From Thermosphaera aggregans DSM 11486 (GTDB lineage Archaea > Thermoproteota > Thermoprotei_A > Sulfolobales > Desulfurococcaceae): 64,000 nucleotides of DNA. Below are positions 1 through 64,000 of the stretch, piece by piece. Positions within the stretch are counted from its first letter, which is position 1; each line of letters opens with the position of its first letter. The stretch covers positions 620,001-684,000 of the forward strand of contig NC_014160.1 of assembly GCF_000092185.1 (NCBI RefSeq), written 5' to 3'. The notes beneath the pieces are model-generated. The model was not told the DNA's origin, searched no databases, and saw only the letters and a list, made by a program, of their open reading frames with translations. A program made the position numbers and the translations under genes.

Positions 1-726
1 AAGCTGGTGGATGGTTTCAGGAAAGGAATTGTTGCACCCGAAGGCCTCATAGCGCATGGAAGAGGTGAATGCTTCGACTATATTTTAGGAGAGAAAACTC
101 AAGAATTCGCGCTGAGAGCTATTGAAGCGGCTGCCGCCGCCATATTACTTGCTAACCACCCAGTCATATCCGTGAACGGAAACGTTGCAGCCCTTGTACC
201 CGAGTACATTGTCAAACTAGCTGAAGAGTCAGGAGCGCTTATCGAGGTTAACTTGTTCTATAGAACCAGGGAAAGAGAGGAGGCTATAAAGCAACACCTA
301 CTGTCTCACGGTGCGAGAGAGGTTCTTGGAGTCGGAGAAGACGCTTCTGCGACTATTCCAGAATTATTTAGTGAAAGAAGGCGCGTTAGCCCTCGAGGAA
401 TACTGATTGCTGATGTTGTCCTGGTACCCCTTGAAGACGGAGACCGCACCGAGGCTCTAAAACGTCTTGGCAAGTTCGTCGTAACCATCGACTTAAACCC
501 GTTATCTAGAACTGCTCGAACCGCCGACGTTACCATCATAGATAACGTGGTAAGGGCCATGCCATTGCTTGTTGAAAAAGTACGGGAGCTTAAAGGAAGG
601 GATAGGGAGGTTTTGAAAGAAATTATCTCCAGGTATAACAATAATGAAATACTTCAAGAAGCTTTGAGGTTTATTTCCCATAGGCTCGTCGAACTCGCTT
701 CGAGGGAGCTTAGAATACGTGTGTGA
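1..726 (+). CDS. 4-phosphopantoate--beta-alanine ligase (archaeal phosphopantothenate synthetase), 5' end cut by window
   Basis: This enzyme joins 4-phosphopantoate to beta-alanine with ATP to make 4'-phosphopantothenate, the archaeal route to coenzyme A. It is recognised from the N-terminal stretch [20 protein letters not shown], the [13 protein letters not shown] segment, FYRT, and [15 protein letters not shown] followed by DLNPLSRTA, all typical of the PPS family (formerly DUF137). The frame is open through base 1, and the family usually has some 20 more N-terminal residues, so the GTG at 7 is probably internal and the gene starts outside the window. CoaBC, the next enzyme in the same pathway, lies 1 kb away on the other strand. 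Function is confident. Confidence 0.9.
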
Positions 727-738
727 GGTTGTAAGGTC

Positions 739-1680
739 TTGCAAAGTTTGTGCATTAGCGTGATTGATTCAGCTATCCAGATCGAAACAGAGAACATTGA
801 AGAATTGCGGGCATCCCTTACCAGCGTTTTCGCCAAGAGATACCTGCCGCGTTTGAAAATATTGGATGAATGTAGACCTGACGTAATGATATACTGGATT
901 AACAGGGACGTGAAGTTCAGAGTGCTAACACATAATTTGATCTCTCACGGACTTCCATCACTCTTCATAGTTGAAGGAAGATATCCTGCAGCATACTCTA
1001 ATGAATCCCCATTCTTCTTCATTCTGCAAATAATCGCATACGTGTTGGGAAAGAAAGGCTATGTAGTGTTAACGGACTCGGTAACGATAGAGCGTGATGG
1101 GAAAGCCTTGATTTTTCTAGGATACCCCCACTCGGGCAAGAGCTCAATATCGGCCGTAGCATTTTACCGAGGATTCAAGGTATATGCCACAGAGAATACA
1201 GTGTTGAGGGTTGCAAAGCCTTTAAAAGTAGTTAACGGGACATCAGTGTTAGTTTATGATCCAGCGATTAAAAACCTATACAATGTGAAAATCGCCCCTG
1301 ACGGTACTACCAGGCATGGATATGAATACATAGACCTAGAAACGCGCGATGCGGATCCGCCTAGAGAGTTAGAAGTCGATAAAATATTTCTCATCCACTC
1401 AGGCTTTACATGCAAGGGTTTCAGCGCATCACCCGTTACAGGTAGAAAGATCAGGAAGACATTATGGTATTTCTCCACAAGCCTGTTGAAAGGAGTGGAT
1501 TACTACGAACCCCAGCCTCTTGACAATTTGGTCACAGAGGAGGTGGCGAAAACATTACAAAGTTTCCTCGAAATCGTCGAGGAGAATTATCGCGACAGAG
1601 TCTTTGAAGTATTTGGTTCAATCCCCGAGATTTTCGAAAACACAGTGCTGGGTTCTAGGCCCGCTGATATATGCAATTAA
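739..1680 (+). CDS. P-loop protein resembling the HPr kinase C-terminal fold, function unknown
   Basis: A 313-residue protein with one clear nucleotide-binding signature, a Walker A motif GYPHSGKSS at about residues 128-136. It follows a short beta-rich run reading VTIERDGKALIFLG, the arrangement seen in HPr kinase-like and PqqD-linked small P-loop proteins. The 127 residues before it match no domain I know. I see no membrane segment. The TTG start at 739 follows AAGGT and leaves 12 bp after the PPS stop, so the two are probably co-transcribed. The pairing hints at a CoA- or phosphate-related role, but that is only context; kinase activity is unproven. Confidence 0.6.
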   Translation: MQSLCISVIDSAIQIETENIEELRASLTSVFAKRYLPRLKILDECRPDVMIYWINRDVKFRVLTHNLISHGLPSLFIVEGRYPAAYSNESPFFFILQIIAYVLGKKGYVVLTDSVTIERDGKALIFLGYPHSGKSSISAVAFYRGFKVYATENTVLRVAKPLKVVNGTSVLVYDPAIKNLYNVKIAPDGTTRHGYEYIDLETRDADPPRELEVDKIFLIHSGFTCKGFSASPVTGRKIRKTLWYFSTSLLKGVDYYEPQPLDNLVTEEVAKTLQSFLEIVEENYRDRVFEVFGSIPEIFENTVLGSRPADICN

Positions 1681-1766
1681 CACATAAATTTGCTCAAACC
1701 TCATTGTATACGATCTTTGAAAGAAAACTGTTTAGGGATTAATTTTTCATCAATTATTGAGTATCG

Positions 1767-2987
1767 CTACGGGTTAAACCTACCTGCTACGTAATCCACT
1801 ACTGTCCTAGCGACCGCCTCTTTAAAGGATTCTCCCGGACACTTGAATCCTTCTTTCCAAACATAGCATACTTCTAGGAATGGTTTTGAAAACCCTGCCC
1901 TTTCGGAAAGGATATTATTGGCTACTATTAGGTCGAGACCATAATCATGGAGCTTAACCATGCTTTTTTCAACCAACTCCTCGGGAGCTTTTGAACTCTC
2001 AGCGGCAAACCCGATGAGAACCTTAGGCCTCTTGACAATAGCCTTCAAGACCTTTCTCGTTGCCTCAAGCTCTATTACTATGCTCCTCGAGCTCCTCGTC
2101 GACAATTTCTCTTCATAGTAGACTTTGGGCTTGTAATCAGCGGGAGCTGCCGCGAAAACACCTGCATCATACTCGTTCTCACTCGTCAATCTTTCCACCG
2201 CAACTGCCATATCGCTTGTTGTCTCCACGTTTAAATTCCTAACCATGTAGGGTGGGTTGAACCTTGTAACTCCTGAAACAAGGTCGACTTGCGCACCTCT
2301 ACACGCTGCTTCACGAGCGATTAAAATCCCCATTAAACCGCTGCTCGGATTTGTTAAAACCCGGACCGGGTCTAGATACTCTCTTGTAGCCCCCGCGGTT
2401 ACTATAATTCTTTTACCCTTCAAATCCTGCCCTCTGTTGAGAACTGTGTCAATACAGTGTGCTAGGTCTTCAAGCGGTGGGAACTTAACCTTATTTTCCT
2501 CAATAAACGGTGGGATAATAACCGCATTGTATTCTTCTAGAAGCTTCCTAGCTCTCTCATATTGTGGCGAGGTGTATAGTCTTATGTTCATTGCAGGCGC
2601 AATGATTATTTTCTTACCGTCACCCATCATGGTAGCAGCAGTCAACGACAATAATTCGTCTAGAATCCCGTAAGCGATCTTGCTCATAGTGTTGAGAGTT
2701 GCTGGAGCGATCACGAGCGCATCAGCCCATTTCGCAACGTCTATGTGCTCGGTTTCCCCAGTCATCTCGACAAGAGGCTTATTTCCTGTCGCCCACCATA
2801 GTAAATCGGGGCCGATCAGCCTGGTTGCAAATCTTGTGAGTATAGGTCTAACTTCCGCGCCCATTCTGATCAATTTCCTAGCTAAGTCTACAGACCTGTA
2901 GGCGGCTACGGAACTTGTGATTCCTAATGCGATGTGTTTTCCACTTAGTGGCGTGTACTCATCTTTCCTTATTTCTTCGATAAGCAT
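1767..2987 (-). CDS. coaBC: Bifunctional phosphopantothenoylcysteine decarboxylase/phosphopantothenate--cysteine ligase
   Basis: Two consecutive steps of coenzyme A synthesis: ligation of cysteine to 4'-phosphopantothenate, then FMN-dependent decarboxylation to 4'-phosphopantetheine. Residues 1 to about 185 form the flavoprotein CoaC domain (LGITSSVAAYRSVDLAR at the N terminus, then VIAPATLNTMSKIAYG and the IIAPAMN motif). From about 190 the CoaB domain begins with GKRIIVTAGATREYLDPVR, followed by TNPSSGLMG and the AAPADYKPK lysine loop. The 406-residue length is standard. GGTGG stands 5 bases before the ATG. It runs convergent to the PPS operon, with 86 bp between the two stops and no strong structure in the gap. 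Confidence 0.95.
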   Translation of the reverse strand: MLIEEIRKDEYTPLSGKHIALGITSSVAAYRSVDLARKLIRMGAEVRPILTRFATRLIGPDLLWWATGNKPLVEMTGETEHIDVAKWADALVIAPATLNTMSKIAYGILDELLSLTAATMMGDGKKIIIAPAMNIRLYTSPQYERARKLLEEYNAVIIPPFIEENKVKFPPLEDLAHCIDTVLNRGQDLKGKRIIVTAGATREYLDPVRVLTNPSSGLMGILIAREAACRGAQVDLVSGVTRFNPPYMVRNLNVETTSDMAVAVERLTSENEYDAGVFAAAPADYKPKVYYEEKLSTRSSRSIVIELEATRKVLKAIVKRPKVLIGFAAESSKAPEELVEKSMVKLHDYGLDLIVANNILSERAGFSKPFLEVCYVWKEGFKCPGESFKEAVARTVVDYVAGRFNP

Positions 2988-3059
2988 TTACTCCACCTTC
3001 ACCAGGATATATTAAGTTCTCCCCGTTATTTATTATATTTCTTGAGGAATGGTGGTTTC

Positions 3060-3620
3060 ATGATTTTTAGGAAGGAAAAACCCGTGGTTCCCGCGGTAAA
3101 CACGATATTTGAGAACGCGTTGGCTGTCTTGGGTAAGGAGGCCCAAGGATATACGATTAGGCCTGCTCGGATGGAAGACATAGAGTCTGTCATACGTATC
3201 AATCGAGAAGCTCTTCCCGAGAACTACCCGAGGGCCTTTTTCGAAGATTTGTTTAATTCTTATGGAAAATCCTTCTTCGTAGCTGAAGCCCCCGGAGGCG
3301 AAGTAGTTGGTTACGTCATGTGCAGGGTTGAATACAAGCCCGGTTTCTTCAAAACCTTGCTGGTAAAGAGCGGGCATATTGTGAGCATAGCTGTTCTCAA
3401 GGAGCATAGAGGCAGGGGTCTAGGGCTTGGACTAATGGCTCACGCGTTGAAAAGCCTCTATGAAAACTACGGGTGTTCTGAAACATATTTGGAAGTAAGG
3501 GTGAGCAACACCCCCGCTATCAATCTGTATGAGAAACTTGGCTATGTGAAAATAAGGGTGGAGAAACAATACTATCTCGACGGCGAGGACGCGTACATCA
3601 TGGCCAGACCTCTTCCTTGA
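3060..3620 (+). CDS. rimI: N-terminal protein acetyltransferase, RimI/Ard1-like GNAT
   Basis: A GNAT-fold acetyltransferase that transfers acetyl from acetyl-CoA to protein N termini; archaeal members act broadly on nascent proteins. The acetyl-CoA loop is visible as HRGRGLGLGLM within motif A (VSIAVLKEHRGRG), followed by YLEVRVSNTPAINLYEKLGY, the classic RimI C-terminal signature. I place the start at ATG 3060 because GGTGG lies 4 bases upstream; a TTG at 3042 would add six residues. About 30 residues precede the GNAT fold, longer than bacterial RimI but common in archaea. It diverges from coaBC across about 70 bp and ends before asnS, with which it may share a transcript. Confidence 0.85.
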   Translation: MIFRKEKPVVPAVNTIFENALAVLGKEAQGYTIRPARMEDIESVIRINREALPENYPRAFFEDLFNSYGKSFFVAEAPGGEVVGYVMCRVEYKPGFFKTLLVKSGHIVSIAVLKEHRGRGLGLGLMAHALKSLYENYGCSETYLEVRVSNTPAINLYEKLGYVKIRVEKQYYLDGEDAYIMARPLP

Positions 3621-3694
3621 TTTTAAACAGTTATTCCTTAAAGCAGTCGTTAAATAATCAATTCTACATAGTTTCAAACGAGAACGGTGGGAAC

Positions 3695-4993
3695 ATGGAT
3701 TTCAAACCTATAGCGTCCGTGATGAATAGGGAATACGTTGGTAAAGAAGCGTGTATTAGAGGCTGGATTTATAGAAGGAGCGTTGTGGGAGGCAAGGCGT
3801 TCGTAAGGGTAAGAGACTCGACAGGAGTTATACAAGTCGTGGTTGAATCCTCCAGGCTTGGAGAGGAATTGGTAGACTCCCTGAAAAACATTGGCTTAGA
3901 GGCCAGCGTTATCGCTTGTGGAGAGGTCAAGGAAGAGGCCAAGGCCCCTGGGGGTTTCGAGCTCCAAGCTAAGTTTTTCCAGATAGTGGGAGATAGCCGG
4001 GACTTTCCGATTAAAGGAGGTGAAGGAGACGAGTACTTGTTGAACATGAGACACTTATGGATTAGGAGTCCACGGTACGCCTCATTATTCAAGATTAAGC
4101 ATACTGTAATAAACGCCGGTAGGGAATACTTCAGCAAAAACGGTTGGTGGGAGGTCACACCGCCTATCCTGACCGCTTCCGCTTGCGAAGGAGGGGCTAC
4201 TCTTTTCCCCGTTCAATATTTCGATCAAACTGCTTTTCTAAGCCAGAGTGCCCAATTATACTTAGAAGTGTTGATCTATACTTTAGAGAAAGTTTACAGC
4301 TTAACGCCCAGTTTCCGTGCCGAGAAATCTAGAACCAGGAGGCATTTAGCAGAATACTGGCACCTTGAACCCGAGGCAGCATGGTACGACATGAATGACA
4401 TGATGAAGGTGGCAGAGGAACTTGTTTCCTATATTGTTTCAAAAGTGCTTGATGAGAGGAAGAGGGAATTAGAAGAGTTTGGACGCGATATTGGAAAGCT
4501 GAGGAAAGCATTAGAGGTTCCTTACCCGAGGATTAGGTATGACGAGGCTATAGAAATCCTTCAGAAGAAGGGAGTGAACGTTAAGTGGGGAGATGATCTC
4601 GGAGCAGATGAAGAAAGGGTCTTAACCATGGAGTTTGAAACGCCGTTCTTCCTAACTCACTTCCCGAAACACATTAAGAGCTTTTACATGAAGGTAGACC
4701 CAAGTAATCCCAAAGTAGTTCTCGGATTTGATTTACTGGCCCCGGAGGGTTATGGAGAAATAATAGGCGGTGGACAGCGTGAGGATGATTATAAATTATT
4801 ACTTGAGAGGCTGATCGAGCAAGGGTATAACCCGGATGACTACAAGTGGTATCTAGACCTGAGAAAATATGGAAGCGTCCCTCACAGCGGATTCGGTCTC
4901 GGTATTGAGAGAATAGTTATGTGGATCACAGGTTTAGATCACATAAGGGAGACCATGCCCTTCCCAAGATACAGAGAACGCATTTACCCGTAA
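3695..4993 (+). CDS. asnS: Asparaginyl-tRNA synthetase
   Basis: Class IIb synthetase charging tRNA-Asn with asparagine. Residues 10 to about 110 form the OB-fold anticodon-binding domain (ACIRGWIYRRSVVGGKAFV). The catalytic core shows LTASACEGGATLFPV, class II motif 2 FRAEKSRTRRHLAEYWHLE near residue 207 and motif 3 GFGLGIERIVMW near 402. The SACEGGATLFPV block separates it from the AspRS at 48186, which reads AGAEGGATLF. The ATG at 3695 has GGTGG four bases upstream and gives 432 residues; an upstream ATG at 3617 overlaps the rimI stop and adds 26 residues without family support. The next gene begins 11 bp after its stop. Confidence 0.93.
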   Translation: MDFKPIASVMNREYVGKEACIRGWIYRRSVVGGKAFVRVRDSTGVIQVVVESSRLGEELVDSLKNIGLEASVIACGEVKEEAKAPGGFELQAKFFQIVGDSRDFPIKGGEGDEYLLNMRHLWIRSPRYASLFKIKHTVINAGREYFSKNGWWEVTPPILTASACEGGATLFPVQYFDQTAFLSQSAQLYLEVLIYTLEKVYSLTPSFRAEKSRTRRHLAEYWHLEPEAAWYDMNDMMKVAEELVSYIVSKVLDERKRELEEFGRDIGKLRKALEVPYPRIRYDEAIEILQKKGVNVKWGDDLGADEERVLTMEFETPFFLTHFPKHIKSFYMKVDPSNPKVVLGFDLLAPEGYGEIIGGGQREDDYKLLLERLIEQGYNPDDYKWYLDLRKYGSVPHSGFGLGIERIVMWITGLDHIRETMPFPRYRERIYP

Positions 4994-5004
4994 GAGGATT
5001 CGAG

Positions 5005-5697
5005 TTGAGGATTGGAGACATTATTTTAGAAAAACTAGAAAAATTCTATAACTTGGATGAAGAGGAGTTCACTGTTTCATACGTTAGTAAAACATCATTA
5101 TTCGAATTTATCGTCGCAGTTGTCCTAAGCCAAAACACTTCAGACAAAAACGCTGTGAAAGCGCTCGAAAACCTGAGGAAAAGGTTTGGAGTAATTAATC
5201 CCGAAAGCGTTTTAAACGTGGGGATCGAAGAGCTTGCGGATTTGATTAAGCCGGCTGGAATTCATCGAGAAAGAAGTAGGATACTTCTCGAGCTGGCAAA
5301 GATTTTCTGTGAAAACATGTTCGAGGAAAAATTAATCCGGGAAGTTGAGAAAAATGATGTTGAAGCTTCAAGAAAGATTTTGATGAGGCTGCCCGGAGTA
5401 GGCCCTAAAACCGCTGATGTCGTTCTCCTAGTGTTTTTTGGCAAACCAGTTTTCCCCGTCGATACTCATATCAGGAGAATAACGAAAAGGCTAGGATACG
5501 TCAAAAAAGATAACTACTATGAAATCTCAAATTTCTGGGCCTCCAATACAAGCCAGACTAACTACATGAGCCTCCATCTCCTCCTAATAGCTCATGGAAG
5601 AAGGACTTGTAGAGCTTTAAAGCCGTTTTGCGAAACATGCCCTATAAACGGCTTCTGTGAACATGGGAGAAGAGTGGTTGGAAGTGGGCAGGGGTAA
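5005..5697 (+). CDS. nth: Endonuclease III, DNA glycosylase/AP lyase
   Basis: Removes oxidised pyrimidines and cuts abasic sites in base-excision repair. The helix-hairpin-helix reads LMRLPGVGPKTADVV at about residues 127-141 and contains the Schiff-base lysine; the catalytic aspartate follows in PVDTHIRRI near 151. The C terminus has the [4Fe-4S] pattern C-x6-C-x2-C-x5-C (CRALKPFCETCPINGFC, about 202-218). TTG at 5005 is preferred: GAGGAT lies 4 bases upstream and it clears the asnS stop. Longer in-frame starts would lie inside asnS. The 3' end overlaps the next gene by about 35 bp, suggesting translational coupling. Confidence 0.9.
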   Translation: MRIGDIILEKLEKFYNLDEEEFTVSYVSKTSLFEFIVAVVLSQNTSDKNAVKALENLRKRFGVINPESVLNVGIEELADLIKPAGIHRERSRILLELAKIFCENMFEEKLIREVEKNDVEASRKILMRLPGVGPKTADVVLLVFFGKPVFPVDTHIRRITKRLGYVKKDNYYEISNFWASNTSQTNYMSLHLLLIAHGRRTCRALKPFCETCPINGFCEHGRRVVGSGQG

Positions 5698-6544
5698 AAT
5701 TCTGCGAGAGTTAGCGCTGAAGATTTATGGTCCGGAAAAAGCCTTCAAGCTGTGGAGGCGAATAGAATTTATAGGCGATATAGCTGTTATTCGTTGCCCA
5801 TTGAATATGAACCCGGAGGAGCTGAAGCCTCTGGCTGAATCGATCCTAGCAAGGTTCTCAACGGTTAAAAGCGTGTGGGCAGGGTTGCCGGGTGTGGAGG
5901 GACCATACCGGCTTAGACGCCATATCCACCTCGCAGGAGAGCCTCGAAGCGAGACCGTATACAAAGAGCATGGTTGTGTTTTCAAGGTCGACATAAACAA
6001 GGCTTATGTCTCACCGGCATTGAATTACGAGCATAAAAGAATCGCAAAACAAGTGAAGCAGGGCGAGATTGTCGTGAACATGTTCGCAGGCGTAGGCTTG
6101 TTCAGCATAATTATTGCCAAGTACTCGAAACCCGAAAGAGTACACAGCATTGACATAAATCCATACGCGTTTGAGTACATGGTTGAAAACATAAGGCTCA
6201 ATAAGGTAGAAAACATTGTTGTTCCCTACCTGGGCGATGCTAAAGAGGTTGTTGAGAAGCGTTTGCTGAGTACTGCGGACAGGGTTTTAATGCCTTACCC
6301 AGAGCTCGCGTTAGAATACTTGGGGACAGCTGTTAGAGCATTGAGACAGCAGACTGGGTGGATACATGTTTACCTCCACGTGAAATCCCTGAAGGGGAAG
6401 AATCCTCTCGAAGAAGCTGAGCAGGCTGTTGCGAAGGCGGCTACGAACATAGGTGTTGGAAAATTCGTTATTGAAAATTCGAGAATAGTTAGAAACGTTG
6501 GCCCCAGACTGGTTCAGGTTGTCGTGGATTTACATATCCCGTGA
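5663..6544 (+). CDS. Trm5-family SAM-dependent tRNA methyltransferase, short divergent form
   Basis: A class I methyltransferase of the Trm5/TYW2 type, whose members make N1-methylguanosine at tRNA position 37 or wyosine intermediates. The D2 region is visible (RRIEFIGDIAVIRCP) and motif I reads VVNMFAGVGLFSIIIAK at about residue 137, then SIDINPYAFEYM. It begins close to D2, so the N-terminal D1 domain found in many archaeal Trm5 proteins seems absent. Two usual motifs differ: the family SPRL is SPAL here, and the MN-x-P loop reads MPYPEL. The true modification is therefore uncertain. ATG 5663 is chosen; GTG 5657 is possible. It overlaps the 3' end of nth. Confidence 0.75.
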   Translation: MGEEWLEVGRGKILRELALKIYGPEKAFKLWRRIEFIGDIAVIRCPLNMNPEELKPLAESILARFSTVKSVWAGLPGVEGPYRLRRHIHLAGEPRSETVYKEHGCVFKVDINKAYVSPALNYEHKRIAKQVKQGEIVVNMFAGVGLFSIIIAKYSKPERVHSIDINPYAFEYMVENIRLNKVENIVVPYLGDAKEVVEKRLLSTADRVLMPYPELALEYLGTAVRALRQQTGWIHVYLHVKSLKGKNPLEEAEQAVAKAATNIGVGKFVIENSRIVRNVGPRLVQVVVDLHIP

Positions 6545-6568
6545 ACTTTCAAGAAGGCTTGAAGATTT

Positions 6569-7810
6569 TTACTTCCCCTTTTCCGAGGATTCGTCTCCAA
6601 CCTCGTAAACTCTTACCGAAACCCCTAGGAGCTTGTTAAACACGCCGTCTATGAACCTTATATAGGCGCCTTTCTGTCCTACGAAAGCCCCGTATGCTTC
6701 TCCACTTATTTTCACAGCCAGCACAGGGCCTGCGAAATCCACTTCCTTCACATGCTTTATAATCCACGCAACAGGGTGAAGGGCCCTTATGAATGGCGTG
6801 AAATCTAATGAGAGCTGGCAAGCTCTTATTTTCAGCCCCAGGTCTTTCTCCACCGCTTCTATTCTTTCACCCTTCTTTCCAATGATTCTTCCAAGATGCC
6901 CCTCTTTGACAACCACTAGCGCGTCAGGAACGTTCTCGGAGGTTATACCTAGTTTCTTCTTAATATCCACAAACTCAACTGCTGTGACCAAGTCGGCATC
7001 GGGGGCGTGTAATCTAGCTGTTTCCACTATCTGCTTCTCCGTCTCGGTCAGCTTTCTAGAACGCATTTTCGACTCAAACAATAGCTTAATCCCCATCCTT
7101 GCCCCAGGCCTAACGATGTCTTTCAAGCCAAGATCAACTACTTTAGCTGACTCTTCATTCAGCAGGAGCTCCCTTAGCATGATTGTCGAATCTCTAGAGC
7201 CGTGAGCCCTCTGGAATATTGGATCCCCGGCTATTATAAGTCTGCTGTTATTCCCTATTCTCGTAATAACCTCTATCGCGCTCTCCACGGGTATACTTTG
7301 AGTATCATCCAGAAATATCAATGAGTCATCGAACGTTCTTCCCCTGAGATAGTGGGAGTCGGCTATCACTATTTCATAGTTCTTAATCATTTCCTCTATC
7401 TTGCTCCACTCGATATATCCGGATAAAATATCCCTCAAGTATGATGAAGCGAGCTCGTAGTAAAGCCCTCCAAGATCCTCTGGAGTAAGCTCTCTCCCCG
7501 AAGTGACATCGACCAGGGGGCGTGCTATAATAAATCTCTTATACTTCTTGTTTAAAACACTATCTACCCCGTACATGATGCTGAACAAGCTTTTCCCCGA
7601 TCCCGTTGGACCGAAAATCCCCACTATGCTGTATCTTGTATTCTTTAAGGCATCAACGATCTCGGCTTGCCCGGGGGTTTTCGGTTTAACCATGCTAAAT
7701 AGCGACAAGCCCATGTATTTCACCATTGTTTTCCATTCAACATTAACATTAGGAAAATTCTTATTAAGCTTCACTATAGGCTGTAGATAAGGCTCCTGAA
7801 AACATCTCAA
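6569..7810 (-). CDS. PhoH-like ATPase with C-terminal KH RNA-binding domains
   Basis: A cytoplasmic ATPase predicted to act on RNA or ribonucleoprotein. Residues 45-260 carry a PhoH-type P-loop domain: Walker A FGPTGSGKS at 66-74, an IARPLV motif, a DSLIFLDDTQS Walker B near 168 and the IAGDP sensor. A KH domain follows at about 300-345 (GHLGRIIGKKGERIEAVEK), then a second, weaker KH-like unit (GAFVGQKGAYIRFIDGV) near 375-400. PhoH proteins often pair with nucleases, but no PIN domain is present here. The start is uncertain: TTG 7810 gives the full frame, while ATG 7726 would trim 28 residues of unclear value. It lies directly downstream of pcn, which is 44 bp away and probably in the same operon. 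Confidence 0.75.
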   Translation of the reverse strand: MRCFQEPYLQPIVKLNKNFPNVNVEWKTMVKYMGLSLFSMVKPKTPGQAEIVDALKNTRYSIVGIFGPTGSGKSLFSIMYGVDSVLNKKYKRFIIARPLVDVTSGRELTPEDLGGLYYELASSYLRDILSGYIEWSKIEEMIKNYEIVIADSHYLRGRTFDDSLIFLDDTQSIPVESAIEVITRIGNNSRLIIAGDPIFQRAHGSRDSTIMLRELLLNEESAKVVDLGLKDIVRPGARMGIKLLFESKMRSRKLTETEKQIVETARLHAPDADLVTAVEFVDIKKKLGITSENVPDALVVVKEGHLGRIIGKKGERIEAVEKDLGLKIRACQLSLDFTPFIRALHPVAWIIKHVKEVDFAGPVLAVKISGEAYGAFVGQKGAYIRFIDGVFNKLLGVSVRVYEVGDESSEKGK

Positions 7811-7853
7811 ATAGTTGAGATTAAAAGAGTTTTTCCACCGGATTATGGAAAAG

Positions 7854-8594
7854 CTACATGGAAATCGGTGCCATGATATATCTTACCCTACCCGATCCCC
7901 CGATCTGGAAGTCTAGTAGTAGGGGCGAATCACTTGAGAAACCAAGGGAGATCACATCGGAAACCTTGCATAGTTTCATCACGCTTCTCAAGTACGATAT
8001 ATCGTATTGAGATTTCGAGGGTTCGGAGACCTCGAGCGACACTAGTCCGACCGAGCCTGTTTTAAGCCTTGTTTCGTTAACACCTGTCCCCCGCCCCCTT
8101 AACACGAGTTCCTCCTCTGAGGGAGCCTCTATCTCTATTACGGTTCCTACGACCTCGGCGTCTTGGATAGCGTGGTTTACAATGCTAGCTATCAACTGGG
8201 CCTTTACATTCGTCTCAAGCTGAGTGGAGGGGATGTCTATAACAGGCACCTCGAGGTTCCTAAACCTGTATTCCCTCTTGACGAGTCCTTCAATCCTGAA
8301 ATTAACGTGCTCTCCATCCGACCATAATACTAGGTTCTCCCCTTTCTTCACATGCTTTAAAACCTTCTGGATATTAGATGTTGAAAAACCCAAGGATCCT
8401 TCGTTCTCCACCACGTATTCGAGGAACATGTCTTTTGGAAGGTTAACTTCTATTAAAGCAATTTGAGAGATATCCATAGCTCTGAGAAACACTCCATTGC
8501 TCGTAATGCTTAAAGAAACCTCGTCGACGAGTTTCCCAACAGCTTCAAACAGTTCCTTGAATATCTTAGCCTCCGGAATCACTATCTTGATCAT
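7854..8594 (-). CDS. pcn: DNA polymerase sliding clamp PCNA
   Basis: Ring-forming processivity factor for replicative polymerase, FEN1 and ligase. At 246 residues it has the usual archaeal PCNA length. Recognisable parts are the N-terminal IPEAKIFKELFEAVGKLVDEV, the LRAMDISQIALIEV stretch near residue 38, the interdomain segment around 120, and the C-terminal LLDFQIGGSGRVRYIMAPI that normally lines the PIP-box pocket. AGGTGG precedes the ATG by 4 bases. Crenarchaea usually encode several PCNA paralogues that form a heterotrimer; only one is in this window. The nuclease-like gene upstream on the same strand and the PhoH-like gene downstream may be co-transcribed. Confidence 0.93.
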   Translation of the reverse strand: MIKIVIPEAKIFKELFEAVGKLVDEVSLSITSNGVFLRAMDISQIALIEVNLPKDMFLEYVVENEGSLGFSTSNIQKVLKHVKKGENLVLWSDGEHVNFRIEGLVKREYRFRNLEVPVIDIPSTQLETNVKAQLIASIVNHAIQDAEVVGTVIEIEAPSEEELVLRGRGTGVNETRLKTGSVGLVSLEVSEPSKSQYDISYLRSVMKLCKVSDVISLGFSSDSPLLLDFQIGGSGRVRYIMAPISM

Positions 8595-8664
8595 TTAACC
8601 ACCTTAAACCTCTCTCATTTAAAATAACTACTGCATCATATATAATTATTGGTCTCAGCGAAAA

Positions 8665-9330
8665 TTATTTTATCACTGAAATAGGTTTTATGTTAAACTC
8701 CTCAAGAACGTAGTGAGCCTCCAGTAACACATTGTTCAACTCCCTAATACTAACTATGAGAACATTTTGATGAGATCTGAGCGGCGGTGTAAGTAGTGTA
8801 ACAATTAATGGTACTAATAGCCTGGCTTTCCTCAGCGAGGGATATTTCGTACTCGCTTGTAGAATTGTCTTAGACAGCTTCACGGTTCTCTCATAATGCA
8901 GGAAGGCCGCCTGAGCCAGCCTACTCTTTGACGACGCAAACCAGTGCTTACAGTCAACTATAAAGCTTAAACCAGTTGCCACGTGAATTGCTACGACATC
9001 CACTTGAAGCCTGATAGGAGAATATATCATTACGTTATTGATCGTTTCATATCCGTGAAGAGAAAATATTTCTGAAGAAAGCTTCTCGAAATCTTTCCAA
9101 TCCACCAGACTGCCGAGCTTCCCGATCTCCAATCCTTTTCCAAGCCCGTACTCCACTAGTTTGAAAACATCTTTAACAATAACCTCTTCTCCCCGGACCT
9201 CAATCGAGCCCTCCAGCTCGTTAAGTTTTTCAATGAGAATCTGCCTACTGAGCCTTGAAAGCCTGGCTAACTCGTCGAGGAAAAGCCTCCTATGTTTCAG
9301 CAGGAATATTACTAGATCCTCCGAAGGCAT
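8665..9330 (-). CDS. Winged-helix plus PD-(D/E)XK nuclease-like protein
   Basis: A 221-residue protein with two visible parts. Residues 1-50 look like a winged helix (FLLKHRRLFLDELARLSRLS). Residues 85-150 resemble a restriction-endonuclease-like fold: WKDFEKLSSEIFSLHGYE, then LQVDVVAIHVATGLSFIVDCKHW, where the aspartate in QVDVVA and the DCK triad fit the PD-(D/E)XK active site. That arrangement is common in Mrr-type and archaeal repair or restriction nucleases. No partner methyltransferase is nearby. It sits 70 bp upstream of pcn on the same strand, so a replication or repair role is a reasonable guess. Substrate unknown; I do not recognise a named family. Confidence 0.6.
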   Translation of the reverse strand: MPSEDLVIFLLKHRRLFLDELARLSRLSRQILIEKLNELEGSIEVRGEEVIVKDVFKLVEYGLGKGLEIGKLGSLVDWKDFEKLSSEIFSLHGYETINNVMIYSPIRLQVDVVAIHVATGLSFIVDCKHWFASSKSRLAQAAFLHYERTVKLSKTILQASTKYPSLRKARLLVPLIVTLLTPPLRSHQNVLIVSIRELNNVLLEAHYVLEEFNIKPISVIK

Positions 9331-9394
9331 TTCACCTCTTCCTTATAACAAATATATCGGATGATGCCTTATAATGAATCAAGGTGGAGTAGCC

Positions 9395-10393
9395 GTGGCC
9401 GAGAAGGATTTCGTGGAGGAGGCTAAGCGGTCGATACTCAAGGAGAAAATACAGGATTATAGGGTAACTGGAGAGGAATCGCTCTGCGATTTGATCGATA
9501 ATTTTGAAAAAGCCCATGGGTTCATGGCAGGGCACGTAGCGCGTGCCTCTAGAATAATCAGCGAGATGGTGTTGGATGAAAAGACTTTTAAAATACTTTC
9601 ATTCACAGGAAACCTTGTTGCCACGGGACTGAGAGGTGTCATAGCCCAGCTGTTAAAAGAGGGGTTTTTCAACGCTGTAATAACAACTTGTGGAACTGTA
9701 GACCATGATATTGCCAGAGGCTCTGGAGCCTCCTACTACAAGGGGGATTGGGGTTTCGACGATGCATTCCTCAAAGCAATAGAGGTTCACAGGCTTGGGA
9801 ATATCCTCATACCCGTAGAAAACTATGGTCTAGCGGTCGAGAAGTTTTCGAGAAAAATGTTCGAGGAACTGGTGGTTCAGAAAAAACGTTGGAGCGGCTA
9901 TGAACTCTTATGGGAGGCTGGAAGGAGAATACGGGATGAAAACAGTATCTTAAAAGCAGCATTTGAGAGGAAGATCCCAATTTTCCTCCCCGGTTTCTAC
10001 GATGGAGCATTCGGGTCTCAGGTAATATTTAACTCATCAACAATAGGTTTGGAAGTTGATCTCGCTGAGGACGAGAAGAAGCTTGCCGAAATAGTCTTCT
10101 CGAGCGAGAAGCTCGGGGCACTGATAATTGGAGGAGGTATAAGCAAGCATCATACGATATGGTGGGCGCAGTTTAAGGAGGGTTTGGACTACGCTGTTTA
10201 CTTAACAACCGCTGTTGAGTACGATGGTAGCTTGAGCGGTGCTCATCCAAGGGAAGCTGTCAGCTGGGGGAAGATAAAGCCGACCAGTAAGACTGTCGTT
10301 GTGTACGGAGACGCCACGGTATTGTTGCCGTTAATAGTTGCCGGATTTAAATGCATCCTTCGTAAAGAAAAAGGCTCAGCTGGTGAAACGTGA
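9395..10393 (+). CDS. dys: Deoxyhypusine synthase
   Basis: Transfers the aminobutyl group of spermidine, using NAD, to one lysine of translation factor aIF5A, the first step to hypusine. Diagnostic stretches are FTGNLVATGLRGVIAQLL, TTCGTVDHDIARG, LPGFYDGAFGSQV and GALIIGGGISKHH with the catalytic lysine, then YLTTAVEYDGSLSGAHPREA. I choose GTG 9395 because GGTGG lies 7 bases upstream; an ATG at 9374 sits upstream of that signal. The last four bases overlap the start of tiaS (GTGA), so the two genes are coupled. The family is conserved in all archaea and the call is firm. Confidence 0.95.
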   Translation: MAEKDFVEEAKRSILKEKIQDYRVTGEESLCDLIDNFEKAHGFMAGHVARASRIISEMVLDEKTFKILSFTGNLVATGLRGVIAQLLKEGFFNAVITTCGTVDHDIARGSGASYYKGDWGFDDAFLKAIEVHRLGNILIPVENYGLAVEKFSRKMFEELVVQKKRWSGYELLWEAGRRIRDENSILKAAFERKIPIFLPGFYDGAFGSQVIFNSSTIGLEVDLAEDEKKLAEIVFSSEKLGALIIGGGISKHHTIWWAQFKEGLDYAVYLTTAVEYDGSLSGAHPREAVSWGKIKPTSKTVVVYGDATVLLPLIVAGFKCILRKEKGSAGET

Positions 10394-11733
10394 CGGGGTT
10401 TGAAAGGATTTTCCACATAGGCATAGACGACGTGGACTCGCCCTCTGGAGGGTGTACGACACATTTAGTGCTATTAATGCTTAAGGAATTAATGAAGTAT
10501 GGAGTCACCTTAGTGGATTACCCTAATCTTGTAAGGCTTAACCCTGGGGTTCCGTGGAAAACAAGAGGGAATGGTGCCGTAGCCCTAAGGTTTACTTCAT
10601 CCATGGAGCTTGACAAAGTTTATGAAATAGTGAGGAGTGTTTTCGAAAAATATGTAAGGGATTATGAAAACCCTAAGCATCAACCATGCCTCTTAATTAT
10701 GAAAGGAGATATCAATCACAGGATCGCATTATTTGCTAAGAAAGCCCTCTACGACATTGTCCCTTCGGACCTAGCGTTAAAAGCTCTTAGAGGAACCTCC
10801 CACATACTCACATGCTTTAATGGAAATCGAGGAATAGTTGGAGCCTTAGGCGCGATTGGAAACACCATGACCTCGGAAGACTATACGTTCGAGCTAATCG
10901 CTTACAGAAAGATTGAAAACTTAGGTAAAGAACGCTGCGTGGATAAGGATAGCGTTATAGAAATGGATCAGAAGTATAAGGGGAATACCATTCTCAACTA
11001 CGACCCAGTCGAAGACAGGGTTTTAATCACGCCGAGAGGGCCCGACCCCGTTCTCCTTGGAATACGTGGCGAAGACCCGTCCATACTTGTAAAAGCTTAC
11101 AAGACGGTTAAGCTTTGCGAAGAAGCCGATTTTGCAGGAATATTCAGGACTAACCAGCATACTGATCCTCACATAAAGAGCGTTGAAACCATTTGCGAGG
11201 CCCACCCTTACATGTGCCTAAGGCTTCGCGGCACAGTATCCACGAAACCATTCAGGGTTGTTGGGGGACACGTGTTTTTTAAGGTTTGCGATGACAACTG
11301 TTGCATTGACGTAGGCGTTTATGAACCTACTAAGTGGTTTAGAAAATACGCAGAGCTCTTGATCCCGGGTGACGTAGTCGAAGTTCAAGGATGTGTGAGG
11401 CCTCCTTCATCCACCCACGGCATGACCTTAAATCTTGAAAAACTCCATGTGATATGGCTAAAACCCATGATAGTTTATGAAAACCCGTTCTGCCCCGTGT
11501 GTGGGAAGAGGCTAACCAGCGCGGGGAAGGGAAAAGGGTTCAAGTGTAGAAACTGCGGTTTCAAGTCAAGAGATATGGCCAGGAAGACTAGGATAATAGA
11601 AAGGGGTTTAAGCGAAGGATGGTATCAGCCCCCGTACACTGCTTTTAAACACGTTATGAAGCCGTTGGAAAGGGTTGGACGGGAGAAAAGGGAATTCTAT
11701 TACAGGCCCATAGAAACTGTGTTCGTAGTCTAA
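10390..11733 (+). CDS. tiaS: tRNA(Ile2) 2-agmatinylcytidine synthetase
   Basis: Modifies cytidine 34 of the AUA-reading tRNA-Ile with agmatine, using ATP, so that it pairs with AUA and not AUG. The N terminus FHIGIDDVDSPSGGCTTH is the hallmark of the family. It continues with RLNPGVPWKTRGNGAVAL and RGTSHILTCFNGNRGIVGALG. An OB-fold occupies about residues 275-350, and a zinc ribbon with CPVC and CRNC pairs lies near 367-390. The GTG start overlaps the dys stop by four bases. The pairing of a tRNA-modification and a translation-factor-modification gene suggests a translation-related operon. Confidence 0.95.
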   Translation: MTGFERIFHIGIDDVDSPSGGCTTHLVLLMLKELMKYGVTLVDYPNLVRLNPGVPWKTRGNGAVALRFTSSMELDKVYEIVRSVFEKYVRDYENPKHQPCLLIMKGDINHRIALFAKKALYDIVPSDLALKALRGTSHILTCFNGNRGIVGALGAIGNTMTSEDYTFELIAYRKIENLGKERCVDKDSVIEMDQKYKGNTILNYDPVEDRVLITPRGPDPVLLGIRGEDPSILVKAYKTVKLCEEADFAGIFRTNQHTDPHIKSVETICEAHPYMCLRLRGTVSTKPFRVVGGHVFFKVCDDNCCIDVGVYEPTKWFRKYAELLIPGDVVEVQGCVRPPSSTHGMTLNLEKLHVIWLKPMIVYENPFCPVCGKRLTSAGKGKGFKCRNCGFKSRDMARKTRIIERGLSEGWYQPPYTAFKHVMKPLERVGREKREFYYRPIETVFVV

Positions 11734-11801
11734 CGTATGTATAGTTTAATACATTATTGTTAAATACTTACATATACGTATTTAGTTCGAATGGTGGTAA
11801 A

Positions 11802-12998
11802 ATGCAGGTGTCCTCTCGAGTAAGAAGTCTCGAGCAAAACCCTCAAAGAATTCTCATTGCGAAAGCGGATGAATTGTCCCGAAAGGGTGTGAAAGTATAC
11901 AATTACACGGCGGGACAGCCCGGACTCCCCCCTGATAGGGAAGCGCTGGAATACTTTATCGAGAAATTGAAAAGCGATCCCTTCAAACATTTCAAGTATA
12001 TTCCAACTCAAGGTCTTCCCGAGTTAAGGCAAGCGATATCTAACGATTTGAAAAAGTACGGCGGCGTCGACGTCTCACCGGATGAAATAATGATCGCTTC
12101 AGGCGGTGCAGACGGATTAGTATTATCGATCTACGCTACTACCGACCCTGGTGATGAAATACTATTTTTAGAACCATGCTATAGCGTATACTGGGATCTT
12201 GCAAAATTCGCAGGCTTGAAACCCGTCTCCTGTCCACAAACCCTCGAGAAAGGATTTAATCCCGATCCCGAGTGCATTAAAGAAAAGGTATCGAGCAAGA
12301 CTAAGGCTATTCTATTTGCAAGCCCCGATAATCCGACCTCGCGCATAATAAGCGAGGAGGTTGCTAAAACCATAGCAGATATCGCTGTCGATAAAAATGT
12401 GTGGGTTATATATGACGTCGCATACAAGCATATAGTCTATGAAGGACGACACGTCTGGCTTGAAAAATACATGACGCTAGATAACTTAATAGTGGTGGGA
12501 TCGTTCAGCAAAGACATCGCAATCCCTGGTGGAAGACTAGGTTACGTGTACACGTCCAAGGCGACGATAAAAGAGCTTGTAAAGCTTAAGGGAGCCCTAT
12601 GGATAGTGGCTCCTGTTCCAAGCCAGTGGCTTGCATATTACTATCTCGATAAAGGCTTCAAGGAGAAGTACTTGGAAAACGTTCTACCAGTATACAGGAA
12701 GAGGCGTGATGTGGCATACGATGCCTTGGTTAAGAACCTCCCGGAGGCGAGGGTTGAGAAGCCCTCAGCGAGCATGTATTTATTCCCAGACATGACCGCC
12801 TACCTTGAAAGGCTGGGGCTGGATGACTTCAGCTTTACGATGAAGCTTGCCGAGGAGGCAGCCGTTGTCACTCTTCCCGGCTCTATATTCGGCCCCTCCG
12901 GTAGGAACCACTTAAGAATAACCTTCGTTACGATGAACGAGGACGACCTGGTCAGGGGCATTGAGCTAATGGCTAATTGGATCGACAGAGCCCGTTAA
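11802..12998 (+). CDS. Class I/II PLP-dependent aminotransferase
   Basis: A fold-type I aminotransferase of 398 residues, probably acting on aspartate or aromatic/branched amino acids. Visible features: the N-terminal YTAGQPGLPPDREALEY, the SGGADGLVLSIYATTDPGDE segment, NPTSRIISEEV, DVAYKHIVYEG, and VVGSFSKDIAIPGGRLGY carrying the PLP lysine. The C terminus LRITFVTMNEDDLVRGIELM contains the substrate carboxylate arginine. ATG 11802 has GGTGG 6 bases upstream; a TTG at 11757 would add 15 AT-rich-encoded residues. Exact substrate cannot be read from sequence. A second aminotransferase at 32671 belongs to a different subgroup. Confidence 0.85.
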   Translation: MQVSSRVRSLEQNPQRILIAKADELSRKGVKVYNYTAGQPGLPPDREALEYFIEKLKSDPFKHFKYIPTQGLPELRQAISNDLKKYGGVDVSPDEIMIASGGADGLVLSIYATTDPGDEILFLEPCYSVYWDLAKFAGLKPVSCPQTLEKGFNPDPECIKEKVSSKTKAILFASPDNPTSRIISEEVAKTIADIAVDKNVWVIYDVAYKHIVYEGRHVWLEKYMTLDNLIVVGSFSKDIAIPGGRLGYVYTSKATIKELVKLKGALWIVAPVPSQWLAYYYLDKGFKEKYLENVLPVYRKRRDVAYDALVKNLPEARVEKPSASMYLFPDMTAYLERLGLDDFSFTMKLAEEAAVVTLPGSIFGPSGRNHLRITFVTMNEDDLVRGIELMANWIDRAR

Positions 12999-13037
12999 TA
13001 ACCCGTCTAAGTAATGATTGAAAAATAAGGTGATTTT

Positions 13038-13589
13038 TTGAAAATCTCAAGTATAATAAACATTAGACACGTACCCAGGACCGGGTGGGTTTTAAGAGGG
13101 GTCCCACCAGCAGTAGCCGAGACCATCTCGGATCACATTTTCCTCGTAACACTACTATCTTTGAAGATCTCGGAGGATTTGAGGGAGAGAGGGTTTGAAG
13201 TAGATGTTGCCAAAACCCTCACAATGAGCCTAGTTCATGACCTGCCCGAGGCTGTGACTGGCGATATTGTCAGGTATGTTAAGGAGGAGGAACCCTCATA
13301 CTTTAAAATAATCGAGGAGAAAAGCCTAGAAAGCCTCGGAATGGGAAAATACATCCCCCTGTACAAAGACTTTGAAGAGAGGAAAAGCGTAGAATCTATA
13401 ATCGTCAAGTTATCCGACTATCTGGCCACAATTATAGAGGGAAGAAGGCTTGTGGCATTAGGATATCGTGATGTTGAGGAAATAGTTGAGAACATGGAGA
13501 ACCTAATTAAAAATATTCTCAAATCCCTAACTAATATACAGCTCAAAGATGCTTTGGAAAAAACCGTTATTGACGTCCTTAAAAATTAA
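13038..13589 (+). CDS. HD-domain phosphohydrolase, YfbR/HDDC2-like 5'-nucleotidase
   Basis: A metal-dependent HD hydrolase, probably a deoxynucleoside 5'-monophosphatase. The N-terminal segment contains VAETISDHIFLVTLLSL with the first histidine, then SLVHDLPEAVTGDI, the HD pair typical of YfbR and HDDC2 proteins, and a later aspartate in VKLSDYLATIIEG. At 183 residues it matches this family. The TTG start at 13038 has GGTGAT four bases upstream. It follows the aminotransferase by 39 bp. The function is inferred from family resemblance and the substrate is uncertain. Confidence 0.8.
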   Translation: MKISSIINIRHVPRTGWVLRGVPPAVAETISDHIFLVTLLSLKISEDLRERGFEVDVAKTLTMSLVHDLPEAVTGDIVRYVKEEEPSYFKIIEEKSLESLGMGKYIPLYKDFEERKSVESIIVKLSDYLATIIEGRRLVALGYRDVEEIVENMENLIKNILKSLTNIQLKDALEKTVIDVLKN

Positions 13590-13602
13590 ACCCTGTCTCC
13601 AA

Positions 13603-14451
13603 CTATTTTATAGCGTTCTTTAAAGCGTCAACCCCGTAGCCAACTATTGCTAATAGCTCAACCAGCCCTATGAGCTCCCGTGCGTTCTCTGCAACGAATC
13701 TCACGGTGTAGGCATCTAATCGCTGGAACCTATCATATTGTTCAACGACATCAGCTATTAGGGAGTCCCGGAAAACAGCTTCCACCACATATGGTCTTCC
13801 AATGTTTATCAAACCTATCTTCCTCTCACGGAGCCCTTCAACCGCCTCGCGAACACCCAGCTTTAACTGATTGAGAATTACGTCAAAGGAGGGCATTATT
13901 GCTGATAATCTTGAAACTCCTTTCTTCAAAGGTACGAAAACGGTACCCGGGGAGAACGAGCTAACTTCTCTCTCCAAATACTCGTCTCCAGCGACAAGAA
14001 CGACCGGTACGTTGTTCTCCGACGAGTAAAGCCCATTCAGCAGAAACTCGCTCGCCCGTATCCCGTTTATTCTTACCTCGGAGAACGTCCTACTACTCAT
14101 GGTGTGATCCAGGATGCCGTGAATAGTTCCCGCTGCTGAATGATAGCCGATGAATAGTGAAGCGTTGAAGCTGGAGTCAAGAGTCGTAACCATGCTTAAC
14201 GGTCGGGGATATCCCTGTACGATTTTAGCGTTTCCTTTAATTTCACAGTAGTCCAGGTTTGTCATCAACCCGTGGCTGTCGGCCACAACTATTTCTGAAA
14301 ACCCGTTGCTAGAAAGCTCATCAATAATAGTGTTAACCATTTTAGTGGCTATTCTCACAGTTCTATCGAACTGAGAGCTCCACGGATTTAGCATTGTAAG
14401 GGAGGAGACGCCAGGAAGACCTTCAACGTCAAGGGATATGAATGCTTTCAT
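13603..14451 (-). CDS. M55 family D-aminopeptidase-like zinc peptidase
   Basis: Resembles DppA D-aminopeptidase of family M55, a self-compartmentalising zinc peptidase that releases N-terminal amino acids. The metal-site pieces are visible: SLDVEG at the N terminus (Asp and Glu ligands), VADSHG, GYHSAAGTIHG and the SEVRINGIRASEFLLNG loop with its glutamate. Length fits at 282 residues. ATG 14451 follows GGGGGT by four bases; an upstream ATG at 14472 would add seven residues. It diverges from the secreted transglutaminase-like gene at 14540 and converges on the HD hydrolase with only 13 bp between stops. Chirality preference in archaeal members is not established. Confidence 0.85.
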   Translation of the reverse strand: MKAFISLDVEGLPGVSSLTMLNPWSSQFDRTVRIATKMVNTIIDELSSNGFSEIVVADSHGLMTNLDYCEIKGNAKIVQGYPRPLSMVTTLDSSFNASLFIGYHSAAGTIHGILDHTMSSRTFSEVRINGIRASEFLLNGLYSSENNVPVVLVAGDEYLEREVSSFSPGTVFVPLKKGVSRLSAIMPSFDVILNQLKLGVREAVEGLRERKIGLINIGRPYVVEAVFRDSLIADVVEQYDRFQRLDAYTVRFVAENARELIGLVELLAIVGYGVDALKNAIK

Positions 14452-14539
14452 CGAACCCCCATTCACCTTCATTTAATATACAGAGCTTAGAGAAAATATA
14501 TACTTCAAAAGGACTCACACTGGATCGTGGTGATGGCAA

Positions 14540-15613
14540 GTGGAGGCTTTGAAAGTAGCGGTAGCCTTCCTTTTAAGTTGTCTAATCCTTCTAGGTTTCA
14601 ACTACTATTTACTCCAGAACACGTATGAGGAACTCGAGAGGAAATATGAAGAACTGCTCCACGAATACGAGGAAATAGAGGCAAAAAATTCTGAACTGAT
14701 GAGTAAACTAAGTAGTCTGGAAGCGGAGAACGCGTGGTTAAGGAGTAACCTCACAAGTACTGAATCCTACTACAATGCCCTCATCGATATGTATGAAACG
14801 TGGCTTAAAGGAAACTTTAGCATCATCCCAATTCTCGTAGAGAGAATTACATATTTGAGCACCAAGCTTTCTGAGTATGGCAATATCGTTGGCTCCCCCG
14901 GTGGCATAAGCTACCTAGAAGACTTGACCCAGCAGGAGAGAAATCTTTTCCTCGAAAAAGCCGTCAACAGCTTACCGTTTACTCTAAACTACTCGGAGTA
15001 TGTTGCGATTTATGGGGTTCCATTGGGCATACATGTCTATGTATCTTTCACTACCTATTACCAACCAGATCCCATATCGGTTAAGGAGTATTGGAAACTC
15101 CCCAACGAGACCCTTAAGGACCTAGGCGGCGACTGTGAAGATCTCTCCCTACTTGCTTACTCCATCCTCATTAGGAATGGCCTCAATGACACGTACCTCA
15201 TCGCATGGCTAGGGAATAGTACCGGGCACGTAGCGGTATTGACGCGCTATATGGGAAGATGGTATTTGATCGACATAGCGGGTAACTGGTATAATGGGCT
15301 GAAGCTGTATGTTTCCATGAAGATTCTGAAGAATGGTATTACGTACGATTTAAAGCTTCCACCCCTATCTATTCACCCAGAGGTGAAAGACTGGTTAGTA
15401 AGGGAGAATTACGCGACCATAGACGTTTCACCGGTGCCAGGAGGGAGGGAACTAAGCGGTATTGATTTAAAAACGCTTCTTCAAGAATGGGTAGCCTATT
15501 GGGTTGGACTAGGAGAGACCCCTGTTGAATATAGATTAATCGGCTTCGACGTATACTTCAAAACAACCTCTATCACCCAGTTAGCATATTATGCGGAGAA
15601 AATCAGCAAATAG
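14540..15613 (+). CDS. Membrane-anchored coiled-coil protein with transglutaminase-like domain
   Basis: A 357-residue protein exported to the cell surface. Residues 4-24 form a hydrophobic anchor (VAVAFLLSCLILLGFNYYLL). Residues 27-75 are a heptad-like charged coiled coil. From about 130 a transglutaminase-like cysteine protease fold appears: GGDCEDLSLLAYSIL holds the likely nucleophilic cysteine, STGHVAVLTRY the histidine and WYLIDIAGNWY the aspartate. Such domains can be peptidases or cross-linkers; several Asn-X-Ser/Thr sites fit an outer location. GTG 14540 follows GGTGAT by five bases. It diverges from the M55 peptidase gene, a context that could mean peptide or surface-protein processing, but that is a guess. 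Confidence 0.65.
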   Translation: MEALKVAVAFLLSCLILLGFNYYLLQNTYEELERKYEELLHEYEEIEAKNSELMSKLSSLEAENAWLRSNLTSTESYYNALIDMYETWLKGNFSIIPILVERITYLSTKLSEYGNIVGSPGGISYLEDLTQQERNLFLEKAVNSLPFTLNYSEYVAIYGVPLGIHVYVSFTTYYQPDPISVKEYWKLPNETLKDLGGDCEDLSLLAYSILIRNGLNDTYLIAWLGNSTGHVAVLTRYMGRWYLIDIAGNWYNGLKLYVSMKILKNGITYDLKLPPLSIHPEVKDWLVRENYATIDVSPVPGGRELSGIDLKTLLQEWVAYWVGLGETPVEYRLIGFDVYFKTTSITQLAYYAEKISK

Positions 15614-15648
15614 TAGAATCGTTTTAAATTTAAGCGTTATAGATCTAG

Positions 15649-16203
15649 ATGGTATTCCCGATGAAGTGTTATAGAAAAAACTGGGTAAAAGTTTGTTTGA
15701 CCGTTGGCGATATAACTGAATTCACGGGAGACGCTATCGTGAACCCCGCGAACACGCTTGGTTTAATGGGAGGAGGCGTAGCGCTGGCCATCAAAAGGAA
15801 AGGCGGGGAGGAGATCGAGAAGGAGGCTGTTGCACAGGCTCCAATAGGTATTGGCGAGGCGATTGTGACAAATGCTTATAGATTGAGATGCAAGAAAATA
15901 ATCCACGCTCCCACGGTGATACAACCCGGAGGAAAATCCAGCGTAGAATACGTGTTAAAAGCGGTAGAAGCATCCCTTGGAAAAGCGGAACAGCTTGGCT
16001 TAAAATCTATTGCCTTCCCGTTAATGGGAGCGGGCACGGGGGGATTATCCGTTGAGGAATCCGTGACGGCAATAATCAAAGAAATACAATCCTATTCTAA
16101 TCGAAATTTCGAAATAACCATTTACTTTAGAAGCGTAGAGGATTTTGAAAAAGGAGTGAAGATTCTTAGTATGCACGAATTCGAGATCGCGAGCGAGAAG
16201 TGA
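15649..16203 (+). CDS. Macro domain protein, ADP-ribose-type binder/hydrolase
   Basis: A single macro domain of 184 residues, a fold that binds ADP-ribose or O-acetyl-ADP-ribose and often hydrolyses it. Signatures are GDITEFTGDAIVNPANT, the glycine loop LMGGGVALAIKRKGG, the KKIIHAPTV strand and the FPLMGAGTGGLSVEESV loop. These match the archaeal AF1521-like group. ATG 15649 and ATG 15661 are both possible and neither has a strong ribosome-binding site. The rpiA start lies 10 bp after its stop, so the two are probably one transcript; a shared role in ribose-phosphate recycling is plausible but unproven. Confidence 0.85.
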   Translation: MVFPMKCYRKNWVKVCLTVGDITEFTGDAIVNPANTLGLMGGGVALAIKRKGGEEIEKEAVAQAPIGIGEAIVTNAYRLRCKKIIHAPTVIQPGGKSSVEYVLKAVEASLGKAEQLGLKSIAFPLMGAGTGGLSVEESVTAIIKEIQSYSNRNFEITIYFRSVEDFEKGVKILSMHEFEIASEK

Positions 16204-16213
16204 GGCGTTGACA

Positions 16214-16924
16214 ATGGAGGGTCTAGACCAGGCAAAACTCAACGCCGCAGTTAAAGCGTGTGAATTTCTCAAATCTAATTTCAACTTCATTGGAATTATC
16301 GGGTTAGGTACCGGGTCAACCATTAAAAAGTTTATTAATGTATGTAAAGACCTGCTCGAAAACAAGATCATAGTTCCCTCATCTTTTGACACGGCAATCT
16401 ACCTGGTAAACATGGGCTATAGCAATATACGTGATCCTATCACAGCTCGTTCCGTGGACGTATACATTGATGGCGCGGACGAGGTTAGCGAAAAGCTTGA
16501 CATGGTTAAAGGAAGGGGCGGCGCCTTTTTAAGAGAGAAATCAATCGCCTTAAGAGCTAAGACGAGGGTTTACGTTATCGATCACTCCAAGTTCACCGGG
16601 AAGCCTTACCTCTACTTAAAACCTATTCCCATAGAAGTTATCCCTGCGGCTTTGCCCGTGGTCCTCGACGGTGTGAAATCATTGGGAAACGTAGAAGCCG
16701 TGTTAAGGATGGATTCTTCAAAGGATGGGCCCGTGGTGACAGATAATGGGAACTTTATCATCGACTTGAGGTTCACTTCTCCTATTCTGGAACCCGCTGT
16801 TATGCATGAGAGAATTAAAAGAATTCATGGAGTAGTAGAAACGGGAATATTCCCATCATTCCTCGTTGATTACGTGGTTGTTGGCTACCCAGATAAAACA
16901 GTCTTACTTCAAAGAGGCGCGTAG
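16214..16924 (+). CDS. rpiA: Ribose-5-phosphate isomerase A
   Basis: Interconverts ribose 5-phosphate and ribulose 5-phosphate. The family landmarks are all present: IIGLGTGSTIKKFI near residues 25-38, PSSFDTAIYLVNMG, VDVYIDGADEVSEKLDMVKG with the catalytic aspartates, and KGRGGAFLREKSIA. ATG 16214 has GTGAGG seven bases upstream, while a TTG at 16208 is only one base from it. The length of 236 residues is normal for RpiA. It follows the macro-domain gene and precedes a membrane hydrolase gene by 9 bp. The eIF2B-like ribose-1,5-bisphosphate isomerase at 20146 is a functional neighbour in ribose-phosphate metabolism. Confidence 0.95.
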   Translation: MEGLDQAKLNAAVKACEFLKSNFNFIGIIGLGTGSTIKKFINVCKDLLENKIIVPSSFDTAIYLVNMGYSNIRDPITARSVDVYIDGADEVSEKLDMVKGRGGAFLREKSIALRAKTRVYVIDHSKFTGKPYLYLKPIPIEVIPAALPVVLDGVKSLGNVEAVLRMDSSKDGPVVTDNGNFIIDLRFTSPILEPAVMHERIKRIHGVVETGIFPSFLVDYVVVGYPDKTVLLQRGA

Positions 16925-16933
16925 GTAGGTTTT

Positions 16934-17413
16934 TTGAAACGCGTAACACATCTTTTCATAGGGGCTTCAATAGGTCTTCTCTACTGCAATGCTCCAGAAT
17001 TATGCATCTTTTACGTAGGGGCGAGTGTCACGGGGGCTTATCTCCCGGATTTTGATTTACACTATCGTCACCGCAAACTTCTTCACAATATTTTCGCAGT
17101 TTTCCTATTTACATTTATATCCTGGATGGTGCTGAAAGAAATTAATCTAGGGATTATTCCTGATGAAAACATTATCTGGAAATCCTTTGCTCTTGGCTAT
17201 CTTTCCCATTTGCTTCTAGATATTTTAACCCCTAGAGGTGTTTTCATACTATATCCCTTTAGTAATAAACCCTTATCAGCAGGAATCTTCAAGAGCAATA
17301 GCTTTTTGGCTAATGCCTTGTTTATCCTCGCTTCGATAACGATAATTTTATGGAGAACTTACGAATTGATAGGTGAAAAACTCTTTTCTACGATACTAGG
17401 ACCTTTGCTTTGA
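16934..17413 (+). CDS. Membrane-bound metal-dependent hydrolase, YdjM/DUF457-like
   Basis: A 159-residue integral membrane protein with about four hydrophobic helices. It shows the histidine/aspartate pattern of the YdjM (LexA-binding, inner membrane hydrolase) family: THLFIGASIG at the N terminus, LPDFDL, HRKLLHN, then LGYLSHLLLDILTPRGV. These residues likely bind a metal at the membrane face. Substrate is unknown in any organism I can name. TTG 16934 follows GGTAGG by four bases. Its last 18 bp overlap the 3' end of the surface-protein gene on the opposite strand. Confidence 0.7.
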   Translation: MKRVTHLFIGASIGLLYCNAPELCIFYVGASVTGAYLPDFDLHYRHRKLLHNIFAVFLFTFISWMVLKEINLGIIPDENIIWKSFALGYLSHLLLDILTPRGVFILYPFSNKPLSAGIFKSNSFLANALFILASITIILWRTYELIGEKLFSTILGPLL

Positions 17414-19084
17414 GAAGAAATTCCTTCCCACGATAAAAGATAGACCCAGCGCTATTATTACCAACCCTATCAACCCTGTAGTTATGAAGACGTATGCTTG
17501 AGTTCTAAGCTCTTCTGCTTTTTTCAACTCCTCCTCAACCATTAAAATCCTAGTTGACAAGTTAGCATTAATAGACTGACATGTGCTCAATTCTTCCCTA
17601 AGGTTCGAAACTGTTACATTCAATTCGTTGATTCGCGATTGTAGCTCGTTAATAGTAGCGTTTAACCCTGATATAACACTGTTTTTCAAATTCAACAGGT
17701 CGATTAAGCCTCCAATGCTCGGATTGTAATAAGTGCTCAGCGAGAACAAGTAGTGTACTAGGTTTGATACGTGAATACTCTCAATGTTTCTTTCAGTCAA
17801 GAACGTGGCAGGGGTATAAAAGATTAACCCGTTCCCAACACCTTCTAACTCGGGAGTGTTGACTATGAAATACTGTTCAATACCTTTATTCAAGAGTGTG
17901 TAGTTGATTCCTCCTAGGCTGGAGAGGTACTCATAAAGATTGGTTAAATTCCCTGTTACGTTGTAGACTCCGGGCATGAGCCTGACGCCTGGCGGACTAA
18001 TTAAAGGATGCCCCGTTATTTGGAACGGGTTGATCAGTATGAGTAGTGAGTTGGGGTTCCGCTCTAAGAACGCGCTAATGACTCTCGCCACTGATTCGCA
18101 AACCCTGAGCCTCAATTCCGTGGAGTTAAGCCGAAAACTCATTTTTTCGGTGAACAATAAGTAGGGATTGTAGATTATGTGAACGTGGAGATTGCTTCTA
18201 GATAGGGTTGTGTTGAGGACTTTTTCAAACGCTTTGAGAGACTCGTTAAACCACCACGCCAAGGCTTCACTGTCAAGTTCATCGCCGAACCATTCCTGGT
18301 AGAGGAACCAAAGTGGTAGAGTGCCTGTTACCTCGCCCAGGGGAGCTGAAAGCCATCCTTTCGAAGAGATTGTTCCTGGGAAGAATATTGTGATATGGGT
18401 TTCATTCTTGCTTACCATGTAGAATTTAATGTAATAGTCTCCTGGCTCCACCCCTTTTGTTTCGTTAACGCTGATTTTCACCTCATTTGACGATTTTAAG
18501 GATTGATCTATCGAGAGAGAGATATTGTAATAGTTGAGAAGTATTTTCACCTTCTCATTCTCAACAACAACTGTCACAGATGTATTGAGCTCAATCCATT
18601 CAATGCTCTCATTAATCCTGATAGTGGCTATGAATGGATTCAGCTTTTTCGCAAAGGTATTGTAGAAGGGATTCAATGAGTTAGAATGGTTTGCAGGGTT
18701 AATCATTGGGATGTTGATAAGGCTAACATTCCCCCATATAGCGTTCAACAAATCTTGATCAAGAACTTCAAGCCACAAGTAGGGAGCACCTTGAAGTAGG
18801 ACATGAGACTCATTCAACGGGATTTTATCATATACGTATAATTCGCCCGTGAGAAAACCGTACATGAACAAGTTGTAGTCATATGGGGGTAGCGGGGTTA
18901 CTTGGCTAACCCCGTAGTCAGTAGTGTTTAAAAGACTCGCAATGTATAATGCTTCATCCTTCGCCAACCCTGGCAGATAAATTGCGAGAAGTTCGCCCAC
19001 GCTGTTCCCATGTACAAGCAAAGGATTACTCAACAATGCAATTATTATTACCAGCACGAGTGTTCCAACCAAACCCTTTGGCAT
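17396..19084 (-). CDS. Surface protein with signal peptide, coiled-coil stalk and C-terminal membrane anchor
   Basis: A 562-residue extracytoplasmic protein of unknown function. Residues 4-25 are a signal-like hydrophobic segment (VGTLVLVIIIALLSNPLLV). The large middle domain has many Asn-X-Ser/Thr sites and no catalytic motif I recognise. Residues about 465-525 form a heptad coiled coil (LNATINELQSRINELNVTV), then a membrane helix (VFITTGLIGLVIIALGLSF) and a short basic tail. This stalk-plus-anchor plan suits proteins held between membrane and S-layer. ATG 19084 is chosen because GGTGA lies 6 bases upstream; ATG 19096 overlaps that signal. Its 3' end overlaps the YdjM-like gene by 18 bp. Confidence 0.65.
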   Translation of the reverse strand: MPKGLVGTLVLVIIIALLSNPLLVHGNSVGELLAIYLPGLAKDEALYIASLLNTTDYGVSQVTPLPPYDYNLFMYGFLTGELYVYDKIPLNESHVLLQGAPYLWLEVLDQDLLNAIWGNVSLINIPMINPANHSNSLNPFYNTFAKKLNPFIATIRINESIEWIELNTSVTVVVENEKVKILLNYYNISLSIDQSLKSSNEVKISVNETKGVEPGDYYIKFYMVSKNETHITIFFPGTISSKGWLSAPLGEVTGTLPLWFLYQEWFGDELDSEALAWWFNESLKAFEKVLNTTLSRSNLHVHIIYNPYLLFTEKMSFRLNSTELRLRVCESVARVISAFLERNPNSLLILINPFQITGHPLISPPGVRLMPGVYNVTGNLTNLYEYLSSLGGINYTLLNKGIEQYFIVNTPELEGVGNGLIFYTPATFLTERNIESIHVSNLVHYLFSLSTYYNPSIGGLIDLLNLKNSVISGLNATINELQSRINELNVTVSNLREELSTCQSINANLSTRILMVEEELKKAEELRTQAYVFITTGLIGLVIIALGLSFIVGRNFFSKQRS

Positions 19085-19156
19085 TCTATTCACCATTTAA
19101 ACATGTTATTCAGAGCTTAGCTTAAAAGTATATTACCCACGTATAAAACTTTAAAA

Positions 19157-20149
19157 ATGTATAACAAAGTATTAGTCTTAACCCTGTCATCGGTGAGGTT
19201 CTTGGAGAAGGATCTTGTAAAGCATGGGTTTAAGACACGTTACACGGGGTCTGAGATAGTTTTCGCAACCCTTGAAACGTTGAAAGAGTACTCCCTCTCC
19301 AGCGATGAGAAAAACTTTGCAAAGCAACTTTTAGCAACTTATGAGAAAATAGTTTCGGAGAGACCAGCATCGGCGGGGGTCCTAAACATTCTTAGAACCA
19401 TAATTGAATCCTTCTTAAGGTCTGGGTTGCAAACTATTCCAAGTGTGATCATGGATTTAAAATCAAGTTATGAGAAAGCCTTGTGGACTGTTGCCGATGT
19501 TGCTTGCAAAAGAGTTTCTAATGGAGACGTGTTGATGACCAACAGCAATAGCCTAGCTGTAAGAAGATTCTTCGCAAGGCTGAAGCAAGAAAACATTGAA
19601 GTAGAAGTATATGTTCCGGAGTCCAGACCGGGCCTCGAAGGCCTATTACTCGCAGAGTATTTGGAGGAGTTAGGTTTCAACGTAAACCTTATCGTTGATT
19701 CCGCGATGAGATATTTCATGAAAAACGTGGACAAGGTTTTCATGGGGGCTGAAGCAGTTGCCGCTAACGGGGCTGTCGTAAGCAAGGCTGGATCCAGCCT
19801 TATGGCTCTCGCAGCCAAAGAGGCTAGGGTCAGAGTCTACGTGTTAGCTCCACTACTTAAATTCAGCTTCGAATCCGTCTACGGAGAGATGATAAAACTC
19901 CCCGAAGGTGGGTGGGAGCTTTTAATGGATGCTGAAACAAGGAATACGTTACCGGAAAACTATTCTGCAAGGGCCCCAATATATGATGTAACTCCACCCG
20001 ACTACATAGATGCTATAGCCACGGAATACGGGATTTTCTCTCCTCAAGCGATCCCCATTTTATTGAGGGAGATATACGGCTCCTACCCGCCAAGCATAAC
20101 CCCCTTACCAAAACTTGTCAAACAACTCGAGGAGGCGTACCATTTATGA
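19157..20149 (+). CDS. eIF2B-like/ribose-1,5-bisphosphate isomerase paralogue with altered active site
   Basis: A 330-residue member of the eIF2B alpha/beta/delta-MtnA-R15P isomerase superfamily, recognised by GAEAVAANGAVVSKAGSSLM, ALAAKEARVRVYV and YDVTPPDYIDAIATEYG near the C terminus. Compared with the adjacent paralogue, the catalytic cysteine position (HCHSS there) reads TNSNS here, and the catalytic aspartate (GADTVAS there) is glutamate (GAEAVAA). It may therefore be a non-catalytic or regulatory subunit, or act on another ligand. The start is ATG 19157 with TTTAAAAAT just upstream and no clear ribosome-binding site, so it may be leaderless. Its stop overlaps the next start by four bases (ATGA). 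Confidence 0.75.
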   Translation: MYNKVLVLTLSSVRFLEKDLVKHGFKTRYTGSEIVFATLETLKEYSLSSDEKNFAKQLLATYEKIVSERPASAGVLNILRTIIESFLRSGLQTIPSVIMDLKSSYEKALWTVADVACKRVSNGDVLMTNSNSLAVRRFFARLKQENIEVEVYVPESRPGLEGLLLAEYLEELGFNVNLIVDSAMRYFMKNVDKVFMGAEAVAANGAVVSKAGSSLMALAAKEARVRVYVLAPLLKFSFESVYGEMIKLPEGGWELLMDAETRNTLPENYSARAPIYDVTPPDYIDAIATEYGIFSPQAIPILLREIYGSYPPSITPLPKLVKQLEEAYHL

Positions 20150-21147
20150 CGGAGCAAGAGGTTCCTTCAAAAGTCATTGAAATAGCGGAAGGAATTAAGA
20201 CTATGCGCATAAGAGGAGCGGGTAGAATAGCCCGGGCAGCTGCTGAGGCGCTGAAAATCGCGGCACTAGAGTATGGTGGCGTCAAAGAGGTCTCTTCTTT
20301 CAAGAAATACATGGGAAAAGTGGCTGACTTACTAATTGCAACTCGTCCAACCGCAGTGAGCCTTCCGAATGCGGTAATGTACGTTTTAGCCTCTTTACAC
20401 AGAGCAAATCCTAGAACATTCGAGGACGCAGTGAACGCTGTAGTGTTCTCTGCTGAAAAGTTCATCAATGAGAGCATCAACGCTGTCAAGATTATAGCCG
20501 AAACAGCGGCCAAAAGAATCAGGGAAAATTCAACAATACTGACCCACTGCCACAGCTCCGTGGCTGTAAGCGCAATCACAGAAGCCTACAAGCTGGGCAG
20601 ATTGGTTAAAGTATACAGCACTGAAACTCGTCCCTTCTTCCAGGGTAGAATAACCGCTAAGCAGTTACTTGAAAACGGTGTGCCCGTCGTCCAGATACCG
20701 GACAGTGCTGTGAGATATGTAATGCATGAAGTAGACCACGTGATCATAGGTGCGGACACAGTGGCAAGCAACGGGGCTGTTGTAAACAAGATCGGGACAA
20801 GCCAAGTAGCACTAGCAGCCAAGGAAGCAAGGGTAAGGGTCTACGTTGTGGCAGAGACCTATAAGTTCTCTCCAACAACACTGATAGGGGAACCCGTTCC
20901 CATAGAATTCAGGGATCCAGCCGAGATAGTCCCCGAATCGTGGCTTCGCAACCACCCCAGGGTTAAAGTGTTGAATCCATCATTCGATGTGACACCTCCA
21001 GAATATATCGATGCCATAATAACCGAGATCGGAGTAATACCTCCACAAGCCGCAATACTCGTTTTGATGGAGAGGTTGGGTTGGGCTTTAGATAAGATTA
21101 AACAGGGAGGATTTACAAAGATTAAGTTTGAAGACTTCACGGAGTAG
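20146..21147 (+). CDS. Ribose-1,5-bisphosphate isomerase (eIF2B-like family)
   Basis: Converts ribose 1,5-bisphosphate to ribulose 1,5-bisphosphate in the archaeal AMP/nucleoside salvage route that feeds archaeal RuBisCO. The N terminus reads IKTMRIRGAGRIARAAAEAL, the usual RG-AG start. The catalytic cysteine is in LTHCHSS (Cys 135) and the aspartate in IIGADTVASNGA (about 204); both line up with Cys133 and Asp202 described for the Thermococcus enzyme. The C-terminal FDVTPPEYIDAIITEIG is conserved. ATG overlaps the preceding paralogue stop by four bases, so the pair are translated together. RuBisCO and AMP phosphorylase are not in this window, so the full pathway cannot be confirmed. Confidence 0.85.
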   Translation: MTEQEVPSKVIEIAEGIKTMRIRGAGRIARAAAEALKIAALEYGGVKEVSSFKKYMGKVADLLIATRPTAVSLPNAVMYVLASLHRANPRTFEDAVNAVVFSAEKFINESINAVKIIAETAAKRIRENSTILTHCHSSVAVSAITEAYKLGRLVKVYSTETRPFFQGRITAKQLLENGVPVVQIPDSAVRYVMHEVDHVIIGADTVASNGAVVNKIGTSQVALAAKEARVRVYVVAETYKFSPTTLIGEPVPIEFRDPAEIVPESWLRNHPRVKVLNPSFDVTPPEYIDAIITEIGVIPPQAAILVLMERLGWALDKIKQGGFTKIKFEDFTE

Positions 21148-21153
21148 AGGTTT

Positions 21154-21486
21154 ATGGAAAAGGAAATGGAAAAAATGAAGAACGAAATTATTAGTCTAAT
21201 AGATGAATCCAAGCTTCCCATAGTTAAGGAGGCATTCTACTCCAACCCTGAAGTTGAAGCCGTAATGGAAAGACTCTATGATCAATGGGAGAAAAACAAT
21301 CACGCTGGAATCCCCCTAGATTACGCTACACACGAGGAACTATTGCTACTTTATAAAGTAGCGAAGGAAGTCGTTGACTCTCCTCACGGGGAGTTGTCTA
21401 GAGCCAGAATGAGAAGAGCAATGGGTTTGTCGGAGAAAGGCGATGAAAAGAAGAGTCTCTGGAAGAAGTTGTTTAAAAAAGGATGA
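21154..21486 (+). CDS. Small conserved-looking hypothetical protein
   Basis: A 110-residue, strongly charged and mostly helical protein that I do not recognise. It has no cysteine, no hydrophobic segment and a lysine-rich C terminus (KKSLWKKLFKKG). The start is ATG 21154, seven bases after the isomerase stop, with GAGG at -9. It probably belongs to the same transcript as the isomerase pair and the SufT-like gene downstream (28 bp gap). The basic tail could contact nucleic acid or ribosome, but nothing in the sequence proves it. Confidence 0.6.
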   Translation: MEKEMEKMKNEIISLIDESKLPIVKEAFYSNPEVEAVMERLYDQWEKNNHAGIPLDYATHEELLLLYKVAKEVVDSPHGELSRARMRRAMGLSEKGDEKKSLWKKLFKKG

Positions 21487-21514
21487 ACCAATAACTCTGT
21501 TATAGGGATGGTCG

Positions 21515-21877
21515 TTGGCGAACGAAGAGTTGAAGGAGAAAATAATCAAGGTGCTGGAAACCATTATGGATCCTGAAATAGGCATAGACATCTACAACCT
21601 AGGATTGATTTACAATATTGAGATAGTTGATGAGAAGAAGGTTAAAATAGACATGGGTTTGACCACAATGTTTTGTCCATTAGCAACTACCCTCCCGCTC
21701 ATGGTTATTGATCAATTGAAAGAAGTCCTTAACATGGATGCCGACATAAGTATAGTATACGACCCGCCTTGGACACCCCTGAGAATGACGCCTAAGGGAA
21801 GGGAGATGTTTAAAGAAAGATTTGGCTACGATATTGTGGAACAATATGAGAAAACATTAAATCCTCACCAGGAGTAA
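21515..21877 (+). CDS. MIP18/DUF59 family iron-sulfur assembly protein (SufT-like)
   Basis: A single DUF59 domain of 120 residues, the family that includes eukaryotic MIP18/CIA2 and bacterial SufT, which help mature Fe-S proteins. The signature is visible: VLETIMDPEIGIDIYNLGLIY near the N terminus, then MGLTTMFCPLATTLP with the conserved cysteine, and VYDPPWTPLRMTPKGREM. The TTG start at 21515 follows GGGATGGT by two to three bases, a weak signal. The neighbouring serS is expressed separately or by readthrough after a 66 bp gap. Role inferred from family. Confidence 0.85.
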   Translation: MANEELKEKIIKVLETIMDPEIGIDIYNLGLIYNIEIVDEKKVKIDMGLTTMFCPLATTLPLMVIDQLKEVLNMDADISIVYDPPWTPLRMTPKGREMFKERFGYDIVEQYEKTLNPHQE

Positions 21878-21943
21878 GGCCTATAATCTATCTTTTAAAT
21901 ATTTGAACAATCATTTAATGATGTGTAAGTAAAGGTGGGAAAA

Positions 21944-23326
21944 TTGTCATGGAGTATTTTAACACTACTTCGTGAAAACCCTGAACTACTTAAGGCCCAT
22001 GTGAAGAAACGATTCATGGATACATCTATGGTTGATGAAGCGTTTAGGCTTGACCAGGAATGGAGAAGACTTTTAACCGAGGTCCAAGAGCTCAGGCATA
22101 AACATAACGTGATAAGTAGAGAAGTCTCTAAAGCCCCGCCTGAGTTAAAAGAAGAACTACTTAGGCAGGCTAAGCAATTGCTGAGCCAACTGGAAATGTT
22201 TGAAGCAAAACTAAAAGAGCTCGAGGCCCAGAGAGAGGATGCTTTGAGAAGGCTTCCAAACACGGTACATGAGAGCGTTCCCGTGGGTCCCGACGACTCG
22301 TACAATGTTCCAATTAGATTTTGGGGTAAGCCGAAAGTATGGAAGGAGCATGTTGAACAATTCAAACAACAAACGGAGAAGTACGGCTTCAAAGTAGACT
22401 ACATCGAAATCGATTGGAAGCCTATTGGGCACGCTGACATGCTAGAGAACGTGTTAAAACTAGGTGATACTTTAAAAGCTGGGGAGGTTGCTGGAAGCAG
22501 GTTTTACTACTTATTCAACGACATCGTCTTCCTTGATCTAGCCCTCCTAATGTATGCCATCGACTATCTGACCAGCAAGGGTTATACGCTCGTCCTACCA
22601 CCTTACATGTTGCGCCACGAGGTCATGTCCGGTGTAATAGACCTTGCCACGTTCAAAGATGCGATTTACAAGATAGAAGGAGAGGACTTATACTTAATCG
22701 CTACCGCAGAACACTCCCTAGCCGCGCTACACTACAATGAGGATTTAGAGGAAGAGGTCTTACCGTTGAAATACGCCGGCATAAGCCCATGTTTCAGGAA
22801 GGAGGCTGGAGCGGGAAGCCGGGATTTAAAAGGGATATTCAGGGTACACCAATTCCATAAGATAGAGCAATACGTTTACGCTAAACCAGAGGAGAGCTGG
22901 GATTTAATGGAGGAGTTAATAGGAAATGCGGAAGAACTATTCAAAGGCCTGGAGCTTCCTTATAGAATCGTAAATATTGCAAGCGGAGACTTAGGGGCGC
23001 CAGCGGCGAAGAAGTATGATCTAGAGACTTGGATGCCTGCGCAGGGATTGTTCAGAGAAATGGTAAGCTGCAGTAACACTACTGACTGGCAGTCATATAG
23101 ATTGAGAACAAGGCTGATCAGACGAAAGGGGATGGTTAAAGAATACGTTCACACTCTTAACAGCACCGCAATAGCAAGTACTAGAACTATTACTGCAATA
23201 CTCGAAAATCATCAACAAGAAGACGGAACGGTCTACATCCCTAAGGTCCTGAGAAAATACCTTGAGGTCTTTAAGGCAGCCCCAAAGGATTATCTGCACC
23301 CTGTTAAGAAGGAGAAGGCTGTTTAA
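21944..23326 (+). CDS. serS: Seryl-tRNA synthetase
   Basis: Class IIa synthetase that charges tRNA-Ser. Residues 30 to about 105 form the long antiparallel coiled-coil arm that binds the tRNA variable arm ([40 protein letters not shown]). The core carries [14 protein letters not shown], motif 2 [15 protein letters not shown] near residue 283, and a motif 3 region with [18 protein letters not shown]. This is the common SerRS, not the rare methanogen type. TTG 21944 has GGTGG five bases upstream and gives the [14 protein letters not shown] start usual in archaea; the GTG at 21935 lies inside that signal. Confidence 0.95.
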
Positions 23327-23393
23327 TTAAAAATTCTTCTCATCCTATGGTTTAAAATGCTGATCATGTTGGATTCTGATAAAGGGTGCTTAA

Positions 23394-23765
23394 ATGGAGC
23401 AGGAACTACCAGAGGTTACTAAGGTTATAGTTGAAGTGTTCCTGGACTTCAGCGAGGAAAGCGATAAGGCATTGAAAACTCTTCTCGCAGTTGCCGAGGA
23501 ATTATTGGATCAACACATATGGGTCGACGTAATACCTCACCACGTGTGGTTTTCAGATCCTCTCGAAGCGGAGGCGATGGATCTACCCCGGATTGTTATT
23601 AATGGAAAGATAAGATTCATAGGTAAAGCTCCCGAAAAAAACGAGGTGAAGTCAGCTATAATGGAAAGGATCGGAGCACCATTTGTCAAAAGCGATGACG
23701 TGGAGATAGAAAGCATCAGGTTTTTCGATGGGGGTTTTAAAGAAATAGCCTTCGTCTCCACGTAA
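23394..23765 (+). CDS. Hypothetical protein, possible cysteine-less thioredoxin-like fold
   Basis: A 123-residue protein with an alternating strand/helix pattern that resembles a thioredoxin or glutaredoxin-like fold: VIVEVFLDFSEESDKALKTL, then VDVIPHHVWF, then LPRIVINGKIRFIGKAPEKNEV, the cis-proline-like LPRIVI and the following NGK. It contains no cysteine, so redox chemistry is excluded; it could be a binding or scaffold domain. ATG 23394 has no strong ribosome-binding site; a TTTAAAAT element stands about 45 bp upstream. A candidate small RNA lies downstream on the same strand. Confidence 0.55.
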   Translation: MEQELPEVTKVIVEVFLDFSEESDKALKTLLAVAEELLDQHIWVDVIPHHVWFSDPLEAEAMDLPRIVINGKIRFIGKAPEKNEVKSAIMERIGAPFVKSDDVEIESIRFFDGGFKEIAFVST

Positions 23766-23787
23766 GAATTGGGCATTCACATTAAAA

Positions 23788-23795
23788 TTTATAAG
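23788..23795 (+). promoter_or_regulatory. TATA box of candidate small RNA
   Basis: TTTATAAG in an AT-rich run downstream of the 23394-23765 gene. The next gene on this strand is 2 kb away, so this promoter element has no protein-coding target. About 25 bases later the sequence turns GC-rich and structured, the correct archaeal TATA-to-start distance for a non-coding transcript. Confidence 0.45.
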
Positions 23796-23817
23796 GGATT
23801 TTTAACAAATTTTTAAT

Positions 23818-23882
23818 TGCAGAGCCGCCCACCACCGTGGGATGCGAAAAACCCATAATGTTTCGGCATCGTGTAAAAGGCA
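23818..23882 (+). ncRNA. Candidate structured small RNA
   Basis: The GC-rich stretch between two convergent genes can fold into two adjacent hairpins: CCCAC/GTGGG at 23828-23832 and 23837-23841 with a four-base loop, then GATGCGAAA/TTTCGGCATC (23841-23849 with 23861-23870, one bulged C). A short outer GCC/GGC pairing (23824-23826 with 23879-23881) could close a three-way junction. A TATA box lies about 25 bp upstream. I see neither C/D boxes nor an H/ACA tail, and no known family fits. It could also be part of a 3' untranslated region of the gene upstream. Confidence 0.35.
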
Positions 23883-23958
23883 ATCTTTGGTGAACAGTGT
23901 TTTTGAAATCTCGACAAAATTAGCAAACAATAAGTTACAATACGTCTTTAGCCGAACT

Positions 23959-24813
23959 TTAAACATTATTTTCAACCGGGTGGGTGGGTGGCGATGAAGC
24001 TTTTTTGGCTAACCACTTCTCCGTCTCCACTACACTCTTGTGAACGGATTCTACAATATCGTTTGTTATTAGGTAGTAAAAAGTTAAGGACCCTAGGAAG
24101 AAGTCGCCGGCCCCCGTCGTATCCGGGTATGGCTCGCCTGCATGATATACTTCCTCAATTCTTCCGTCGTATACTAGAACAATGTTGAAAGGACCATTTG
24201 TCACTACTATAATCTGATCATCGAAAATATTTTTCAGCTTGAAAGCTACGTGCTTAATATTTTGCTCGCTTGTTAGTGCCCTTGCCTCTTCAATATCCAT
24301 GTGAACTAGCCGCATCATTCTTATCGATTCGAACACTTGCTCATCCGGGTAGAGTATTATTGAACGGTTCCTCTTCAATCTTAAAAATCCTTGGACATCT
24401 CCAGCCAAAATTATCGACCTGTTTGATAACTGTTTAATAAAGCTAGGTAAAATCTCCCTGTAAACAGGGTTCACTATGGCTACACACAAGTCCTCGTTCA
24501 TGTTCCAAACATGTAAAGGAGGTCCTTCCTGTAAGAGTGCTAAGGCTCTCGAGCCTTTCTCATCATACTTTATATGGAAAATATTGTAAGTGTTAGAGTA
24601 CTGTAGTGGGACAACATGCTTGAATACTGGGTGATTAATGATTGAATGAGATATTGCGGAGTATATTTTTATCTTAAATCCTTTTTCCATAAAGGGTAAA
24701 CTCGTGTAGTAAACGCCTCCTCCATAGCTCCATCTTTTCCCACGATCATCCTCAATGATGTCGAGTGTTGGATTCCCATAAATGCATACTTCCCTAGTCA
24801 GATCTTGTTTCAC
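23959..24813 (-). CDS. PfkB-family sugar or nucleoside kinase
   Basis: A ribokinase-fold kinase of 284 residues. The C-terminal signature YPDTTGAGDFFLGSLTFYYL holds the catalytic aspartate and the anion-hole glycines; the N terminus begins CIYGNPTLDIIEDDRG, and WSYGGGVYYTSL matches the substrate-binding GG motif. The middle has the VTNGPFNIVLVY nucleotide-site strand. The substrate cannot be told; distant members act on ribose, adenosine, fructose or inositol derivatives. It overlaps the preceding small gene by 20 bp, so the two are translationally coupled. The C terminus ends with a proline/threonine-rich tail. Confidence 0.75.
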   Translation of the reverse strand: MKQDLTREVCIYGNPTLDIIEDDRGKRWSYGGGVYYTSLPFMEKGFKIKIYSAISHSIINHPVFKHVVPLQYSNTYNIFHIKYDEKGSRALALLQEGPPLHVWNMNEDLCVAIVNPVYREILPSFIKQLSNRSIILAGDVQGFLRLKRNRSIILYPDEQVFESIRMMRLVHMDIEEARALTSEQNIKHVAFKLKNIFDDQIIVVTNGPFNIVLVYDGRIEEVYHAGEPYPDTTGAGDFFLGSLTFYYLITNDIVESVHKSVVETEKWLAKKASSPPTHPVENNV

Positions 24814-25084
24814 CCATTCTCTTACGTATTTCTTCCAGCTTACTGGCCAATCCCCTGGTATGGAAATTTTTTATATGCTCTATCAAGTCATCTATGGAGA
24901 AGAATAGGGATACTTCACCCTTCAGCTCAGCATGAGTGGCGCTCTTCCCTAGACAAGTGGAGATGGCATTTAAACATATTGGACAGGCTATCAGCCCGGT
25001 TACTTTATCTCTACACGTGTTTAGAATAATTCCATTGCTCTCTAATCTTACGGCTTCCCATTTAGGCTCCCACGTGTATGCCAA
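24794..25084 (-). CDS. Small cysteine-containing protein of unknown function
   Basis: A 96-residue protein that I do not recognise. It contains CPICLNAISTCLGK preceded by a further cysteine (LNTCRDK) and followed by a histidine, a pattern that could bind one zinc or iron ion. The rest is helical and charged. The TTG start at 25084 follows GGTGAGGAG. Its end overlaps the PfkB-like kinase start by 20 bp, so it is probably the kinase's operon partner. A zinc-ribbon accessory role is possible but not shown. Confidence 0.5.
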   Translation of the reverse strand: MAYTWEPKWEAVRLESNGIILNTCRDKVTGLIACPICLNAISTCLGKSATHAELKGEVSLFFSIDDLIEHIKNFHTRGLASKLEEIRKRMGETRSD

Positions 25085-25116
25085 CAGCTCCTCACCATTT
25101 CACTGTACGGAGCAAA

Positions 25117-25758
25117 CTATCCATACCTGGGAATCAACACTGTTTTTTCATAGTTCTCTAACGTGAAAAAGTTTGAATCAAGCTTCACAATATTGAATCC
25201 TTCAACAAGCTTTAAGAACTCGTCAACCGGTTTTATCGGGAGATTTAATCCTTTCACCCAATAATGTATCGGTAAAATATTCAACGGGTTTAATGACCTA
25301 GCAATATCCCATGCCTCATAAGGCTCAATAGTGTAAAACCCACCCACCGGTATAATTAATAAATCAACTCCGCGGAGCTTGGAGACAACATCAGAAGAGG
25401 GTTTGTCGCCTAAGTCGCCCAGGTGAACAACTCTCCTCTCCTCAACCTCTACTAAGTAAATAGTGTTCTTCCCCCTTCTCTTCCCACCAGCTTTATCGTG
25501 AAATGATTCAAACCCCTCTATCCGCACATTATCCACTACAGCCTCGCCTACGAATTCCTTAAAGACACGGGTCCTGTTTTTCTTAACAACTTCTACTGCG
25601 TTGTGGTCGAAATGATCATGCGTCACAAGAACCAAGTCTGCCTTTACGCTTGGCCTCTCCAACCCAATACTCCCGCCGTCATGAGGATCGAATACTATCG
25701 TATAGCCGTTGCTCAACTCGAGAGATACGCAAGCGTGACCATGCCATGCAACCTTCAT
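25117..25758 (-). CDS. Metallo-beta-lactamase-fold hydrolase, UPF0173/UlaG-like
   Basis: A soluble metal-dependent hydrolase of 213 residues. It begins MKVAWHGHACVSLEL, the UlaG/UPF0173 hallmark, then shows the zinc motif VTHDHFDHNAVEVV, later VVHLGDLGDKPSSDVV and LLIIPVGGFYTIEP, and a final PIHYW. Known relatives are ascorbate-6-phosphate lactonase and uncharacterised UPF0173 proteins; the archaeal substrate is not known. ATG 25758 has GTGGGT three bases upstream, while an upstream start at 25806 adds residues that do not fit the family. It diverges from the GT2 gene over 60 bp. Confidence 0.82.
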   Translation of the reverse strand: MKVAWHGHACVSLELSNGYTIVFDPHDGGSIGLERPSVKADLVLVTHDHFDHNAVEVVKKNRTRVFKEFVGEAVVDNVRIEGFESFHDKAGGKRRGKNTIYLVEVEERRVVHLGDLGDKPSSDVVSKLRGVDLLIIPVGGFYTIEPYEAWDIARSLNPLNILPIHYWVKGLNLPIKPVDEFLKLVEGFNIVKLDSNFFTLENYEKTVLIPRYG

Positions 25759-25818
25759 GCAACCCACGTTTAATATTATATTGTAAACCCTATATATGAA
25801 TTTCAATAGGGATTTTGA

Positions 25819-27231
25819 ATGGGCACCCCTGATTTAATAGGATTGTTAGCGGTGGTCATTACTTTCATACCTCAAATTCTCTTCTATATTTCCCACACCT
25901 TATTCTTTAATATTTCTAAGAAGTTCAAAAATCCTTTCGAAACGATTGAAGAAAATTACAAATCAGTAAGCTTCATAGTGCCGGTTAGAAAGGAGCCTTT
26001 AGAATATGTTGAAAAATTATTGGAATATGTTGAAGGCTTTAAACTCCCGCAGTATGAAGTCATAATAGTTTCAGATGATGACGAGATTGTGAAAGAAGAA
26101 TTATTCAAGAAGCTTCACGAATGGAGAAGCAGGGGATTTAACGCATGGCTTATATGGAGGAGACGCCCTATTGGATTTAAATCCGGAGCTTTAAATACAG
26201 GACTATATGCTTCAATAGGGGACTATGTCTTCCCGCTAGACGTGGATTGCAGGCCTGAAAAGTGCCTTCTCGGAAAATCGATGGGACTGATGGAAAAGAA
26301 TCCCTCCGTAATAGGCGTTGTGGGAAGGTGGGAGCCTTTAGACTTAAGAGAGAGGTTGAGCCAGGCTGTAGGTTTAACGATGAAAGCTATGGTTGAAATA
26401 CTTTTCAAGGGGAGATCCGCGTTAGGGTTAAGCGTCTTTCCGCTGGGAACGGGAACAGTCTTCAAGTCCAAGCCTCTTAAGGAAGAGTTAAAAGGATGGG
26501 ATATTAACAGAATTCAAGACGACATGGAAATCGGTTGCCGGATAATTGGTAAGGGATATAGGATTGAATACCTTGATAATTGTAAAGCATACGTTGAGGT
26601 GCCATCCACCTATAAAAGCCTAAGGATCCAGCAATCCAGGTGGGCCTACGGGGCAACAGACGTGGCAATATCGAGATTTAAGGACCTAATGACCTCCCCG
26701 CAAAGACCCATTGGAAAAATAGAAGCTCTAACATTCCTCCTTCAGTATCTTCCCGCAATGCTTGCATTTCTCGGCACCATTATGCTTGCAACACTCTCAC
26801 TAATAACGAGAAAAGATTACATTATGAAATATTACTTCGTCTTCGCAACATGGGTAATATCCCAAGGTTTATACGGTTATGCTTTGTACTCGAAAATCAA
26901 TAGTGTTCTAAACAACAGGTGGGATACTATTGTAAACATCGGCCGGAACGCTGCAATAGCCGCTGCTCTCACCCCTTACCTCTCCTGGAGCGTGTTGAAG
27001 GCTCTTCTACGGTTGAAAATAACCTATAAACGTACCCCCAAGGGTGTATTTGAAAGGGTCGAATCCAGAGCTAGAATCCCCGTCGAGTTCATAACCGGTT
27101 CAGCATTATTCACGGTATCAATTTATCTCTTACTCACAGGTGGAGTTCTCACAGGGCTATGGGTCCTGCTACAATCACTAGGTTACCTCTACGTTTCCTA
27201 TAGGTGGCCGGACAGTGTTTTCAAGAGCTAA
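25819..27231 (+). CDS. Membrane GT2 glycosyltransferase, cellulose-synthase-like
   Basis: A processive-type family 2 glycosyltransferase of 470 residues, likely acting at the inner face of the membrane to make a surface or exported glycan. An N-terminal helix (LIGLLAVVITFIPQILFYIS) precedes the GT-A domain: VSFIVPVRKEPLEYVEK, the DxD motif in PLDVDCRPEKC, IQDDMEIGCRI in place of the TED, and QQSRWAYGA matching QxxRW. From about residue 300 there are further hydrophobic helices. ATG 25819 has no ribosome-binding site but a TATATA element about 25 bp upstream, so the message is probably leaderless. Confidence 0.8.
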   Translation: MGTPDLIGLLAVVITFIPQILFYISHTLFFNISKKFKNPFETIEENYKSVSFIVPVRKEPLEYVEKLLEYVEGFKLPQYEVIIVSDDDEIVKEELFKKLHEWRSRGFNAWLIWRRRPIGFKSGALNTGLYASIGDYVFPLDVDCRPEKCLLGKSMGLMEKNPSVIGVVGRWEPLDLRERLSQAVGLTMKAMVEILFKGRSALGLSVFPLGTGTVFKSKPLKEELKGWDINRIQDDMEIGCRIIGKGYRIEYLDNCKAYVEVPSTYKSLRIQQSRWAYGATDVAISRFKDLMTSPQRPIGKIEALTFLLQYLPAMLAFLGTIMLATLSLITRKDYIMKYYFVFATWVISQGLYGYALYSKINSVLNNRWDTIVNIGRNAAIAAALTPYLSWSVLKALLRLKITYKRTPKGVFERVESRARIPVEFITGSALFTVSIYLLLTGGVLTGLWVLLQSLGYLYVSYRWPDSVFKS

Positions 27232-27276
27232 GCATGGCGAATATTAAAATTAGTTTTAAATATTCGAAAAAATAGG

Positions 27277-29919
27277 TTGGGAATATTGATAACTTACGCT
27301 GAAAAGAATTTTACAAGTGAAGAAGTCTACGGGCTACTTCTACCGTTTGTTAAAGATTGGTTTATCAAACAATACGGTGATTTAACGCCTGTTCAGAGAA
27401 AGACTATACCCCTCGTGAAAGAGGGGAAAAACGTGCTAGTATCCAGCCCGACCGGGACAGGGAAAACTCTCGCAGTATTCCTGGGGATTATCGATAACAT
27501 CTATCAATCCTATCTTACCCATGGTACTCTTCCCGAGGGCGTTTACGCGGTTTACGTAAGCCCCTTGAGAGCCCTTAACAATGATATGAGAAAGAATTTG
27601 ATAGAACCTATTAGGGGGATCAGGGAGACAGCGAAACTCCATGGGGTGGATCTACCTGAGATCGAAGTAATGGTTAGGACTAGTGATACCCCACCTAGTG
27701 AGAAGCAGAGAATGGCTAGGAAGCCTCCACACATCCTGATAACCACGCCTGAAACTCTTGCCATCGCCTTAAACGCTCCAAAGTTTAGAGAGAAGCTGAA
27801 AAATACTCGGGTGGTGATTATCGATGAAATCCACGAGCTCGCTTCAAGCAAAAGGGGAAGCCATCTCTCACTAAGCATTGAGAGGCTTGAAAACCTCGCA
27901 GGCAGAATGCTTCAAAGAGTGGGTTTAAGCGCGACTATTTCGCCTTTAGAGGAGGTTGCCGCGTTCTTAGTGGGCTACAGGGATGATGGTGAACTTAGAG
28001 ACTGCGTTATCGTCGATGCACGTTTCGATAAGAAGCTGGATATTAAATTATTAATGCCTGTTAGCGACCTAATCCGCTCAAGCGCTGAAGAACTTAATGA
28101 AGCCATTTACAACCAGCTTTTGAAAGTGATTAAAAGGCATAAAACCACCCTCATATTCACCAACACGAGAAGTGCGACAGAAAGAGTAGTGTTTAAACTG
28201 AAAAAAACTATGGAGAAAAGCAAGATTATCAATATAGATGATATTGAAGCCCACCATAGTAGTTTAAGCAGAGATGTCAGGTTAGACATTGAGAATAAGT
28301 TGAAAAACGGCTTGTTAAAAGCCGTGGTTAGCTCAACCTCGCTGGAATTAGGGATAGATATAGGATATATAGATGTGGTTGTCCTACTCAGTAGTCCTAA
28401 AAGCGTCACCAGACTCTTGCAAAGAGTAGGGCGTGCTGGCCATCATATTCGCGAAGTAAGCAAGGGAAGGATAATAGTGGTTGACAGGGACGACCTAGTG
28501 GAATGTGCCGTGCTAGCCAAGCTTGCATTGGAAAAGAAAATAGATAGGATCAGGATTCCTAAAAACCCGTTAGATGTGCTGGCACAGCACATAGTGGGTC
28601 TTTCATTAGAGAGGAAATGGGGCGTTGAAGAATCCTTTAGGCTTGTTAAGAGATCATACAGCTTCCACACACTAACCAAAGAAGACTTTATGAGCGTGCT
28701 AAAATATCTTGCAGGTGAGCTGGGAGACTTCTACGAGTATCAACGAATATATTCGAAGATATGGTTTGATGAAAAAGAAGGGGTTTTTGGACGTAAGAAA
28801 ACATCGAGAATGATTTACTACCAGAATATAGGGGTTATTCCGGACGAGTCTAAAGCCCACGTATTCACTACTGATGGCAAATACGTTGGCGATTTAGAAG
28901 AAGGATTCGTAGAATACCTTGCCCCCGGGGACTTATTCGTACTGGGTGGTAGGGTCTACGAGTATCTCGGAAGCAAGGGGTTCAAGGTTAAAGTACGTCC
29001 TGCTGACGGGCTCAGGCCAACCGTGCCAAGCTGGTTCAGCGAAATGCTCCCATTAGCTTACGACTCGGCATTGGAAATAGGCAAGTTTAGAAGGATGGTG
29101 TCAGATTGGATTGACCAATGGGACAGGGAGAAAGTCGTCAAAGAGATTATGAAAAATTATCACTTAACAAGAGACGCGGCCGAAACGATTTATGAGTACG
29201 TTAAGCTCCAGAAAATATTCACTAATGCTCCAGTGCCATCGGATAAAGTCATTTTAATAGAGGTTTATGACGAACCGGATAAGAGAAACATTATTGTGCA
29301 CTCATTGTTCGGGAGAAGGGCCAATGATGCGTTAGCAAGGATTTATGCTTATTACGTTGGGGAAAAACTCGGCGTAAATGTTAAATTAACAGTCACAGAC
29401 AACGGGTTCATGGTTTCGATACCTGGGCACCCGGTACTTAACTGGTCTGGCGTGTTCACGGAAATACCTACTGATGCTGAAAAATTGTATGCCGACCTGG
29501 TTAAAGTCTTAAGGAGAACAGAGTTGATTAAGAGACGATTTAGGCATGTTGCCGTTAGAAGCTTTATGCTTCTTAGAAGGTATAGGAATGCTGAGAAAAG
29601 CATATCCAAGCTTCAGGTTAATGCTGAAGAGTTGCTCAAGGCTGTTGAGGAGATAGAAAACTTTCCGGTGTTGAAGGAGACTTATAGGGAAATTCTCATG
29701 GATTACATGCACCTAGACGAAGCCATCGAGGTTTTAGAGAAAATAAGGGGGAATGAGATAAAAATCGTTGAAATTGGCCCGGTGGATGTGCCATCGCCTT
29801 TCGCTCACAACATCGTCGTACACGGGTACAGTGACGTTGTGCTAATGGAAGACATGAGAAAGCTCTTGAGAAGGCTCCATGAAAGAGTTCTCGAAAAACT
29901 CCGCGGTAGTTTTGAATGA
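27277..29919 (+). CDS. lhr: Lhr-family DNA helicase
   Basis: A large superfamily 2 helicase (880 residues) acting in DNA repair or recombination. Motif Q (LTPVQRKTIPLV) precedes Walker A SSPTGTGKTLAVFL near residue 60; the DEAH-type box is IIDEIHELASSKRG, motif III LSATISP, and the second RecA domain carries AHHSSLSRDVRLDIENKL and LQRVGRAGH (motif VI). The winged-helix and C-terminal Lhr domains occupy about 420 to 880. Two close starts compete: TTG 27277, which sits inside the GGTTGG signal, and TTG 27286, which stands 5 bases behind it and fits better. It ends 4 bp before the convergent unknown operon. Confidence 0.9.
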   Translation: MGILITYAEKNFTSEEVYGLLLPFVKDWFIKQYGDLTPVQRKTIPLVKEGKNVLVSSPTGTGKTLAVFLGIIDNIYQSYLTHGTLPEGVYAVYVSPLRALNNDMRKNLIEPIRGIRETAKLHGVDLPEIEVMVRTSDTPPSEKQRMARKPPHILITTPETLAIALNAPKFREKLKNTRVVIIDEIHELASSKRGSHLSLSIERLENLAGRMLQRVGLSATISPLEEVAAFLVGYRDDGELRDCVIVDARFDKKLDIKLLMPVSDLIRSSAEELNEAIYNQLLKVIKRHKTTLIFTNTRSATERVVFKLKKTMEKSKIINIDDIEAHHSSLSRDVRLDIENKLKNGLLKAVVSSTSLELGIDIGYIDVVVLLSSPKSVTRLLQRVGRAGHHIREVSKGRIIVVDRDDLVECAVLAKLALEKKIDRIRIPKNPLDVLAQHIVGLSLERKWGVEESFRLVKRSYSFHTLTKEDFMSVLKYLAGELGDFYEYQRIYSKIWFDEKEGVFGRKKTSRMIYYQNIGVIPDESKAHVFTTDGKYVGDLEEGFVEYLAPGDLFVLGGRVYEYLGSKGFKVKVRPADGLRPTVPSWFSEMLPLAYDSALEIGKFRRMVSDWIDQWDREKVVKEIMKNYHLTRDAAETIYEYVKLQKIFTNAPVPSDKVILIEVYDEPDKRNIIVHSLFGRRANDALARIYAYYVGEKLGVNVKLTVTDNGFMVSIPGHPVLNWSGVFTEIPTDAEKLYADLVKVLRRTELIKRRFRHVAVRSFMLLRRYRNAEKSISKLQVNAEELLKAVEEIENFPVLKETYREILMDYMHLDEAIEVLEKIRGNEIKIVEIGPVDVPSPFAHNIVVHGYSDVVLMEDMRKLLRRLHERVLEKLRGSFE

Positions 29920-29923
29920 AGTC

Positions 29924-30679
29924 TTAGCCGCTCTTTTCCGTATTTGTCGTGCTTGCTGTTTCACCGGGTTTCTTCAAAATGTCTTTTAAATCTTGATCGG
30001 ATAGCTCGAACACCGATTCCGCTATCGCCTTGACATAGTCGTCGCTTGGAGTAGCCCTTGGAAAACCTATTCTAATCGCTAATGCTTTTTTCAAAGCTTC
30101 CTTATACTCCCTCGATTTTACCTCCCCACGAAATATCATTTCAGCGAGTTTAAAAGCAACGTAAAACTTGACATATTTCAACACTGTTGCTTCTTCCTCT
30201 GGGAAGGCCTCGATTGTCTTCCTGAGGATATTGGCGAACTCGTCTTCTCTGGCAAACCCCAGCACTAGTTTCGTTAAAGGAATTCTCAGCATTCTAGCAA
30301 CAGTATTGCTGTCGATAACCCCGGATGAAGAGACTTCCTTCAGTATTCTCCTAGCCGCTTGATAATCCCCGTTCAAAATGCTTTCCACAGCCTTCTCATA
30401 TGATTCCTCAAGATAGAATACTTTTTCAAACAGCTCCGGATACTCTTCATGCAGGTTTAACCCGTGTTTCCCTACGACATATACGGTTGCCAATTCCTTG
30501 TCATAAATATCCTGCGGTAGAGCTTTCCCCCTTATGGGTTGTAGGCCTTGTTTTTCATAAGTTCTTCTCAAAATCTCTACAACTTGGGGCCGTGTTAACA
30601 CGCCAGCCTTCTTAGACAGCTCACTTAAGATGCTAACTGCTACTTGAATCCTTCTCTTATAAGGATACTTCTCTCGCAT
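29924..30679 (-). CDS. Archaeal conserved unknown protein, DUF2192-like
   Basis: A 251-residue soluble helical protein. The segment PIRGKALPQDIYDKELATVY followed by VGKHGLNLHEEYPELF resembles the archaeal DUF2192 family, whose function is unknown; I am reasonably but not fully sure of this family. A helical-repeat-like middle and a disordered C-terminal tail (PGETASTTNTEKSG) follow. It is the last gene of a tightly packed minus-strand operon with three other unknowns, the first of which has a helix-turn-helix. The next gene upstream ends one base from its start codon. Confidence 0.6.
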   Translation of the reverse strand: MREKYPYKRRIQVAVSILSELSKKAGVLTRPQVVEILRRTYEKQGLQPIRGKALPQDIYDKELATVYVVGKHGLNLHEEYPELFEKVFYLEESYEKAVESILNGDYQAARRILKEVSSSGVIDSNTVARMLRIPLTKLVLGFAREDEFANILRKTIEAFPEEEATVLKYVKFYVAFKLAEMIFRGEVKSREYKEALKKALAIRIGFPRATPSDDYVKAIAESVFELSDQDLKDILKKPGETASTTNTEKSG

Positions 30680-30970
30680 CTAATCACCTTTCATAAGTTC
30701 CATCAGCAATCTTTTAAGCCGCAAATCCAAGCTTGTTGCCCCTGTGTAAACCCTTATTTTGGATCCGTCACCACTTACCTTTATCTTAACGGTTCTAATA
30801 TCAGAAATATTTTTCTCCAGCTTAATAATGATTGTTATGTTTTTAACACCTTTTTTTATCAACGTGTACGCTACTTTCCCATACTCATTGTTCAATATTT
30901 GAATAATGCGTGACAAAGCCTGGGTTAGTCTATCCTCATTCAAAAGACCGGGCACCTTCCCGCCATGCAT
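30680..30970 (-). CDS. Hypothetical protein of unknown operon
   Basis: A 96-residue protein with an amphipathic helical N terminus (LTQALSRIIQILNNEYGKVA) and a beta-rich C-terminal half (NITIIIKLEKNISDIRTVKI). I recognise no family. The frame opens at ATG 30970, overlapping the upstream gene by 35 bp; TTG 30943, nine bases after a GGTG, is an alternative that reduces the overlap. It ends one base before the DUF2192-like gene starts, so the operon is very compact. Function unknown. Confidence 0.5.
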   Translation of the reverse strand: MHGGKVPGLLNEDRLTQALSRIIQILNNEYGKVAYTLIKKGVKNITIIIKLEKNISDIRTVKIKVSGDGSKIRVYTGATSLDLRLKRLLMELMKGD

Positions 30971-31331
30971 ATTTTAGACTGATAATTCCAAGATTATCTG
31001 CTACTTCAATCAGCCATGAGGCTATTAGCTCTGCAATTTTACTCCTGCAATAAGTAATGTCAATGTCTCTCCCGAAAAAACTTCTACATGCCGCTTTTGC
31101 AGAGGTCTCGCGGATCTTGTCCAGATATTTCTTCGAAAAATGATCGATTAATGCTGCCAAGTTTGTTATTTCCCGCCGTTTGACTAGGAGTTCAAGCTCT
31201 TTTAAATCTTCGGACGATGGAATTGGGCCGCACTCAGTGCTCTCCACCTCGCGGCAAGCATTATAGTATTTGTAAAGAAGCTCGTAGGAGTTTACGATTT
31301 TGCCGGAAGCCATGAAGGGGAAATGTCCCAA
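30936..31331 (-). CDS. Hypothetical protein of unknown operon
   Basis: A protein of about 131 residues, mostly helical, with three cysteines scattered through it (ACREVESTECG, AACRSFFG, TYCRSK), not in a metal-binding pattern. No family is recognised. The frame opens at GTG 31340, which is part of the GGTGA signal; TTG 31331 follows that signal by five bases and is my choice, while ATG 31313 would also fit. The start lies 12 bp from the stop of the helix-turn-helix gene. It overlaps the downstream gene, supporting coupled translation. Confidence 0.5.
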   Translation of the reverse strand: MGHFPFMASGKIVNSYELLYKYYNACREVESTECGPIPSSEDLKELELLVKRREITNLAALIDHFSKKYLDKIRETSAKAACRSFFGRDIDITYCRSKIAELIASWLIEVADNLGIISLKYAWREGARSFE

Positions 31332-31342
31332 AAATCTCACCG

Positions 31343-31714
31343 TTACTGTAGAATGGTTTCCTCTATTATTTTCCGCATCCGCTCTTTATAGGGCTCATCA
31401 AGACTGTCGTATAGCATTTTCAATGCAGACAGAAGGTCCTGAATAATTATCATAAAAATCTTTTCCTCTTCGTAAGACTCCATTATTGCTAGAGCCCTCC
31501 TGATAACTTCATTACTGGGGTGGGTGTCTCTTCTCAGGTATTTTCTAATAGCAGTAGGTGTAACCCCTAAATTTCTCGCCAAATCGACTATGCTTCTCGT
31601 AGATATTAATGTTTCAATAATTTTGAAACGTGCTTCCTTGCTAAGCCATTCAACTGGGATTAACAAGGCTTTCTCTTCGCCCTCATAACCTTCCGCGCCT
31701 ATATCCCTGTTCAA
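31343..31714 (-). CDS. Helix-turn-helix protein at head of unknown operon
   Basis: A 123-residue protein with one plausible DNA-binding helix-turn-helix at residues 28-58 (STRSIVDLARNLGVTPTAIRKYL), in the style of small archaeal regulators, followed by helices that may dimerise. It heads a four-gene minus-strand operon of otherwise unknown proteins, so it may be a local autoregulator or a specificity subunit. The TTG start at 31714 follows GAGGGT. The divergent ADH-like gene is 83 bp away, and an operator could lie between them, but I see no clear palindrome. Confidence 0.55.
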   Translation of the reverse strand: MNRDIGAEGYEGEEKALLIPVEWLSKEARFKIIETLISTRSIVDLARNLGVTPTAIRKYLRRDTHPSNEVIRRALAIMESYEEEKIFMIIIQDLLSALKMLYDSLDEPYKERMRKIIEETILQ

Positions 31715-31797
31715 TTTAAACCCTCAGACAAGATTATTTTGTGATATTCCACTATTTATAGGATTACGACCATTATTAGTTGTTTGGTGTAGAGAGC

Positions 31798-32703
31798 TTG
31801 AAGCAAAAGGTTGTTGTCTTCGACGATTCGTTGAGAATCGTTGAAAACCCGGCCATAGCTTTAATCCCAGGATACATGCTGGTGAAACCCTTAATAATAT
31901 ATCTCGGATTCCCAGAGAAACTAATCACCTCGGGCTTAATGCCGTTTAAAACACCAGTTATACCGGGGTCTATGGGTATTGGGAGAGTCGTTGAGACCTA
32001 TAATGGAGACGGCAGCATCGTAGGTAGAAACATCGTAATCTCCCCATTCCACAACGAAGAAGTCCTAGGAGTCGACAGGAATGGGTTATTAGGCAACTTT
32101 GTCTCGCTCCCCACAGGTTATATTCACAGTACGGTTGAAAAACCGCGGGCTCTGCAAGCATTGACTCCGCTTGTTCACCACGCGTATGCATTAGCAGATA
32201 AGCTTCATGATAATCCACTAATACTAGGTTGTGAACTCCTCTCAATCCTCACTGGCATCTTCTCAAGGAACAAGGGGTTTGAGCCAGCGTTTATCTGTGG
32301 AGATGGTTTGAGAGAAGCCTCTAAGTTCGGATTTAAAGTATTTAAAAACCTTGGAGAAATCTCTCCAACAGTTAAATCGTTAATAATAACTTCCTATTCT
32401 CCCATACTTACAGGGGCAGTCGTTGAGAAAACCCATCCACAACACATCATTGTTTCCCCCTTATCATTCACCAACTACCTGAAACTCCCTTTGAGAGAGA
32501 AGGTGGTAATAGAGAGAGTTACCAGTTTTAGGGTTGAAAGCTTTAATGAGGCTGAAAAAGGTTTGCAAGAAGTGAAGAACGAGGTAAGAGTCGTCGAGGT
32601 CGATGATGTTGAAAAAACCCTGGGGCTCATACCGCCTAAGGGGCTTGGAGTAGTTGTTAAATACTCTAAACTATTTCAAGCTACTCCTGATGAACAAGCC
32701 TAA
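31798..32703 (+). CDS. Degenerate alcohol-dehydrogenase-like (GroES-fold) protein
   Basis: About 301 residues related to the medium-chain dehydrogenase/reductase superfamily. The GroES-like half is visible (FKTPVIPGSMGIGRVVETY, where family members read GHE-x-x-G-x-V). A weak nucleotide-fold echo is NPLILGCELLSILTG, but the GxGxxG glycines and the zinc-binding cysteines of ADH are absent, so normal zinc-dependent oxidation is unlikely. TTG 31798 follows GGTGTAG by about six bases; TTG 31780 is upstream of that signal. It overlaps the convergent aminotransferase by 33 bp. Function unknown; comparable to quinone-reductase-like or scaffolding MDR members. Confidence 0.5.
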   Translation: MKQKVVVFDDSLRIVENPAIALIPGYMLVKPLIIYLGFPEKLITSGLMPFKTPVIPGSMGIGRVVETYNGDGSIVGRNIVISPFHNEEVLGVDRNGLLGNFVSLPTGYIHSTVEKPRALQALTPLVHHAYALADKLHDNPLILGCELLSILTGIFSRNKGFEPAFICGDGLREASKFGFKVFKNLGEISPTVKSLIITSYSPILTGAVVEKTHPQHIIVSPLSFTNYLKLPLREKVVIERVTSFRVESFNEAEKGLQEVKNEVRVVEVDDVEKTLGLIPPKGLGVVVKYSKLFQATPDEQA

Positions 32704-33891
32704 TCTCCTAATTCCTTCCATAATTTGCTCCTCACTCGGGTAGCTAAAGTTTAGCCTCATGCTGTTTCTACCGCTACCATCAGGGTGGAAGCTCCCGCCT
32801 GGGACATATGCCACTTTATATTCCATAAGCGCTTTTTCAAGCAACGAATCAGCAAGGAACCTCTCATCCATTACATAGGTAAATACGAAGAGCCCGCCAA
32901 CCGGCTTGTAAAAGCTAACCAGCCCGCCTAATTCCTCCTCAACGGCTTTAATCATCGTGTCTCGTTTCCTCCTGTATCGTGGCACAGCTTTGCTCACCGT
33001 TTCCATTATAACTCCCCTCTTAATAGCTTCAGCCACTATATACTGGTTTAGTGTTGGAGAATGGAGGTCAATATACTGCTTCACTAATTCAAATTTCCGG
33101 ATTAGCTCGGGATGTGCTATTATCCACCCTATTCTTAACCCTGGTGCCAGGATTTTGCTAACTGTGCTCATGTATATGACCCTGTTCTCCGAGTCCATGC
33201 TTTTAAGTGATGCTACCTCAACGTTGGGTTCAAATATGATGTAGCTGTAGGGATCGTCCTCCACTATAAGAGTATCGTATTTTGAAGCGAGCTCTATCAA
33301 GTGTTGTTTCCTATCCTTATCCATTGTTGTGCCGGCGGGGTTCTGCCCAACTGGTATCACGTATATAAATTTCACACGCTCACCGTTTTCTATAAGGCTT
33401 TTCAACTTTTGTTCTAGAACATCTGTTTTGATACCTTTCTCGTCGATGGGTATTCCAACTATTTTGGCACCATTATTTTTAAAAGCCCCCAGCGCAGCAA
33501 GGTATGTGGGATTCTCGGTTATTACAACATCACCAGGGTTAACAAGAGTCCTAGCCAGGATGTCCAACGCCGATTGACTACCGGTTGTTATGATGATCTC
33601 TTCGGCATCAGCAGTGATTTGCCTATATCTCAAAACAAAATCGCTCAGCGTCTCCCTTACCTCTATAATCCCCTTTGTCTCACTATACTGTAGCGCGTCA
33701 TCCCCATATGTTTCAATAACATACTTGGCGATTTCCGCAAGCTTTTCTTTCGGGAAGATAGCTGGGTCGGGAATTCCTCCGGCGAAGCTGATCACGTCTT
33801 TCCTCTCCCTTATCAAAGCCAACAGCTCTCTAATTTCAGAAGCTTTGATTTTTTTAGCTAAATCGCTATAGTATTTTGTGAAGTCGGGCAT
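32671..33891 (-). CDS. PLP-dependent aminotransferase, 2-aminoadipate/MocR-like subgroup
   Basis: A fold-type I aminotransferase of 406 residues that resembles archaeal 2-aminoadipate/LysN-type enzymes. The N-terminal VISFAGGIPDPAIFPKEKL is the subgroup hallmark; then YSETKGIIEVRETLSDF, TTGSQSALDILARTLVNPGD, IPVGQNPAGTTMDKDRK, VEDDPYSYIIF and STVSKILAPGLRIGW with the PLP lysine. Substrate could be aminoadipate, aromatic or branched amino acids. ATG 33891 has GGTG seven bases upstream; the earlier ATG 33897 is only one base from it. The C terminus overlaps the ADH-like gene. Confidence 0.85.
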   Translation of the reverse strand: MPDFTKYYSDLAKKIKASEIRELLALIRERKDVISFAGGIPDPAIFPKEKLAEIAKYVIETYGDDALQYSETKGIIEVRETLSDFVLRYRQITADAEEIIITTGSQSALDILARTLVNPGDVVITENPTYLAALGAFKNNGAKIVGIPIDEKGIKTDVLEQKLKSLIENGERVKFIYVIPVGQNPAGTTMDKDRKQHLIELASKYDTLIVEDDPYSYIIFEPNVEVASLKSMDSENRVIYMSTVSKILAPGLRIGWIIAHPELIRKFELVKQYIDLHSPTLNQYIVAEAIKRGVIMETVSKAVPRYRRKRDTMIKAVEEELGGLVSFYKPVGGLFVFTYVMDERFLADSLLEKALMEYKVAYVPGGSFHPDGSGRNSMRLNFSYPSEEQIMEGIRRLGLFIRSSLK

Positions 33892-33951
33892 AACCATGCA
33901 CCGTTTCGATATATACGGATAGATAGAATATAAACTTTTAGGTAAGTGAAG

Positions 33952-35538
33952 ATGGAATTAAATACGGTATATAAGAACCCTTTAAAAGCGTCATCGCGAG
34001 TAGCATTTATATATCCTAGTCTGTACGAAGTCATGATTTCCAGCCTAGCCTCCGACCTCATATATTTCACTCTCAACAATCATCCCGAAGTATATGCCGA
34101 AAGATTCTGCAATAGAAAACTGACAGGGGTCGAGGAGGAGGCTAGATCTATTGAGACTCGATCTCCCTTAAGAGACTTCGACTTGATAGTTACGTCAATA
34201 CATTACGAGCCCGATGTAGTTAATCTCGTAAGACTCCTTCAAGCAGGCGGGGTTAATCCTTTCAGAGAGGCTAGACAAACGCCAATCATCGCGGGAGGTC
34301 CCGTGATAATGGCTAATCCAATGCCTTTCTCAGACTTAATAGATGTGTTTATCATTGGGGAGGTTGAAAGCACTCTCGACGAAATAATTGAAATCTGGCT
34401 TCAGTTTAAAGGAGATAAGAGAGGGTTTCTAGAAGAAGTGAGCAGGCTCAGCTATGTTTTCGTCCCAGGTTTGACCAACAGGGAAGTCGTTAAATCCTAC
34501 CCTTCCGATCTCAACACGTGCTTCTACCCTGTTAGACAAATAGTGAACACGCAGGTTGAGCCTGTTTTTGGAAGAGGTTTCAAACTAGAAGTTAATAGAG
34601 GTTGCATCTTCGCATGCTCCTTTTGCATGGAAACAAGGGTCATGGCTCCTTATAGGGAGAGAAGCTTCGCGTTATTGAAGAAGTTGATAGAGGAGCATTT
34701 AGCATATAACCCGGAGGAGAGGAGGATAATACTTTATTCCTCATCGTTCCCAGTTAGGAAAGACCATTTAAGAGTCTTAGAGTTTATGGTTGAGAACAAA
34801 CTGATCGCGTCACACCCATCCATAAGACTTGATTTAATCAGCGAAGAAGCCCTGGAACTTCTCAGAGCGCTAAGGCAGAGAACCTTGACAATAGCGCCCG
34901 AGTCCTTTAGTCTAACGACACAACGATTGTTTTTCAAGTACATCAAACCCTGCGAGTGGTTTCAAGAGAAGATCGAGGCTGCTTTGGATAAAGGATTTAA
35001 CTTGAAAATTTACTTGATCTTTGGAGCTCCATGGGAGAAGGTTGAAACGGTAATGGAGAACATCGAGTGTCTGAAACGGGTAATTGTAAAAGCGAAGGAA
35101 AAGCATAGAGAAATCGTGGTTTCGCTAAACCCTCTAATACCAAAACCTCATACACCGTTCCAGTATTTCGGCATGAAGCCCGTCGAGGAGTTGAAACAGA
35201 TTTTCAAGATTTACCAGGATAATCTCAAAGGGCTTGTCGAAAGCAGGGGATATGATATTGAATGGTCCCTCGTGCAAGCTTTAATAGCCTTATCTGAAAA
35301 ACCGCTAGGCAAGTTTATCGCAACATGGGCCGAAGAAGGAGGCGGTTTGTCCGCGTTCAAAAAAGTTGCCAAGAGGCTTGACATCGGCTTTGCCAGAGTT
35401 TTTAAGGGCTACGGGCCTGATGAGGCCACACCCTGGTCTTTCATAAGAATACCAGACGAGAAACACGTTTCAACCCATATCCAGTCAGAAATAATTCACT
35501 CCTTCATAGAGAACGCTAGGAGGCTGAGTAGTGAGTAA
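33952..35538 (+). CDS. B12-binding radical SAM protein of unknown substrate
   Basis: A 528-residue protein with an N-terminal cobalamin-binding-type Rossmann region (about 1-190; IAGGPVIMANPMPFSDLIDV and FIIGEVESTLDEI) and a radical SAM core. The cluster motif is NRGCIFACSFCME near residue 220 (C-x3-C-x2-C), and the barrel continues to about 430. This layout is shared with methylthiotransferase-like and other archaeal B12 radical SAM enzymes, but the substrate is not evident. ATG 33952 follows GGTAAGTG. It diverges from the aminotransferase and overlaps the convergent unknown gene by 43 bp. Confidence 0.7.
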   Translation: MELNTVYKNPLKASSRVAFIYPSLYEVMISSLASDLIYFTLNNHPEVYAERFCNRKLTGVEEEARSIETRSPLRDFDLIVTSIHYEPDVVNLVRLLQAGGVNPFREARQTPIIAGGPVIMANPMPFSDLIDVFIIGEVESTLDEIIEIWLQFKGDKRGFLEEVSRLSYVFVPGLTNREVVKSYPSDLNTCFYPVRQIVNTQVEPVFGRGFKLEVNRGCIFACSFCMETRVMAPYRERSFALLKKLIEEHLAYNPEERRIILYSSSFPVRKDHLRVLEFMVENKLIASHPSIRLDLISEEALELLRALRQRTLTIAPESFSLTTQRLFFKYIKPCEWFQEKIEAALDKGFNLKIYLIFGAPWEKVETVMENIECLKRVIVKAKEKHREIVVSLNPLIPKPHTPFQYFGMKPVEELKQIFKIYQDNLKGLVESRGYDIEWSLVQALIALSEKPLGKFIATWAEEGGGLSAFKKVAKRLDIGFARVFKGYGPDEATPWSFIRIPDEKHVSTHIQSEIIHSFIENARRLSSE

Positions 35539-36299
35539 ACTCCTACTATGATCGGGATATCCTCGAACCTATTAACTCCGAGGATTCTTAACAGCTCCTC
35601 AACGAAATGATTATACCCAGGCTTCGTGAAATATGTAGAATAAGCCATGGATAACACGGTTTTACCGTTCCTTGAGTCAACGCGAATCCCGAGGATCTCG
35701 TTAAACAGCGCTGCCACCACAGGTATTTCAAGCAACGAGTATATTTCAAATAGTATAAACCAGTGGTAAAGCTTTCTTAAAATTGTCTCCTCGGGTTTAA
35801 GAAGCCTGGGGATGCTTTGAGGCGGTATACCGTCAAATTCGAAAACCACGTCCACCTCTGTTTTATAAGCATTTCCCACAATCCTTCTCAAATAAATCAC
35901 GCCCTCATCATCCATAAGCTGCTTCTTGGTCGCAGTGATCAATCCTTTTTCAAGCAACCTGACAGCTTCCCGAATCTCTTTAGCATTGGTCACAAGGTTT
36001 AAATCCAGGATTAAGTGGGAATATATGTCTCCATCACTAGTTTTTACAATCAGGCTTCCCAAGTAGCCAATAGGTTTCTCCATAGATCCAATCGGTTTAA
36101 GATCCTTGTAGACAGGGTTTTCAGCGAAGTCGGTGATTGTTGACGAGAGAAAGGGGACTGGAGTTTTGAAACACTCCTCGAGAATTTTACGGCGTAGTAA
36201 AGCCTTAAGGTTCTCATTAAGCCTTAACTCATCTATTTTTTCAAGGGGGCGTGGAGATTTTTTGAGTTCTTGTAAAATAAAAATTAATTCATTACTCAA
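35496..36299 (-). CDS. Hypothetical protein
   Basis: A 267-residue protein without recognised domain. It is soluble, mixed alpha/beta, and has one hydrophobic but not convincingly membrane-spanning stretch near the middle (YHWFILFEIYSLLEIPVVAA). TTG 36299 overlaps the DUF35 gene stop by eight bases, so it may be the last gene of the HMG-CoA synthase-DUF35 transcript. The last 43 bp overlap the B12 radical SAM gene on the other strand. A mevalonate-pathway role is only positional. Confidence 0.5.
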   Translation of the reverse strand: MSNELIFILQELKKSPRPLEKIDELRLNENLKALLRRKILEECFKTPVPFLSSTITDFAENPVYKDLKPIGSMEKPIGYLGSLIVKTSDGDIYSHLILDLNLVTNAKEIREAVRLLEKGLITATKKQLMDDEGVIYLRRIVGNAYKTEVDVVFEFDGIPPQSIPRLLKPEETILRKLYHWFILFEIYSLLEIPVVAALFNEILGIRVDSRNGKTVLSMAYSTYFTKPGYNHFVEELLRILGVNRFEDIPIIVGVYSLLSLLAFSMKE

Positions 36300-36708
36300 C
36301 CTTCTTCAGCACCGGACGGTACGCGATGCCATAGTTTATTAATCCCGAATCTCCTTCCTCGCCTATTCTCCTAAGGACTGGCTCCATCTCCATTCCAGAC
36401 CTGAGCTCCTCTGGCAATATATCCGTTAAAGGTGCTAAGATCCTAGCCTTGTGATTTAAGGTTTCCAACACTCCGATAATGATCGGCCTCCTCTCTTCGA
36501 AGCCCTCCATTGCGCTGTAAATTACTGTCCAAGTGACAAGTTTCGCCTTTTCATCTATAAGTTCAACCGTTTCAATGTTCTTAGACCCGCAGAACCTGCA
36601 GACTTCCGAAGGCGGGTACCCCGTTCTCCCACAATCCTTACAGTGAGTGGCCCTTAACCTGTACCTATCAATTCGCGTCCTCCATGTTGGAGGAATAGAG
36701 ATTCTCAC
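36292..36708 (-). CDS. DUF35 zinc-ribbon/OB-fold protein, acyl-CoA transfer scaffold
   Basis: A 138-residue scaffold protein with a four-cysteine rubredoxin-like zinc ribbon (HCKDCG at about 22 and CRFCGSKN at about 37) followed by an OB-fold (TWTVIYSAMEGFEERRPIIIGV). In archaea such DUF35 proteins bridge HMG-CoA synthase and acetoacetyl-CoA thiolase and channel the unstable acetoacetyl-CoA. The GTG start follows GGGGTGATG and lies six bases after the HMG-CoA synthase stop, fitting a complex partner. A thiolase gene would be expected beside it but none is in this window. Confidence 0.85.
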   Translation of the reverse strand: MRISIPPTWRTRIDRYRLRATHCKDCGRTGYPPSEVCRFCGSKNIETVELIDEKAKLVTWTVIYSAMEGFEERRPIIIGVLETLNHKARILAPLTDILPEELRSGMEMEPVLRRIGEEGDSGLINYGIAYRPVLKKVE

Positions 36709-36714
36709 CTTACA

Positions 36715-37776
36715 TCACCCCTTAATCCTGTCAATTAACCCTCTGTACTTTGCGTATAATGCATAATCTATTAGATGCTTTCTCTGCAAATATTCGCTTA
36801 CTTTGACACCCTTCTCCCTTCTAGAAACTATATTCTCGGTTACAACAATGCTGTAAGCGTCGCTACCTGCCCCACTACCAAAGGGAGCTAACAGGATTCT
36901 TTGCCCCGGTTTCGCCTCGTCAAGCACTTTAGAAAATCCTATAAGTGCCGACGAGTTGTAGCTGTTACCAATATAGGGTGTCACCAGGCCTGGCGTGATC
37001 TTCTCCTTGGGGAACCCTAGCATTCGTCCAACTCTTAATGGGAAGGTTCCATTAGGCTGGTGGAATATTGCGTAGTCGAAATCTTCTGGTTTAAGCCCAG
37101 TCTTTTCAAACAAGCCTTTGACCGCATTAGTGATGTGGTGGAAGTAAGCGGGCTCACCCGTAAATGCCTCACCGTGAAGCGGGTAGTGAGCGTGAGCTCT
37201 CCGCCAGAAATCAGGAGTATCGGTAACATATGTGTAGCTGGCCTCGAAATAAGCCGCGGCCTCCTCTCTTGGACCCACTATTAATGCTGTAGCGGCAGAG
37301 GAAGCGGTGAACTCCAGCACGTCGCCTGGATTGGCTTGAGCCGTGTCGGAACCTATTATTAGCGCATACTTGACCATTCCGGACGCTACCACACCGATGC
37401 TTGCGCGTAAGGCCTCGCTCGCCGCTCTACATGCAAACTCCCAATCAGTAGCCATGGTATCTGGCGTGATACCTAGAGCTTCAGCTATGATTGTTGCAGA
37501 GGGCTTAACAGCGTAAGGCTTGCTCTCGGTTCCAAACCATACTGCCCCTATCTCCCGGGGGTCAATTCCCGCGCGTTTCAGAGCATTGCGGGCGGCTTCC
37601 CATCCCATCGTCACCGAGTCCTCGTCCACGCCTGCAACACTCTTCTCAAAAACATTCAGCTCCTCCGGCTCCTTGGGGTTGAAGCCCCATACTCTCGCAA
37701 TGTCTGACAAAGGCAAGCGCCACCTAGGAATGTAAGACCCCCAGCCCAGTATTCCGGTTTTCTCCTCAGGATTCAT
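36715..37776 (-). CDS. Hydroxymethylglutaryl-CoA synthase, archaeal type
   Basis: Condenses acetyl-CoA with acetoacetyl-CoA to HMG-CoA, the entry to mevalonate and archaeal membrane lipids. The thiolase-fold active residues can be seen: the glutamate in [13 protein letters not shown], catalytic cysteine in [18 protein letters not shown] near residue 114, and the histidine in [18 protein letters not shown]. The C terminus contains [12 protein letters not shown] and [16 protein letters not shown]. Length 353 residues is typical of archaeal HMGS. The ATG follows GAGGGT. It is first in a run with the DUF35 partner. Confidence 0.92.
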
Positions 37777-37832
37777 AAAATCCGACCCTCGAATGATGGA
37801 AAATATTGATCTGAAAATAAAATCTTTATTGT

Positions 37833-38951
37833 TTACCTTTTAGCGTGAAGCCAGCAAGCTACGTAGTGACCCTTCTCAACCTCAATTAACGGAGGCTCCT
37901 TCTTCGTGCAAAGGTCTTTTATCTCTGGATGTTGATCTAACGCAACACATCTTGGATGGAACCTGCATCCGGGGGGAACGTTTACTGGTGATGGTACTTC
38001 ACCTTTGATAGGTATCTCGCGAATACTCAGCCTCCTCGTAGGATCGGCCTCTGGTATTGCTTCTATCAATGCTTTCGTATATGGGTGGAGTGGGTTCTCA
38101 ATAACCCTTCTCGCGTCTCCAAGCTCAACGATCTTACCTAGGTACATTATCGCAAGCCTGTTAGAGATGTACCTTGCTACAGCGAGGTCGTGGGTAATGA
38201 ACAGGTATGTTAACCCAAGCTTGTTCTTCAACTCCATCATTAACTGAAGTATTTCGGCACGTATGGATACGTCAAGCATTGAGACCGGCTCGTCGGCAAC
38301 TAGGAATTTAGGGTTGAGGATTAACGCTCTCGCTATTACGACACGCTGCCTCTGCCCACCAGATAGCATATGGGGATACCTTTCCATGAAATCTTCCGGT
38401 GGGGTGAGCTTCACTGCCTCCAGGGCCTTCGCCACGATATCGTACCTATCCTCCTTGCTCACGCCTATCTCATGAATTGCTAACGGTTCCTCGAGGATTT
38501 CGTAAATAGTCCTCCTAGGGTTTAAACTACCATATGGGTCTTGCCATATCATTTGAATCTCCTTCCTAATCGGCTTATAGCTTTTGAGCGGGATTGCTCC
38601 AATGTTGACGTGCCCGTACTCGCTGACTTTTGCTTTCTCAACAATCGGGCCCAACTCCTCTGCTATTTCTTTAGATAGTTTGTACCCTACAATACCCTCA
38701 GTGGGCGTGTAAAGCCTTATTACGAGTTTACCGGTTGTTGTCTTACCACACCCCGACTCGCCTGCGAGCGTGAAGACTTCGCCTTGTTTAACATCGAATG
38801 ATATCCCATCTACTGCTTTTAGAGTTAGCTTTGGAGTCCTTTTCAAAACGTCTATGATCGTCCTCCTTATGGGGAAGTGCATTTTCAGGTTTCTCGCGAA
38901 CAATATTGTTTCACTACTTACTTCTGGTTGATAAATGTGCTCCTCGCTCAT
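37833..38951 (-). CDS. Peptide ABC transporter ATP-binding protein, DppF-like
   Basis: One of two ATPase subunits of a dipeptide/oligopeptide or sugar-oligomer importer. Walker A reads [13 protein letters not shown], the signature [15 protein letters not shown] and Walker [13 protein letters not shown]; the C-terminal oligopeptide-type extension [15 protein letters not shown] ends the protein. There is a loop of about 35 extra residues after Walker A ([20 protein letters not shown]), a feature of crenarchaeal members. ATG 38951 has the strong signal GAGGTGATC upstream; GTG 38960 is inside it. It is the last gene of the transporter set and lies just after the DppD-like gene. Confidence 0.87.
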
Positions 38952-38956
38952 CCAGA

Positions 38957-39922
38957 TCACCTCTTAACATATAACCAGCATGCAACCTTGTGTCCAGGCT
39001 CTACTTCAACAACCGGAGGCTCCTCCTTACATCTTTCATGAGCAAATGGGCATCTCGGCTCAAACCTGCATCCAGGTGGTGGATTTATTAAATCGGGGGG
39101 TACTCCAGGAATCCATTTTAAATCCTTGATCTCGCCGCGAAGCCTCGGTATGCTGTTCAACAATCCTTGGGTATATGGGTGTTGCGGGTTATTGTATATC
39201 TGCTCAGAAGTCCCATACTCAACTATCTTGCCCCCATACATTATTGCAATCTTATCAGCTATTTCTGCTATTAAGCTCAGGTCGTGAGATATCAGTATTA
39301 TTGATAATCCGAGCTCTTGTCTCAATCGTTTCAACAGATTCATTATCTGAGCTTGCACAACCACGTCTAAAGCCGTTGTTGGCTCGTCAGCTATCACAAG
39401 AGGAGGCATTAAAGCGAGAGCCATTGCTATCACTACTCTCTGCTTCATGCCACCGCTAAGCTCGTGCGGGTAGCTTTTAATTCTGCTGGGATCAATCCCG
39501 ACCATTTGCAATAGTTTCTTGGCCATCTCCAGGGCTTCTTTCTTAGTATAGTTTTGATGAAGCATAAGTACCTCGGCCAGCTGGTCACCTATATTGTAGA
39601 CTGGATTCAAAGCATTCATCGCGCCTTGAAATACCATTGAAATCCCTTTCCACCTAACCTCTTTTCTGAATTCTTCCTCGCTGAGCTTTGTAATATCTTT
39701 TCCCTGGAAAACTATTTCTCCAGAGACTAGTTTACCCGGTGGTGGAACAAGCCTTATCAAGGAGTAAGCTAATGTACTCTTCCCACACCCGGACTCTCCA
39801 GCAATTCCTAAGGCCTCTCCCTTGTAAAGTTCGAAGGACACGTTGTCAACAGCTTTCACAATACCTTTAGCTGTGTAAAAATACGTTTTCAAATTCCTTG
39901 CTTCAAGCAACGGCTCGGGCAA
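38957..39922 (-). CDS. Peptide ABC transporter ATP-binding protein, DppD-like
   Basis: The second ATPase subunit, 321 residues. Walker A is GESGCGKSTLAYSL, the signature LSGGMKQRVVIAMALAL, Walker B PLVIADEPTTALD, the H-loop LISHDLSLIAEIAD, and the C-terminal PPGCRFEPRCPFAHERC extension. It starts at TTG 39922, seven bases after GAGGTG. The permeases and binding protein lie on the same strand, but the radical SAM gene at 40009 is encoded in between on the opposite strand, so this ATPase pair needs its own promoter. Substrate class cannot be set from the ATPases. Confidence 0.87.
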   Translation of the reverse strand: MPEPLLEARNLKTYFYTAKGIVKAVDNVSFELYKGEALGIAGESGCGKSTLAYSLIRLVPPPGKLVSGEIVFQGKDITKLSEEEFRKEVRWKGISMVFQGAMNALNPVYNIGDQLAEVLMLHQNYTKKEALEMAKKLLQMVGIDPSRIKSYPHELSGGMKQRVVIAMALALMPPLVIADEPTTALDVVVQAQIMNLLKRLRQELGLSIILISHDLSLIAEIADKIAIMYGGKIVEYGTSEQIYNNPQHPYTQGLLNSIPRLRGEIKDLKWIPGVPPDLINPPPGCRFEPRCPFAHERCKEEPPVVEVEPGHKVACWLYVKR

Positions 39923-40008
39923 ACTAAGGCACCTCTTTATTATTCAAGAGCACAATATTATAAAACCAACCCACCAGTTTTAAATATTTCTCAAGGTAAG
40001 TATGAATC

Positions 40009-41073
40009 ATGAATACCGAAATAGATAAGCCGTCTTTGATTGGAAGGTTCGCTGGCAGACCACTCTATTATTTGCCAAAGGGCGTGCCTGGTCTTGGTTT
40101 CATAGCCGCAGGCGTTGTCGATAGGGGGACAAACGTCATCCAGGTGCGTCCAACAACTATTTGCCCCATGAACTGCGCCTTTTGTAGTGTCGACTCCGGA
40201 CCCTTCTCAAGCAAGAGGCAAGCAGAGTATCTGATGGATCTCGAGGGCTTGTTAGAAGCGTTCAACCGAGTTGCTTCAGTTAAAACCGCCATGGTTGAAG
40301 CTTTGATCGATACTGTAGGAGAAGGATTAACCTATCCGTACATATATCTTCTCATAAGGTATTTGAAGCAAAACCCGAGAGTTAAAAGCGTGGCGCTTGA
40401 GACCCACGGTGCTCCCTTATCCAAATATGTCATAGACAGGCTTTGGGAGGCAGGGCTTGACAGGGTTAATCTAAGCATTGACACATTCAATAAAGAGAAG
40501 GCTAGAGTACTATATGGCTTAGAATCCTACGATCCAGCTAGGATAGCAAGCCTAGCAGAGTACTTGGTCAAAGAGACGGATATTGACCTTCATGTCACCC
40601 CGTTATGGTTGCCTGGAATAAACGATCAAGATGTTGTAAATGTTTTGAACTGGGCTTTGAGAATCGGGGCAGGCAAGAGATGGCCCCCTGTTACTGTCCA
40701 GAAATTCAACGTGCACAAGCATGGACGTAATCGTCTCAACATTAAACCCGTATCCTGGGAAGAGTTTTACAATTGGCTTGAAAACCTTGAGGAAAGATTA
40801 GGTGTGAAGCTACGTTGGAGTATGAGTGAATGGGGTATGACGTACGATAACCGTATCCCCATCCTTTACAGAAAGGGGGAATTGGTAGGGGTCATGGTGG
40901 TTGCAGATGGATGGCTTAAAGGCGAATTCCTAGGGGTAACTCTTCAAGGGCAACCACGCTTAATTACTCTAATTCAAAAGAAAGGTAGACCCCTACGTGG
41001 AGGAAAATATATTGCAAGAATTATCGAAAACAAGGATGGCATTTATGTTGGAAAAATAATTGGAGAGGCTTAG
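40009..41073 (+). CDS. Radical SAM protein with C-terminal TRAM-like domain
   Basis: A 354-residue radical SAM enzyme. The cluster motif is TTICPMNCAFCSVDSG near residue 47 (C-x3-C-x2-C), followed by the SAM barrel with VALETHGAPLSKYVID and LSIDTFNKEKARVLYGL. The last 70 residues look like a TRAM/OB RNA-binding domain (LVGVMVVADGWLKGEFLGV and GGKYIARIIENKDGIYVG). TRAM suggests an RNA substrate such as tRNA. The ATG follows AAGGTAAG. It is inserted in the opposite direction between the transporter permeases and ATPases and overlaps the permease stop by four bases. Confidence 0.7.
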   Translation: MNTEIDKPSLIGRFAGRPLYYLPKGVPGLGFIAAGVVDRGTNVIQVRPTTICPMNCAFCSVDSGPFSSKRQAEYLMDLEGLLEAFNRVASVKTAMVEALIDTVGEGLTYPYIYLLIRYLKQNPRVKSVALETHGAPLSKYVIDRLWEAGLDRVNLSIDTFNKEKARVLYGLESYDPARIASLAEYLVKETDIDLHVTPLWLPGINDQDVVNVLNWALRIGAGKRWPPVTVQKFNVHKHGRNRLNIKPVSWEEFYNWLENLEERLGVKLRWSMSEWGMTYDNRIPILYRKGELVGVMVVADGWLKGEFLGVTLQGQPRLITLIQKKGRPLRGGKYIARIIENKDGIYVGKIIGEA

Positions 41074-42998
41074 AGCGTTCTTAACCTTGGCTCAACTATC
41101 TTCTCAATCGCTAAGCCAAGCAGTATAAAGGCGAGTGATGTAATCGATAACATTATTCCAGGAGGCACTATCCACCACCAGATATCATATCTCCCGGTAT
41201 CTCTAGCCCTGGAGAGTATAGCTCCCCATGTAGGCCATCCATGCCTAATGCCCAGAACGCTTAATCCAGCTTCGCTTAAGATCGCGCCTGGAACGCTGGC
41301 CACAAGGGATGCGCTGGCGTACATTGCTACTTGCGGGAATATGTGCTTGAAGATTATTCTTGAATTGCTAGCTCCCAAGGCTCTCGCAGCATCGATGTAT
41401 GGCTCCTCTTTAATTGATAGAGTCATTGCTCTCACAGTGATGGCTAAGCCTCCCCATCCGAAAACGATCAATACCCCGATTATTGTTAGTATTGTCATTA
41501 ACGCTTTCACCTCTGTACCGTACTGTGCGTATTGGGTCTGAGCTATCTGGGCTAGAATAATCAATATTGGTAATGTAGGGATGTTGCCGATAATATCTGC
41601 TATTCTCTGAATAATCTCATCTATTATACCGCCATAATAACCACTTGCTATCCCTGCAAACACTCCTATGAAGGTTGTTATTATTGCCGTTGTTAAACCA
41701 ATAGCGAGTGCGATCGGGGTTCCATACAAGAGAACCTGAGTCAGATCTCTTCCTAAGTCATCGGTTCCTGAAAAGCCGTAAACATTGCCCTTAACAATTA
41801 TTCTAACCTCGTCTGCTGGGGAACTCACTATCTCCCTTAACTCATCCTTTGCAGTATATGATATTTCTAGAGTGAACTCATACTTTCCCGTTAGTGGAGT
41901 GCTGGCAATCCTTATATTGTAGAACGCGTCTGTAGTGTATAATTGCTCAATATACTTTGAAACGTCTTTTATAATGCTATTAAGCATGTCCAACTGTTCA
42001 GGAGGTAGCAAGAGGTCGGCGAAGGCTACTTTCCATATCAAGGTCAGGTTGGCCTTCGCTTTCTCAAGGGCTGCCAGGTAATCGGTTAAGGTTTTATTTT
42101 CATCGCGTAATGAATCTATAAGGTTTTTCACATCAACTAATCGCTGCTTAATATCTGCAACCTGCTCGTTAGTAACATCTATCTTCTCAATCAAAGAGTT
42201 TAACGAGCTCGTAATCGAGTTCAACTGAGTGGTCTGGTCTTTCTTCCCAACATCAACTACAGGCAGTCCAAATATGAAAGAAGACCTCTTCAGCCTAACC
42301 TCGTCTCTGATTTTACTGATAATTATAGACTCACCTATCTTCTGCAACGTGACATTGTTGCCAACTATCTCTAACGGTATAGAGAAATTGTAATACGTTG
42401 CAAGAGAACTTGAAATTCTCCATAAATCGAAGATGTCTGGTTTCAAGTCTCTTGTAGCAATGTACTCGACAGTCTCGTTCCCTCCTAACGTGACGTCTGA
42501 CTCAAACATTTGGATAACGGATCCGTCAGGTCTTTTCACAAACATGGCGATGTGTGGTACATATACCACCCCTGACACGTTCACCACTTTTATTCCAAAC
42601 AGCTTCAACACTAAGTCTTGTGGGAAAGCTGGTTGCTCAAGCCTGTAGGTGGCAGTATACTTAACCACGAACCTTCCGCTCTCGAGAACCAAGGGCTCGT
42701 CAGGTCTTGATTTAGAGATGATTGAAGATTCCGCTACTGGAATTCCAAATGCCGAGATCCAAGTAGGAGGTGCCCACTGTGGATTTTCATCCCAGTATGC
42801 AGCATTCTCCCATCTCGCGATAAACCCTGCGGGCAATGCTAGTACCGCATATATTGATGTGGCAATCAGAAATATTAGTATGGCTATTCCGACCCTACCA
42901 GTCCAGTATCTCACAAGGTCTTTGAGAACGTTCTTTAATGGTCTAATAACCTTAAGGACGAACTTATCAGTTATGGTTAATTCCTTTCTCGAAGCCAT
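41070..42998 (-). CDS. Peptide ABC permease, DppC-like, with very large extracytoplasmic insertion
   Basis: A 642-residue permease. After the first membrane helix (about 36-58, VGIAILIFLIATSIYAVLAL) comes an extracytoplasmic domain of about 360 residues with a coiled coil (ITSSLNSLIEKIDVTNEQV) and beta-rich parts; normal DppC subunits have about 40 residues here. The rest is a standard permease: FSGTDDLGRDLTQVLLYGTP, five hydrophobic helices, and the ATPase-contacting EAA loop EEPYIDAARALGASNSR. The insertion may contact the long binding protein or S-layer. ATG 42998 follows GGAGGTGGG. It lies directly downstream of the DppB-like gene. Confidence 0.82.
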   Translation of the reverse strand: MASRKELTITDKFVLKVIRPLKNVLKDLVRYWTGRVGIAILIFLIATSIYAVLALPAGFIARWENAAYWDENPQWAPPTWISAFGIPVAESSIISKSRPDEPLVLESGRFVVKYTATYRLEQPAFPQDLVLKLFGIKVVNVSGVVYVPHIAMFVKRPDGSVIQMFESDVTLGGNETVEYIATRDLKPDIFDLWRISSSLATYYNFSIPLEIVGNNVTLQKIGESIIISKIRDEVRLKRSSFIFGLPVVDVGKKDQTTQLNSITSSLNSLIEKIDVTNEQVADIKQRLVDVKNLIDSLRDENKTLTDYLAALEKAKANLTLIWKVAFADLLLPPEQLDMLNSIIKDVSKYIEQLYTTDAFYNIRIASTPLTGKYEFTLEISYTAKDELREIVSSPADEVRIIVKGNVYGFSGTDDLGRDLTQVLLYGTPIALAIGLTTAIITTFIGVFAGIASGYYGGIIDEIIQRIADIIGNIPTLPILIILAQIAQTQYAQYGTEVKALMTILTIIGVLIVFGWGGLAITVRAMTLSIKEEPYIDAARALGASNSRIIFKHIFPQVAMYASASLVASVPGAILSEAGLSVLGIRHGWPTWGAILSRARDTGRYDIWWWIVPPGIMLSITSLAFILLGLAIEKIVEPRLRTL

Positions 42999-43010
42999 CT
43001 CACCCACCTC

Positions 43011-44114
43011 CTACCTAGCTCTAACGCGCGGGTCTAACACAATGTACAGTATCTCAAGTATAAATCTGGCAATTATGTAAACGCCTACCGTTACCACGAA
43101 TAACCCGATGACTGTCGGGGTGTCGCCAGTCGTTAAGGCCGCATAGTATAGTGAGCCCATTCCAGGCCAGTCAAACACAGACTCAGTAATAATAAATCCG
43201 CCAAGAGAATAAGCTAACGAGAGAATTACCGATGTAAGGACGGGGGATATTGCAACTCTTAGAATATACTTTCTAGCGATATCGCGTTCGGGAAGTCCTT
43301 TAGCCTTAGCTGCGACAACATAGTCTTCCCTGACAATTCTCAACACCATTGCCCGCACACTGTAAAGCCATCCGCCAAGACCGGCTACCACTATGGTTAT
43401 TATTGGTAGAGCTGCAAAATATGCTATTTGAGAGAAGTTACCTAACGGGTCTTCCCAGAAGTTCATCATGTAAGTAGAAACCGGTCTCAGGTTGGTCGGG
43501 AATATTTTCAACTGATAACCCAGTATCAGTATGAAGACCATCGCGAGCCACCATAACGGTATAGCGTTGAAAACTGCAAAGTAAGTAATTATAGCTCTGT
43601 CCAGAATACTGCCGTGCCTGTAGGCAATCCTTGGAGCCAACATTAACGCTATCGATGCCATGATTATATCTGCAACAGTGATCATTATTATTGTTCTCGG
43701 AAGAACAATAGCGATGAGCTCTACCACGGGCACGGGTGGAAGCTTGCTGGCGAGCTGAGCCACACTCTCTTTCGTCGCCTTTCCAAGGTTGAAGGTTAAG
43801 GCATTTCCGACAAGTATCCACATTCTTACATATGGAGGTATTGGGTTACCATTTTCATCAATTAATCCATACATTTTGCTGTAGTATATTGTTAAATCCT
43901 TTCTAATCTGCTCCAGCTCGGTTGGGGTAAACTGACGTCCAGCCCTAACTAAGGCTTGTATCTCTGCTTGAACAGATTCCTTAACTATCGCTTCATATAT
44001 TCTCTGAGTATACCCTGTGGCCTCCATAATAGCTGCTACCACTATGATTATCATAACGTATGAAAACAGTAGGATCAAACCTCTTCTCGCAATAACATAG
44101 CCTGCACCAGGCAT
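43011..44114 (-). CDS. Peptide ABC permease, DppB-like
   Basis: The first permease subunit, 367 residues. It has an N-terminal helix (GLILLFSYVMIIIVVAAIM), an extracytoplasmic segment of about 100 residues, and a C-terminal five-helix region with the EAA loop EDYVVAAKAKGLPERDIARK and GGFIITESVFDWPGMGSLYY, the DppB hallmark. The extracytoplasmic loop is longer than usual but much shorter than in its DppC partner. ATG 44114 follows GGTGA by five bases; GTG 44123 lies within that signal. The gap to the DppC gene is 12 bp and to the binding protein 86 bp. Confidence 0.87.
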   Translation of the reverse strand: MPGAGYVIARRGLILLFSYVMIIIVVAAIMEATGYTQRIYEAIVKESVQAEIQALVRAGRQFTPTELEQIRKDLTIYYSKMYGLIDENGNPIPPYVRMWILVGNALTFNLGKATKESVAQLASKLPPVPVVELIAIVLPRTIIMITVADIIMASIALMLAPRIAYRHGSILDRAIITYFAVFNAIPLWWLAMVFILILGYQLKIFPTNLRPVSTYMMNFWEDPLGNFSQIAYFAALPIITIVVAGLGGWLYSVRAMVLRIVREDYVVAAKAKGLPERDIARKYILRVAISPVLTSVILSLAYSLGGFIITESVFDWPGMGSLYYAALTTGDTPTVIGLFVVTVGVYIIARFILEILYIVLDPRVRAR

Positions 44115-44200
44115 GTTTTTCACCGTTTAACATTTTACCTTAAACCCTTATTAAGAAGGGAAATAAAAAGTTTTCGTGAAAAAAAGTGGGTTTGAAAATA

Positions 44201-46957
44201 TTATTTCTTCCTAATTAAGGGTATTATAGACAACACTAATGTTACAACAACTAATCCTAGTGTCGCATACACTACCGTGCTGAGTGAGTCAATGGCACTC
44301 TTTAATGCTGACACATCATCGGGGGTAGCTGGGTTCTTCGGTAACGCGTCAACCTTGTTGCTTAATGCATGAATCTCGCTCCTCAATTCGCTAATAGCCC
44401 TCTGGAAAGCCTCTTGTTGCAGGTTTAATACTTCAGCATATGTTGCAGTGTCAACAGGTATCTTCGCAATCTCGGGTGTAGCAACTACGTCGGAGGTTAC
44501 TATTAACTGTAACGTGTACCTGGTACCATATTCTAATCCCGCTGTGAGCTCGGGATCCATAGTAATGGTAAAGTGGAAGTCGTCTATCTTCTGAGCGTCG
44601 GCAAACACCAATATTTGGCCTGAGGGATCTCTTAGCATGTACTTAAGGTAAAGCGGTGGAATACCGGATACCTCGACGCTTACAACCGCTTGTCTGCCGG
44701 GAACAATCTTATTGGGGATGTCAGAGGTTATTGTGACGCTTTTCACTGCTGATGGAGTGGGAGAGCCGAAGTACCAGTCGCCCGGCTTGAACGGATATGT
44801 CGGGTCCCTGAACGCCGTCATCTCTCCTTCATTCGCAACAGTGTCCATTTTGGTCAGCATGAATGGCCCATTGCTAATCCATGCTAGGTTGTAAGTGTTA
44901 ATCCAGTCTAGGTCAGCCTGTATCCTCTGGTTCCACTCCGTCATTGTCAATAATCCATCAGCATACTTGTTCGCTTTCTCGAGCACTGTAGCATTGTCGG
45001 TGTATGTTGCCAAAGTGTTTTTGACAAGATTTACATGGTCTGGGTAGACGAGGCTGAACGTCTGATACCCTGATCTCCTGTAAAGTACAAGATTTGTCTC
45101 ATTCCTCCTATCTAAGGCTAGCTCGAAGGTGGCTATATGAATCTCTATCGGGTTGATCGGAGTCACGGTTGCCCAGTAAGCTATATAGTTTTCGTCGAAG
45201 TGCCAGTAATCAACGTAAACCGTCATTCTCTTGTTTTGAACATCGAACTCCCAGCCTTTGATGGTGTCGAGCCATGGCTTGTTGTTGGAGACTATACGTG
45301 ATTCGAGCGTACTATAGTATTCATCGTAAACCAAATCGTAAATCATCGCGATATAGCCAATCACGTCCGCCATTGTTATTTCCCTGCCGTTGTGCCATTT
45401 AGCACCGATATACTTGCTCAGGTCGAACACCACTTTGCTGACAGCTGTGGTGCCTTCCGGCACGTTCTCCCATCTGTCGGTAGTTGCATTGAATATCTTA
45501 GCGGTCGTGGGCACGGTCATGTTGCCATCAGGTCCGGCTGTCAGCACAACATAGCTAACCCTGAACGGTATTGGGAGACCGTTGAATGGGTGAGTCCACA
45601 TGGACGGGTCGTAGGTGACTCTCTCCCAGTCAACGCTGTATACATCTGTGAAACCGCCCCAGACGTTCCACTCGCTAGTTGATGTCCAAACCCATAAGTG
45701 CCCGACATTCAAAGTCTTATCCTCTCTTCCCTCAACGTATGCTTCACGGAGGTTCCATATTCCACGTAAGCCAGCACCTAGGTCTTTGGTGAGTCCTTTA
45801 ACGTAGTCCCAAGCCACCCATGTGTCCAGCCTGGTTACCACCCATGCTCTGACCGACTCCTCGATACATAAGCGGGTACCATTCCTGTAGAGTTCGTTTC
45901 TCTCCTCCTTACTCTTATACTGCGCCTGGGAAATCTTTAGGGTTATATCATCTAATTCTGGGTGCTCATAATTCCAAAATGTCAGCTCCTGCCAACCAGG
46001 CATGTAGCCGAGCCAAGGTGCACAGTACTGGGCTATGGTTCCACTATCATACTTGTCAATGCCGCCCTTGCCCCAGCCCTCCGTGTACATGTGCCACTGG
46101 AATTCTGCCGGGTCTGTTCCATACAATATTGCGATAGCATCTGCAAACCTCATATATATCCTCTGAACATCGAAGCCTAACATGTCTAAGTCTGTAGCAA
46201 TCATGTTTCCAATATCGTATCTTTCATCCTCAATACGAATAATAAACTTCAGTGAAATAGGTTGCCCACCATACAGCCACTTGCCACCTGATTTGGTTGC
46301 GCCAACTTTCTGTAAGGCCTGTGTGATCAATTGGTCAGCGTAAGCGGGGTCATATCTAAACTCGTTCTGGGCAATTATGTCAGCAATCACCGAGTAGTCA
46401 GGGTCGAACTGGCTGAGGAAGGTGTACATTGGGACTGCATATCCTTTTAATATGGTATAGGCAGCTGTTTCCCTGTCGATTAAGTAGTTCATAGCAAACC
46501 TTACATCCCTGAAAGCGAACGGGTTGATACCTACTCCGGGCTTAGCTCCTAAGTATACGAAAGTGTGTGTCTCATTGTACTTTAACCCTACAATAGCATC
46601 CTTAGGTACTCCTATTCTGGCAGCAGCACCGATGGCATCGTATTTACCACTTAAGACTTCAACAGCTACTGGAGCAGGGTTCATTATAATGTCGATCAAG
46701 CCGGCAGGGGCTTGGTAGAACACCACGCCTTCAATCTCTTTTAATTGCTCGGCCTGGGCTGGTCTTAAGCTGTACATGTATAAATCTATTTCCTTGTTGG
46801 CGATTGCCGAGGGAACCTGTTCAATAGGCACTCTTTTCATTATTATTTTATCGCTTGCAGGCCCCTTTACCACTTCCTGTGCTTGTGTAGTAATGGGGAC
46901 ATATATTATCGATAATACTAGTAGTGGAATTAGTAAGGCCAATATTAACTTCTTCAT
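44201..46957 (-). CDS. Extracytoplasmic substrate-binding protein of peptide-type ABC transporter, membrane-tethered
   Basis: A 918-residue family 5 binding protein, almost twice the bacterial size. Residues 1-26 are a signal peptide. The family 5 lobes follow: FRDVRFAMNYLIDRETAA, SLKFIIRIEDERYDI, KWHNGREITMADVIGYI and MTVYVDYWHFDENYIAYW are typical. Near residues 745-850 an Ig-like domain follows (VKSVTITSDIPNKIVPGRQ), then a coiled coil (AFQRAISELRSEIHALSNKV) and a C-terminal helix plus IRKK tail, anchoring it to the membrane. ATG follows GGTTGGTG. First gene of the transporter operon. Peptides or oligosaccharides are possible substrates. Confidence 0.88.
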   Translation of the reverse strand: MKKLILALLIPLLVLSIIYVPITTQAQEVVKGPASDKIIMKRVPIEQVPSAIANKEIDLYMYSLRPAQAEQLKEIEGVVFYQAPAGLIDIIMNPAPVAVEVLSGKYDAIGAAARIGVPKDAIVGLKYNETHTFVYLGAKPGVGINPFAFRDVRFAMNYLIDRETAAYTILKGYAVPMYTFLSQFDPDYSVIADIIAQNEFRYDPAYADQLITQALQKVGATKSGGKWLYGGQPISLKFIIRIEDERYDIGNMIATDLDMLGFDVQRIYMRFADAIAILYGTDPAEFQWHMYTEGWGKGGIDKYDSGTIAQYCAPWLGYMPGWQELTFWNYEHPELDDITLKISQAQYKSKEERNELYRNGTRLCIEESVRAWVVTRLDTWVAWDYVKGLTKDLGAGLRGIWNLREAYVEGREDKTLNVGHLWVWTSTSEWNVWGGFTDVYSVDWERVTYDPSMWTHPFNGLPIPFRVSYVVLTAGPDGNMTVPTTAKIFNATTDRWENVPEGTTAVSKVVFDLSKYIGAKWHNGREITMADVIGYIAMIYDLVYDEYYSTLESRIVSNNKPWLDTIKGWEFDVQNKRMTVYVDYWHFDENYIAYWATVTPINPIEIHIATFELALDRRNETNLVLYRRSGYQTFSLVYPDHVNLVKNTLATYTDNATVLEKANKYADGLLTMTEWNQRIQADLDWINTYNLAWISNGPFMLTKMDTVANEGEMTAFRDPTYPFKPGDWYFGSPTPSAVKSVTITSDIPNKIVPGRQAVVSVEVSGIPPLYLKYMLRDPSGQILVFADAQKIDDFHFTITMDPELTAGLEYGTRYTLQLIVTSDVVATPEIAKIPVDTATYAEVLNLQQEAFQRAISELRSEIHALSNKVDALPKNPATPDDVSALKSAIDSLSTVVYATLGLVVVTLVLSIIPLIRKK

Positions 46958-46997
46958 ACGTTACACCAACCGATATAATGTTATAGGTGTTTCATAT

Positions 46998-47840
46998 TTA
47001 AATCTTTTTAGTCCCCCTTCTGACCCTCTCTATGTTTCTCATGCATGCTTGAAACATGTAAAAGAGGTCGCCAAGGATTAATGGGATAAGTATAAGGAGA
47101 ATATTGTCTCTCATAACAAAATACAAAACACCTTTCACGCAATTAAAGCATAGTAGATGGCTGATTAAGCAGAGCCTCGTGATTGATTCTATGCTGGTGA
47201 ATTCTCCTTCTAATACTCTAGTAGCGACCCCGTTAGGAGGAACTTCTATCTCCAATTGGCTGGAGGAATTGGATGACTTCCCCAACAACCTGACAATACC
47301 TGGCATTCCCCCATTATTCCTTACGGAGACAACAGGATCCTTCATTAGGAGTGTAAGTTCACCATAAGCATCCAAGTATCCGGGAGATTGAAACCTTAAC
47401 TCCCAAACTCCATCCCTCCTGTGGTACGCATAGGTTGGGATCGCTGGAAAATAGCCCGGCACACCTAAGTCCAGCCTCACATCAATGTTTGGTGAAAAAC
47501 TCGCACTCAGCCCCTCCAACGATTTCTCGAAGAGAGCGTCAGGCTCGTAAAATAACAGCCCCGGTATGTAGTCGATTGAGGCAACGGTCTCGTTCAACAC
47601 CCCGGGAATAATCAACCTGATGTCAACTTCCTGGGTTGACGGGGTTGTGAATAATGTAATGTTTACTAATCTAAACCTGAGAATCCATAGCGAGGGGTCG
47701 TAATTGATTTGGAAATCGTATCTACCTGTTTCAAATGAAGGCAGGTTATAGCTTATCCCTATTACGAGTAAGTTTAGTATTGCTAAAAGAAGTATTCTCC
47801 TTCTTAAAACCTTAAAACAGCGTTTCATTCCTACCCGCAT
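46998..47840 (-). CDS. Membrane protein with two terminal helices, unknown function
   Basis: A protein of about 280 residues with a membrane helix near the N terminus (RRRILLLAILNLLVIGISYN) and another near the C terminus (DNILLILIPLILGDLFYMFQ), leaving a beta-rich extracytoplasmic domain between. No family is recognised. The frame is open to 47900, but the TATA-like TTTTTAATAC near 47878-47887 lies inside that extension, so I choose ATG 47840, which has GAGGT eight bases upstream; ATG 47855 is also possible. It ends 41 bp from the start of the binding-protein gene and could be co-expressed with the transporter. Confidence 0.55.
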   Translation of the reverse strand: MRVGMKRCFKVLRRRILLLAILNLLVIGISYNLPSFETGRYDFQINYDPSLWILRFRLVNITLFTTPSTQEVDIRLIIPGVLNETVASIDYIPGLLFYEPDALFEKSLEGLSASFSPNIDVRLDLGVPGYFPAIPTYAYHRRDGVWELRFQSPGYLDAYGELTLLMKDPVVSVRNNGGMPGIVRLLGKSSNSSSQLEIEVPPNGVATRVLEGEFTSIESITRLCLISHLLCFNCVKGVLYFVMRDNILLILIPLILGDLFYMFQACMRNIERVRRGTKKI

Positions 47841-47934
47841 ACTCAAATACCTCATGAGATAATTGAAGTAGCTTAATGTATTAAAAACACTCTTTTTCAA
47901 TGCGAGAAATTCGTGTAGGAATATTCACCACAAG

Positions 47935-48088
47935 AGTGGCCTGCCTACGGACGTCCCTCCAGACTCGCCCGGGAACGTCCCTTACCGCCCTGCCCTAGGG
48001 TACCCGGTCATGCTGGATCATGCCTGGTGATCCAACTAAACCGGGTGTCTGGCGAGCAGGGCGTAGGCATTTGGCCCTCACTATCTAT
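47935..48088 (-). ncRNA. GC-rich structured RNA candidate, no known family
   Basis: This stretch is far richer in G and C than its AT-rich surroundings and holds nested, perfectly paired helices: TGCCTACG/CGTAGGCA (47942-47949 with 48062-48069), CGCCCTGC/GCAGGGCG (47986-47993 with 48056-48063), ACCCGGT/ACCGGGT (48002-48008 with 48040-48046) and TGGATCA/TGATCCA (48014-48020 with 48028-48034), plus a side hairpin GGACGT/ACGTCC (47949-47954 with 47975-47980). An outer GGCC pairing may extend the closing stem. A TATA box at 48104-48115 on the minus strand lies about 25 bp before the element, so I prefer the minus strand. No SRP, RNase P, 5S or tRNA signature is present. Confidence 0.6.
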
Positions 48089-48103
48089 TATGACACCTGG
48101 CTT

Positions 48104-48115
48104 ATTAAATTTATA
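48104..48115 (-). promoter_or_regulatory. TATA box upstream of structured RNA candidate
   Basis: On the minus strand this reads TATAAATTTAAT. It points away from aspS, and the next minus-strand protein gene starts at 47840, beyond the GC-rich element. A start about 25 bases downstream would fall near 48088-48092, just before the closing helix of the structured element. Confidence 0.45.
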
Positions 48116-48137
48116 CATAGAGGTAACAAGGATTTCT

Positions 48138-48147
48138 CTTTAAAAAC
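48138..48147 (+). promoter_or_regulatory. TATA box of aspS
   Basis: CTTTAAAAAC, an archaeal TATA box. A transcript start about 25 bp later, near 48170, would give the aspS message a leader of some 15 bases ahead of ATG 48186. It shows aspS has its own promoter apart from the structured RNA element on its left. Confidence 0.45.
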
Positions 48148-48185
48148 TCTGTTATTCCTAAATAAGTCTTAGCATGGTGTGGTAT

Positions 48186-49436
48186 ATGCGTGTCTGCGGA
48201 TGGGTTTTGAGGAAGAAGGAGATAGGTAAAGTAGTGATCATAGAAGTAACCGGGTCTCGGTCGAAACCATACGTGCTAGTGTTTAAGGAGGAGCGTGAGC
48301 CTCAACTATACGCCGTCTCGAAAACTCTTGACGTTGGAACCGCACTGTGTTTTGAGGGCGAAGTAGCTACTGAGCAGAAGAGTAGGAGAGGTATTGAATA
48401 CACTGTGTCGAAGATTGAAATCTATTCGAAACCTGCTTCACCCTTGCCCGTGGAGGTTTCTGGAAAGGTTCCTTCACTACTTGACACGCGAATAAAGTAC
48501 AGGTGGCTCCTGCTGAGAAACCCTGCCGAGAAAGCCATCTTCAACATAAGGGAATCAGTGTTTCACGCTGCTCGAGAATACTTGAGAAGAAATGGGTTCC
48601 ACGAGGTTCAGACCCCAAAGATTGTTGCTGCCGGCGCAGAAGGAGGGGCTACGCTTTTCAAAGTAGAATACTTCGAGTATCAGGCCTACCTGAGCCAAAG
48701 CCCACAGCTTTACAAACAAATACTCATGAACGCCTATCCACGTGTTTACGAAATCACTCCATACTTCAGGGCTGAAAAGTTCAACACGCCAAGACATTTG
48801 AACGAGTCATGGGGGATAGACGTGGAACAGGGATTCATAAATGGTGTGGAGGATGTTTTAGAGACCCTGGAAAACCTTGTATCGTATATAATAAATTATG
48901 TGGTGGATAACAATAAGGAAGATCTCGAAACATTAGGGGTGAACCTCGAGAGGATCAACCCTCCGTTCAAGCGGCTTAAGTTCACAGAGGTCGTGGATAT
49001 TTTGAAAAGCGAGGGTATCGAGGTCTCCGAAAAAGAGGATCTCCCAGACCATGCTGAGAAGAAACTCGGGGAAATCATGAAGAGCAAGGGACATAGGCTT
49101 TACTTTATCACAGGCTTTCCCTGGAACGCCACAGGCTTCTACTACATGAGGGAGGATGGCTCATACACAAGGAAGTTTGACTTAGACTATGAAGGCCTTG
49201 AAATAGCCAGTGGCGGACAGAGGGAGCACAGGTACGATAAGCTTGTCGAGGCGTTGATCCTTAAAGGCTTGAACCCGGAGAGCTTCCAGTTTTACCTTGA
49301 ATCATTCAAGTATGGAATACCCCCACACGGAGGATTTGGATTAGGGGTTGAGAGATTGTTGATGAAAATGCTGAACCTTGAAAACGTGAGAGAAGCGATC
49401 CTCTTCGTTCGGGATAGGACTAGACTCGTTCCTTAA
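48186..49436 (+). CDS. aspS: Aspartyl-tRNA synthetase
   Basis: Class IIb synthetase of 417 residues. The N-terminal OB domain is short and divergent (CGWVLRKKEIGKVVIIEV). The core reads KIVAAGAEGGATLFKVEYF, motif 2 YFRAEKFNTPRHLNESW near residue 193, FDLDYEGLEIASGGQREH, the AspRS-type loop, and motif 3 GFGLGVERLLMKML near 383. A true AsnRS exists at 3695, so this enzyme may be the discriminating form, but that needs direct testing. ATG 48186 has GGTG six bases upstream; ATG 48174 would add four residues and overlaps that signal. Confidence 0.92.
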   Translation: MRVCGWVLRKKEIGKVVIIEVTGSRSKPYVLVFKEEREPQLYAVSKTLDVGTALCFEGEVATEQKSRRGIEYTVSKIEIYSKPASPLPVEVSGKVPSLLDTRIKYRWLLLRNPAEKAIFNIRESVFHAAREYLRRNGFHEVQTPKIVAAGAEGGATLFKVEYFEYQAYLSQSPQLYKQILMNAYPRVYEITPYFRAEKFNTPRHLNESWGIDVEQGFINGVEDVLETLENLVSYIINYVVDNNKEDLETLGVNLERINPPFKRLKFTEVVDILKSEGIEVSEKEDLPDHAEKKLGEIMKSKGHRLYFITGFPWNATGFYYMREDGSYTRKFDLDYEGLEIASGGQREHRYDKLVEALILKGLNPESFQFYLESFKYGIPPHGGFGLGVERLLMKMLNLENVREAILFVRDRTRLVP

Positions 49437-49483
49437 TAATCTTTATATTTGTGATCATAAATATTTGAAAACGGTGGGCGTTT

Positions 49484-49804
49484 TTGTCCGACACCAAAGC
49501 ACTGGAGAGGCTTAGGAAGAAGCTAACCATAGAAAACCTCTGGCTCTACATCATTAAAATCATGATGGATGAGGCAAAGCCGTTGAAAGCCTACGATCTC
49601 AAAGTGAAGCTTAGGGAGAGATTCGAAATTAACCCCCCGGCTGTCACAGTCTACACGGTAATTTACAGAATGAATAGAGAGGGGCTACTTGTCAAGAGAG
49701 TAGTGAAGGAGGAGACCTTTTACGAACCCACCAACAAGGGGATAGAGGCATTCAAGCAGGGCGTTCTTTTCATCGAGGAAACGCTTGCAAAACTCAAGAT
49801 CTAG
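49484..49804 (+). CDS. PadR-like winged-helix transcription regulator
   Basis: A 106-residue DNA-binding protein of the PadR type. The N-terminal part LRKKLTIENLWLYIIKIMMD leads into the winged helix VKLRERFEINPPAVTVYTVI, then the wing and YEPTNKGIEAFKQGV. It likely binds as a dimer, with a C-terminal helix for dimerisation. Ligand and targets are unknown. The TTG start follows GGTGGGCG. The Ino1 gene starts 10 bp after its stop, so the two may be co-transcribed and the regulator could control inositol phosphate synthesis, but there is no direct evidence. Confidence 0.75.
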   Translation: MSDTKALERLRKKLTIENLWLYIIKIMMDEAKPLKAYDLKVKLRERFEINPPAVTVYTVIYRMNREGLLVKRVVKEETFYEPTNKGIEAFKQGVLFIEETLAKLKI

Positions 49805-49813
49805 GGTGATAGC

Positions 49814-50959
49814 ATGATAAGGGTTGGAATAATTGGGCAAGGCCTTGTGGCAACCCATTTCGCTGTTGGATTGGAAAAGCTGAAGAATAATGAGATTCCG
49901 GACCATGGAGTTCCTTTGAGAAACTGGCTACCATACAAGTACACTGATATCGAAATAGTAGCATCATACGATGTGGATGAATCAAAAATAGGTAGAACAG
50001 TGTTCGACATAGCCTTGAGAGATTATCCAGGCAACAACATACCTGGTAGTTTAAGAGACATCGTGATTAGGAGAGGGATACATTTAAACAGCATGAAGGG
50101 TTTGCCCATCAAGGCAAGGGGGAGGGAGGAGGATAAGGACTTACAACAAGCTCTACTCGAGCTAATAGATGAGTGGAAATCCATGAAAATAGATGTTTTC
50201 ATCAACGTTATGACCACAGAACCGGTTGAGCCTATTGGAAGGCTTGGAAACCTGGAAAAGAGAGTTGCGGAGGGAGATGTAACCGCTTCGCAAGCATATG
50301 CTTACGCTGTAGGACTATACTGTGAAAAAGTTAGATCAGCGGCCTTCGTTAACGCGATCCCCTCGCCAATAGCCAACGACCCTGCCTTCATAGAGTACTA
50401 CAGGCAGAAGAAGGGAGTCGTGTTCGGTGACGACGGCTCCACAGGAGCCACGCCGTTAACGGCTGACCTATTAGAACACATGTATGAGAGAAATAGGAGG
50501 GTTCTCGACATAGCCCAGTTTAACATAGGTGGGAACACCGACTTTCTAGCACTAAACCTTCCCGAAAGGAATATTATGAAGAAGAAAACCAAGAGCGGTA
50601 TTGTGGAAGACATCCTAGGATATGAAGCCCCCAACTATATCCGTCCCACAGGCTATCTTGAACCCCTCGGCGATAAGAAATTCGTAGCAATGATCATAGA
50701 ATACCTCAGCTTCGGCGAATTCAAAGACGAACTCTACATTGTTGCAAGAATAAACGACAGCCCAGCTCTCGCAGGACTGTTAGTTGACCTGGTCAGACTT
50801 GGGAAAATAGCTTTGGATAGGGAGACCTATGGAACAGTCTACGAGGTTAACGCGTTCTACATGAAGAAGCCTGGTCCACCGGGATTCAAGGCTGTCTCAA
50901 AGTATTATGCATACACGAAGCTTCTAGAGTGGGCTGGAGTTAAGGATCCCAGGTTTTAG
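49814..50959 (+). CDS. ino1: Myo-inositol-1-phosphate synthase
   Basis: Converts glucose 6-phosphate to L-myo-inositol 1-phosphate with NAD; in archaea this feeds archaeal phosphoinositide lipids and, in some hyperthermophiles, the solute di-inositol phosphate. The NAD-binding start is MIRVGIIGQGLVATHF, followed by VFGDDGSTGATPLTADLL and FNIGGNTDFLALNLPERN, the Ino1 signature, then KKKTKSGIVEDI and IEYLSFGEFKDELYI. Length of 381 residues is normal. ATG follows GGTGATA. It forms a unit with the PadR gene. Confidence 0.93.
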   Translation: MIRVGIIGQGLVATHFAVGLEKLKNNEIPDHGVPLRNWLPYKYTDIEIVASYDVDESKIGRTVFDIALRDYPGNNIPGSLRDIVIRRGIHLNSMKGLPIKARGREEDKDLQQALLELIDEWKSMKIDVFINVMTTEPVEPIGRLGNLEKRVAEGDVTASQAYAYAVGLYCEKVRSAAFVNAIPSPIANDPAFIEYYRQKKGVVFGDDGSTGATPLTADLLEHMYERNRRVLDIAQFNIGGNTDFLALNLPERNIMKKKTKSGIVEDILGYEAPNYIRPTGYLEPLGDKKFVAMIIEYLSFGEFKDELYIVARINDSPALAGLLVDLVRLGKIALDRETYGTVYEVNAFYMKKPGPPGFKAVSKYYAYTKLLEWAGVKDPRF

Positions 50960-51027
50960 TTTTTAACCTTGACAACCATTAACACTATTCTGTGAGGTAG
51001 CATCTCTTTAATCACGGGTGGATTACG

Positions 51028-51699
51028 TTGAAAATAATCATGATAGGCGCGCCGGGCGCTGGGAAGGGTACATACGCGCAGTATTTGAGAGACAAGTATT
51101 GTATTCCCCATATAAGCACGGGCGACATATTCAGGGAGGAAGTGAGAAAGGGTACTCAGCTTGGGCTCATCGCTAAGCAGTACATGGATAGAGGAGAACT
51201 GGTTCCAGACGATATTGTTATTGAAATAGTTAAAAAAAGGCTTCAGGAGAAAGATGTTGAAAAAGGCTTCATCCTCGACGGTTTTCCTAGAACCCTTAAC
51301 CAGGCGAAAGCGCTTGAGGAGGTAATCCCTGTCGATGCAGTAATACATGTGGTGGTTTCAGAGGAGGTAGCTGTCAGAAGGTTGAGCGGTAGAGTAATAT
51401 GTCCCGTGTGCGGTAGGGTTTACAACATCTACTACGAACCAAAGCCGAAGAATGATGAAGTATGCGATTATGATGGCTCAAAGCTCGTGCGACGCCAGGA
51501 TGACGAGCCTGAAATAGTTAGGAATAGGTATAGGGTTTTCTACCAGACATTCACACCTATCATAGAATATTACAAGGAGAGGAGGAAGCTTATCGAGATA
51601 AACGGTGAAGGAGGCATATCTTTCGTGATGCCATTGCTTGAAAAACTCCTCAGAGAGAATGGGATATTGAAATTGTCCCCATGCCGCGAAAACCTATAA
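51028..51699 (+). CDS. adk: Adenylate kinase, zinc-containing
   Basis: Phosphorylates AMP to ADP using ATP. Walker A is IMIGAPGAGKGTYAQYL; the AMP site HISTGDIFREEVRKG and DGFPRTLNQAKALEEV follow. The LID carries the metal-binding pattern VICPVCGRVYN and VCDYDG (three cysteines and an aspartate), like bacterial-type adk in thermophiles. At 223 residues it is the bacterial-type, not the archaeal trimeric AdkA type, which is unusual for a crenarchaeon and may reflect old transfer. TTG 51028 has GGTGG five bases upstream. It overlaps the next frame by 19 bp. Confidence 0.92.
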   Translation: MKIIMIGAPGAGKGTYAQYLRDKYCIPHISTGDIFREEVRKGTQLGLIAKQYMDRGELVPDDIVIEIVKKRLQEKDVEKGFILDGFPRTLNQAKALEEVIPVDAVIHVVVSEEVAVRRLSGRVICPVCGRVYNIYYEPKPKNDEVCDYDGSKLVRRQDDEPEIVRNRYRVFYQTFTPIIEYYKERRKLIEINGEGGISFVMPLLEKLLRENGILKLSPCRENL

Positions 51700-51968
51700 A
51701 TACAAACTATGATAATGACAAACACAGGGCCTCCTACAAAGAAACCCTTTGCCGGCTAATCCTCTTATTGTTTGAAAAGAATAACGAGTTTTTCAGTCAT
51801 GACTACTTGAACAGCGAGGGCAGGAAACTGTTCGAAAAGATCGTTGAAATCGTGCTTGAAATGAACCCGGAGTACGGTAAACGAATAGTTGTAGTGAGGA
51901 AGAAGGGTTCTATGGAGGAGGTTGCCTCCTTTCTCAATGAGGTTGGCGAGAAATATCAGTGCTGGTGA
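51681..51968 (+). CDS. Small hypothetical protein coupled to adk
   Basis: A 95-residue protein of unknown function, charged and helical. ATG 51681 lies 19 bp inside the 3' end of adk. Later starts are not obvious. The first 20 residues are polar (MPRKPINTNYDNDKHRASYK), then two helices (TLCRLILLLFEKNNEFFSHD and GRKLFEKIVEIVLEMNPEYG). It overlaps the convergent Lrp-like gene by 13 bp. Nothing identifies it, but the overlap at both ends is typical of real genes here. Confidence 0.5.
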   Translation: MPRKPINTNYDNDKHRASYKETLCRLILLLFEKNNEFFSHDYLNSEGRKLFEKIVEIVLEMNPEYGKRIVVVRKKGSMEEVASFLNEVGEKYQCW

Positions 51969-52468
51969 TTGTTCTTACCCCTGTTTCTCAATACGGGTAT
52001 GCAACCGTCACATTTTACCGCTCCATCACACTCTGGCTCAGGGTTTTTCAAAGCTATTTTCTCCATGGATGGTATTCTGCCATACTCAATATTTACTTCC
52101 ACCTTGTCGGCAAGCTCGGATGTTAAAACAGAGACCAGTGTCGCTATTTCATCTTTCGACCTTCCATAAACTACTAGTAATGCCTCGTTACCGTTGAGTG
52201 TTAAAGCCGTGATAACCCGGTTGCAATTCAACGCTTTCCCAATAATCTTGTCAACCTCGTTGGACCTGATCCTTACAACTCCTGCCACGTCTCCCAACAG
52301 CGTCGGGGCCACCGCAAGCCTAAACTCTATGAGGCCGTTCCTCTGAAGCTTCCTAAGTCTCTCCCTTAGCGAGATATAGTTGAGCTCGAGCTCACGGGAT
52401 AGCTTGAGAAGGCTTATTCTCGGGTTTTTAATTAGCATGCTGGTCAGTTTTAACTCCACATCATCCAA
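51956..52468 (-). CDS. Lrp/AsnC-type regulator with C-terminal cysteine cluster
   Basis: A transcription regulator of 170 residues. Residues 1-50 form the AsnC-type helix-turn-helix (VELKLTSMLIKNPRISLLKL, then ELNYISLRERLRKLQRNGLI). An alpha/beta regulatory domain follows (ADKVEVNIEYGRIPSMEKIA). The C terminus adds ECDGAVKCDGCIP, three cysteines, which resembles metal-sensing extensions such as TRASH and suggests response to a metal. TTG 52468 is chosen because GGTGAT lies seven bases upstream; an ATG at 52483 lies before it. The last 13 bp overlap the small gene on the other strand. Confidence 0.7.
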   Translation of the reverse strand: MDDVELKLTSMLIKNPRISLLKLSRELELNYISLRERLRKLQRNGLIEFRLAVAPTLLGDVAGVVRIRSNEVDKIIGKALNCNRVITALTLNGNEALLVVYGRSKDEIATLVSVLTSELADKVEVNIEYGRIPSMEKIALKNPEPECDGAVKCDGCIPVLRNRGKNNHQH

Positions 52469-52550
52469 AACAATAATCACCATTCAAGATGTTGTTTAAG
52501 GGAAAAGACGCTTATATTCTTCACGAGTCGCCTACTAGCTGTTCACTATT

Positions 52551-53360
52551 TTATTCTAGGCATTTTTTAAGATAGTTCATATGTGCCTCTGGGATTCGCC
52601 AGCCCATTGCACCTATTAACTCCTTGACATGCTCAACTCTTTCAGCCTTGGGAATTGCTACTACGTTTTCGTGAGAAATTAGATAGTTCAGCGAAACCTG
52701 TATCGGCGTCTTACCCGTTCTCTCACTAACTACTTTAACGCAGGGATTATCTTTCACAGAGCCTCTCTCTATTGGAGTGTAAGCTTGAAGAGTTATTTTA
52801 TTGGAGACGCAGTAGGGGAGTAACTGCTCCTCCACCTCCTTCCTGTTTAACACACTATAGTGGACTTGGAGTGCTACAATAGGAGCTTTCTTGGTAGCGT
52901 AAACGGCTTCTTTCAGCTGGTTGAGAGAGAAGTTGCTGACACCTATGTAGCGTGTTAACCCTTTCTCAATTAGTACTTCGAAATTCTGAACCTGCTGTGT
53001 AATAGAAAGCCTTTCATTAGGCCAGTGAATGAGATATAAGTCAACGTAGTTGATACCCATCCTTCTCAGGCTTTCTTGGGCTGTTCTAATTATTTTCTCC
53101 TTATCCTCCAACCTAATGGGTAGCATTTTAGTAGTGATGAACACACCATCCCTGCCAACATGTTTCAAAACCTCCCCTATGAACTCCTCCGCCTTCCCCA
53201 TGTCATACATTTCAGCCGTGTCAACGTGATCGATCCCGTTAGTCAAGCCGTAGACATATGCTTCAAAAGCCTTCGAATAATTCTTTATACCGTAGCTACC
53301 TAACCCTATAGCGGAGATTGTATCAGAGCCTATTGGTTTCCTATCGATTGAGCTAGGCAT
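52551..53360 (-). CDS. Aldo/keto reductase
   Basis: An NADPH-dependent oxidoreductase of 269 residues with the (beta/alpha)8 fold. The N terminus AIGLGSYGIKNYSKAFEAYV leads to the catalytic aspartate and tyrosine in GIDHVDTAEMYDMGKAEEFI, then lysine in ITTKMLPIRLEDKE, and the histidine in VDLYLIHWPNERLSITQ, with SNFSLNQLKEAV and the cofactor segment AIPKAERVEHVKELIGAMG. Substrate unknown. ATG 53360 lacks a strong ribosome-binding site. The 66 bp to the tRNA gene hold only AT-rich DNA. Confidence 0.87.
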   Translation of the reverse strand: MPSSIDRKPIGSDTISAIGLGSYGIKNYSKAFEAYVYGLTNGIDHVDTAEMYDMGKAEEFIGEVLKHVGRDGVFITTKMLPIRLEDKEKIIRTAQESLRRMGINYVDLYLIHWPNERLSITQQVQNFEVLIEKGLTRYIGVSNFSLNQLKEAVYATKKAPIVALQVHYSVLNRKEVEEQLLPYCVSNKITLQAYTPIERGSVKDNPCVKVVSERTGKTPIQVSLNYLISHENVVAIPKAERVEHVKELIGAMGWRIPEAHMNYLKKCLE

Positions 53361-53425
53361 ATCGAGAATACCATTTTATTATTTACAAATATTAGGCTTA
53401 AATTCCTATCTCAAGCTGTTTTAAA

Positions 53426-53525
53426 AGCCGCCGGCGGGATTTGAACCCGCGTCCACCGGCTTTCTCGACGGGCCTACTCAAAACGCTTACAAGGCCGGCG
53501 CTCCACCGGGCTGAGCTACGGCGGC
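53426..53525 (-). tRNA. tRNA-Thr (anticodon TGT) with 26-nt intron
   Basis: On the minus strand the acceptor stem pairs GCCGCCG with CGGCGGC. The D arm reads GCTC/GAGC, the anticodon stem CCGGC/GCCGG, and the T arm GCGGG-TTCAAAT-CCCGC. The anticodon loop is CTTGTA plus A38 after a 26-nt intron that begins AGCGTTTTGAG and sits between positions 37 and 38, the usual archaeal splice site. The anticodon TGT reads ACA. The discriminator base is T, as in many archaeal tRNA-Thr. CCA is not encoded. A TATA-like AT run lies upstream near 53551-53563. Mature length is 74 nt. Confidence 0.92.
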
Positions 53526-53562
53526 GTCATTACTTCCTAATCATGAAAATAGATTTTTAATT

Positions 53563-53832
53563 TTAACCCCCGGAAACAGGGGGCATTAACACAACCTCGT
53601 CCCCATCCTTTAGCTCTAAGTTGAGAGTTCTAGGAGAGCTGTTGTTAACGAGGACAATAATTTCTGAACTACCCTGAAGAATGCTCTCAATGATTTTTGA
53701 AAGCTTCGGTCGCGATGCCTTGATATGCTCCATTAAGCCGAAGAGTGTTGAATTATCAAGCAGTATTTCCTCCAGGGAGCACCCTGCTTTATCAGCAAGC
53801 CATAGGAAATACTTTACTCTTACCTTCACCAT
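53563..53832 (-). CDS. MoaD/ThiS-like sulfur carrier protein
   Basis: A ubiquitin-fold sulfur carrier of 89 residues that ends with VVLMPPVSGG, the diglycine that is adenylated and thiocarboxylated in molybdopterin, thiamine or tRNA thiolation pathways. Archaeal SAMP proteins share the same end and are used in protein conjugation. ATG 53832, 8 bp after the GNAT stop, is chosen since it yields the normal MoaD length; an upstream frame would overlap the GNAT gene by 44 bp. It is probably co-transcribed with GNAT. Its adenylating E1-like enzyme is not in the window. Confidence 0.82.
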   Translation of the reverse strand: MVKVRVKYFLWLADKAGCSLEEILLDNSTLFGLMEHIKASRPKLSKIIESILQGSSEIIVLVNNSSPRTLNLELKDGDEVVLMPPVSGG

Positions 53833-53839
53833 TCCCTCT

Positions 53840-54202
53840 TCATCCCTGTGAAGGCTTTGTTTTTTCCCGGGAGAGAGCCTCATCCATTAACTTTTTCCAT
53901 TGCTCATCGCTCAGATCCCTATAATCCGGGTGAAGTAGGCTCCGATACTCCTTGTTCTTCATAAAGAAATAGACAGCGTAGCTACATATCGGTATTATCG
54001 TTAGATCCTTCTGCCTCGCTAGCTCGACCGCGTATTCAACTAAACGCCTAGCGACGCCTTGCCCCCTGAAAGCCGGTGGCGTATAAGTCTCCAATAATAT
54101 CATAGAGCCGTTTTCTATACGATATCTTAGGAAAGCCTTTTCCTCGCTCCCGCTTATCCTGGCGTAGATAACAGATGAAGTGTGCCCAATCTCTAATTCC
54201 AT
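53840..54202 (-). CDS. Small GNAT acetyltransferase, YjdJ-like
   Basis: An N-acetyltransferase of 120 residues, similar to the compact YjdJ group. It shows AFLRYRIENGSMILLETYTP, then the acetyl-CoA loop PPAFRGQGVARRLVEYAVELA, and the late PICSYAVYFFMKNKEYRSLL. ATG 54202 is taken; a longer frame starts at 54220. Its substrate is unknown; homologues are uncharacterised. It diverges from the membrane-protein gene at 54269 and precedes the MoaD-like gene by 7 bp, so the two form one transcript. Confidence 0.78.
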   Translation of the reverse strand: MELEIGHTSSVIYARISGSEEKAFLRYRIENGSMILLETYTPPAFRGQGVARRLVEYAVELARQKDLTIIPICSYAVYFFMKNKEYRSLLHPDYRDLSDEQWKKLMDEALSREKTKPSQG

Positions 54203-54268
54203 CGAAAACCCTCGAAGCATCCTGAGTGATGCTTATTAGAGAGATTCCTTATATTTTTTCAAGTGTCA

Positions 54269-55471
54269 ATGATGCCTCCAACATTAGGCTACTTGAGACT
54301 AGTAGGTATCGCTTTGGTGCTCCTGCTTTTAACAGGAGGTGCGATGTTTCCAAGAGCAGGCGAGAACAGGGAAAAAGCAATCATCCTAACATTCAAAGGA
54401 TACACCACTATTACTGCTACTATGGAGGGGGCCAGAAGAGTAACAGGAGTCAACGATATTGAGTATGTTTCATTAACATTTGACTACCTAGTAGTGGTTA
54501 ATACGAGTCTTAATTTAGAAAGCTTGGAAAGAGAAAAATGCGATGTGATAGTAAACATCACAAGCATCACGGTAGCTATTCGCCCAGAAAACTCCTCGTT
54601 CACACCTCCATCTACTCCCATGGCTTTCGAAACCAAGTGTTCCAATGAACCCTATATCCTCGTTTTTTCAAACGGGAGCTTCGAATTTAAGAGTTATCCG
54701 GGGACACTCTACCTTCAAGGATTTACACGAATGGATGTTGACACCGCCCACTACATCTATTTTCTAACAGTAATGATGTTTAATGAGACAAGCAATCAAG
54801 CGTGGAGCGTTTATGTTGAGCCACTATCCAAGCTACCCATCCTGGTTAGCTTCGATGAGCAGAAAGAAGTAGAAGGGGTTACTACTCTAACAGTGCATTC
54901 CGTGGTTTACATGGAGAACACCAGGCATACTTTTAGAGAGTTCCTCGGACGCTTAGTCTACGATTTCGTAATCGCGGGAGAGTCTTACACAGGTAGCCTT
55001 ATTTTGATACACAGTTTAGACGAGAATAAAGTAAACAGTACCGCAGAAATTATAGATAACGAAACTATAGCCGTAAAGCTGGGAGAACCCGTCACATGCT
55101 TCATCATAGTGGAAGCCCCTTACGGTGTCGAAATCTCCTCTAATGTAGACCTCAGAAACTATACAAGTATAGGGTCAACAATCTACTACTCAACAAAACC
55201 TGCTAATTGTTCGACAATATCATTTCGATTCAACAAGAACGTTACACTCATCTTTAAGCCCGAGTTTCCCGAGAAAGGCGTGAACCCTAAATACATTCCC
55301 CCATCGGCCGATGTGATCGCGACAACCCTAGTATTCGATATTGCTGCCGCATATCTTGTCTACGCTATAGTGGGTAAACTACTGGATTTTGCCCATGGAG
55401 GAGACGTTTTCCGTTTCAGGCTCATCCGCAGACTGTTTAAAAAGTTTAAGATTATGCTTGTACACAGATAA
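54269..55471 (+). CDS. Extracytoplasmic membrane-anchored protein of unknown function
   Basis: A 400-residue protein with an N-terminal signal/anchor (LVGIALVLLLLTGGAMF), a large beta-rich domain with many Asn-X-Ser/Thr sites, a C-terminal membrane helix (VIATTLVFDIAAAYLVYAIV) and a basic cytoplasmic tail (RFRLIRRLFKKFKIMLVHR). No enzyme motif is seen. The 3' end overlaps priL on the other strand by 93 bp, the longest overlap in this window. Start alternatives GTG 54263 or ATG 54272 are possible; ribosome-binding signals are weak, and TATATTTTT lies 15 to 25 bp upstream, so it may be leaderless. Confidence 0.55.
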   Translation: MMPPTLGYLRLVGIALVLLLLTGGAMFPRAGENREKAIILTFKGYTTITATMEGARRVTGVNDIEYVSLTFDYLVVVNTSLNLESLEREKCDVIVNITSITVAIRPENSSFTPPSTPMAFETKCSNEPYILVFSNGSFEFKSYPGTLYLQGFTRMDVDTAHYIYFLTVMMFNETSNQAWSVYVEPLSKLPILVSFDEQKEVEGVTTLTVHSVVYMENTRHTFREFLGRLVYDFVIAGESYTGSLILIHSLDENKVNSTAEIIDNETIAVKLGEPVTCFIIVEAPYGVEISSNVDLRNYTSIGSTIYYSTKPANCSTISFRFNKNVTLIFKPEFPEKGVNPKYIPPSADVIATTLVFDIAAAYLVYAIVGKLLDFAHGGDVFRFRLIRRLFKKFKIMLVHR

Positions 55472-56539
55472 GGGGTGTCGCCCCCCTGAGCAATAATTCT
55501 GAATAGGGCATGCACCTATCGATTTCAACCTATCACAACTGTAAGGGGCGTATTTTCTCCTACTCCCCCTTAAGCCAGCAATATGCTCCACCTGGTATCT
55601 CGCAATCTTCTCATCAAAATCCGCTGTAGTCCTAAACACTGCCAAAACATCTTCAACGCTGTAGCCTATGTTAACCAGAAATGCAGCCAAGTTGAATCTT
55701 TCTTCATGACTAGGATTCCCCCCAGATTTTATAGATGAAATGATCTTCTTAATACAAGGGGGAAAAGCTTCTTCAACAACCCCAGATACTTCCTCACCAA
55801 TTCTTCCCTCTTTTACGAAGCTCCTCCGCCACCACCTAACACTCTCGAGATACCGCTCCACCTCAGTGATTAAAGGCTGAATCCCGCTTAGGAAATCTGC
55901 TGAGGGTTGCTGAAGGCCTTCATAAGTTTTCAAAATATAGTGGAAGCAGGCCTCCTCTAACAAGCGGGTGAACCGTTTGCGATCCACATACACGACCCCC
56001 TCGTGGACTATTTGACTCGACAAATTGTAAGAGGAGTCTTGTTCGAGCCTGCCAGCCACAAGTCTTGTGAAACTCGTAAGTGAAACACCGTATGATAAGG
56101 ACTCCCACTCAAACTGTTTCTTACCCTTCACACTTCCGGCAACTCTTAAAACCCGTGGAGGCTGCACTGGTTTAATAATCTTAATACCTGTCCTTCTAGC
56201 TATATCGATCAAGACTTCATCGCTTTCAGTTTTAAAGAAAGAGCCGGCTTTTTTCGAATAAGCCACGGCGCTCCTTGTAAGTAGCTGGGGCTCTTTAATG
56301 GCTTTCGAAATCAACCCGAAGGAGTAGAAGACGATGACCTCGTGGTCCGAGTTATAGGTTGACCGATCCAGGGGTACTGAAGTTTTCTCTACAATTAGTT
56401 TCAGATACGAAAGTATCTTCTCAAATAATGGAGCATCAGGGGTTCCTATCAACACCGGTAAGACAGCATAAGGGTTTGGAATCACATCTTCTAATCGAAG
56501 GAGAAACGGGTACTTCCAGTAAAGTGGTATCCCAGACAT
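55379..56539 (-). CDS. priL: DNA primase large subunit
   Basis: The iron-sulfur regulatory subunit of archaeal/eukaryotic primase, which joins PriS to make RNA primers. It has the four cluster cysteines: PPCIKKI at about residue 263, YSCDRLKSIG near 344, GACPIQNYC near 351-359. The N-terminal domain reads YWKYPFLLRLEDVIPNPYAV. Length 386 residues fits. GAGGAGG directly precedes the ATG, giving almost no spacer. A perfect 14-bp palindrome lies 8 to 21 bases upstream. PriS is not in the window. The 3' 93 bp overlap the surface-protein gene on the plus strand. Confidence 0.9.
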   Translation of the reverse strand: MSGIPLYWKYPFLLRLEDVIPNPYAVLPVLIGTPDAPLFEKILSYLKLIVEKTSVPLDRSTYNSDHEVIVFYSFGLISKAIKEPQLLTRSAVAYSKKAGSFFKTESDEVLIDIARRTGIKIIKPVQPPRVLRVAGSVKGKKQFEWESLSYGVSLTSFTRLVAGRLEQDSSYNLSSQIVHEGVVYVDRKRFTRLLEEACFHYILKTYEGLQQPSADFLSGIQPLITEVERYLESVRWWRRSFVKEGRIGEEVSGVVEEAFPPCIKKIISSIKSGGNPSHEERFNLAAFLVNIGYSVEDVLAVFRTTADFDEKIARYQVEHIAGLRGSRRKYAPYSCDRLKSIGACPIQNYCSGGRHPLSVYKHNLKLFKQSADEPETENVSSMGKIQ

Positions 56540-56546
56540 CCTCCTC

Positions 56547-56560
56547 AGCCTGATCAGGCT
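56547..56560. repeat. 14-bp perfect palindrome at priL start
   Basis: AGCCTGATCAGGCT, a perfect palindrome beginning 8 bases upstream of the priL start codon and just before its GAGGAGG ribosome-binding site. It could be an operator for a dimeric regulator of primase or, as RNA, a five-pair hairpin near the ribosome site. Function is inferred from position only. Confidence 0.35.
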
Positions 56561-56611
56561 CGCTCACGTATCGTCCGATGGCGTACTCATCACAGGTCTT
56601 TAAGCAGTAAA

Positions 56612-56689
56612 GGCGGGTTCAGCGCTTTGGCCCCACATCATTCTTCAGAGACCCTCCCTCATGGGAGGTCCCCATGCATCAACCCCGCC
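56612..56689 (-). ncRNA. C/D box small RNA (2'-O-methylation guide) with internal hairpin
   Basis: On the minus strand, flanking stem GGCGGG/CCCGCC (56684-56689 with 56612-56617) encloses C box TTGATGC, D' box CTGA (56645-56648), C' box ATGATGT (56635-56641) and D box CTGA (56619-56622). The D'-C' spacer is 3 nt and the C'-D guide 12 nt (GGGGCCAAAGCG), both classic values. The C-D' part is 27 nt, longer than usual, and forms a hairpin GACCTCCC/GGGAGGGTC with one bulge. By the D+5 rule the guide would direct methylation of the U in a CGCUU-type target. It lies between two minus-strand genes. Target unidentified. Confidence 0.62.
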
Positions 56690-56731
56690 GTTTCTAATTA
56701 TAGGTTAAAACAGGTTTTAACGGTATTGGTT

Positions 56732-57256
56732 TCAGTCGATTTCAAACAATATTTTTTCAAAACCCCTAACGCGGGTTCCCCTCTTAACATTAAATCTTAA
56801 AACCCTTCCTCCCGCTTCAACCTTGTAGGGGACACCTAAGTCCGCTTCCACCACTCTTGCTTTAGCAGGGAAAAGCCATACTACTTCGTAATCGTATTCT
56901 GCTACTTCTTCATCATAGTAGTTCTCATAAGTGTTTAAGCCCCTAGCCAGCTTCCCCTTGAAAGTTATAATGAAAAGAATATATGGTCTTCTAGGATCAC
57001 CTCTAAAACCGATGTTAACGTTTAAAACGGTGGGAGGTGATTCCGAACCATTGATCAATACCTTTTCAAGATCAAGGTAAAACTGCATATTCCTGGAAAG
57101 GGTTTCCAATTCCTCGTCTAACCGGTTTTGATCACTCAGGAGGGAAGCATAGTATCCTCCTGGATCATAGTATTCGAAAAGAATTATTTCATTGAAAACC
57201 CCGTTCTCCTGGACTGTGAAAAATCCGTTAGCAAACACCGGGAAGGGCTCATTCAT
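56732..57256 (-). CDS. Hypothetical protein downstream of membrane regulator
   Basis: A 174-residue protein with no signal peptide or membrane helix evident and mixed beta structure. It contains LNVNIGFRGDPRRPYILFII and YDEEVAEYDYEVVWLFPAKA. I do not recognise a family. ATG 57256 overlaps the stop of the membrane-bound regulator gene by eight bases, so the two are translationally coupled. It may be a partner that works with the extracellular or cytoplasmic part of that regulator. C/D sRNA DNA lies 43 bp downstream. Confidence 0.5.
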   Translation of the reverse strand: MNEPFPVFANGFFTVQENGVFNEIILFEYYDPGGYYASLLSDQNRLDEELETLSRNMQFYLDLEKVLINGSESPPTVLNVNIGFRGDPRRPYILFIITFKGKLARGLNTYENYYDEEVAEYDYEVVWLFPAKARVVEADLGVPYKVEAGGRVLRFNVKRGTRVRGFEKILFEID

Positions 57257-58232
57257 TCTTCTTCTCCCTGGAAGCTATTTTCCTGAAAGCCTCATACCCT
57301 TTATCCGTTAACCTGAGATAATTATATTTGCCCGCCCTAACCACGTTAACGTAGCCTTCGTCTTCAAGCTTTTTAATCCTTCTGCTTACGCTGGATTTCG
57401 GCCTCCCTGTTATGTTAACCAATTCTGACTGTTGAAGACCCTTGTCACCAGCCCTGCCGAGGGCGAGGATAATATCTCTTGCTACTTCATCGTTCAACAA
57501 GTCTCTTGCGGCAACTGCTTCAAGCTCTAAAGAAGCTCTCCTCCTCCACCATAAAAACAGTAAACTACCTGCTACACCAACCCCTATGATAGTGCCGATT
57601 AGCAGGAAGTAGTTGCTGGGTAGAGGGGAGGGTTGATTCGGAGTTTGCTCCTCAATCCTCATAGTGATAAGGATGAAGTATAAGCTGGGTCGGTCTAGTA
57701 TTAAAAGCGTGAACGGGTTGGAGAAGTAGGCTGTTCCATTATATGCTCTATCTAGTAGGTTTTCAACGGTTATATCGTAGCTTCCATAAACACTCATGCT
57801 GAATCTCAAACTACTAGCGTTGGCGAATTCTACAAGGCTTAGGAAGAACCCGTATACCCCGGGAGCATAGTTCTCGGCAATGTTTTCCACTGTAAACCAT
57901 GCCGAAACTCTGGTTACATTTGAAGTTATAACTTTTAAAACTCTGTTATACTCGTCATACTCGTAGATTAAACTCCCCGTTTCCGGGAAAGCTGAGACAT
58001 TAATCACGAATATGCTTGCCCCCTCCCCTAGGAATGTCAACGGTATTTCAAACATTGTAACACTGGAGGAATCGGAGATGTAAACCCTTATCTCCATTAA
58101 CCCCGTGTTCGACAATATATCGTAGAAAAGTTCAATGTTAACGGAGTATGTGAACTCCCCATGAGAAACCGGGGTGTAAACCAAACTAACCGCTGAGACT
58201 ATTAAAATAACTAGAGATAGCTGTTTTAACAT
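57249..58232 (-). CDS. Membrane-anchored winged-helix transcription regulator with extracytoplasmic domain
   Basis: A 327-residue one-component sensor. Signal-like residues 1-20, then an extracytoplasmic beta domain of about 185 residues with several N-glycosylation sites, a membrane helix near 205-228 (FLLIGTIIGVGVAGSLLFLW) followed by RRR, and a cytoplasmic winged helix (DKGLQQSELVNITGRPKSSV, then SRRIKKLEDEGYVNVVRAGK) at about 260-325. This places the DNA-binding domain inside and the sensing domain outside. Similar membrane-linked archaeal regulators are known but poorly studied. The downstream gene overlaps it by eight bases. It may control the secreted neighbour at 58288. Confidence 0.7.
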   Translation of the reverse strand: MLKQLSLVILIVSAVSLVYTPVSHGEFTYSVNIELFYDILSNTGLMEIRVYISDSSSVTMFEIPLTFLGEGASIFVINVSAFPETGSLIYEYDEYNRVLKVITSNVTRVSAWFTVENIAENYAPGVYGFFLSLVEFANASSLRFSMSVYGSYDITVENLLDRAYNGTAYFSNPFTLLILDRPSLYFILITMRIEEQTPNQPSPLPSNYFLLIGTIIGVGVAGSLLFLWWRRRASLELEAVAARDLLNDEVARDIILALGRAGDKGLQQSELVNITGRPKSSVSRRIKKLEDEGYVNVVRAGKYNYLRLTDKGYEAFRKIASREKKNE

Positions 58233-58287
58233 GTATCATCCAAGGAGAATTATGGGGATGAAGGGATTAAAAATAAGGTATTATTAA

Positions 58288-59499
58288 CTACTGACCCATT
58301 CTAACCCTTACCAATTCACTATCGAAGATGCTTTTAATATCCATTTCCACCTGGATAACCTTCCTCAACTCGAGCTGGAATTTGTAGAGGCTGAGGTATA
58401 GTAGCTGTAACCCGGTTGAGCCGGTTTCCTTGGAGACGTTTTCAACAAGCTGGCGGCAATACTGGTAGAGTTCTGTAACATTTTGTTGAATTCTCCATTC
58501 CCTTATTAAAACCGGGTGCCTGAGCTCTAGCTTTATAATGTAATCCACCAATATCTTGGCCACAGCATCAATCTGCATAGCCCTATACTTTTCCCGTAGC
58601 TGAGTAGCCTCATTCCTCACGTACTGGGCGAGTTCTTTAAAGTTCCTTATCTCTCCAGCCTCTATTTTTCCCCTAATCCTCTCCCTAATTTCTGCAGGAA
58701 GCTTCTCCGAAGCGATGAGCAGCTGGAGCTTCAGACCTCTTGGAACGATCAACCTATTGCTTAATCCTTCATAGTCTGAAGCAGCCAGCCTTATTTTCTG
58801 GGCGAACACGCTTTTAACTAGCACCGCGAAGCCTCTTATGTAAGCCCTGTATCCCCCTACCGCGTGCCAGAAGGATTCAGTGAGATTGGTTTCAAGCAAC
58901 TCCTCGGCCATAGCCGTTAAATTATCACCTCTCTCGATATGCCAGTACACTAGCTGTGGCACTGTCAGATTCCACTCCTCTACTTGGACAATGGCTTCTT
59001 CAAGCAATCCCTTCAGCTCATCCGCCTTGTTTAAAACAGCTTCAACGGTCGCATTGGTTAGTGTGCCATTCTCGTCGAGGGTTTGAGGTATAATCTTGGC
59101 TAGAACAGGGTTCGCGAACGCTGGCGCATGACTGTAGTGAATAGCTGCTACTATCGCGAATACTATAGCTCTTTGAGTATTATTCTCACCGAGCTCAATA
59201 GCTTTTCCAAGGAAGAAGTCCCCTCTTGTCAAGGACACGTTAGCAACTTGAACATTATTCTCAATCTCCCACTGTAAAAGACTGTATGTCAGATTTTTCA
59301 TCGTGTAGGCAAGGTCTAGAGCTTCCGTGAAGTCGATGGCTGTCTTGTACAACCCGTACGCTTCGCCGCCAACGTTCACGTCTCTGACTATGTTCTCATT
59401 CTCCACTGGAGTCTCATCCGCTGTTAATGCTACCGGGGTTACTAGCGACGCGATTAGAGTGGTTAACATTAATATGGGGACTATTTTCAACCATTTCAT
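58288..59499 (-). CDS. Secreted helical protein of unknown function
   Basis: A 403-residue exported protein: residues 1-24 are a signal peptide (WLKIVPILMLTTLIASLVTPV), then a long alpha-helical body with many Asn-X-Ser/Thr sites, no enzyme motif and no C-terminal membrane helix. ATG 59499 has GGTGA five bases upstream; the GTG at 59508 lies inside that signal. It precedes the membrane regulator by 55 bp on the same strand and is probably in the same operon. It diverges from the gene at 59608 across 100 bp that contain TTTTAAATA, a TATA-like element. Confidence 0.6.
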   Translation of the reverse strand: MKWLKIVPILMLTTLIASLVTPVALTADETPVENENIVRDVNVGGEAYGLYKTAIDFTEALDLAYTMKNLTYSLLQWEIENNVQVANVSLTRGDFFLGKAIELGENNTQRAIVFAIVAAIHYSHAPAFANPVLAKIIPQTLDENGTLTNATVEAVLNKADELKGLLEEAIVQVEEWNLTVPQLVYWHIERGDNLTAMAEELLETNLTESFWHAVGGYRAYIRGFAVLVKSVFAQKIRLAASDYEGLSNRLIVPRGLKLQLLIASEKLPAEIRERIRGKIEAGEIRNFKELAQYVRNEATQLREKYRAMQIDAVAKILVDYIIKLELRHPVLIREWRIQQNVTELYQYCRQLVENVSKETGSTGLQLLYLSLYKFQLELRKVIQVEMDIKSIFDSELVRVRMGQ

Positions 59500-59607
59500 A
59501 CCTTTCACCGTGAAAACAGTATGTCGACCGTTTTAAATAAGGGCTTATTGATAAAATCCATTGGACATCGTTCCACCCCGTTGAAACGATCAAAACGGTG
59601 AATTGGT

Positions 59608-60216
59608 TTGTGGATTTACGAAGAACTTTACAGTTGCCCAAAGACGATCTTGATAAGCAAGACCTTTATAGGGAAGCACCCCGGTATCCTGGCCATGTCT
59701 CTTGGAAACTACAGGGCGAATATTTTGAAGAAAGGGAGCGAGTGGTTTCTTTTCCACAACATTCCGCTTGAGTTAGACCCTGATGAAACCGTCCACGCAT
59801 GCTTTCAAATAGCGAAAGGACTTAGTTATGAGCAAAAAGGGTTGGAGAAGGTGATTACGACTTCAATGCTCTATGGTGGTTTAACCTTATTCGTAGAGGT
59901 GGGTGGTAAGTCTGTTCTTTTAAACATGGAGCCTGTTAACACGGATGTTTTCAAATTTTACATAGATCCAAGGGGTGCAAGAACCCTCAAGGAATCGGGA
60001 TTTGATCAGCTGAGTTTGTTCATGCTTTCCTTAAGAGAAGGCTTCGAGGACTTGATGCGTGATACCTGTGTCGAAATAGGTAGAAGAGAGGGAAATACCT
60101 GCGTCATCCCCACTAGCGTCGGAGAGTTAATAGTTTCAACTAAAGAAGTCGTCAGGGAAGGATTAATGAGAATTATCCCTGACAATGCACCCCTTAGACA
60201 TGTTGTAAAAGTATAA
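59608..60216 (+). CDS. Hypothetical protein
   Basis: A 202-residue soluble protein of unknown family. It starts at TTG 59608, six bases after GGTGA. The N-terminal part has CPKTILISKTFIGKHPGILA, the middle a strand-rich segment (GGLTLFVEVGGKSVLLNMEP), and the C-terminal part CVIPTSVGELIVSTKEVV. No catalytic motif is clear. The nnr gene starts 83 bp later on the same strand. Confidence 0.5.
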   Translation: MWIYEELYSCPKTILISKTFIGKHPGILAMSLGNYRANILKKGSEWFLFHNIPLELDPDETVHACFQIAKGLSYEQKGLEKVITTSMLYGGLTLFVEVGGKSVLLNMEPVNTDVFKFYIDPRGARTLKESGFDQLSLFMLSLREGFEDLMRDTCVEIGRREGNTCVIPTSVGELIVSTKEVVREGLMRIIPDNAPLRHVVKV

Positions 60217-60299
60217 TGTGGCGGTCGAGAGGGGTTTGCGTCTACCCTGTATTAACAGTATTATTAAAGACATGCCGTATAATATTGTAAGGGATTTAG

Positions 60300-61811
60300 A
60301 TGATAACAACCACAGATATGAAGGTTCTTGAAACAAACTCGGTAGCACTGGGAATCCCGCTTAACAATTTAATGGAGGCGGCAGGCAAGAGCATTGCGGA
60401 TTTCGTGGATTCCCAATTGAAGGGGAAAAGAGGATTAAGGATAGTGGTAATGGTTGGGAAAGGTGGAAACGGTGGCGATGGACTCGTAGCAGCCAGATAC
60501 CTCTCGTCAATAGGCTATATGGTCGAGGTTTTACCGGCTTATCCTTCATCGGAGGTGGAGCACCCGGATGCTTTATTCAATTTGAAAATTTTGAAGAAGC
60601 TTGACAGTGTAAAAATCCATGAGCCTGGAAGGCTGGATGTTCTTGAAAACAAGGATGTAATAATTGACGCGTTGCTTGGCACTGGGGTTAGGGGAGTATT
60701 GAAATCCCCGTTAAAAGAGCTTGTTGATAAGGCTAATGAAGTAGAGGCTATTCTGAAGATTGCGGTTGACACGCCCTCAGGACTCAACCCGGATACCGGG
60801 GAGGTGCATGGCACGGCTTTTAAAGCACATTACACGGTCACTTTCCATGATCTCAAGCCAGGGTTGTTAAAAAACCGTGAGTACACTGGCGAGATAATTG
60901 TCGCAAACATTGGCATCCCCTCTGAAGCTGAGAAGTATGTTGGACCGGGCGATGTGATCCATAGAGTACCTCCTCGACCAAGGGACGCTCACAAGGGGTC
61001 TTCTGGGAGGGTCCTCGTAATTGCAGGTAGCAAGAGATACGTTGGAGCGGCATACCTTTCGGCCCATGCCTCGCTCTTAGCGGGAGTTGATCTATCTTTT
61101 CTCGTAGTACCCGAGGCGATCAGAGGAATAGCGGCTGGATTCTCACCTGACGTCATAACCCTATCCTACCCAGGTGACTACTTATCAGCAGACGCTGTGT
61201 CTTTGATTACTAAGTATGTTGAAGAGTTGAAGCCGCACGCAATTGCCATTGGACCGGGTCTCGGGAGCGAGCCGGAAACTTTGGAAGCCGTGAAAAAACT
61301 GACTGGTTATATAGTAGAGAAGAAGATTCCGCTGGTCTTAGACGCGGATGCGCTCAAAACCGTTAAGCTAGGAGTAGACAGGTTTAACGGTATGGTCGTT
61401 CTAACCCCCCACAGAGGAGAGTTCAGAAACATAACAAATTACACTATCACCGAGAACCTTAGTGAGGCTTTACAGCTGGTTGAGACCGCGGCAAAGAACT
61501 TGAACGCTGTAGTCTTGTTGAAAGCGCCAGTTGACATCATAAGTAATGGGGAGAAAACACGTTTAAACAAAACCGGAAACCCGTATATGGCGGTTGGGGG
61601 AACAGGTGATGTTTTAACAGGATTAGTAACAGGTTTAATACCTCAAGTTAAAAACGTGTTTCACGCGGCATGCATTGCAGCATATCTAAACGGGCTGGCC
61701 GGAGACTACTTGCTTAAAACCAATAAACACGTGTCCGCTTCGAACATATTAAAAGTTCTCCCACTTGTTAAGAGCAAGCCGTTGGAAATCCATAGGAAGA
61801 TATATGATTAA
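60300..61811 (+). CDS. nnr: Bifunctional NAD(P)HX epimerase/ADP-dependent dehydratase
   Basis: Repairs hydrated NADH and NADPH: the N-terminal NnrE domain (about 1-210) epimerises R-NADHX and the C-terminal NnrD domain (about 215-503) dehydrates S-NADHX with ADP. The NnrE landmarks are MEAAGKSIADFV, VVMVGKGGNGGDGLVAARYL, LGTGVRG and AVDTPSGLNPDTG. NnrD shows KGSSGRVLVIAGSKRYVGAA, IGPGLGSEPETLEAV, PLVLDADALKTV, VVLTPHRGEFRN and AVGGTGDVLTGLVTGL. Heat-stable organisms need the repair because NADH hydration is faster at high temperature. Length is normal. Confidence 0.94.
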   Translation: MITTTDMKVLETNSVALGIPLNNLMEAAGKSIADFVDSQLKGKRGLRIVVMVGKGGNGGDGLVAARYLSSIGYMVEVLPAYPSSEVEHPDALFNLKILKKLDSVKIHEPGRLDVLENKDVIIDALLGTGVRGVLKSPLKELVDKANEVEAILKIAVDTPSGLNPDTGEVHGTAFKAHYTVTFHDLKPGLLKNREYTGEIIVANIGIPSEAEKYVGPGDVIHRVPPRPRDAHKGSSGRVLVIAGSKRYVGAAYLSAHASLLAGVDLSFLVVPEAIRGIAAGFSPDVITLSYPGDYLSADAVSLITKYVEELKPHAIAIGPGLGSEPETLEAVKKLTGYIVEKKIPLVLDADALKTVKLGVDRFNGMVVLTPHRGEFRNITNYTITENLSEALQLVETAAKNLNAVVLLKAPVDIISNGEKTRLNKTGNPYMAVGGTGDVLTGLVTGLIPQVKNVFHAACIAAYLNGLAGDYLLKTNKHVSASNILKVLPLVKSKPLEIHRKIYD

Positions 61812-61847
61812 AAACCGTTAAAACATTGTTATAATTGATGGTCGAAG

Positions 61848-61985
61848 ATGGGTGAACAAGGTAGGAAGAATGTAAAAGAAAAGTTTGTCCCCGGGGTCAT
61901 CCTTGATGAGGAAGGAGAGGAGATATATTACGAATTGACAGGGTCGAAGTGCTCGAAATGCCCTTTACGGGGAATGTGCGGGTAG
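61848..61985 (+). CDS. 45-residue cysteine-containing micro-protein
   Basis: A short gene from ATG 61848 to TAG 61983-61985, missed by length filters. It encodes 45 residues with a polar N terminus and CSKCPLRGMCG at the end, three cysteines near the C terminus that could bind metal with outside help. It lies 36 bp after nnr and its stop is immediately followed by the YkgJ-type cysteine-cluster gene, so the three genes may be one transcript. Similar tiny Cys-tail proteins occur in archaea; function unknown and this could still be non-coding. Confidence 0.5.
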   Translation: MGEQGRKNVKEKFVPGVILDEEGEEIYYELTGSKCSKCPLRGMCG

Positions 61986-61991
61986 TTGAAA

Positions 61992-62522
61992 ATGCCTCGT
62001 GAGGTAGTGAGAGGGGCCAAGTTCAATTTCAAATGCCAGAGGAGCGGTGTCTGTTGCAGTAGCGGGCCCAACGTAACCCTAACCTCATACGATATTTGCA
62101 GAATAGCAAGATACATGAATGTTGAATGGAGGGAGCTCATAGGTAAATACATCAATGCCATGGTAGCAGACCATATGCCAATCCCATTCCTCAGAGGCGT
62201 TAAAGACCGGTGCGTCTTCCTTGTTAAAGTCAACGGACTACCATCATGTAGCATCTACCCTGCAAGACCCATGAGATGCAGGCTCTTCCCGTTCATCCCG
62301 TATGGACCCAAAGTACTGGATAAAGTCTACGTTTCCAGCATATGCCCCGGGGTGGGGAAAGGGGAGGAGATAGAGCCTCCATGGGATGATTTAGAGAAGT
62401 ATTCCGAAGAGGTTTCCAATCATTACAGGCGACTATATGAGTTAATTTTTATCAAAGGATACGAACCCATAAAAGCGCTGGAGGAAGTTACGGATACCGT
62501 GTGCAAGGAAACTTCTCATTAA
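61992..62522 (+). CDS. YkgJ-family cysteine-cluster protein
   Basis: A protein of 176 residues with the cysteine pattern of the YkgJ family (PF03692), thought to bind zinc or an iron-sulfur cluster. The clusters are FKCQRSGVCCSS near the N terminus, then RCVFL, SCSIYPARPMRCRLFPFIP and SSICPG. The LTSYDICRIARYMNVEW helix is also typical. Function is unknown; members are sometimes linked to flagellin methylation or Fe-S chemistry. ATG 61992 follows GGTAG; TTG 61986 is too close to it. The preceding micro-protein gene ends seven bases earlier. Confidence 0.8.
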   Translation: MPREVVRGAKFNFKCQRSGVCCSSGPNVTLTSYDICRIARYMNVEWRELIGKYINAMVADHMPIPFLRGVKDRCVFLVKVNGLPSCSIYPARPMRCRLFPFIPYGPKVLDKVYVSSICPGVGKGEEIEPPWDDLEKYSEEVSNHYRRLYELIFIKGYEPIKALEEVTDTVCKETSH

Positions 62523-62564
62523 GACGTAAATCAGACAGATATTCCACTCCCCTGTTCTAAAATT

Positions 62565-62640
62565 TTTGGTCAGTCAGGGGTTCACTCTGATCATCCCAAA
62601 TCTCTCGCGGCAGGGCTTCCTCATCCCTTAATTTAATATC
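62565..62640 (-). ncRNA. Weak candidate C/D box-like small RNA
   Basis: On the minus strand two identical GGGATGA boxes (62621-62627 and 62591-62597, each one mismatch from RTGATGA) are followed by tandem CTGA boxes at 62574-62577 and 62570-62573. The C'-D distance is 13 nt, a good guide length. There is no convincing D' box and the flanking stem is weak. AT-rich DNA near 62650-62659 could be its TATA element. It lies in the 154-bp gap between two plus-strand genes and may be chance. Confidence 0.25.
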
Positions 62641-62676
62641 CCTACTGCTAATAATAATTTCGACACGGGGGGTTAA

Positions 62677-63720
62677 ATGAGCCAGAGCGAACTACCATTA
62701 ATATTAAAAAAGACTTTCAACGGAGACCTTTACTTTGACTTCAGAAACGCTGAGATAAAGCTTGGTGGGAACGCGGGCCAGAAAGTGACTATACCGATAG
62801 GCCTCCCGAACAGGAACTTTACTCCACTCCAGCTCGCACTTCTAGACATGATTGTTGAATCACCAGATAATAAGATTGACTGGAAGGTTAAGGTCAACGG
62901 GGTCAACGTGACCAAGGAGTTCAAACCCTTATTCACCGCGAAAACCGATTCGTCAGTTTACTCTAAATTCGTTTTCGACGTAACAAGCATATTGAACACT
63001 GAAGAGTCTATGAGCAAGAACTGGGTTAATGTGACGATTAAGCATGAGGGCGGCACTGGTTTCTCTCTCAAAACCCTTCTCCTTCTCTCAGTTTATGAAT
63101 CTGAGGACGGAAAGACAAGCCTTGAATACAGGTCTGGGCTAGCCCGGTTGAAACCAGGGGAAAGATTCCATATAAGTGACGGTGAAGCCGAGCCCAACTC
63201 TACCGTGAAAATAATCTATGGTTCCACGTCAAAGGATCTTATCCCTACATTACACATAGGAGAAAAGATTGTCAGGCTCGATGTTCACAATGATTTCGAA
63301 GAGTACGAGTTCACCAGAGATAGCAACCAACCGGTGTTCATCCAGGTCGATGAGACCGTTAAAAGTTCGAAAGCAAAGGGATTCCTTCTTGCTAATGTGA
63401 TAGCGTTCAATACCAGTCTTAAAACACCGGTCCTAGTTGGGAACGTGGATTCGGTTCGACTGGAGGGTAGGGATTTAGTGATTCATTTAAGCTTGAAAAA
63501 CACTGGTGAATCTGCTCCTGACAGTGTAGTATACACTATTCTACACAAAGGACAAGCTATTTACACAAGCAAGGATGTAGAGAGGATTGAGCCCCAAATG
63601 GTCATCAACAGGAGAATCCACGTCAAGATTCCTGAAGGTGTTGATGAAGCTACTTTGAGAATTATTTGGCGAAAACTAACTAAGACTTGGTTCCTGGACC
63701 TACCAATACATCTAAAATAA
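62677..63720 (+). CDS. Hypothetical beta-rich protein
   Basis: A 347-residue protein with no signal peptide or membrane helix. It is predicted beta-sandwich rich, with a C-terminal CARDB-like part (VGNVDSVRLEGRDLVIHLSL, then SVVYTILHKGQAIYTSKDVE). No family is known to me. The ATG follows GGGGGGT, a strong ribosome-binding site. It ends 10 bp before the stop of the convergent dtdA gene. The absence of a signal peptide is odd for a CARDB-like surface fold, so it may be a cytoplasmic binding or assembly protein. Confidence 0.5.
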   Translation: MSQSELPLILKKTFNGDLYFDFRNAEIKLGGNAGQKVTIPIGLPNRNFTPLQLALLDMIVESPDNKIDWKVKVNGVNVTKEFKPLFTAKTDSSVYSKFVFDVTSILNTEESMSKNWVNVTIKHEGGTGFSLKTLLLLSVYESEDGKTSLEYRSGLARLKPGERFHISDGEAEPNSTVKIIYGSTSKDLIPTLHIGEKIVRLDVHNDFEEYEFTRDSNQPVFIQVDETVKSSKAKGFLLANVIAFNTSLKTPVLVGNVDSVRLEGRDLVIHLSLKNTGESAPDSVVYTILHKGQAIYTSKDVERIEPQMVINRRIHVKIPEGVDEATLRIIWRKLTKTWFLDLPIHLK

Positions 63721-63730
63721 GGGGTAGGGT

Positions 63731-64000
63731 TCAGACGTATCGTACTTCAATACCCGTTCTGCTCGCGTAGTCCTCTATGAGGCTCCTGTGTTCAACACGT
63801 GTTCCCTTCTTTTCCACGATAATCTCTTTTATATCAATATCACTCCTGCTAATCATCTTGTCAAGGATCTCATAGGAAAGGTGTTGAAGAGCATATTTGG
63901 GGATTATGTGTCCGTAGCAAACATTCTCCTTTAAAGCTAGATCCGTGTGTTTCCTGGGATAGTGTCCACCTCCTACTCCAATTACCGGTTTGCAATCCGC
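63731..64000 (-). CDS. dtdA: D-aminoacyl-tRNA deacylase, 3' part only (gene runs off window)
   Basis: The last 89 codons of an archaeal DTD2-type deacylase that removes D-amino acids from tRNA. The visible part reads VIGVGGGHYPRKHTDLALKE and GHIIPKYALQHLSYEILD, the GGGHY and GHI-PKYA motifs of the family, then ends EYDYASRTGIEVRYV-like sequence (actual end: EDYASRTGIEVRYV) and TGA at 63731-63733. The start lies beyond base 64000. It runs convergent to the beta-rich gene with only 10 bp between stops. Confidence 0.88.
   Translation of the reverse strand, partial: ADCKPVIGVGGGHYPRKHTDLALKENVCYGHIIPKYALQHLSYEILDKMISRSDIDIKEIIVEKKGTRVEHRSLIEDYASRTGIEVRYV

Follow-up and report, generated by a model that had tools for sequence, protein, structure and literature searches.

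A conserved structured RNA with a double pseudoknot encoded near aspS in most genera of the Desulfurococcaceae

A short GC-rich block upstream of an aspS-like gene in the hyperthermophile Thermosphaera aggregans raises the question of whether it encodes an RNA and, if so, on which strand and of what kind. The window, by which we mean the whole 64,000-bp stretch of DNA that was analysed, covers positions 620001-684000 of the 1,316,595-bp single-contig genome. GC content reaches 63% per 100 bases in the block (47935-48088) against 32-40% in its flanks, in agreement with the GC-rich island in AT-rich surroundings described in the first-pass annotation. The bounds of the element, 48076-47936, were set by conservation, as three genomes of the genus agree within them and diverge in the flanks. 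Read on the minus strand, the element is 141 nt long, with a 5' end at 48076 (GGCC...) and a 3' end near 47936 (...GGCCAC), limits that are supported by full-length model matches. The minus-strand TATA box that had been placed about 25 bp away is indeed present as TTAATAAG at 48108-48101, some 25-32 bases upstream of the 5' end of the element. Of the 25 copies checked, nearly all have a TATA-like box ~31-38 bases ahead of the conserved 5' end, a spacing that fits a transcription start at 48076 or a few bases before it.

The minus strand of the element folds at -85.2 kcal/mol, compared with a mean of -61.6 kcal/mol for 200 dinucleotide shuffles, none of which was as good (z = -5.2). A comparable fold is available to the plus strand (z = -6.0) because the region is rich in inverted repeats, and folding alone therefore has no power to assign the RNA strand. 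The assignment was made from the base pairs and the promoter-like boxes: helices of a 25-sequence alignment read on the minus strand contain 92 G-U pairs as against 4 A-C mismatches, and since G-U pairs become A-C mismatches if the other strand is read, these counts together with the conserved TATA boxes place the RNA on the minus strand.

In its ground plan, a terminal helix consisting of P0, a three-base bulge and P1 closes a junction with a long arm (P2-P4-P5) and a hairpin (P6), all on the minus strand. The 5' strand of P0 (GGCC, 48073-48076) pairs with 47938-47941, and no sequence in the family is more constant than the corresponding GGCY...GGCYA. The purine-rich bulge (AAA, 48070-48072) sits on the 5' side between P0 and P1 and reads RRN in every homologue, including the diverged copy L116 discussed below. 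P1 (TGCCTAC, 48063-48069) pairs with 47942-47948, so that the 3' strands of P1 and P0 together occupy 47938-47948 and are followed by a conserved A; five of its seven pairs change on both sides between species. P2 (GCCCTGCTC, 48054-48062, with 47987-47995) and P4 (ACCCGGTT, 48039-48046, with 48002-48009) show such double changes at 10 of 10 model pairs and 6 of 8 pairs, respectively, and the 3' strands of both rest on this covariation. Hairpin P5 (48012-48036) pairs 48028-48036 with 48012-48020 around a loop at 48021-48027, and hairpin P6 (47949-47980) pairs 47972-47980 with 47949-47957 around a loop at 47958-47971; all nine pairs change on both sides in each. Every helix listed in the first-pass annotation thus exists on the minus strand, the one correction to the list being that the side hairpin has 9 bp rather than 6. 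Across species the RNA measures ~120-215 nt, and in some genera an extra hairpin stands between the long arm and P6.

DNA similarity searching recovered the element from two further genomes of the genus, at 92% and 84% identity and between the same aspS-like and membrane-protein genes, the DNA on either side being much less alike; beyond the genus it returned only noise (E 0.09 or weaker). When 30 loci upstream of aspS were read, most genera proved to have a GC-rich block that differs in sequence and shares the plan: GGCY at the 5' end, a purine-rich triplet, P1, the long arm, a hairpin, P1' and GGCYA at the 3' end. Minimum-energy folds of 18 single sequences mostly gave this plan, whole or largely, and the two copies of genus g10 (L036 and L040) fold differently when folded alone. 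Plain MAFFT alignment between genera displaced P2 by two columns, and the covariance model was therefore seeded with a hand-segmented, N-padded set. The resulting model, R1, identified one copy in each of 17 family genomes and none outside the family at E 0.01, added four more genomes in a further search, and scored three shortened relatives from genus g8, absent from its training, at E ~1e-4 in a small search. Model R2, built from 25 sequences, found the RNA in 22 genomes of 12 genera. With the g8 copies counted on the basis of their position and R1 score, 13 of the 16 family genera carry the RNA, one per genome and usually divergent beside aspS; structure-based searching thus delivered the relatives that the first-pass annotation had proposed to look for. 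A third model from all 36 matches was dropped as its set was contaminated by antisense matches.

The three g8 copies (L041, L044 and L045) are reduced to ~122 nt and keep P0, the bulge, P1, P2 and a short P6 without the long P6 loop or a clear P5, a pattern suggesting that the constant part of the RNA is its bulged terminal helix. No model match was found in genera g6, g11 and g13; the site beside aspS holds a tRNA in g6 and nothing in g13, and inspection of both genera beside the small basic protein gene described below gave a tRNA or nothing. Either the RNA is missing from part of the family itself, or the copies of these three genera lie beyond the reach of the model. Searches of the class and phylum gave no matches outside the family at E 0.1, which is weak evidence of absence since these strictly filtered runs also missed the g8 copies known by position. 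One weak match in another family (L116, E = 0.44) presents the same plan over 216 nt (z = -10.8) at an intergenic locus with a TATA-like box upstream, and an adjoining 66-aa ORF (L116:1289-1489) resembles the C-terminus of the small protein neighbouring the RNA elsewhere (35% over 34 residues). L116 is probably a true, very diverged relative. Two other weak model matches were rejected, L115 lying inside a coding gene and L117 reading as 23S rRNA. A search of all species genomes with the pattern GGCYAACCGCCYAC...GGCGGGCTA returned six Desulfurococcales/Staphylothermus matches and four bacterial ones, the latter looking like chance.

Between genera the sequence has been largely replaced and the pairing kept. 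Of the helix cells in the 25-sequence alignment, 96.6% pair; double-sided changes occur at 39 of 47 pairs (300 cells), compared with 15-20 pairs for slid versions of the pairing. The covariation score is 0.637 versus 0.06-0.13 slid, and none of 500 shuffles reached any of these observed values. As this alignment was fitted to the structure, its pair counts are inflated, and the shuffles ignore relatedness; the contrast is nonetheless large. A hand-segmented, gap-free set of eight sequences behaves similarly, with 98.5% of cells pairing and 36 of 53 pairs changing on both sides (5-10 when slid). Within the genus, two P2 pairs change on both sides in a MAFFT alignment (G-C to A-U and C-G to U-A), which with three sequences is suggestive only. 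The compensatory changes that the first-pass annotation had proposed to look for were found, and they occur in all major helices except the near-invariant P0. They bear directly on the reading that the block is no RNA gene, being a GC-rich chance structure or a palindromic element acting at the DNA level, as the inverted repeats and the good folds of both strands might suggest. That reading is contradicted by the excess of G-U over A-C on one strand, by the compensatory changes and by the near-constant TATA spacing, and we regard it as exceedingly improbable. The element is conserved and structured, has a defined strand and one copy per genome, and comes with a promoter-like box of its own, in keeping with the uncharacterised minus-strand RNA originally proposed; that it is an RNA gene is almost certain, and its transcription is predicted from these sequence features.

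The helices had been described as nested, a description that does not hold for the plan as a whole, as the two strands of the P2/P4 internal loop both pair with the loop of the side hairpin, P6. In pseudoknot pk1, the 5' side of the internal loop (CCAGAC, 48047-48052) pairs with the 3' part of the P6 loop (47959-47964); in pk2, the 3' side of the internal loop (CCC, 47998-48000) pairs with the 5' part of the P6 loop (47968-47970). The pk1 strands read CCAGAC/GUCUGG in the window and CCAGGC/GCCUGG, UCCCCGCA/UGCGGGGG or ACCCGG/CCGGGU in other genera, and two pk1 pairs show double changes in the hand-structured set of eight. For pk2, CCC/GGG in the window corresponds elsewhere to GCCCCC/GGGGGC, ACUCCA/UGGAGU, GGCCCA/UGGGCC or CAGCCCA/UGGGUUG; as it has just 3 bp in the window versus 4-7 bp in most other genera, pk2 in this species leans on its relatives. 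For each pseudoknot, loops were permuted between genera 20,000 times (one sequence per genus, 12 genera, with segments partly hand-picked and pk2 scored on the stretch of the loop 5' of pk1'), and the observed strength was never equalled. The g8 copies have a P6 loop too short to be arranged in this way. Where both pseudoknots are present, they are expected to hold the RNA in a compact tertiary fold.

Small ribozymes and riboswitches characteristically have double-pseudoknot folds, and the retention of the pseudoknots across 12 genera could be taken to mean that the RNA is catalytic or ligand-binding, with the double pseudoknot building an active site or metabolite pocket. We consider this unlikely: no invariant unpaired core of pocket or active-site size is present, the long P6 loop is gone from one genus (g8), and the genes downstream bear no relation to one another. 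Several loops and apparently independent transcription would also suit an antisense or guide RNA that base-pairs with a target through its loops. However, the exposed loops (the P5 loop and the P5 flanks) vary in sequence and length, and the conserved loop bases are engaged internally by pk1 and pk2, which makes a guide function a very improbable one.

The genes on either side of the RNA clarify its relation to its neighbours. Divergent from it lies the aspS-like gene (48174-49436, plus strand, 420 aa), which is outside the element and serves as a synteny marker. Downstream, and also outside the element, is a membrane-protein gene on the minus strand (46998-47840), listed as an ORF from a TTG start (46998-47900); the likelier start is an internal ATG, for instance that at 47840. 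The membrane protein is followed by a 918-aa solute-binding-like protein (44201-47900, minus strand, for the pair), and this pair is kept in the genus. One explanation for such an arrangement is that the RNA is a cis-acting leader of the downstream gene (a riboswitch, an attenuator or an autoregulatory leader that binds protein). It lies directly upstream of the membrane-protein gene on the same strand in the window, and the next gene encodes L35Ae in some genera. However, a separate TATA-like box for the membrane-protein gene lies near 47881-47889, between the RNA and the start, and no gene is constantly found downstream on the same strand across relatives: the RNA is followed by the membrane-protein gene in the window's genus, in many genera by a gene for a small basic protein, in some by that for L35Ae, and in others by a tRNA gene or an opposed gene, the main next ORF being on the opposite strand in G021 (L040) and G005 (L056). 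In G011 the RNA follows aspS rather than diverging from it. The varied downstream genes and the gene order in G011 argue against both a leader and control of aspS, and the change of downstream gene between genera indicates an independent gene rather than an mRNA leader, an alternative that we find quite implausible. The aspS gene is therefore merely a neighbour, a point that, like the double pseudoknot and the family-wide distribution, goes beyond the first reading of the locus.

The small basic protein is itself family-wide. It begins with a PIP-box-like segment (TLDKFF/ILDFL), ends in a conserved domain (RGFVNTTRxPVYxDW...CELQxRYG) and has no Pfam match; it may be a PCNA partner. Its gene lies downstream of the RNA at L041, L045, L050, L053, L074, L078 and other loci. 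It was rejected as a fixed partner of the RNA as its gene lies elsewhere in the window's genus and in g10; the G000 copy is at L102:1501-2022. Two further observations concern annotation. A tRNA gene at 53426-53525 (minus strand) has a ~28-base insert near the anticodon loop, probably an intron, and was found by Rfam and missed by ARAGORN. The contig end of G024 (L073:1-44) carries the sequencing-adapter-like agatgtgtataagagacag, an assembly artefact.

What the RNA does is suggested by which of its parts stay constant. Paired bases turn over freely and no unpaired stretch of seed length is conserved, whereas the GGCY/GGCYA terminal helix with its purine-rich bulge of three bases is near-constant, which argues for recognition by shape. 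Bulges of this type bend helices and often serve as sites for proteins. The explanation we prefer is therefore a protein-bound scaffold or decoy, ahead of a ribozyme or sensor, a diverged known RNA, a leader and an antisense RNA. Under this model a single-copy gene with its own promoter would make a trans-acting structural RNA that is recognised by its shape, with a protein most likely sitting on the bulged terminal helix and the RNA acting as scaffold or decoy of a ribonucleoprotein. We give about even chances to the RNA being trans-acting and structural and working as a protein-bound particle. The broader proposition, that it represents an undescribed class of trans-acting RNA present in one copy per genome across most Desulfurococcaceae, with a probable diverged copy in L116, and forming a stable double-pseudoknot particle with a core hyperthermophile function, appears reasonably likely. 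Beyond rRNA, tRNA, RNase P, SRP and guide RNAs, the RNA biology of the Thermoproteota is thin, and an RNA kept in single copy in 13 of 16 genera with intense compensatory change, containing a double pseudoknot and absent from Rfam, makes a strong candidate lineage-specific ribonucleoprotein. It also illustrates how fast sequence can be rewritten at very high temperature while shape is kept, such that DNA searching works only within a genus, and the covariance model provides a direct handle for annotation and experiments.

As a family the RNA is new. The comparison with Rfam that the first-pass annotation had recommended, made against Rfam 15, gave no match at gathering score for the element, the sole match being a meaningless eukaryotic one at E = 1.9; five homologues also lacked an Rfam match, and no paper describing the RNA was found in the open-licence literature. 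Archaeal RNAs can nevertheless diverge past Rfam models, so we considered whether the element is a very diverged H/ACA or C/D guide, RNase P/MRP-like, SRP-like or Y RNA, which we judge improbable on the following comparisons. Archaeal RNase P RNA (RF00373) is likewise stable and combines a terminal helix with long-range pseudoknots, and archaeal SRP RNA (RF01857) is likewise GC-rich and structured with a terminal helix. However, the genuine RNase P RNA and SRP RNA genes lie elsewhere in the genome (C1:1147990-1148302, 165.7 bits, and C1:1216453-1216734, 122.1 bits) and the element is matched by neither model, in line with the lack of SRP and RNase P signatures noted initially. With archaeal H/ACA guides the element shares a stable GC-rich hairpin form with internal loops, and in some relatives a possible kink-turn. 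H/ACA guides differ in having a single arm, whereas the element is a multi-arm junction whose main internal loop is paired internally by pk1 and pk2; its 3' ends read GGCYA followed by variable letters, with an ACA in some homologues only and not in the window. There is likewise no Rfam match to C/D sRNAs, and reading of the window's P4/P5 loop revealed no tandem GA. The P4/P5 internal loops of L047, L049, L050, L053, L056 and L081 are GA-rich and may be kink-turns (L7Ae sites), a point in favour of a diverged known RNA that is set against the absence of kink-turn GA pairs from the window's copy. Y RNAs, which bind Ro60, offer a likeness in their terminal helix with a constant bulge as probable protein site, but this identity was rejected as none of 40 family genomes has a Ro60/TROVE gene and there is no Rfam match. 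Closer in setting are the orphan GC-rich Hgc and Ssc RNAs of Methanocaldococcus and Pyrococcus, which were identified in the same way, as GC-rich structured islands outside protein genes of AT-rich hyperthermophile genomes; they belong to another lineage, the element is without an Rfam match, and we know of no double-pseudoknot architecture described for them. Double-pseudoknot small ribozymes and riboswitches, of which twister is an example, differ from the element in being smaller, in having a small invariant core and in their Rfam models, which leave it unmatched, but they share its central architectural feature, a hairpin loop that docks into an internal loop via base pairs.
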